Notes under the pieces: model-generated | What the model saw: the letters and a program-made list of their open reading frames with translations, nothing else | Told to the model about the DNA's origin: nothing | Databases searched by the model: none | Position numbers and translations under genes: made by a program | Part shown: positions 1 through 20,388 of the stretch, piece after piece | Layout: the number at the start of each line of letters is the position of its first letter | Numbering within the stretch: position 1 is the stretch's first letter | Source of the DNA: Oscillospiraceae bacterium | GTDB taxonomy: Bacteria; Bacillota_A; Clostridia; Oscillospirales; Oscillospiraceae | Assembly: GCA_017539885.1 (NCBI GenBank) | Contig: JAFYCC010000038.1 | Coordinates: 1-20,388 of the forward strand | DNA length: 20,388 nucleotides | Reading direction: 5' to 3'

Positions 1-448
1 CTTCTGCGCCGAGTTCCGGCCAGGCAACGATTTCTCTTGAGCGGATGCACTTTGACAGCAGTGCGCCGGCTCCGCCTACAGCGCCGAAATAAACAGCGCC
101 GTATCGCTTCATGGCTTCGATAACCTCGGGCGCCCGTTTTCCCTTTCCAATCATTCCTCGGCTACCAAGCTCGATCAGCCGAGGCGCAAAACCGTCCATG
201 CGGTAGCTTGTCGTCGGACCTGCAGCGCCGATGACAGAGCCGGGGCGTGCTGGAGACGGTCCCATATAGTAGATCACGGAGCCATCAACAGGGAATGGAA
301 GAGGCTGACCGGCGTCCAGCAGTTCGATGAGTTTTTTGTGCGCGGCATCACGAGCTGAGTAGACAGTGCCTGTAAGGGTGACGCTGTCGCCTGCATGAAG
401 CCGTCCTGTGTCTTCCTGGCATAGCGGGGTATGCAGAGAAATCGTCAT
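1..448 (-). CDS. Fumarate hydratase / L-tartrate dehydratase beta subunit (Fe-S hydro-lyase), 3' end cut by window
   Basis: This is the beta subunit of a class I, [4Fe-4S]-dependent hydro-lyase that interconverts fumarate and malate (or dehydrates tartrate) in the cytoplasm together with the alpha subunit. About 149 codons are visible; the family is usually near 185 residues, so only the C-terminal tail is missing. Recognisable family segments are GAAGPTTSYRMD, GMIGKGKRAPEVI and YFGAVGGAGALLSKCI. The ATG overlaps the alpha TGA by one base (TGATG), so translation is probably coupled, with the SD GGAGGTGC lying inside the end of alpha. Substrate (fumarate or tartrate) cannot be decided from sequence alone. 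The coupling matters here because the alpha gene upstream carries an internal stop, which could also reduce beta expression. Confidence 0.9.
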   Translation of the reverse strand, partial: MTISLHTPLCQEDTGRLHAGDSVTLTGTVYSARDAAHKKLIELLDAGQPLPFPVDGSVIYYMGPSPARPGSVIGAAGPTTSYRMDGFAPRLIELGSRGMIGKGKRAPEVIEAMKRYGAVYFGAVGGAGALLSKCIRSREIVAWPELGAE

Positions 449-1281
449 CAGAGCACCTCCGTTACGTGACGCGCGACGTGACAGTTGATATTCACGGCAC
501 AGGGAAGTCCTGCAATGTGTGTCGGCATGGATTCAATCAGCACGTCAAGAGCGGTTGTTCTGCCGCCCAGTCCCTGAGGCCCGATGCCAAGCGAGTTGAT
601 CTCGTGCAGAAGTGTACGCTCAATGTCCGCATAGAATGTGTCAGGATTGCGGTCGCCTAGCGGCCGCAGCAGAGCTTTCTTCGCGAGAAATGCCGCTTTG
701 TCGAAGCTTCCGCCTATTCCGACTCCGACCACGATAGGCGGACAGGGATTCGGTCCGGCCTCACGCACTGTATCCATGACGAAGCGCATAACGCCCTGCG
801 CACCGTCAGATGGTTTTAGCATTGCAATCCGGCTCATGTTCTCGCTGCCAAATCCCTTCGGAGCGACAGTTATTCGTATACTCTCACCCGGAACAAGTTC
901 CGTATAAAGCAGCGCAGGCGTATTATCGCCTGTGTTCTCACGCCGCAGAGGATCGCGTACAACGGATTTGCGCAGGTATCCTTCCGTATACCCCTGCGCG
1001 ACTCCGCGGTTTACTGCCGACGTCAGGTCGCCGGAAATATGCACATCCTGACCGATCTCCAGAAATACGCAGGCCATACCTGTGTCCTGACAGATCGGCA
1101 AAGGATCAGCCTGACGGGCGTTTTCCATGATAACGTCAAGCACATTTCAAGCGATCTCACCGTCTTCTTCAAGACGCGCAGTCTTGAGGGCGGAAAGCAC
1201 GTCGGAAGGAAGCACCGTGTTGGCGCGCACACACATTTCCGCGATGCGTGAAGCGATCGCTTCACTTTTGATCTCTCGCAC
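448..1281 (-). pseudogene. Fumarate hydratase / tartrate dehydratase alpha subunit, interrupted by an in-frame TGA at 1147-1149
   Basis: This is the alpha subunit of the Fe-S hydro-lyase; in this family alpha carries the cysteines that bind the [4Fe-4S] cluster. The reading frame begins at a GTG (1281-1279) preceded by SD GAAGAAGGG and starts VREIKSEAIASRIAEMCV, as expected for the family. After 44 codons it meets TGA, then continues in the same frame for 232 codons to the true stop at 448. Later motifs are intact: PICQDTG, GVGIGGSFDKAAF, PQGLGGRTTALDV and LPCAVNINCH. With the TGA read through the product is 277 residues, the normal family size. TGA stands where an Arg or Lys is usual; CGA to TGA is a single transition. 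A GTG three bases after the TGA could restart translation, but that product lacks the N-terminal region. Explanations are a nonsense mutation, a sequence error or recoding. Other genes here end in TGA, so a changed genetic code is unlikely. Confidence 0.8.
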
Positions 1282-1313
1282 TCCGAGCCCTTCTTCCAAG
1301 TAATATTTTGTTC

Positions 1314-1342
1314 AGTTTATCACACGTGAGACGATCATACAA
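1314..1342 (-). promoter_or_regulatory. Candidate promoter for the fumarase genes
   Basis: On the minus strand TTGTAT (1342-1337) is followed after 17 bases by TAAACT (1319-1314). A TGA triplet directly upstream of the -10 gives an extended -10 (TGN). Both hexamers are imperfect. The predicted start near 1307 leaves a leader of about 26 bases before the GTG at 1281. The site begins just past the T-run of the anti-sigma terminator, which fits a new transcription unit. Confidence 0.4.
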
Positions 1343-1378
1343 GCGCAAAAGAGCGGACGGAAGAGGTATCTTCCGTCC
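1343..1378 (-). terminator. Rho-independent terminator after the anti-sigma gene
   Basis: A perfect 10-bp stem (GGACGGAAGA and TCTTCCGTCC, positions 1355-1364 and 1369-1378) closes a 4-base loop. On the minus strand it is followed by GCTCTTTTGCG. It starts 16 bases after the stop of the anti-sigma gene. The plus-strand side has no T-run, so it acts on minus-strand transcription and closes the trmB-to-anti-sigma unit. Confidence 0.85.
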
Positions 1379-1394
1379 GTCAAAACATGAGATG

Positions 1395-2198
1395 TTATTT
1401 TTCGTATTCTGCCCAGAGTTCGTCGGCGATCTGCAGATAGACCCTGTTGCCGATGAGGACAGGCTTTGCTTCATCGAACGAAATGCTTTCGTTTATGCTT
1501 TCTTCATTCTGAGCGGCAGAAGCCTGCGGAACCATTTCAGCATCACTTCGCGGCAGTTCTTTAACGTATCCCTTGAGAGACCAGAACGCGCCGTCATACT
1601 CAAGCGTATTTGGGGCTGATTCGCTGTTCGCGTCGGTCAGATATACGTCGGGAGCGGATTCCGGTTCGGAAACTGCTTGTCCTTCGGAAGCGCTCATGAC
1701 GGTTCCCGATACAGTGTCAGCAGGAACGTCCGCAAGATCCGCGCTCACAGATACTTCGGCAGGGGAGACGGCTGCTGCGCCGCCGGCAGCGATCTGTGCC
1801 TTGCTCTCCATTACAAACTGATCCGCCGCAGCAGCATTTGGCGCCGTTTCCCGTGACGCACCTTTTTTGCTGAAAAGAAGGTCAAAACGGTACGCGGAAA
1901 AGGCAATGATCGCCAGGCACGCAGCAATTGCAAACCAGCGACCGATCCGCGCTCCTCGCTTTTTGGCAATGGAAACAGGTTCATGCCGGATCTGTTCCAT
2001 AACGGCCTCCGAAAAGCCTTCCGGAGGCGGCTGAAGATCGTCTGCCATTGTGGTATGCAGCATCGAGAACGCATCCGCAACGCGCCGGCATTCCGGACAT
2101 GATGCAATATGGGCGTGAAGCCGCTCAGTTTCTTCAGCGCTAAGATCTTCATCCAGCATCCGGCTGATCAGTTCCTGGTATCTTTCGCAATCCGACAT
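1395..2198 (-). CDS. Membrane-anchored zinc-finger anti-sigma factor
   Basis: This is probably the cognate anti-sigma factor of the ECF sigma gene just upstream, holding it at the membrane until a signal triggers release. From the ATG at 2198 it has 267 residues. The cytoplasmic N-terminus has a ZAS-type zinc motif: Cys4, His30, Cys34 and Cys37 (HIASCPEC). One membrane segment runs around residues 88-103 (WFAIAACLAIIAFSAY). A long Ala/Ser/Glu-rich, probably extracytoplasmic linker follows, then a short C-terminal segment (about 202-267) of unknown fold. A GTG four bases into the sigma stop (2207) is also possible, but the strong AGGAGG at 2214-2209 is almost touching that GTG and is well spaced for the ATG at 2198. 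The extracytoplasmic part resembles no family I can name. The pairing rests on adjacency and the ZAS motif. Confidence 0.88.
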   Translation of the reverse strand: MSDCERYQELISRMLDEDLSAEETERLHAHIASCPECRRVADAFSMLHTTMADDLQPPPEGFSEAVMEQIRHEPVSIAKKRGARIGRWFAIAACLAIIAFSAYRFDLLFSKKGASRETAPNAAAADQFVMESKAQIAAGGAAAVSPAEVSVSADLADVPADTVSGTVMSASEGQAVSEPESAPDVYLTDANSESAPNTLEYDGAFWSLKGYVKELPRSDAEMVPQASAAQNEESINESISFDEAKPVLIGNRVYLQIADELWAEYEK

Positions 2199-2203
2199 CG
2201 GCT

Positions 2204-2815
2204 TCACACCTCCTTCCTGCCTTTTGACGCATATGTCTCCGAAAAGTTCCCGCTCTCCATCAGGATCGAGCAGAGCTTTTTCCGAGCACGGAACAGCTTG
2301 GATTTTACGGTTCCGAGTTCCAGTTCCAGCGTGTCGGCAAGTTCTTCATAGCTCATTCCGCTGATCTCTCGCAGAGTAAGGATCCGTCTGTATTCCTCCG
2401 GAAGCTTCTGAAGTCCTTCGCGAACAGCGCGGACACGTTCTGCCTTGTCCAGAACAGCGTCCGGAGAGAAACGCTCGTCAGGGATCTCCAGTTCGCTTTC
2501 CTCGTCCTCATCATTGACAACAGTCAGGGAAACTTCAGTACGTCTTCTTTTCTTTCTCAGGATATCTATGCAGACGTTAGACGTCAGTCGATAAAGCCAA
2601 ACGGAAAAGCGGCTGTCGCCCTGAAAACTGTCAAGAGAGCGGAAGGCGCGAAGAAACGCCTCCTGAGAGGCGTCCATGGCATCCTCGGGATTGCCCAGCA
2701 TCTTCAGAGAGAGGTTGTAGACGTTTGTCTGATTGTCAAGCAGAAGCTTTTCAAAAGCGTTGCTATCGCCGTCAAGCACGCGACGGATGATTATCTGTTC
2801 TTCTTCTCGTGTCAC
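2204..2815 (-). CDS. ECF-family RNA polymerase sigma factor
   Basis: This 203-residue protein is an extracytoplasmic-function sigma factor of the SigW/RpoE type, directing RNA polymerase to a stress or envelope regulon. Region 2 spans about residues 10-93 with DASQEAFLRAFRSLDSF and the -10 recognition stretch around FSVWLYRLTSNVCIDIL. An acidic linker (NDEDEESELEIPDE) follows, and region 4 (about 133-185) carries the helix-turn-helix MSYEELADTLELELGTVKSK. Regions 1.1 and 3 are absent, as in ECF factors. It starts at GTG (2815) behind SD GAGGTGA, which overlaps the dusB stop four bases upstream. The anti-sigma gene follows five bases after its own stop. No promoter was seen directly upstream, so it probably depends on the trmB operon promoter or on one inside dusB. 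Confidence 0.93.
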   Translation of the reverse strand: MTREEEQIIIRRVLDGDSNAFEKLLLDNQTNVYNLSLKMLGNPEDAMDASQEAFLRAFRSLDSFQGDSRFSVWLYRLTSNVCIDILRKKRRRTEVSLTVVNDEDEESELEIPDERFSPDAVLDKAERVRAVREGLQKLPEEYRRILTLREISGMSYEELADTLELELGTVKSKLFRARKKLCSILMESGNFSETYASKGRKEV

Positions 2816-2819
2816 GAAT

Positions 2820-3803
2820 TCACCTCAGTTCCCGTACGATAGCTGCTGCGATACGTCTGATATCATCAAGCGTCTGTATCTCGACGATCTGCTTTTTGAA
2901 ATAGCCGGCGTGTGAAACGCCTCGTAGATACCAGCAGAAATGCCGTCTCGCTTCAAGACAGGCAACCTTTTCACCTTTCTGTTCGGCTGCCAGCTCAAAC
3001 TGATGGACGGCGGTCTGTATCCGTTCAGACAGCGGCGGGAGGGGAGAAACGGTTTCACCGGCCACAGCCTGATTGCCGCGGGTGAAGATCCAGGGGTTTC
3101 CGAACGCGCCGCGCCCGACCATGGCGAGATTGCAGCCGGTATACCGCAGTATATGCTCGGCGTCTTCCGGCTCAAATACATCGCCGTTGGCTGTAACAGG
3201 GATATGAAGCGCGGACTTTACATCCCGTATGATATCCCAGTCAGCTTTGCCCGCGTACATCTGCACTTTTGTACGTCCGTGCACGGTCACGGCAGAAGCT
3301 CCAGCCTGTTCACACATTTTGCCGAACTCAACGGCGTTGATACTGCCGGAGTCCCATCCTTTGCGGAACTTGACGGTCACCGGCACGCTCACAGCGTGGA
3401 CGACCGCCTCTATGATCTTCATAGCCTTGTCGGGGTCACGCATCAGCGCACTTCCATCGCCGCTTCTCGCGATCTTACCGACAGGACATCCCATGTTGAT
3501 ATCAAGAATTTCCGCACCTGAGATCTCCAGCGCCATAGGTGCGGCATCGGCCATTACTTCAACTTCACTGCCAAAGATCTGTGCTGCGCAGGGATGGTCT
3601 TCCGGCGGTATATACAGCAGAGAGCGTGTTTTGCTGTCCTGATAGACTAGTGCCTTTGCGCTGACCATTTCGGTGCTCGTCAGAGCGGCGCCGGCATCTC
3701 GACATACGTGACGGAAACCGGCGTCCGTAACACCGGCCATCGGTGCAAGAACGAGCCGGCCGTCGATTTCAACATTTCCAATTCTAGTTATTATTGTTCC
3801 CAT
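2820..3803 (-). CDS. dusB: tRNA-dihydrouridine synthase DusB
   Basis: This is an FMN- and NADPH-dependent enzyme that reduces specific uridines in tRNA to dihydrouridine. The 327-residue length is normal. The N-terminal TIM barrel shows LAPMAGVTDAGFR near residue 20, the catalytic cysteine Cys106 in INMGCPVGK, VTVKFRKGWD, VHGRTKVQMYAGKADW and the flavin-contact stretch ANGDVF with AMVGRGAFGNPW. A helical C-terminal RNA-binding domain follows. The gene starts at ATG 3803 and overlaps the end of xth by 13 bases, so the two are co-transcribed. DusB is the common Dus in Bacillota. No residue looks out of place. Confidence 0.95.
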   Translation of the reverse strand: MGTIITRIGNVEIDGRLVLAPMAGVTDAGFRHVCRDAGAALTSTEMVSAKALVYQDSKTRSLLYIPPEDHPCAAQIFGSEVEVMADAAPMALEISGAEILDINMGCPVGKIARSGDGSALMRDPDKAMKIIEAVVHAVSVPVTVKFRKGWDSGSINAVEFGKMCEQAGASAVTVHGRTKVQMYAGKADWDIIRDVKSALHIPVTANGDVFEPEDAEHILRYTGCNLAMVGRGAFGNPWIFTRGNQAVAGETVSPLPPLSERIQTAVHQFELAAEQKGEKVACLEARRHFCWYLRGVSHAGYFKKQIVEIQTLDDIRRIAAAIVRELR

Positions 3804-4552
3804 ACGAGCTCAAGTCCGACAGGGCAGTGATCGCTGCCGTAGATTTCTGGACAGATAAAAGCTTTATCTATATTTGGCCGGAGCCGGTCGGATACCAGAA
3901 AATAGTCGATGCGCCAGCCTACGTTCCGCTCGCGCGCCGCGGCACGGAAGCTCCACCAGGAATAAGCGTCTCGCTTGTCCGGGTACAAATAGCGGAAAGT
4001 ATCTGTAAATCCGGATGAAAGCAGCTGTGTAAACTTCTCGCGTTCCTCATCAGAGAAGCCGGGGTTTCCGCGGTTGGACTGTGGATTTTTCAGATCGATT
4101 TCCTGATGCGCAACGTTCATATCCCCGCAAACGACGACAGGCTTAGTCTTGTCTAGAGCAAGCAGATACTCACGGAAATCGTTTTCCCACTGCATTCGAT
4201 AGTCGAGACGTCGCAGGCCGTCCTGCGCATTCGGCGTGTATACGCATACGAGCCAGAAATCTTCAAATTCAAGTGTTACGCAGCGGCCTTCCGTATCGTG
4301 TTCCGCGATGCCTATGCCCGTTTGCACAGAGAGGGGCGGTACTCGGGTGAACACTGCCGTTCCTGCGTAGCCTTTCTTCTCGGCATAGTCCCAGTACTGT
4401 TCATATCCGGGCAGTTCCAGCTCTATCTGACCGGCCTGCAGTTTCGTTTCCTGCAGGCAAAAAATATCCGCGTCCAGCGCATTAAAGATTTCAACAAATC
4501 CTTTTTTGACGACGGCACGCAGCCCGTTCACGTTCCACGAGATCATCTTCAT
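3791..4552 (-). CDS. xth: Exodeoxyribonuclease III / AP endonuclease
   Basis: This is a 253-residue enzyme of the exonuclease III (ExoA/XthA) branch of the endonuclease-exonuclease-phosphatase fold. It cuts DNA at abasic sites in base excision repair and removes 3' blocks. Family signatures in order are ISWNVNGLRAV at the start, metal-binding Glu35 in CLQETKLQ, GYAGTAVFTR, CGDMNVAHQEIDLKNP, SWWSFRAAARERNVGWRIDY and the catalytic GSDHCPVGLEL at the C-terminus. The ATG at 4552 shares four bases (ATGA) with the trmB stop. SD GAGG sits about ten bases upstream. The gene overlaps dusB by 13 bases. Confidence 0.96.
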   Translation of the reverse strand: MKMISWNVNGLRAVVKKGFVEIFNALDADIFCLQETKLQAGQIELELPGYEQYWDYAEKKGYAGTAVFTRVPPLSVQTGIGIAEHDTEGRCVTLEFEDFWLVCVYTPNAQDGLRRLDYRMQWENDFREYLLALDKTKPVVVCGDMNVAHQEIDLKNPQSNRGNPGFSDEEREKFTQLLSSGFTDTFRYLYPDKRDAYSWWSFRAAARERNVGWRIDYFLVSDRLRPNIDKAFICPEIYGSDHCPVGLELVWEQ

Positions 4553-5274
4553 TGGTCTTGTTCCTCTCTCTGATTTGCATAAGCGTCTGCCAGCGAGGCG
4601 TTGCGAAGCCGTCCGGGATCGCCAGAGGAGATTGTGTTCTGTTCCCTGACTGCAACGACGCGGCAGATCTTAACGCCCTGCGAATGAAACTTTGCCTCAT
4701 AGTCCGTCATGATTCCAACCTGCCCGTTTTTATGCAGATCAAAGCACTGCTCACGCAGTTCCCAGCCCTCTGCAGTCAATTGCGCCAGAGACCAGTCAAA
4801 CAGCGGGCGGTTGTCCGTTTTGAAGCATAGTTCGCCGCCGACGGGCAGAAGACGAGCGTAGGTGCGCAGAAAGCCTGGAGAGGTCAGACGGTGCTTGGCA
4901 TCACGGTTTTTGGGCCATGGATCGCAGAAATTGATATAGATTCGGCGTATCTCGCCAGGCGCGAAATCATTTTCGAGTTCTCTGGCGTCTTCGCACAGAA
5001 ACAGAACATTGGTTAGTTCCTGCGCACAGACGCGCTCCATAGCAACGACAAGCGCGTCCGGTACGCGCTCCACCGCGGCAAGGAGCACATGCGGCTGTGA
5101 AGCGGCTGTTGCTGCGGTGAATCCACCCTTGCCGCACCCGATCTCGAGCTCAAGCGCTGTGCAGTCCGGTCTCTTTACGAGCCAGTTTCCGCGCAGAGTG
5201 GACGGTTCTGCGACAAGGACTCGCGAACAGTGTTCCATTCGCGGCTGCAGATTCGGTTTTTTGCGCATTCTCAA
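4549..5274 (-). CDS. trmB: tRNA (guanine-N7-)-methyltransferase TrmB
   Basis: This SAM-dependent enzyme makes m7G46 in the variable loop of many tRNAs. Motifs are ELEIGCGKGGF (SAM site), the family-specific INFCDPWPKNRDAKHRL and FKTDNRPLFDWSL near the C-terminus. I place the start at TTG 5274, giving 241 residues beginning MRMRKKPN, which matches the usual Arg/Lys-rich N-terminus of the family. It has SD GGGAG seven bases upstream. An ATG at 5346 would extend the protein by 24 residues with no family resemblance, and it would lie upstream of the likely promoter at 5294-5322. This is the first gene of a five-gene unit with xth, dusB, sigma and anti-sigma. Confidence 0.93.
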   Translation of the reverse strand: MRMRKKPNLQPRMEHCSRVLVAEPSTLRGNWLVKRPDCTALELEIGCGKGGFTAATAASQPHVLLAAVERVPDALVVAMERVCAQELTNVLFLCEDARELENDFAPGEIRRIYINFCDPWPKNRDAKHRLTSPGFLRTYARLLPVGGELCFKTDNRPLFDWSLAQLTAEGWELREQCFDLHKNGQVGIMTDYEAKFHSQGVKICRVVAVREQNTISSGDPGRLRNASLADAYANQREEQDQ

Positions 5275-5293
5275 ACGAATCACTCCCGCAGGC

Positions 5294-5322
5294 ATGATAA
5301 CACAGAATCGCACTCTCGGCAA
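5294..5322 (-). promoter_or_regulatory. Promoter of the trmB-xth-dusB-sigma-anti-sigma unit
   Basis: On the minus strand TTGCCG (5322-5317) and TATCAT (5299-5294) are separated by 17 bases, with TGT directly upstream of the -10 (extended -10). Transcription would start near 5287, leaving a leader of about 13 bases that contains the SD for the TTG start at 5274. This is a vegetative sigma-A type sequence, not an ECF-type one. Confidence 0.65.
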
Positions 5323-5339
5323 CCCGAAGAAACTTCTGC

Positions 5340-5368
5340 TTGCCATGCCGAAAGCCTTGTGCTAGAAT
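5340..5368 (+). promoter_or_regulatory. Promoter of yebC
   Basis: TTGCCA (5340-5345) is followed after exactly 17 bases by TAGAAT (5363-5368), with TGC immediately upstream giving an extended -10. The start is predicted near 5375, leaving a leader of about 28 bases before the GTG at 5403. Its -35 lies 17 bases from the -35 of the divergent trmB promoter. Confidence 0.7.
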
Positions 5369-5402
5369 ATTACCGCCTATAACAAATAAGGAGCTGTTGT
5401 AA

Positions 5403-6140
5403 GTGTCAGGACATTCCAAGTGGCATAATATACAGAAAACAAAAGGCGCCCAGGACGCCAAGCGTGCGCAGGCTTTCACAAAAATCGCGCGCGAAATGAT
5501 CGTTGCGGTCAAGGAGGGCGGCGGAAGCGGAGATCCGAACAACAATTCCCGACTCGCTGCCGTAATCGCGAAGGCCAAAGCTGCGAATATGCCTAACGAC
5601 AATATCCGCAGGACCATCGAGAAGGCGCTCGGTGCAGGCGACACCTCGAACTTTGAGAGTGTCACTTATGAAGGATACGGTCCCTGCGGCGTCGCGGTGA
5701 TCGTCGAGTGCATGACTGACAACCGCAACCGTACCGCCAGCGAGGTGCGCCACTATTTCGATAAATACGGCGGAAACCTTGGTACGAGCAACTGCGTGAG
5801 CTGGTCCTTCGACAAGAAGGGTGTTATCGTTATCGACAACGAGGACATGGAGCTTGATGAAGATGAGGTCATGATGGAGGCGCTCGAAGCCGGCGCTGAC
5901 GATTTCGAGGCAGAAGGGCAGGTCTTTACTGTCTACACGCTTCCTGATGACGTTGCGGCCGTGTCTGAAAAACTCTCAGCGAAGTATCATCTTCTTTCCG
6001 CTCAGGTCGAAATGGTGCCGCAGAACTTCATCACACTCACGAATGAGGACGACATCAAGAACATGCGAAAAATGCTGGATATGTTCGAGGACAACGACGA
6101 TGTCCAGAACGTCTGGCACAACTGGGAAAACGAAGACTGA
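5403..6140 (+). CDS. yebC: YebC/TACO1 family protein
   Basis: This 245-residue protein opens with the family hallmark SGHSKWHNIQ and follows with the full three-domain pattern. Family segments include RMPNDNIRR-like PNDNIRRTIEKA, YEGYGPCGVAVIVECMTDN and KYGGNLGTSNCVSWSFDKKG. Members were first described as DNA-binding regulators. More recent work on bacterial YebC and mitochondrial TACO1 points to a role at the ribosome, helping translation of proline-rich stretches. Which role applies here cannot be read from the sequence. It starts at GTG 5403 with SD AAGGAG nine bases upstream and is transcribed alone. A long hairpin lies 14 bases behind the stop. It converges on the DUF4956 gene. Confidence 0.95.
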   Translation: MSGHSKWHNIQKTKGAQDAKRAQAFTKIAREMIVAVKEGGGSGDPNNNSRLAAVIAKAKAANMPNDNIRRTIEKALGAGDTSNFESVTYEGYGPCGVAVIVECMTDNRNRTASEVRHYFDKYGGNLGTSNCVSWSFDKKGVIVIDNEDMELDEDEVMMEALEAGADDFEAEGQVFTVYTLPDDVAAVSEKLSAKYHLLSAQVEMVPQNFITLTNEDDIKNMRKMLDMFEDNDDVQNVWHNWENED

Positions 6141-6154
6141 TTCATCCAGCTTTT

Positions 6155-6199
6155 CATAACGAAGAAGTCCGGCCGAAACGGCCGGACTTCTTCGTTATG
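6155..6199. terminator. Long perfect hairpin, probable bidirectional terminator between convergent genes
   Basis: Arms 6155-6174 and 6180-6199 are perfectly complementary over 20 bp around the 5-base loop GAAAC. It sits 14 bases after the yebC stop and 8 bases after the DUF4956 stop, which face each other. Neither side has a strong T-run; the CTTCTTC inside the 3' arm on each strand may serve in its place. The near-symmetry suggests use in both directions. Length and GC-rich core make it a strong RNA hairpin on either transcript. Confidence 0.75.
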
Positions 6200-6207
6200 A
6201 GGCTGAT

Positions 6208-6879
6208 TCAGAGCGTATTCGCTTTTTCAGTGAAAGGAAGCAGGGAAATCTCCAGGTTTCCGTTCTTTGTCCGGAGCTCGTCGATGAAAGCCTTTTCTTC
6301 AGACGGATCTTTCATCTGTACACGGAAGGAGAGACGGAACATCGAGCCCATACCGGTCGTCTTCACGCCGGCGTTTTCCGCCTTTTTAAGGTAATGCGTA
6401 AAGATGTCGTCAAAAGTGCCGTTATACTCCAGTGTTTCAGGAATCGTGATCTTTAGAAGCAGATCTTCTGAATTGCTTTTATGATCAAAGATCGGCAGCG
6501 AAGCAATGAGATAATACAGGACTGCGAGCCCTATCAGGATAACTACTCCATACCCCAGGTAACCCATGCCGAATGCGATACCGGAACCCATTGCAATCAG
6601 GATTGTTGCGATTTCATCTGCACTTCCCTGGGCCGAACGAAACCGGATGAGCGCGAATGCGCCACCGATCGCTACCCCGGCGCCTATGTTGCCGTTTACG
6701 AATGTAATGACGGAAGCTACGATGAGCGGGAGCAGCGTCGTGACGAGAAAGAAACGCTTCGCAGAGCGTATGCGGAAAGACATAAGCCAGGAATACACAA
6801 GTCCGGAGACTAGTGCAACGGCTGCCATTAGGAAAAACTCACCCGGAGTTACGGAGGAAGTATATATGGAATCAAACAT
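6208..6879 (-). CDS. DUF4956 family membrane protein
   Basis: This 223-residue integral membrane protein matches the DUF4956 pattern. Hydrophobic segments run at about 15-35, 43-61, 66-80, 91-107 and 109-130, with the family core GGAFALIRFRSAQGSADEIA between the third and fourth. The C-terminal 90 residues (from SEDLLLKITIP to LEISLLPF) look soluble and alpha/beta, ending with ELRTKNGNLEISL. The biochemical function is unknown; the family commonly sits beside VTC-domain genes, as here. Its ATG lies six bases after the VTC stop, so it is the last gene of the operon, ending at the hairpin 6155-6199. The membrane core plus soluble tail recalls MgtC-type proteins, but that is only a resemblance by eye. 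Confidence 0.85.
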   Translation of the reverse strand: MFDSIYTSSVTPGEFFLMAAVALVSGLVYSWLMSFRIRSAKRFFLVTTLLPLIVASVITFVNGNIGAGVAIGGAFALIRFRSAQGSADEIATILIAMGSGIAFGMGYLGYGVVILIGLAVLYYLIASLPIFDHKSNSEDLLLKITIPETLEYNGTFDDIFTHYLKKAENAGVKTTGMGSMFRLSFRVQMKDPSEEKAFIDELRTKNGNLEISLLPFTEKANTL

Positions 6880-6885
6880 ATCTGG

Positions 6886-7629
6886 TCAGTCCTTTCTGCT
6901 CACGCGTATCATCTGCTGTCTGTAAGCTTCACCATATTTTGAAAAACTGCTTTTGTAGATCTGTCCTTCGGAGAGGATGTCCGCAAGCCAGATCGGCATT
7001 GCGTTCTGCACTTTGATCTCCAGTATCGAACCGCCGGGCGGCAGCAATGAGATGCCGTCCATTGAATGCGTTAACGTTAACTGATCAGTTCGGAAACGCG
7101 GATTCTCATCGATCGTCAGGCGCAGATCCCCGTCCTGCTCAAAGTATGCAGTCCGATCGTAGATGATCAGGCAGGAGGGAACAAGCGTCTGATAGAAATC
7201 GCGAAAGGTCGTGATCTCGCTGTTGATCTGACCGCCGGCACATATATCACCCTCGCATGCGAAGAACTTTTGAACGAGCGGAATTGTCGTTTTTACGCGA
7301 CGCTTGTAGACGATACCGTAAGCTTTGCGTTTGAGCTCAAGAAAGACGGGAGATTGCTCTGTTGCGAGTCCGTAGGATCGTAGGCGGATCTTTTCCTTGA
7401 ATTCAGGCTTTTCCAATGAGGCCCGGATCAGACGATAGTTCGGCGTGTCATAATAAAGCGAGGCGATTGATGTTTTCCCAAACTGATCCACCTCCATATG
7501 ACCATGAAGACGGCTCTTTAAATAGGCAGCTTTTTCTTCGCTCAGAATGTATTTCAGTTCAACGCGCTTCATGACAACTATCGGGTTATCCGGATTGGCG
7601 GTTGTCGGCGCGGAAACGGATTGTATCAT
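6886..7629 (-). CDS. VTC-domain protein (polyphosphate polymerase-like)
   Basis: This 247-residue protein has the triphosphate-tunnel (CYTH/VTC) fold of the yeast Vtc4 polyphosphate polymerase core, which makes polyphosphate from ATP. Tunnel-lining residues can be followed in order: RVELKYIL near residue 22, SLYYDTPNYRLI, the RxR pair in KIRLRSYG, LELKRKAYGIVYKRR, YDRTAYF, LRLTID and the late acidic-basic pair in ILEIKVQN. Nothing essential appears missing. There is no SPX domain and no membrane segment, so membrane linkage would come from the neighbouring DUF4956 protein. I chose ATG 7629 over TTG 7632 because SD GGAGG is seven bases upstream of the ATG. The gene begins 14 bases after the kinase stop. 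In bacteria the catalytic activity of this family is inferred, not generally shown. Confidence 0.88.
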   Translation of the reverse strand: MIQSVSAPTTANPDNPIVVMKRVELKYILSEEKAAYLKSRLHGHMEVDQFGKTSIASLYYDTPNYRLIRASLEKPEFKEKIRLRSYGLATEQSPVFLELKRKAYGIVYKRRVKTTIPLVQKFFACEGDICAGGQINSEITTFRDFYQTLVPSCLIIYDRTAYFEQDGDLRLTIDENPRFRTDQLTLTHSMDGISLLPPGGSILEIKVQNAMPIWLADILSEGQIYKSSFSKYGEAYRQQMIRVSRKD

Positions 7630-7643
7630 CAAAACACCTCCGG

Positions 7644-8873
7644 CTACAGATCCAGCTGCAGTGTGAAGGTGCCATCGGCGACCCTGGCGCTTACCCTTCC
7701 GTTGTGTGCAAGGGCAACATCCTTTACATAGGAAAGCCCGAGACCGGTATTGCCGGCCGGCGCATTGGACAGGACTGAGAAACGGTCAAAGACCTGATCC
7801 ACTGATCCGTTGGGGAGTTCTGTCGGATTGGATATCGTTAGCCGAATGCGCTCCCTCTCATGCGTCAGGCGGACTTCAACGTTCCCACGTGAATACTTCA
7901 GCGCGTTTTCCATGAGTTCATGGATTGCCTGCCCCATGGCCTCCGGTTCGCCAACGATCAGGACATCTTCAGCAATATCTCGCAGTACGGTAAGATTCCG
8001 TTCGGTAAAACGATCAGAATATCGATCTAAAGCCTCGTTCAGAAGATCGGAAAGACTGAATGACGTTCGCGCCATATCCTGTTCATCAAAAATCGAAAGT
8101 GAAGCAAGACTGCGAACGAGAGAATCCATCTTGCTGACCTGCCTGTGAATGGAACGGGTATGCTCACTCGGCCCGATTTCCTTTTCCAAAAGCTCCGTAT
8201 CCGCATTGATGACAGTCAGGGGAAGCTTGAATTCTTTTTCAGCGTTGGAAATGAACTTTTTCTGCTTGCGATCAGCTTCAGCGAGGGGTGCGAACAGCTT
8301 CCTGCCGACGAGCCGGAGCACCGCATAGCTCAGAAGGACGCCGATCACTGTGCCGCAGATAGAAAATATCAGGATTCGATATGCAGAAAGAAGCTCGCGG
8401 CCTTGGTCAATAACTGTCACAAAAGTCTTGTCGCCCTGTGCGTATACACGATAGCGGTATGTGCCACGCGTCCAGCCGGTGCTGCCGCCGAGCAGGGAGG
8501 AAGCCCATTCGATCGAACCTTCCTCGTCAACTGCGGATATCCTGTGAGATACGATCACTGCGTTTCCGTTTTCAGAAAAGGAAACTGTAAAATACCGGAC
8601 GGAATTGTTGATCTCGGGGGAGTCCGGTCCCATAGGTCCCATCGGTCCCATCGGCGCAGTTGGCTGGCTGTTCGCGTTTTGCTGACCGAAATACAGCTGT
8701 TCACCATGCTTACCGAACTCGCCTTTTCCGGAAGCGATCCTTTGTGTGATTTCATCTGCATCGGTAGCTGCCATAGTGAAATTGATGCCGTTTATGACGC
8801 CAAGCAGCACGACCAGCAGCACGAATACAGATAGTACTGCGTAAAGACGGAACCTAGTTTCTGCTTTAATCAT
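7644..8873 (-). CDS. Sensor histidine kinase-like protein lacking the phosphoacceptor histidine
   Basis: This 409-residue protein has two membrane segments (about 9-29 and 164-190) enclosing an extracytoplasmic sensor region of about 130 residues. A dimerization helix pair and an HATPase domain follow. In the H-box, where FxxxxSHELKTPLT is usual, the sequence reads FISNAEKEFKLPLT: Lys213 (codon AAA, 8237-8235) replaces the histidine and Glu212 the serine. The ATP domain keeps the N-box asparagine (Asn323 in HELMENALKYS), VFDRFS and the G2 box GNTGLGLS. The usual G1 DxGxG is replaced by ISNPTELPNG, as in some active kinases. It may therefore bind ATP but cannot autophosphorylate by the normal route. 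The sensor region carries a three-fold Met-Gly-Pro repeat (residues 75-83). The ATG lies inside the regulator gene end (8-base overlap), so expression is coupled. Confidence 0.9.
   Translation of the reverse strand: MIKAETRFRLYAVLSVFVLLVVLLGVINGINFTMAATDADEITQRIASGKGEFGKHGEQLYFGQQNANSQPTAPMGPMGPMGPDSPEINNSVRYFTVSFSENGNAVIVSHRISAVDEEGSIEWASSLLGGSTGWTRGTYRYRVYAQGDKTFVTVIDQGRELLSAYRILIFSICGTVIGVLLSYAVLRLVGRKLFAPLAEADRKQKKFISNAEKEFKLPLTVINADTELLEKEIGPSEHTRSIHRQVSKMDSLVRSLASLSIFDEQDMARTSFSLSDLLNEALDRYSDRFTERNLTVLRDIAEDVLIVGEPEAMGQAIHELMENALKYSRGNVEVRLTHERERIRLTISNPTELPNGSVDQVFDRFSVLSNAPAGNTGLGLSYVKDVALAHNGRVSARVADGTFTLQLDL
8626..8652 (-). repeat. Three tandem 9-bp units inside the kinase gene
   Basis: Units GGTCCCATA, GGTCCCATC and GGTCCCATC (plus-strand reading) lie at 8626-8634, 8635-8643 and 8644-8652. 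In frame they encode Met-Gly-Pro three times in the sensor domain. Copy changes would keep the frame, so the repeat could vary in length without breaking the gene. Confidence 0.9.
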
Positions 8874-9462
8874 GTATTCTCACCAGTTTAAAGCCTTCCT
8901 GCTTCAGATATCGGATACGCTGCGAGCATCCGATATCAGCTAATTTGGTGTTAATTGAACCGATATGTATAACGTTGGACTCAAAGTCACCAGCGCGCTC
9001 TTCTATCAGGCCACGCAGTATTTCAATTTCTTCAGCCGTCAGACGCCTTGTTCCTATCAAGAACATGGAAACATCGACTTCGATGTCTCCGGAATGAAGT
9101 TCTGCGGAAGAATTCAAATCTTCGCGTATCCTCGAAATCTTCGATTTCAGTTCAGAAGAAGTGAAAGGAAAGGGGAGATAGTCGTTCGCGAGAACTGAGT
9201 CGATAAGCGTTGCAAGACGTGGTTTCGTATTGGTCAAGACCAGGACGGGAATACGCTCCTCGTTGCAGTAGGATACGATCTGCCTGAGAGGTATGCGTGG
9301 AATATCTTCGGTAACGATCAGAAGATCGAACGTTGAGGTACGGAGTTTTGTAAGGATCTGCGTGCCGTCAAAAGCGGTCTCGACGTCCATGCCGTCGCTT
9401 TTGAGAAGCTTTTCATAGCAGCGAAGGAGATCTCTGTCTTGCGCTGAGAAAAGGATCTTCAA
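8866..9462 (-). CDS. OmpR-like response regulator with a degenerate receiver
   Basis: This 198-residue protein has a receiver-like domain (about 1-118) and a winged-helix-like C-terminus (about 125-196). Receiver chemistry is largely gone. The acidic pair after ILFS is Ala7-Gln8, the phosphoacceptor Asp is Thr51 (FDLLIVTEDIP), and the Lys of the usual KPF is Phe98 (YLPFPF). Only the conserved Thr77 (VLTN) remains. The effector domain begins like OmpR (LTAEEIEIL) and ends like it (INTKL, then YLKQEGFKLV), but the middle, normally holding the second helix and part of the turn, seems about 20 residues short. DNA binding is possible but uncertain. It starts at TTG 9462 behind SD GAGGTG and overlaps the kinase gene by 8 bases. 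A phosphorylation-independent regulator or a protein-interaction module are the main alternatives. Confidence 0.82.
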   Translation of the reverse strand: MKILFSAQDRDLLRCYEKLLKSDGMDVETAFDGTQILTKLRTSTFDLLIVTEDIPRIPLRQIVSYCNEERIPVLVLTNTKPRLATLIDSVLANDYLPFPFTSSELKSKISRIREDLNSSAELHSGDIEVDVSMFLIGTRRLTAEEIEILRGLIEERAGDFESNVIHIGSINTKLADIGCSQRIRYLKQEGFKLVRIHD

Positions 9463-9498
9463 CCAGAATCACCTCAAATCTGAATACAGTCGTGGGAA

Positions 9499-11610
9499 TT
9501 ACCAGCGACCGCCCATGCCTCCGAAGCCGCCCATACCACCAGCAATACCGGCACTGCCGACGGTCGCTGAGGTCTGGGTCCAACTAAGGATCTCGCTGCC
9601 GCCTTTTTGGAGCGAGTAATCTTCTCCGACAGACAGCAGATCGGATGAGATCCAGCAGCCGTTGTAATTGCCTTCAAGCGTGAAGCTGAGCAGCGTGTTT
9701 CCGTTGGCATCAACAAGAGTGTAATCACCGGAAGAAAAGCTCGTATTTGAGGAAATGTAAGTGTTTACTGAACTGCCTGAAGGAGTTGTGCAGACGCCTC
9801 CCAGAGCTACGATACTTCCGCCTGTTACATTTACGCCGCCGTCAACGTCCACGGAACCGGCCATGCCGCCCATTGATGCGCCGCCCTTTACAAGGACAAA
9901 CCCGCCGGATACAGAGAAGCTGCCGTTTGAGTCGATTCCATCCGTGTCTCCCGAGGGAGTGGTAACCTCGACATATCCGCCGGTGACGCTTACAAGTGCG
10001 CTTTCGCTGCCCTTGCAGGCGTTGATCCCGTCGTCTTCTCCGTAGACGCGGACCGTCCCGCCGCTGACCAGGATCACGTTGGCCTCAAGCCCCTCGTGGG
10101 ACTGCACTATATCGATGCTTCCGTCAGATATCGTGAGCATGCCGTCAGCGTGTATACCGTCATCTGCTGAGGTGACAACGACCGTCCCACCGCTGATGCT
10201 GATAGTTCCGGTCGACGTCTCGCCGTTTTCCAGCGTCACGCCGGCATTAGCGTGAAATCCGTCGTCCATACTCATCACAGAGATCGTACCCGCCGTGATA
10301 TACACGGCGTTTTCAGCTTTAACGCCTTTGGAGGAATACGTCGTTTTGTCGGAATTGCTTCCGGAACCTGAACTCAGCGTTACCCAGTCAGCTGAGATCC
10401 TGCCGGAAGAAATGCCCGTGATCAGATATCCGTTCATAGCTGTATTTACGGTCTCTCCGCCAGTGCTGGCCGTATAGTTGCTGCCGTCAGGTTTCTCACC
10501 TGATACAACGATGTTGACTAGGAGGTTCTGATAGCCGCTTGGCATTTCTGCCTTTAGGCCGTAATATGCGGCACCGCGTCCGCTGTAGACCATCGTATCG
10601 TACGCACACCGGATCCATACTCCGTTCTCGTCATCGTTATAGAAATAGAAGTAGTAGTCGCAGTTTTCGTCATAATTTGAGGACGGAACGACCAGGTAAA
10701 AGTCTTCTGCAGCTCCCGCGCCTTCTGCATAATCAGAATAGGAAGCTGTTCGGATGTTGATTGCGCAATCTGCTTCATCCTCCGAGATGATCACGTCATG
10801 CGCTGCGCTGAGACCGTCGCAGGCGGCATAAACATCGATCTGTCCTCCTAGAATCGTAATGTCTCCACGCTGATTACCTTTTGCAGAGACGTCGGTATTC
10901 GAGGTCTTAACGCCATCGCCTTCTGTAGAGACAAGAATCAGTGAGCCGGACTTGATCGTAACACTGTCATTTCCTTTGAGCGCTACGCTGGGAGAAGTGA
11001 CCTTCAGCGTCACGTTCTTCACGGAGAGATCGTCTTTCGATTTGACGCCGTTGTCATATGTGGAAGAAACAATGAGCGTTCCTTTGCCGGTGAGTTTAAG
11101 ATCACAGTCAGACCAGATCGCTGCGTCCGCTTCATTGTCGGACGTGTCAGGGTCTCCGTCGCGAAGATCGATGACAGTGTTGTAGCTGCCTTCCTCAGAG
11201 CGAAGCGTCACTTCTGAAGCATTTTTGATCTCAATCGGCGCTTTGTCAGAGCTTGTTATTGTGACATCCTTCAGAATCAGGATGACCTCATCTTCATCAT
11301 CGGCATCAACTACGATTTGACCCTCATCCAGTTTCCCGGAGAGCACGTATTCACCGGCATCGGAGATCGTGTATACACTGCCGCTGCTGTTAACCGCGGA
11401 GGAACCTGTAACGGAAAAGTCTCCGGTTGCCTCCCGGCTCTCGTCAGTCGGATCGGAGAGCGTTTCCGTGTCCGTTGCGGACGAAGCCTGCGAGGGATGC
11501 ACTGACCCTGACGAGGATGCCGCTTTATTCCCGCTGCCGGCGCAAGCGGTAAAAGAAAGGATCAGGGCGACCAATAGAATCAACGAGCAGTATTTTGCTG
11601 CATTATTCAA
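9499..11610 (-). CDS. Surface lipoprotein with beta-helix carbohydrate-binding domain (Cthe_2159-like, DUF4353)
   Basis: This long secreted lipoprotein has about 703 residues. The N-terminus has a hydrophobic signal segment (SLILLVALILSFTAC) ending in a lipobox, so the cysteine should be lipidated and the protein held on the outer face of the membrane. After a Ser/Thr/Ala-rich linker the body consists of short beta-strand repeats typical of a right-handed parallel beta-helix. Recurrent turns are STEGDGVKTS, MDDGFHANA, ADDGIHADG, GEDDGINAC and DTDGIDSNG, resembling the Ca-linked Cthe_2159 family that binds acidic polysaccharides. The tail is Gly/Met-rich (GGMGGFGGMGGRW). I prefer TTG 11610 because SD GAAGGG is ten bases upstream; GTG 11619 is only one base from that SD. 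It is the first gene of the five-gene operon. The ligand is unknown; an adhesin or wall-associated sensor partner is possible. Confidence 0.87.
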   Translation of the reverse strand: MNNAAKYCSLILLVALILSFTACAGSGNKAASSSGSVHPSQASSATDTETLSDPTDESREATGDFSVTGSSAVNSSGSVYTISDAGEYVLSGKLDEGQIVVDADDEDEVILILKDVTITSSDKAPIEIKNASEVTLRSEEGSYNTVIDLRDGDPDTSDNEADAAIWSDCDLKLTGKGTLIVSSTYDNGVKSKDDLSVKNVTLKVTSPSVALKGNDSVTIKSGSLILVSTEGDGVKTSNTDVSAKGNQRGDITILGGQIDVYAACDGLSAAHDVIISEDEADCAINIRTASYSDYAEGAGAAEDFYLVVPSSNYDENCDYYFYFYNDDENGVWIRCAYDTMVYSGRGAAYYGLKAEMPSGYQNLLVNIVVSGEKPDGSNYTASTGGETVNTAMNGYLITGISSGRISADWVTLSSGSGSNSDKTTYSSKGVKAENAVYITAGTISVMSMDDGFHANAGVTLENGETSTGTISISGGTVVVTSADDGIHADGMLTISDGSIDIVQSHEGLEANVILVSGGTVRVYGEDDGINACKGSESALVSVTGGYVEVTTPSGDTDGIDSNGSFSVSGGFVLVKGGASMGGMAGSVDVDGGVNVTGGSIVALGGVCTTPSGSSVNTYISSNTSFSSGDYTLVDANGNTLLSFTLEGNYNGCWISSDLLSVGEDYSLQKGGSEILSWTQTSATVGSAGIAGGMGGFGGMGGRW

Positions 11611-11634
11611 GTAAAACACACCCTTCAGTAAAGT

Positions 11635-11650
11635 GTCGGGACCTCCCGAC
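11635..11650 (-). other. Hairpin at the predicted 5' end of the lipoprotein operon mRNA
   Basis: On the minus strand GTCGGG-AGGT-CCCGAC forms a 6-bp stem with a 4-base loop. The predicted transcription start is about 11651, so the mRNA would open directly with this hairpin, and the SD (11626-11621) follows eight bases later. Such 5' stem-loops are known to protect mRNAs from decay; a regulatory site for a DNA-binding protein is the alternative. Confidence 0.5.
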
Positions 11651-11657
11651 GATTCAA

Positions 11658-11688
11658 ACTATACCCGGAAAACTTAAATCCATCTTAA
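11658..11688 (-). promoter_or_regulatory. Operon promoter with two TTAAG boxes 11 bp apart
   Basis: On the minus strand the -10 is TATAGT (11663-11658). At 17-base spacing the -35 reads AAGATG, a poor match. TTAAGA at 19 bases is the only alternative. Two TTAAG boxes (11688-11684 and 11677-11673) repeat with an 11-bp period, one helical turn, across the -35 and spacer. Direct repeats of this kind are typical of OmpR-family regulator sites. Position fits either activation of a weak promoter or repression. Which regulator binds is unknown. Confidence 0.5.
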
Positions 11689-11710
11689 TTCTATTCGAAA
11701 TATTCCGGAT

Positions 11711-11743
11711 TAGTAAAATAAGAAAGACGCCCTTTCGGGCGCC
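11711..11743 (-). terminator. Rho-independent terminator after mreB
   Basis: On the minus strand GGCGCCC-GAAA-GGGCGTC forms a 7-bp stem with one G-T pair, followed by the T-rich tract TTTCTTATTTTAC. It begins 15 bases after the mreB stop and separates mreB from the lipoprotein operon. Confidence 0.85.
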
Positions 11744-11758
11744 CTTCCGCGTTTATTC

Positions 11759-12790
11759 TCAGCCTTTCATTTGACGGCGGCGAGCAAAGTTTATCATGCC
11801 GTCCTGCATGTTGCCGAGTTTCGGCAACATCTTTCCAGCGCCGTATGCAGCGCAGGATATTGCGTCATCCACAACGGAGGTGCTGATGCCGGTGCGAGAT
11901 CCGATCAGTTTGTCAAAGCCCCAGAGCAGACTGCCTCCGCCGGACATGACGATTCCGTTTTCTGAGATGTCAGCGACGAGTTCCGGCGGCGTACGCTCCA
12001 GAACCATGTGCACGGCTTCCAGAATACGTTCAACCGGCTCCTCGAGAGCTTCGATCATATCATTTGAGCTGATCGAAACCGTACGTGGCAGGCCGGTCAT
12101 CAGGCAGCGGCCCTTGACCTCTTCGAAGCTCAGTTCCTGACGCGGAAACACGCAGCCTATATGCTGCTTGAGTTCCTCAGCCGTGCGCTGACCGATCAGA
12201 AGATTGTGTTTGCGGCGCACATACCGAACGATGGCCTCGTCGAAGGCGATGCCTGCTGTTTTAATGGATTCGCACTCCACAATGCCGCCAAGGGAGACGA
12301 CGGCTGCCTCAGTCGTTCCGCTTCCAATGTCCAGTACCATGTGTCCATCAGGCTTGGATATGTCAATGCCGGCACCCAATGCGGCGGCTACGGCGGTCTC
12401 CAGAAGGTAGACCTTACGGGCTCCGGCTTCGATTGCGGCATCGATAATTGCTCGCTCCTCAACGCCTGTGATACTGCTTGGCACACAAACGATAATGCGC
12501 GGCTTGAACAGGCTGAAAGAGGTGACGCGTTTGATCAGATCCGCAAGAAAGCGCTCGGTCATGTCATAGTCTGATATAACGCCCGCAACTATTGGGTGTA
12601 TAGCGACTATGTTCGCAGGCGTCCGGCCAAGCATCTTCTGCGCGTCGGAACCGATCTTGAGCAGCTTCCCGTTGTTTTTATCTACAGCCAGAACGGTCGG
12701 CTCGCGCAAAGAAATGCCTTTACCCTGAACAAAGACCTGTGAAGAGGCCGTGCCGATGTCAATTGCTATATCTCTTTCAAAAAAGAGCAT
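11759..12790 (-). CDS. mreB: Rod shape-determining protein, MreB/Mbl family
   Basis: This is a bacterial actin homolog that forms membrane-bound filaments guiding the elongation-phase peptidoglycan machinery. From ATG 12790 it has 343 residues. Nucleotide-binding signatures are RDIAIDIGTASSQVF (phosphate 1), LDIGSGTTEAAVVS (phosphate 2) and IVMSGGGSLLWG (adenosine). Other family stretches are GVISDYDMTERFL, VCVPSSITGVEERAI and LLETAVAAALGAGIDI. The start begins MLFFERDIAIDIG, where the N-terminal hydrophobic residues could insert into the membrane. A GTG three codons earlier (12799) is less likely because SD GGAG overlaps it and is eight bases from the ATG. Bacillota often have several paralogs (MreB, Mbl, MreBH) and I cannot tell which this is. 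No mreC or mreD is next to it, which is common for stand-alone paralogs. Confidence 0.92.
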   Translation of the reverse strand: MLFFERDIAIDIGTASSQVFVQGKGISLREPTVLAVDKNNGKLLKIGSDAQKMLGRTPANIVAIHPIVAGVISDYDMTERFLADLIKRVTSFSLFKPRIIVCVPSSITGVEERAIIDAAIEAGARKVYLLETAVAAALGAGIDISKPDGHMVLDIGSGTTEAAVVSLGGIVECESIKTAGIAFDEAIVRYVRRKHNLLIGQRTAEELKQHIGCVFPRQELSFEEVKGRCLMTGLPRTVSISSNDMIEALEEPVERILEAVHMVLERTPPELVADISENGIVMSGGGSLLWGFDKLIGSRTGISTSVVDDAISCAAYGAGKMLPKLGNMQDGMINFARRRQMKG

Positions 12791-12849
12791 TCGTGTCACT
12801 CCAGTCTGTATGCGCCACGTTATCTGCGTTCTAACGGATGGGCAGGCAG

Positions 12850-12878
12850 ATTATACATTATGTGCGGCTGTGCCGCAA
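12850..12878 (-). promoter_or_regulatory. Promoter of mreB, overlapping a GC-rich hairpin
   Basis: On the minus strand TTGCGG (12878-12873) and a consensus TATAAT (12855-12850) are 17 bases apart. The inverted repeat TGCGGC-ACA-GCCGCA (12877-12863) covers most of the -35 and part of the spacer. It starts about five bases after the comF stop, so in RNA it could also act as the end structure of the comF transcript. No T-run follows. Confidence 0.6.
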
Positions 12879-12881
12879 GAG

Positions 12882-13541
12882 TCAGTTTTCGTTCTCGGTA
12901 CGAGCGAGCGTCGCGCAAACGACCTCCTTTGCGCCTGCATCCAGAAGCGTCCTCGCGCACTCAGAAAGGGTGGAGCCTGTTGTAATGATATCATCGATCA
13001 GCAGAACGCGTTTTCCCTCGATCAGTTCCGGATCGGAAGCGCGATAAGAGCCATATATGTTTGCGCGTCGCTTTTCCGGACTGTCCATTCCAGCCTGCTC
13101 CGGCACGTCATTATGCTTGACGAGCGTTTCCACGGCTACGTCGTCCAGCTCAAGAGCTGCAGCCATGGCTAGAAGTACAGACTGGTCATAACCTCGCTTT
13201 TTCAGCCGGCCTGCTGACAGCGGCACCCAGGATATCAGGTCGTAGCAGCCGGAAAGATTCTCCCGTATGCAGTCGGCGACCATCTTTCCGAACACGCCGG
13301 CGTATGTCGTCGCATTGCGGAATTTGAAGCGAAGGATCGCTTCTCTGACTTTACCAGAAAAATAAAGCGGGGAAACACATACCTTGAAATAGTCGCCACT
13401 GCACTTCGCATTCGATTGCGTAAATGGGAGAGATCGTGAACAATCACCGCATAAGCCGCTTTCGCTGCTGCGAAGCGGTTTTCGGCAGAACGTACACTTT
13501 TGAGGAACAAGAAGATCCAGGATACCCGAAAAGACGCCCAT
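12882..13541 (-). CDS. comF: ComF family phosphoribosyltransferase-like protein
   Basis: This 219-residue protein belongs to the ComF/ComFC family, linked to handling of incoming single-stranded DNA during natural transformation in several bacteria. It is also present in species not known to be competent. An N-terminal zinc ribbon uses Cys16, Cys19, Cys31 and Cys34 (CTFC and CGDC). The type I phosphoribosyltransferase domain follows with the PRPP loop VLLIDDIITTGSTL. Conserved family segments WVPLSAGRLKKRGYDQSVLLA and PEKRRANIYGSY are present. Start ATG 13541 has SD GGGAGG eight bases upstream. It lies 36 bases after recD2, so the two are probably co-transcribed, linking it to DNA metabolism. 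Confidence 0.92.
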   Translation of the reverse strand: MGVFSGILDLLVPQKCTFCRKPLRSSESGLCGDCSRSLPFTQSNAKCSGDYFKVCVSPLYFSGKVREAILRFKFRNATTYAGVFGKMVADCIRENLSGCYDLISWVPLSAGRLKKRGYDQSVLLAMAAALELDDVAVETLVKHNDVPEQAGMDSPEKRRANIYGSYRASDPELIEGKRVLLIDDIITTGSTLSECARTLLDAGAKEVVCATLARTENEN

Positions 13542-13577
13542 AGTTCTTACCTCCCGTATTCGATGCCCGTCTCCGGA

Positions 13578-15857
13578 TCACTGTCCCGACAGTCGGGCGC
13601 GAAGACCGCTGTATCTTCTCTCTACGCGGTGGTTGGATACCATTTGCCGTATCGTGTTTTCTTCACCTACTGCCACCAGCAGTTCTCTGGCTCGGGTGAC
13701 GGCTGTATAGAGGACGCTGCGCGTCATCAGACGGGGAGCCCCGGACAGAACAGCAAGTACGACGCCGCGATATTCGCTGCCCTGGGATTTGTGGACAGTC
13801 ATCGCCCAGGCATGCTCGAGTTCTCCCAGCTGATCGAAATCATAACGCGCGAGCTTTCCATCAAAATCAACCGTGACAGTCTGCTCCTGCTTTTCGATGC
13901 GCTGAATATACCCGATGTCGCCGTTATATACTCCGATGCCCATTTCGAGGCTGGGATCCTCGTATGTTTCGCTTTCTTCGTCTTCCCATGCGAGTGACAC
14001 CCGTTCACTCTTTCCAGATCCCGCATCGACCCTTTGCCAAAGTATATCATAGTTATTTCTGTTTTGCATCACCCGATCGCCCTCACGATAGGTGATTTCA
14101 GCGTATTTGTGCTCATTTTTTGTAGGAGAGGCTGGATTGATCGCTTCCTGGAGTCTGAGATTCAGCGCCGCAGTGCCGGTTGGACCTTTCCGTGTCGGAG
14201 TAAGTACCTGCAGTTCCCGAACGGGTATATGCATATTCTCGGGCAAACGCTTAGAGCAGAGCTCTACAATCGTATCCGCAGCACGATCCGCGTCATTCCG
14301 GCGAAGGAAGAAGAAATCATCCTGATTCCGTTTGATATCAGGAATTTCGCCCCTGTTGATCGCGTGTGCGGCCTGAACGATTTCACTGCCTTTGCTCTGC
14401 CTGAAGATCTCCGTGAGACTGACTGTTTCGACGACACCGGAACGGATAATGTCCGAAAACACTCTTCCCGGACCGATACTTGGCAGCTGATCCGCGTCTC
14501 CGACGAGGATCAGCCGCGACTCACGCGGTAGCGCACGCAGAAGTGCGTACAACAGAGTGATGTCCAGCATGGAAGTCTCGTCAAGGATCAGAGCATCGCA
14601 CTCGAGCAGCTCGGACTCGTTGCGTCGAAAGGCAGGTCTGGAACCGGAATCCGCTCCGGTTGCCTCCAAAAGGCGGTGGATCGTTTTGGCTTCGCGTCCT
14701 GACAGCTCCTCAAGACGTTTCGCGGCGCGGCCGGTCGGCGCGGCGAGCATCGTGCGAAAACCTTTCGCGTCATAAAGTGACAGAATCGCGCGAACGCAGG
14801 TCGTTTTCCCGGTGCCGGGTCCGCCCGTAAGCACCATGATCTGATTATTGTCTGCGGACATGATCGCTTTTCTCTGCAACGGTGCGTAGATGATGCCGGC
14901 GTCGCGCTCAAGAGATTCAATGACGTGATGATCATTTTCTTCTGACTTGTAGTGAGTCTGAGCCATTTTGCCAATTCGCGCCGCTGCGTAACACTCAGCT
15001 TCATAGAGCGAGTAGAGATAACATGCGTCCACATTTGCGATTCGTTCAGCGACGATCGTATTATCAGAGATCAGACCGTCAAGACGATTGGATACAGGTT
15101 CTGCTTCGATCGACAGGAGCTGCGCAGTTACGGCTATGAGCTTGTCCCTTGGTATAAAGACATGGCCCTGCGTGGCGTTGAAGGAGAGCTCATGGACGAT
15201 AGCGGCGCCGATACGGGCAGGGGAGTCGGGCTCATAACCGTTGGACAGGGCAAGCCGATCTGCCTCGTCGAAACCGGCACCGACTTTTTCATCAGTCAGT
15301 ATATATGGATTCTCGCGAACAAGAGAATATGCCTCCTCGCCATATGCCCGGTACAGTCGTAGCGCGAGTATGGGGCGAAGAGACTGTGCAGACAGGTATT
15401 CCATCAAGCGGCGCATTCCAACCTGATTACGGAAGCTTTCGGAGACACGCATCGCCTTCTTTCGGCTGAATCCGCGCAGGACAGTCAGCCGTTCAGGTTC
15501 ATTTTCAATGATGTCCAGAGTCTGTGCGCCGAACTTCATGAGCAGCTGTGTCGCTGTCGCCGGGCCGATCCCCTTGATTGCACCGGAGGCAAGGTAACTG
15601 TAGATGCCATCTTCAGTCTCTGGGAGACTGCGCTGACTCCAGGTGGCTTTGAACTGCGCGCCATGCTGCGGATGCCTCGCCCACTCGCCGAACACTTCCA
15701 GCTGTTCCCCGGGAACGGCGCCGGGAATGCAGCCGACGACGGTGGTCTCTTCTTCTTCGTCTGTGCGCATGCGAAGAACGGTATAGCCGTTTTCCTCATT
15801 CTGGTAGATGATCGAGGTCACCGTACCGGCGAGACTCAGATATTCCTGTTCTCCCAT
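13578..15857 (-). CDS. recD2: ATP-dependent DNA helicase RecD2
   Basis: This 759-residue superfamily 1B helicase moves 5' to 3' on DNA and works in repair and replication-fork maintenance independently of RecBC. The N-terminal part (1-310) holds the family-specific OB-like and helix-hairpin-helix regions (IKGIGPATATQLL near 95; LTVLRGFSRKKAMRV near 125). The motor has Walker A GGPGTGKTT (345-353), PTGRAAKRL, DETSMLD (426-432), LVGDADQLPSIGPG and LTEIFRQ. C-terminal motifs are MTVHKSQGSEYRGVVL and LYTAVTRARELL. All catalytic residues are in place. The ATG at 15857 follows SD GGAGG. A 160-base stretch separates it from uvrA. comF follows closely. Confidence 0.95.
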   Translation of the reverse strand: MGEQEYLSLAGTVTSIIYQNEENGYTVLRMRTDEEEETTVVGCIPGAVPGEQLEVFGEWARHPQHGAQFKATWSQRSLPETEDGIYSYLASGAIKGIGPATATQLLMKFGAQTLDIIENEPERLTVLRGFSRKKAMRVSESFRNQVGMRRLMEYLSAQSLRPILALRLYRAYGEEAYSLVRENPYILTDEKVGAGFDEADRLALSNGYEPDSPARIGAAIVHELSFNATQGHVFIPRDKLIAVTAQLLSIEAEPVSNRLDGLISDNTIVAERIANVDACYLYSLYEAECYAAARIGKMAQTHYKSEENDHHVIESLERDAGIIYAPLQRKAIMSADNNQIMVLTGGPGTGKTTCVRAILSLYDAKGFRTMLAAPTGRAAKRLEELSGREAKTIHRLLEATGADSGSRPAFRRNESELLECDALILDETSMLDITLLYALLRALPRESRLILVGDADQLPSIGPGRVFSDIIRSGVVETVSLTEIFRQSKGSEIVQAAHAINRGEIPDIKRNQDDFFFLRRNDADRAADTIVELCSKRLPENMHIPVRELQVLTPTRKGPTGTAALNLRLQEAINPASPTKNEHKYAEITYREGDRVMQNRNNYDILWQRVDAGSGKSERVSLAWEDEESETYEDPSLEMGIGVYNGDIGYIQRIEKQEQTVTVDFDGKLARYDFDQLGELEHAWAMTVHKSQGSEYRGVVLAVLSGAPRLMTRSVLYTAVTRARELLVAVGEENTIRQMVSNHRVERRYSGLRARLSGQ

Positions 15858-15864
15858 GGGCTGT

Positions 15865-15965
15865 CCTCCACGTTCAGTCTGTGACAGTCAAGCTGTTACC
15901 GCTCCGAGCCTATCGTCACAGGTCATCGTACTCGAGAGTTATCTTCGAAGAAAGTCTGTTTTCAA
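15865..15965 (-). promoter_or_regulatory. recD2 leader: weak promoter and complementary segments
   Basis: On the minus strand TTGAAA (15965-15960) and GATAAC (15943-15938) are 16 bases apart; the spacer contains the palindrome TCTTCGAAGA. In the leader, CTGTGAC (15921-15915) and GTCACAG (15885-15879) are fully complementary. Part of the latter can instead pair with GACAG (15865-15861 region) just after the SD. These pairings exclude each other. Whether they form in RNA is not known. Nothing else gene-like is seen in 15858-16018. Confidence 0.3.
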
Positions 15966-15979
15966 TGAAGATGATGAAT

Positions 15980-16003
15980 CCTCAGCATGCTTTCATCCTG
16001 AGG
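15980..16003 (-). terminator. Imperfect hairpin after uvrA
   Basis: CCTCAG and CTGAGG form a 6-bp stem that continues, past one mismatch, with ATG pairing CAT around a 4-base loop. It starts 15 bases after the uvrA stop. The following sequence is only moderately T-rich (ATTCATCATCTTCATT), so termination may be weak and allow some read-through into recD2. Confidence 0.35.
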
Positions 16004-16018
16004 GCCGTTTTCCCGTGT

Positions 16019-18838
16019 TCAAAGGATCTTTTTGAGAAATGCGCCCGTGGCGCTCTCATCACAGGCCGCGCAGCCTTCCGGCGTTCCGGCGAATACGACG
16101 CGTCCGCCGCCCTCGCCGCCCTCCGGTCCGAGATCAATGATATGATCGGCGCATTTGATAACGTCCAGATTGTGTTCAATCACGATAACCGTGTTGCCTG
16201 CTTCCACGAGCCGCGAAAGGATGTTCACCAGCCGGTGTACATCCGCTACATGCAGTCCGGTCGTCGGCTCATCGAGCACATATACCGTGCTGCCGGTCGC
16301 CCTTTTGCTCAGCTCTGTGGCAAGCTTGATACGCTGAGCTTCACCGCCAGAAAGTGTCGTTGAGGACTGGCCGAGCCGTATATATCCTAGACCGACGTCA
16401 TAGAGAGTCTGTATCCTTTCCCGGATCTTCGGTAGATTCTCGAAGAAGGACAGCGCCTCCTCGACAGTCATCTCCAGAACGTCAGCAATGTTTTTCCCTT
16501 TATAGCGGACTTCAAGTGTCTCACGATTGTATCGCTTGCCCTTGCAGACTTCGCAGGGAACATAGACGTCGGGCAGGAAATGCATCTCTATCTTCAGCAG
16601 GCCGTCACCTGCGCAGGACTCACAGCGGCCCCCGCGGACGTTGAATGAGAAACGATTGGCGCCGTATCCGCGCATTTTCGCCTCGGTCGTGGTGGCAAAA
16701 AGATCACGGATGTCATTGAAGACGCCTGTGTAAGTCACTGGATTGGAGCGAGGTGTCCTGCCGATCGGACTCTGATCGATCGAGATGACTTTGTCTACGA
16801 ACGCGAGTCCCTCAATTCCGCGGTGTTTGCCCGGACGTATCTTGGCACGGTTCTTTTCCGCTGCGAGCGTCTTATAGAGGATCTCATTGATCAGGCTGGA
16901 CTTTCCGCTGCCGGAAACGCCTGTAACGCATGTCATCACGCCGAGAGGAATCTCGACGTCGATGTCCTTGAGATTGTTTTCCGCAGCGCCGAGAATCTTT
17001 AGATAATGCTTTGCAGTTCTGCGCTTCTCCGGAACGGGTATCCTTTTCCTGCCGCTTAAATACTGCCCTGTGACAGATGCCTCACAAGCGCAGATATCCT
17101 CGACGCTGCCAGTGGCGACGACTTCGCCGCCGTGTACTCCGGCGCCAGGTCCAATGTCTACGATATAATCAGCAGCCCGCATTGTCTCCTCGTCGTGTTC
17201 GACGACGATCAGCGTGTTGCCCAGGTCACGCATATCCTTGAGCGTCTTGAGCAGCTTTGCGTTGTCACGCTGATGCAGTCCGATACTCGGCTCATCGAGG
17301 ATATACAGAACACCCATGAGGCTGCTGCCGATCTGTGTGGCGAGCCTGATTCGCTGACTCTCTCCGCCGGACAGAGTTCCCGCGCTGCGAGAGAGCGTAA
17401 GGTACTGAAGGCCGACGCTCTGAAGGAAACCGAGCCGCGCTCTAATCTCCTTGATTATCCTGTCTGCGATGATCGATTCTTTTTCGGTCAGATGCAAATC
17501 ATCCAGAAATCTGAGCGCGTCCGTAACACTCATCATCGTGAACGCAGCCAGACTTATCCCTCCGACAGTAACCGCCAGAGCTTCCTTTTTCAGCCTTTGT
17601 CCGTGACAGCTCGGACATTCGTGCTCGGACATGCACTGTTCAATCTCCATGCGCATCGCAGGACTCTGCGTTTCACGATAGCGGCGCTGCAGGTTGTTGA
17701 CGATTCCCTCAAAAGGCTGGCGCAGTGTTCCCCTGCCGCGCTGCTGCTCATAATGGAGCTCCAGTTTTTCGCCTTTCGTGCCGTATAGAATCGCATCCAT
17801 TGCCTCTGTCGGCAGCGTTTTGACCGGGTCACTGAGTTTAAACCTGTATTTTTTCGCGAGTGCCTCAAAGTACATCCTTGCTATCCCGTCGCTCTTGATG
17901 TTGCCCCACCCGGAGGCGCTGATCGCACCGTCAAGTATCGACAGGGAGGGATTCGGAATGATCAGCGAGGTGTCGACGCGAAGCTGAATCCCGAGTCCCG
18001 TACAATCCGGGCAGGCGCCGTAAGGGCTGTTGAAGGAGAACATGCGCGGCGTTAGTTCCTCTATGGAGATACCGCAGTCTTCACATGCATAGTTCTGCGA
18101 GAAAAGCATGTCCCGGTCCTCTCCGACCACATTCACGAGTACGATTCCGCCGGAGAGTGCGGATGCCGTTTCCACAGAGTCGGTCAGGCGCCGCAGAATA
18201 TCACTGCGTACGACCAGCCGGTCGATAACGATCTCCACATTGTGTTTCTTGTTTTTGTCCAGAGAGATTGATTCCGTCAGTTCATAGAGACTACCGTCGA
18301 CACGGACACGCACGTAACCTCCTTTTCGTGCGTCTTCGAAGACCTTCTGATGCTCGCCCTTTCTGGCTCTCACTACAGGTGACAGAATCTGTATTCGCGA
18401 ACCCTCCGGAAGAAGCAGGACCTGATCAACGATCTGATCTATCGTTTGCTGCTTGATCTCCTTACCGCAGTTCGGGCAGTGCGGAACGCCGATCCTCGCC
18501 CAGAGCAGACGAAGATAGTCGTAGATTTCTGTCACTGTTCCGACAGTCGAGCGAGGATTCCTGCCGGTCGTCTTCTGATCGATCGATATGGCGGGGGAGA
18601 GACCATCTATGTAATCTACGTCCGGCTTGTCCATCTGACCGAGAAACATGCGCGCATAGCTCGACAGACTTTCCACGTACCGCCGCTGACCTTCGGCGTA
18701 GATCGTGTCAAAAGCGAGCGAAGACTTGCCGGATCCGGACAGCCCTGTCATGACGATGAGCTTGTCTCGCGGCAGTTCCAGATCAATGTTTTTGAGATTG
18801 TTCGTTCTCGCACCCTTGATATAAATGCTCTCTCGCAT
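16019..18838 (-). CDS. uvrA: UvrABC excision nuclease subunit A
   Basis: This is the damage-recognition ATPase of nucleotide excision repair; as a dimer it scans DNA and loads UvrB. The 939-residue length is typical. The first ABC module has Walker [10 protein letters not shown] at residues 32-40 and the signature [12 protein letters not shown]. The second has [11 protein letters not shown] and [12 protein letters not shown]. Zinc-binding cysteines appear in pairs at CPNC, CEDC with CPDC, and CESC with CEVC. Walker B stretches are [14 protein letters not shown] and [14 protein letters not shown]. Start ATG 18838 follows SD AAAGGG. It has its own strong promoter at 18893-18921. uvrB and uvrC are not in the window. 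No classical Bacillota LexA box (GAAC-N4-GTTC) was seen upstream. Confidence 0.97.
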
Positions 18839-18892
18839 GTTGAGTCCCTTTCAGCACTGATTCCGTATAAATCAGAAAGTATTAACTTATTT

Positions 18893-18921
18893 ATTATACA
18901 GCCTGCAGCGGCTGTTTTCAA
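18893..18921 (-). promoter_or_regulatory. Strong promoter of uvrA with palindromic spacer
   Basis: On the minus strand TTGAAA (18921-18916) and a consensus TATAAT (18898-18893) are separated by 17 bases. The spacer and its last upstream base contain the inverted repeat ACAGCC-N6-GGCTGT, lying exactly between the two hexamers. The start is predicted near 18886, leaving a leader of about 48 bases. A repressor bound to the palindrome would block the promoter. Confidence 0.8.
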
Positions 18922-18935
18922 CCGGTTTTTAACCG
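18914..18935 (-). repeat. Tandem 11-bp repeat at the uvrA -35
   Basis: On the minus strand CGGTTAAAAAC (18935-18925) is followed directly by CGGTTGAAAAC (18924-18914), differing at one base. The second copy contains the -35 hexamer TTGAAA. An 11-bp period places both copies on one DNA face, as in tandem half-sites for a regulator or an A-tract upstream element. Confidence 0.7.
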
Positions 18936-18972
18936 CAAAGATTCCTTTAGAAATGAAAGCGGCCGATATCGC

Positions 18973-19719
18973 TTAAGTACGATACCAGCCGTTTTTAGCT
19001 GTGAAATAGATCCGTCCGCGGTCAGATAGAGGTCCGTCTGCATGCTGACTTACGTCCTTCCAGCCGAACTGCTCAAGCAACGCTGTCAAACGCTCAGGAG
19101 TATGGAGGTATTCGATATGTTCCTCCGTCTCGCGTTCCCAGAGCCTTCCCGACTTTCGAAAGACGTCCATCGCGTAAACCAGCATTTCCTCGTTCTCCTC
19201 GAGTGACGCACGCCAGAGGCAGAGAAGCTCTTCGCGTTCATCCACAAAGACCTGCCCGTCGAGCTTCCGGAAATAATCCGGAGGATTCACATCGAAAAGA
19301 AGAAGGCCCGACGGTTCCAGAAAATACCGCACCCGCTCAAAAAAAGCCGCAAGTTCTTCGGAAGAAAGATAATTGATGCTGTCCAGCGTGCATACCGCAG
19401 CGTCTGCCGTACCGAAAAGATCGAGTTCTGACAAATCCTGACAAAGCAGCAGGGGCGGAGTACAGCCCTCCGGAAGAAGAGAAAACTTTTCAGAAGCCTC
19501 AGCGAGCATTTCCGGACTCCGGTCTACGGAGATCATCTCATATCCGCGCTCCGCAAGAATCGCTGAAATCGTTCCCGTCCCGCAGGCCAGATCAAGAACG
19601 GTGCGAACGGGCTTTTCCTGCGATAGAAACCGTTCTATGCAGTATTCAGCGATCGCCTCATAAGGCACATCTCCGGTAAGCTCGTCATACCATGGAGCCA
19701 GAGGACCATAAACGCTCAT
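18973..19719 (-). CDS. Class I SAM-dependent methyltransferase
   Basis: This 248-residue methyltransferase has a Rossmann-type fold. Motif I is LDLACGTGTISAILAERG, followed by the acidic end of strand 2 in SVDRSPEMLAEA and by CTLDSINYL and LLLFDVNPPDYF. The opening YGPLAPWYDELTGDVPYEAIAEY is shared with the YqeM-like group of Bacillota methyltransferases. The substrate is unknown; small molecule, RNA or protein are all possible. Its ATG shares four bases (ATGA) with the yerC stop, and there is no well-placed separate SD, so translation is likely coupled to yerC. Behind the stop lies only a weak AAGCG/CGCTT stem with a few Ts. Confidence 0.85.
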   Translation of the reverse strand: MSVYGPLAPWYDELTGDVPYEAIAEYCIERFLSQEKPVRTVLDLACGTGTISAILAERGYEMISVDRSPEMLAEASEKFSLLPEGCTPPLLLCQDLSELDLFGTADAAVCTLDSINYLSSEELAAFFERVRYFLEPSGLLLFDVNPPDYFRKLDGQVFVDEREELLCLWRASLEENEEMLVYAMDVFRKSGRLWERETEEHIEYLHTPERLTALLEQFGWKDVSQHADGPLSDRGRIYFTAKNGWYRT

Positions 19720-20021
19720 TCCTCTGCGGACTCCTCGGCGGCGAGACGCTCGAATGCGATCTGATATCCATCGGCGCCGTACTGCAATGAGCGGTTCACG
19801 CGACTGATCGTTGCGCTTGAGGCACCGGTTTTTGATAGGATATCATTATAGATCATTCCCTGGTCTAGAAGGACAGCGACCTGATAGCGCTGTTCCATGG
19901 CCTGCAATTCCGAAACGGTGCAGAGATCGCTGAAAAATGCAACACACTCGTCAACTGTTTTAAGGGTAAGAATCGCCTTATACATCTCATCGTTTCTCGG
20001 CCGCTTGTTCCGCTTGTTCAT
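19716..20021 (-). CDS. YerC/YecD family TrpR-related regulator
   Basis: This 101-residue protein has the TrpR-like helix-turn-helix fold. The family-typical opening MYKAILTLKTVDECVAFFSDLC, seen here from about residue 13, is followed by TVSELQAMEQRYQVA. The DNA-binding turn and recognition helix lie in IYNDILSKTGASSATISRV, and the end is RSLQYGADGY. TrpR senses tryptophan, but the YerC group is not known to, so the ligand is open. I place the start at ATG 20021, with SD GGAGG about seven bases upstream; upstream in-frame codons show no family similarity. It is first of a two-gene unit with a methyltransferase and has its own promoter. Confidence 0.9.
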   Translation of the reverse strand: MNKRNKRPRNDEMYKAILTLKTVDECVAFFSDLCTVSELQAMEQRYQVAVLLDQGMIYNDILSKTGASSATISRVNRSLQYGADGYQIAFERLAAEESAEE

Positions 20022-20073
20022 ATAGAACCTCCAAATGTGATACAGAATAACGTCGATCAAAAGGCGCATTCGT

Positions 20074-20102
20074 ATTTTACAGCACTAAAGCATAAAAGTA
20101 AA
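20074..20102 (-). promoter_or_regulatory. Promoter of the yerC-methyltransferase unit
   Basis: On the minus strand TTTACT (20102-20097) and TAAAAT (20079-20074) are separated by 17 bases. The start is predicted near 20067, leaving a leader of about 46 bases before ATG 20021. It faces away from the purA promoter. Confidence 0.55.
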
Positions 20103-20150
20103 GAACTATTTTCGGATTTGAATACATTTTCGTTGGACAGGGAAGACATA

Positions 20151-20179
20151 TTGCAAAAAACATGTGAATCGTGTACAAT
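20151..20179 (+). promoter_or_regulatory. Promoter of purA
   Basis: TTGCAA (20151-20156) and TACAAT (20174-20179) are 17 bases apart. The start near 20186 gives a leader of about 62 bases to the ATG. The leader can form small CCGG-based stems but shows no purine riboswitch core that I can recognise. Confidence 0.7.
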
Positions 20180-20247
20180 TCAGGCGATGCTGCACCGGAA
20201 AAGGCAAACCGGATCGGTTGCGAATCCCGGCGCATGGAGGCGTCAAT

Positions 20248-20388
20248 ATGGTAAAAGCAATCGTCGGAGCAAACTGGGGCGATGAGGGAAAGGGGAAGAT
20301 AACGGACTTGCTTGCCGAGTCGAGCGACATCGTTATCCGCTTTCAAGGCGGTGCCAACGCAGGACACACAATCATCAATGATTATGGC
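20248..20388 (+). CDS. purA: Adenylosuccinate synthetase, 5' part only
   Basis: This is the start of the enzyme that joins IMP and aspartate using GTP, the first committed step from IMP to AMP. Only 47 codons are in the window; the full protein is about 430 residues. The visible part holds the GTP-binding loop [17 protein letters not shown], where the Asp and Lys are catalytic, and the IMP-binding stretch [17 protein letters not shown] 20248 has SD GGAGG seven bases upstream. Family proteins usually read [12 protein letters not shown]; here it is [10 protein letters not shown], a mild variant. Confidence 0.96.

Follow-up and report, generated by a model that had tools for sequence, protein, structure and literature searches.

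A degenerate two-component pair encoded in a conserved operon with a VTC enzyme and an MgtC-like membrane protein in Clostridia

We found that a pseudo-histidine kinase and a pseudo-response regulator share an operon with a VTC-domain enzyme and a DUF4956 membrane protein, and that the order of these four genes recurs across Clostridia-type genomes. The sensor-regulator pair of these gut Clostridia is chemically dead yet kept in an operon with VTC and an MgtC-like protein, which suggests control by direct contact. We give a probability of about 0.45 to this main reading, in which what was once a two-component system, having shed phosphotransfer, would control the VTC/MgtC-like membrane enzyme through protein contact. 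To our knowledge, pseudo-histidine kinases have so far been known one at a time; here, both kinase and receiver are dead, yet throughout a deep clade they stay side by side and tightly linked to an enzyme. A search of the open full-text literature found no account of a defunct signalling pair accompanying VTC or DUF4956, nor any of VTC regulation in Clostridia.

The window, by which we mean the whole 20,388-nt stretch presented, contains the following features.

6155..6199, no strand assigned: inverted-repeat hairpin, -41 kcal/mol, z -10.2
6208..6879, minus strand: DUF4956 membrane protein (PF16316 1.5e-6, just below the cut-off), remote relative of MgtC
6886..7632, minus strand: VTC-domain enzyme of 248 aa (PF09359 E 1.8e-40), start TTG 7632 or ATG 7629
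7644..8873, minus strand: pseudo-histidine kinase (PF02518 HATPase E 9e-13; HisKA below threshold)
8866..9462, minus strand: pseudo-response regulator (PF00072 1e-6, just below the cut-off) with a shrunken C-terminal domain
9499..11619, minus strand: Cthe_2159-type beta-helix lipoprotein (PF14262 E 2.2e-73; 247 bits against a cut-off of 25.8)
11721..11748, minus strand: terminator-like hairpin with a stem of 12 pairs and, after it, a T-rich tail

The five minus-strand genes succeed one another at spacings of 36, -8, 11 and 6 bases, and the five-gene operon proposed by an earlier, sequence-only reading of this DNA is real, with correct coordinates. To follow its order elsewhere, we used 81 loci, namely the window and 80 contigs from Clostridia-type genomes, the best 80 of at least 371 confirmed relatives found by similarity to kinases lacking the histidine. 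The core order of pseudo-response regulator, pseudo-histidine kinase, VTC and DUF4956 was near-universal in these loci, with the lipoprotein gene directly upstream, as in the window, in 20 of 81. The arrangement is therefore far beyond chance, and the gene order is not restricted to one strain. VTC lay 3' of the kinase-like gene in all 76 loci with room for it; the other five contigs end within 119 bp. DUF4956 followed in 72 of 74 loci with room (72/81 overall), and seven of the nine loci without it are contig ends. Two loci (L007 and L036) are without DUF4956 and two others (L037 and L074) without the pseudo-response regulator although the sequence is present, so neither gene is strictly required. 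The regulator and kinase genes overlapped in 68 of 76 loci, with a median spacing of -8.

The pseudo-kinase has two transmembrane helices, a conserved outer sensor domain, a DHp domain and an ATP-binding domain, and PF02518 was recognised in 43/43 aligned sequences. In the window protein, Lys213 (K213) stands at the phospho-histidine position, while N323 of the ATP-binding domain is retained. Counted in a sample that is biased because its loci were picked by likeness to histidine-less kinases, as the best 80 of at least 371, the phospho-acceptor histidine was lost in 80 of 81 operon kinases (the exception being L043) and kept in 29/29 bystander kinases, ordinary two-component kinases of the same loci counted below 650 aa. 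Among the database matches listed, none of 120 relatives had the phospho-histidine, and the ATP-pocket asparagine (N-box) was kept in all 120, as it was in 81/81 loci. Conservation in the pseudo-kinases was 0.59 for the sensor, 0.57 for DHp and 0.47 for the catalytic domain (CA), against 0.52, 0.77 and 0.58 in 15 canonical bystander kinases; the pattern is inverted. The AF2 model has a mean pLDDT of 81.7 and a pTM of 0.43, and the solved structures closest to the protein include CpxA, YycG and the pseudokinase DivL. DivL of Caulobacter, matched by both sequence and fold, likewise has a histidine kinase fold without a working phospho-histidine and with the ATP domain retained. However, DivL is reported to sense whether DivK, a functional receiver, is phosphorylated, whereas in the window pair the receiver is as dead as the kinase and a metabolic enzyme is encoded next door.

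In the window receiver, Ala7 and Gln8 replace the acidic pair, Thr51 the phospho-aspartate and Phe98 the lysine, and PF00072 is the sole family match besides one at chance level. The complete set of these residues was present in 0 of 76 operon receivers, five of them gapped at some columns, compared with 28 of 31 bystander receivers, the remaining three being gapped. The phospho-site aspartate is still present in 35 of the 76 operon receivers, which counts against the contact model. The sequence-only reading had described the pair as degenerate and rewired away from phosphotransfer, and the residues missing from kinase and receiver bear this out.

The pseudo-kinases form one clade (support 100/100). 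The 12 closest canonical kinases in the class-wide sample all have the histidine, and six lie within 2 kb of VTC; four of these six are on the opposite strand, so this linkage is looser than that of the operon. VTC itself is widespread in Clostridia, occurring in 152 of 293 sampled genomes, and a kinase-profile search of 291 genomes detected the pseudo type in only two, the centre genome and G129. In the rest of the class, VTC-DUF4956 manages without the pseudo-pair. The OmpR-type two-component systems of Clostridia share with the window-type pairs the gene pairing, the domain order, a recognisable common ancestry and, in their canonical versions, the vicinity of VTC, but the window-type pairs have lost the residues needed for phosphotransfer, and no DNA-binding domain is recognisable in them any longer. 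Median dN/dS was 0.16 for the kinase (52 pairs) and 0.25 for the regulator (7 pairs), and both are under purifying selection. With the context of working relatives preserved in other genomes, this may be a good case for studying how a two-component system gives up phosphotransfer and comes to signal by contact.

The VTC protein scores 139 bits against PF09359 (cut-off 23). Residues R83, R85, E99, K101, R160, E205, K207 and K232 do not vary across an alignment of 26 sequences that contains the window protein. It aligns to yeast Vtc4/Vtc2, where R83/R85/K101/R160 of the VTC tunnel domain correspond by offset to Vtc4 264/266/281/361 and the EIK motif aligns with that of Vtc2. As judged by alignment, it carries the residues of a polyphosphate polymerase that consumes ATP, from which we infer that it would make polyphosphate. 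Unlike yeast VTC with its SPX domain, the window protein shows PF09359 alone (search at E <= 1), and its gene has those of an MgtC-like protein and a pseudo-signalling pair for neighbours.

The DUF4956 protein has five predicted transmembrane helices and an ACT-like C-terminal domain (AF2 model: mean pLDDT 77.8, pTM 0.56). Profile-profile comparison with MgtC by hhalign gave 97.4% (E 1e-11, over 207 columns), against at most 0.9% for reversed, column-shuffled and unrelated controls and 7.3% for the C-terminal half alone, and its structural matches include the MgtC C-terminal domains 2lqj and 7qa5. The MgtC family PF02308 was not matched by the window protein at E <= 1 and scored below the cut-off in other genes directly after VTC. 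By the full-length profile and the layout of a TM part plus ACT-like domain, which is also that of the MgtC family, DUF4956 is a remote MgtC relative, but the window locus shows no magnesium or virulence context. A 2025 Streptococcus paper already labels a DUF4956 homolog as an MgtC TM plus ACT domain (PMC12345266), and the VTC-DUF4956 pair is already known from Pel loci (PMC7112168, PMC12345266). The module offers a way to learn what VTC and DUF4956 proteins do in bacteria and how they are controlled.

We propose that the ancestor was a canonical OmpR-type two-component system near a VTC-DUF4956 pair, which then lost phosphotransfer, while the sensor and ATP-binding pocket would have been retained under purifying selection. 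The pseudo-kinase dimer may sense something outside the membrane, and the retained N-box makes ATP gating conceivable. The fixed order and overlapping genes are consistent with a pseudo-receiver that acts as an adaptor and relays this state to VTC and DUF4956. SPX domains control yeast VTC, and the pseudo-pair would occupy that role here. DUF4956 may anchor or regulate VTC at the membrane; Salmonella MgtC binds the PhoR kinase (PMC6658541). The VTC/DUF4956 pair had earlier been put forward as the probable output, which we judge right. That pseudo-kinase, pseudo-receiver, VTC and MgtC-like protein form one membrane complex directly switching the polyphosphate polymerase is a tentative and, in our view, rather unlikely form of the proposal. 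If true, a pair that once signalled to transcription would have become an allosteric controller of an enzyme, a bacterial counterpart of the eukaryotic SPX control of VTC.

The pseudo-kinase could instead tune transcription through a real two-component system, by heterodimerisation or competition for a regulator, with VTC and DUF4956 merely co-transcribed. RetS-GacS is a precedent for a kinase acting on another two-component system, and of the 58 loci whose upstream sequence reaches 4.5 kb or more, 23 have a canonical regulator-kinase pair there, encoded on the operon's strand. Moreover, a ChrS pseudokinase is reported to heterodimerise with HrrS (PMC9491836), and DivL is described as a repurposed kinase reading a regulator's phosphorylation state (PMC4211667). 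However, no such pair is within reach in the other 35 of 58 loci, nor in the window, where some 11.5 kb precede the kinase gene, and the constant position of VTC after the pseudo-kinase would be left unexplained. We consider this improbable.

About as improbable is that the job of VTC and DUF4956 concerns a polysaccharide or protein of the cell surface and not a polyphosphate store, with the pseudo-pair regulating that. A VTC-DUF4956-CotH cluster adjoins Gram-positive Pel loci (PMC7112168), and the 2025 paper reports that deletion of the DUF4956 homolog SIR_1592 alters the Pel level and lowers aggregation, and that the three-gene arrangement was not found outside Pel loci (PMC12345266). In 40 of 81 loci a Cthe_2159 gene is the module's immediate neighbour (20 upstream, 20 downstream), and the family is reported to be cellulose- and pectin-binding (PMC6712302). 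In 16 relatives' genomes, which are MAGs and possibly incomplete, PPK1 was found in 6 and Ppx/GppA in 1; against this explanation, PelG was found in none of the 16. The window module shares with the CotH-polyphosphate polymerase-DUF4956 cluster the adjacency of VTC and DUF4956, but it contains the pseudo-pair within the operon, and in the 73 loci scanned for recurrent neighbours neither CotH nor Pel genes recurred and no family besides Cthe_2159 and two-component genes occurred in more than 7. The VTC tunnel residues also match, on alignment, those of an ATP/polyphosphate enzyme, and a mutant deleted for SIR_1593 (VTC) reportedly still aggregates and makes Pel (PMC12345266).

The operon regulator might also be a phosphorylation-independent transcription factor that works with a membrane partner, still binds DNA via a C-terminal domain that has been remodelled, and controls expression of its own operon. 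Phosphorylation-independent OmpR-type regulators exist, and 56 of 76 operon regulators keep a C-terminal domain with conserved segments (51 in complete frames, 5 in frames truncated by a contig start). Against this, the domain is missing in 20 of 76 although upstream sequence is there, the gene is missing in two loci, and Trans_reg_C was recognised weakly in 1 of 50 operon regulators (E 0.0078) versus 28/28 bystander regulators and was not found in the window protein by Pfam profile search, so that we hold this very improbable. A decaying two-component relic on its way out, suggested by the lost catalytic residues, the receiver-only and regulator-less forms and a regulator dN/dS that tops the four genes, is already disfavoured by the purifying selection, the open frames across deep divergence in one clade, the kept gene overlap and a sensor conserved above that of canonical bystanders.

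The lipoprotein matches PDB 4peu/4phb (E 8e-27), deposited as "Uncharacterized protein"; 4peu is Cthe_2159. By eye, its signal region has a Cys after SFTA, and its start is likely TTG at 11610, after AAGGG, over GTG at 11619. Cthe_2159 genes occur near the module in 38 of 73 loci scanned. The protein had been proposed as a receptor that binds an outside polymer, but a fixed receptor does not fit its position at the opposite operon end in 20 of 81 loci, or the fact that, among 37 loci with 2.5 kb or more of sequence to either side, 14 have it in neither adjacent position. It is best read as a frequent but optional surface partner or cargo.

The promoter earlier placed at 11658-11688 was not recovered: that interval holds no promoter-like site, and the nearest on the same strand is at 11688-11717 (9/12 matches), in a scan with 8 such sites against 6.6 +/- 2.4 in shuffles. 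Between the operon and an upstream mreB-like gene lies the 11721-11748 hairpin; terminator-like sites numbered 11 against 8.5 +/- 2.6 in shuffles, so it is weak alone. At the other end, the hairpin noted earlier at 6155-6199 is present, its stem 22 bp long and its loop 3 bases, and its position between convergent genes makes it probably a two-way terminator.

The five-gene operon proposed by the sequence-only reading was borne out in the window, with spacings of 36, −8, 11 and 6 bases between the genes:

6208-11619, minus strand, in gene order: Cthe_2159-type lipoprotein, response regulator (RR)-like protein, histidine kinase (HK)-like membrane protein, VTC-domain protein, DUF4956 protein

The hairpin at 6155-6199, which that reading had set at the end of the operon, is strong (z −10.2) and lies between the DUF4956 end and a convergent yebC gene; the promoter it claimed did not rise above chance. 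The gene preceding the operon (11759-12799) encodes an MreB/Mbl family protein, and a terminator-like hairpin lies between the two. In the HK-like protein the phospho-His position is occupied by Lys213, and the receiver carries Ala7 and Gln8 at the acidic pair, Thr51 at the phospho-Asp site and Phe98 at the Lys site. No DNA-binding domain was found in the regulator by Pfam. Judged by its residues, this signalling pair is dead, its phosphotransfer residues having been replaced. Between TM1 and the sensor strands of the pseudo-kinase, residues 73-86 (window ~8615-8660) form an outer-face stretch, [MFL]GPMGPxSP, which is strongly conserved in the family and adjoins a low-confidence region of the structure model.

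The kinase profile was run against 84,980 species genomes and yielded at least 371 confirmed relatives; the best 80 of these were kept and, with the window, make up the 81 loci compared here. These 80 are MAGs named Clostridia, Clostridiales, Ruminococcus, Lachnospiraceae and similar; 49 labels bear a RUG number, which we take to mean rumen, while 17 others combine an RGIG number and the name of a ruminant gut site. VTC directly follows the kinase in 76/81 loci, and the remaining five contigs stop within 119 bp. DUF4956 comes next in 72/81 (seven of the nine misses are contig ends and two, L007 and L036, are real), and a regulator-like gene precedes the kinase in 76/81, with three contig ends and two real misses (L037 and L074). 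RR and HK reading frames overlap in 68 of these 76, by a median of 8 bases. In L036, a short contig, VTC is followed by other sequence (2260-3277) that has no DUF4956, possibly because of a rearrangement or of an error in assembly or binning. Of the 58 loci that have 4.5 kb or more of upstream sequence, 23 (L004, L008, L009, L011, L013, L014 and 17 more) carry a complete canonical RR-HK pair there, on the strand of the operon; in several of these 23 a Cthe_2159 gene separates the canonical pair from the pseudo-pair.

Cthe_2159 genes occur within eight genes in 38 of the 73 loci with a called kinase; besides these and two-component genes, no other family recurs at that distance in more than 7/73. 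Where there is room on both sides, the lipoprotein flanks the four-gene core in 23 of 37 loci (10 upstream, 13 downstream). Since all 16 relatives' genomes carry Cthe_2159 genes, 14 with more than one match, such adjacency is less informative on function.

Ordinary kinases and regulators on the same contigs provide the comparison. The kinase His is present in 29/29 of these bystanders, a count that leaves out two long frames, versus 1/81 operon kinases (L043). Likewise, the full set of acidic pair, Asp and Lys is kept in 28/31 bystander regulators, the other three being gapped there, versus 0/76 operon regulators (five gapped at some columns), and across these 76 loci the Lys is absent from every one with a letter at that column. 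The phospho-site Asp, however, is still present in 35/76, which counts against a dead pair. A recognisable DNA-binding domain is lost as well: Trans_reg_C was detected in 28/28 bystander regulators versus 1/50 full-length operon regulators (E 0.0078), and 20/76 lack a C-terminal domain despite available upstream sequence. Among the 120 listed of 1743 kinase relatives in the database, none has the His and all have the N-box Asn. As far as alignment can tell, the pair lacks phosphotransfer residues across a clade and is tied to VTC.

Median pairwise dN/dS (Nei-Gojobori, dS < 1.5; pairs not independent) came to 0.16 over 52 kinase pairs and 0.25 over 7 regulator pairs; VTC (163 pairs) and DUF4956 (255 pairs) both gave 0.16. 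By this measure the pair is not decaying; kinase and regulator are under selection. Mean identity among pseudo-kinases is 0.59 in the outer sensor, 0.57 in DHp and 0.47 in the ATP domain, so that the sensor is conserved as much as DHp and more than the ATP domain, whereas 15 canonical bystander kinases rank DHp (0.77) above ATP domain (0.58) and sensor (0.52).

In VTC, R83, R85, K101 and R160 align by offset with Vtc4 264, 266, 281 and 361; these four residues, K232 and the EIK motif do not vary among 26 aligned sequences. Judged by motif, K232 is the presumed counterpart of Vtc4 Lys-458, and the remaining residue roles are assigned on the same presumption. The active site is intact on this sequence evidence. 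PMC4641920 describes Lys-458 as catalytic and a Glu as binding the metal. The operon VTC is the sole VTC in 13/16 relatives' genomes. As PPK1 was found in only 6/16 and Ppx/GppA in 1/16 of these incomplete MAGs, VTC may be what chiefly makes polyphosphate in many of them, or it may make a different product.

AF2 models DUF4956 (pLDDT 77.8) with five TM helices plus a domain of beta-alpha-beta-beta-alpha-beta topology. Its profile matched 20 MgtC proteins at 97.4% (E 1e-11, 207 columns), with reversed, column-shuffled and unrelated controls at or below 0.9%. In a separate genome search with an MgtC model, 5/8 sub-threshold hits fell right after a VTC gene; the DUF4956 profile, applied to four of these five (all but G041), marks the frame in each. 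This kinship is already known: PMC12345266 describes SIR_1592, the homolog in S. intermedius, as an MgtC TM domain plus an ACT domain. Salmonella MgtC binds the PhoR kinase (PMC6658541). A nearly invariant Leu at the C-terminal end of the pseudo-kinases, at a similar place, may offer a lead by analogy with this MgtC-PhoR contact.

In the mechanism we propose, the pseudo-pair would control VTC/DUF4956 through contact, the pair would be gated by ATP binding, and the product may be polyphosphate. The arrangement belongs to pseudo-two-component signalling, known beforehand; PMC4211667 and PMC9491836 cover the pseudo-kinases DivL and ChrS. VTC-DUF4956 in Pel clusters is likewise known from PMC7112168 and PMC12345266. 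Within the reach of our literature searches, what is new is a two-component system in which both partners are dead and which is retained throughout a clade as a fixed part of a VTC operon.

When 67 kinases were placed on a maximum-likelihood tree, all 28 pseudo-kinases among them grouped in one clade (support 100/100), which fits a single loss; the His-bearing L043 kinase is placed inside it. Among 291 genomes sampled from the class, 14 have a kinase at E ≤ 1e-60: the centre genome, one divergent pseudo-kinase operon (G129) and 12 others, which all keep the His. The divergent pseudo-RR/pseudo-HK/VTC/DUF4956 operon (L217:1980-5309) has a kinase without the MGPMGPDSP stretch. Six of the 12 canonical kinases (G090, G119, G154, G183, G191, G208) lie within 2 kb of VTC, two on the same strand and four on the opposite one, so VTC was probably already neighboured by a working two-component system. 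L149 and L171 have canonical RR-HK pairs immediately upstream of VTC-DUF4956-Cthe_2159. For a further two of the 12 (L225, L226), the surrounding 3 kb contain a Cthe_2159-type gene but not VTC, so kinases of this group also occur beside Cthe_2159 genes on their own.

Within the family of the centre genome, 3/120 genomes have a kinase above 400 bits. At 90 VTC loci from the class, covering the listed, stronger matches, the kinase-like genes checked (15 loci) keep the His, cut-off pieces aside; the best profile score is 374 bits versus an operon-kinase median of 562, with overlap at the low end. DUF4956, by its own profile, is present in 82/90 and adjoins VTC in 81/90. On these samples, the pseudo-pair variant is clade-restricted. 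For C. perfringens, PMC2879425 reports that VTC genes paired with 'tubulin' genes adjoin CotH; these 'tubulin' genes of 222-226 aa would be DUF4956. In the genome of L026, a CotH-domain frame is immediately followed by a second VTC-DUF4956 module, a divergent one (G007:C52:61536-63357), and the CotH type and the pseudo-pair type thus coexist in one genome.
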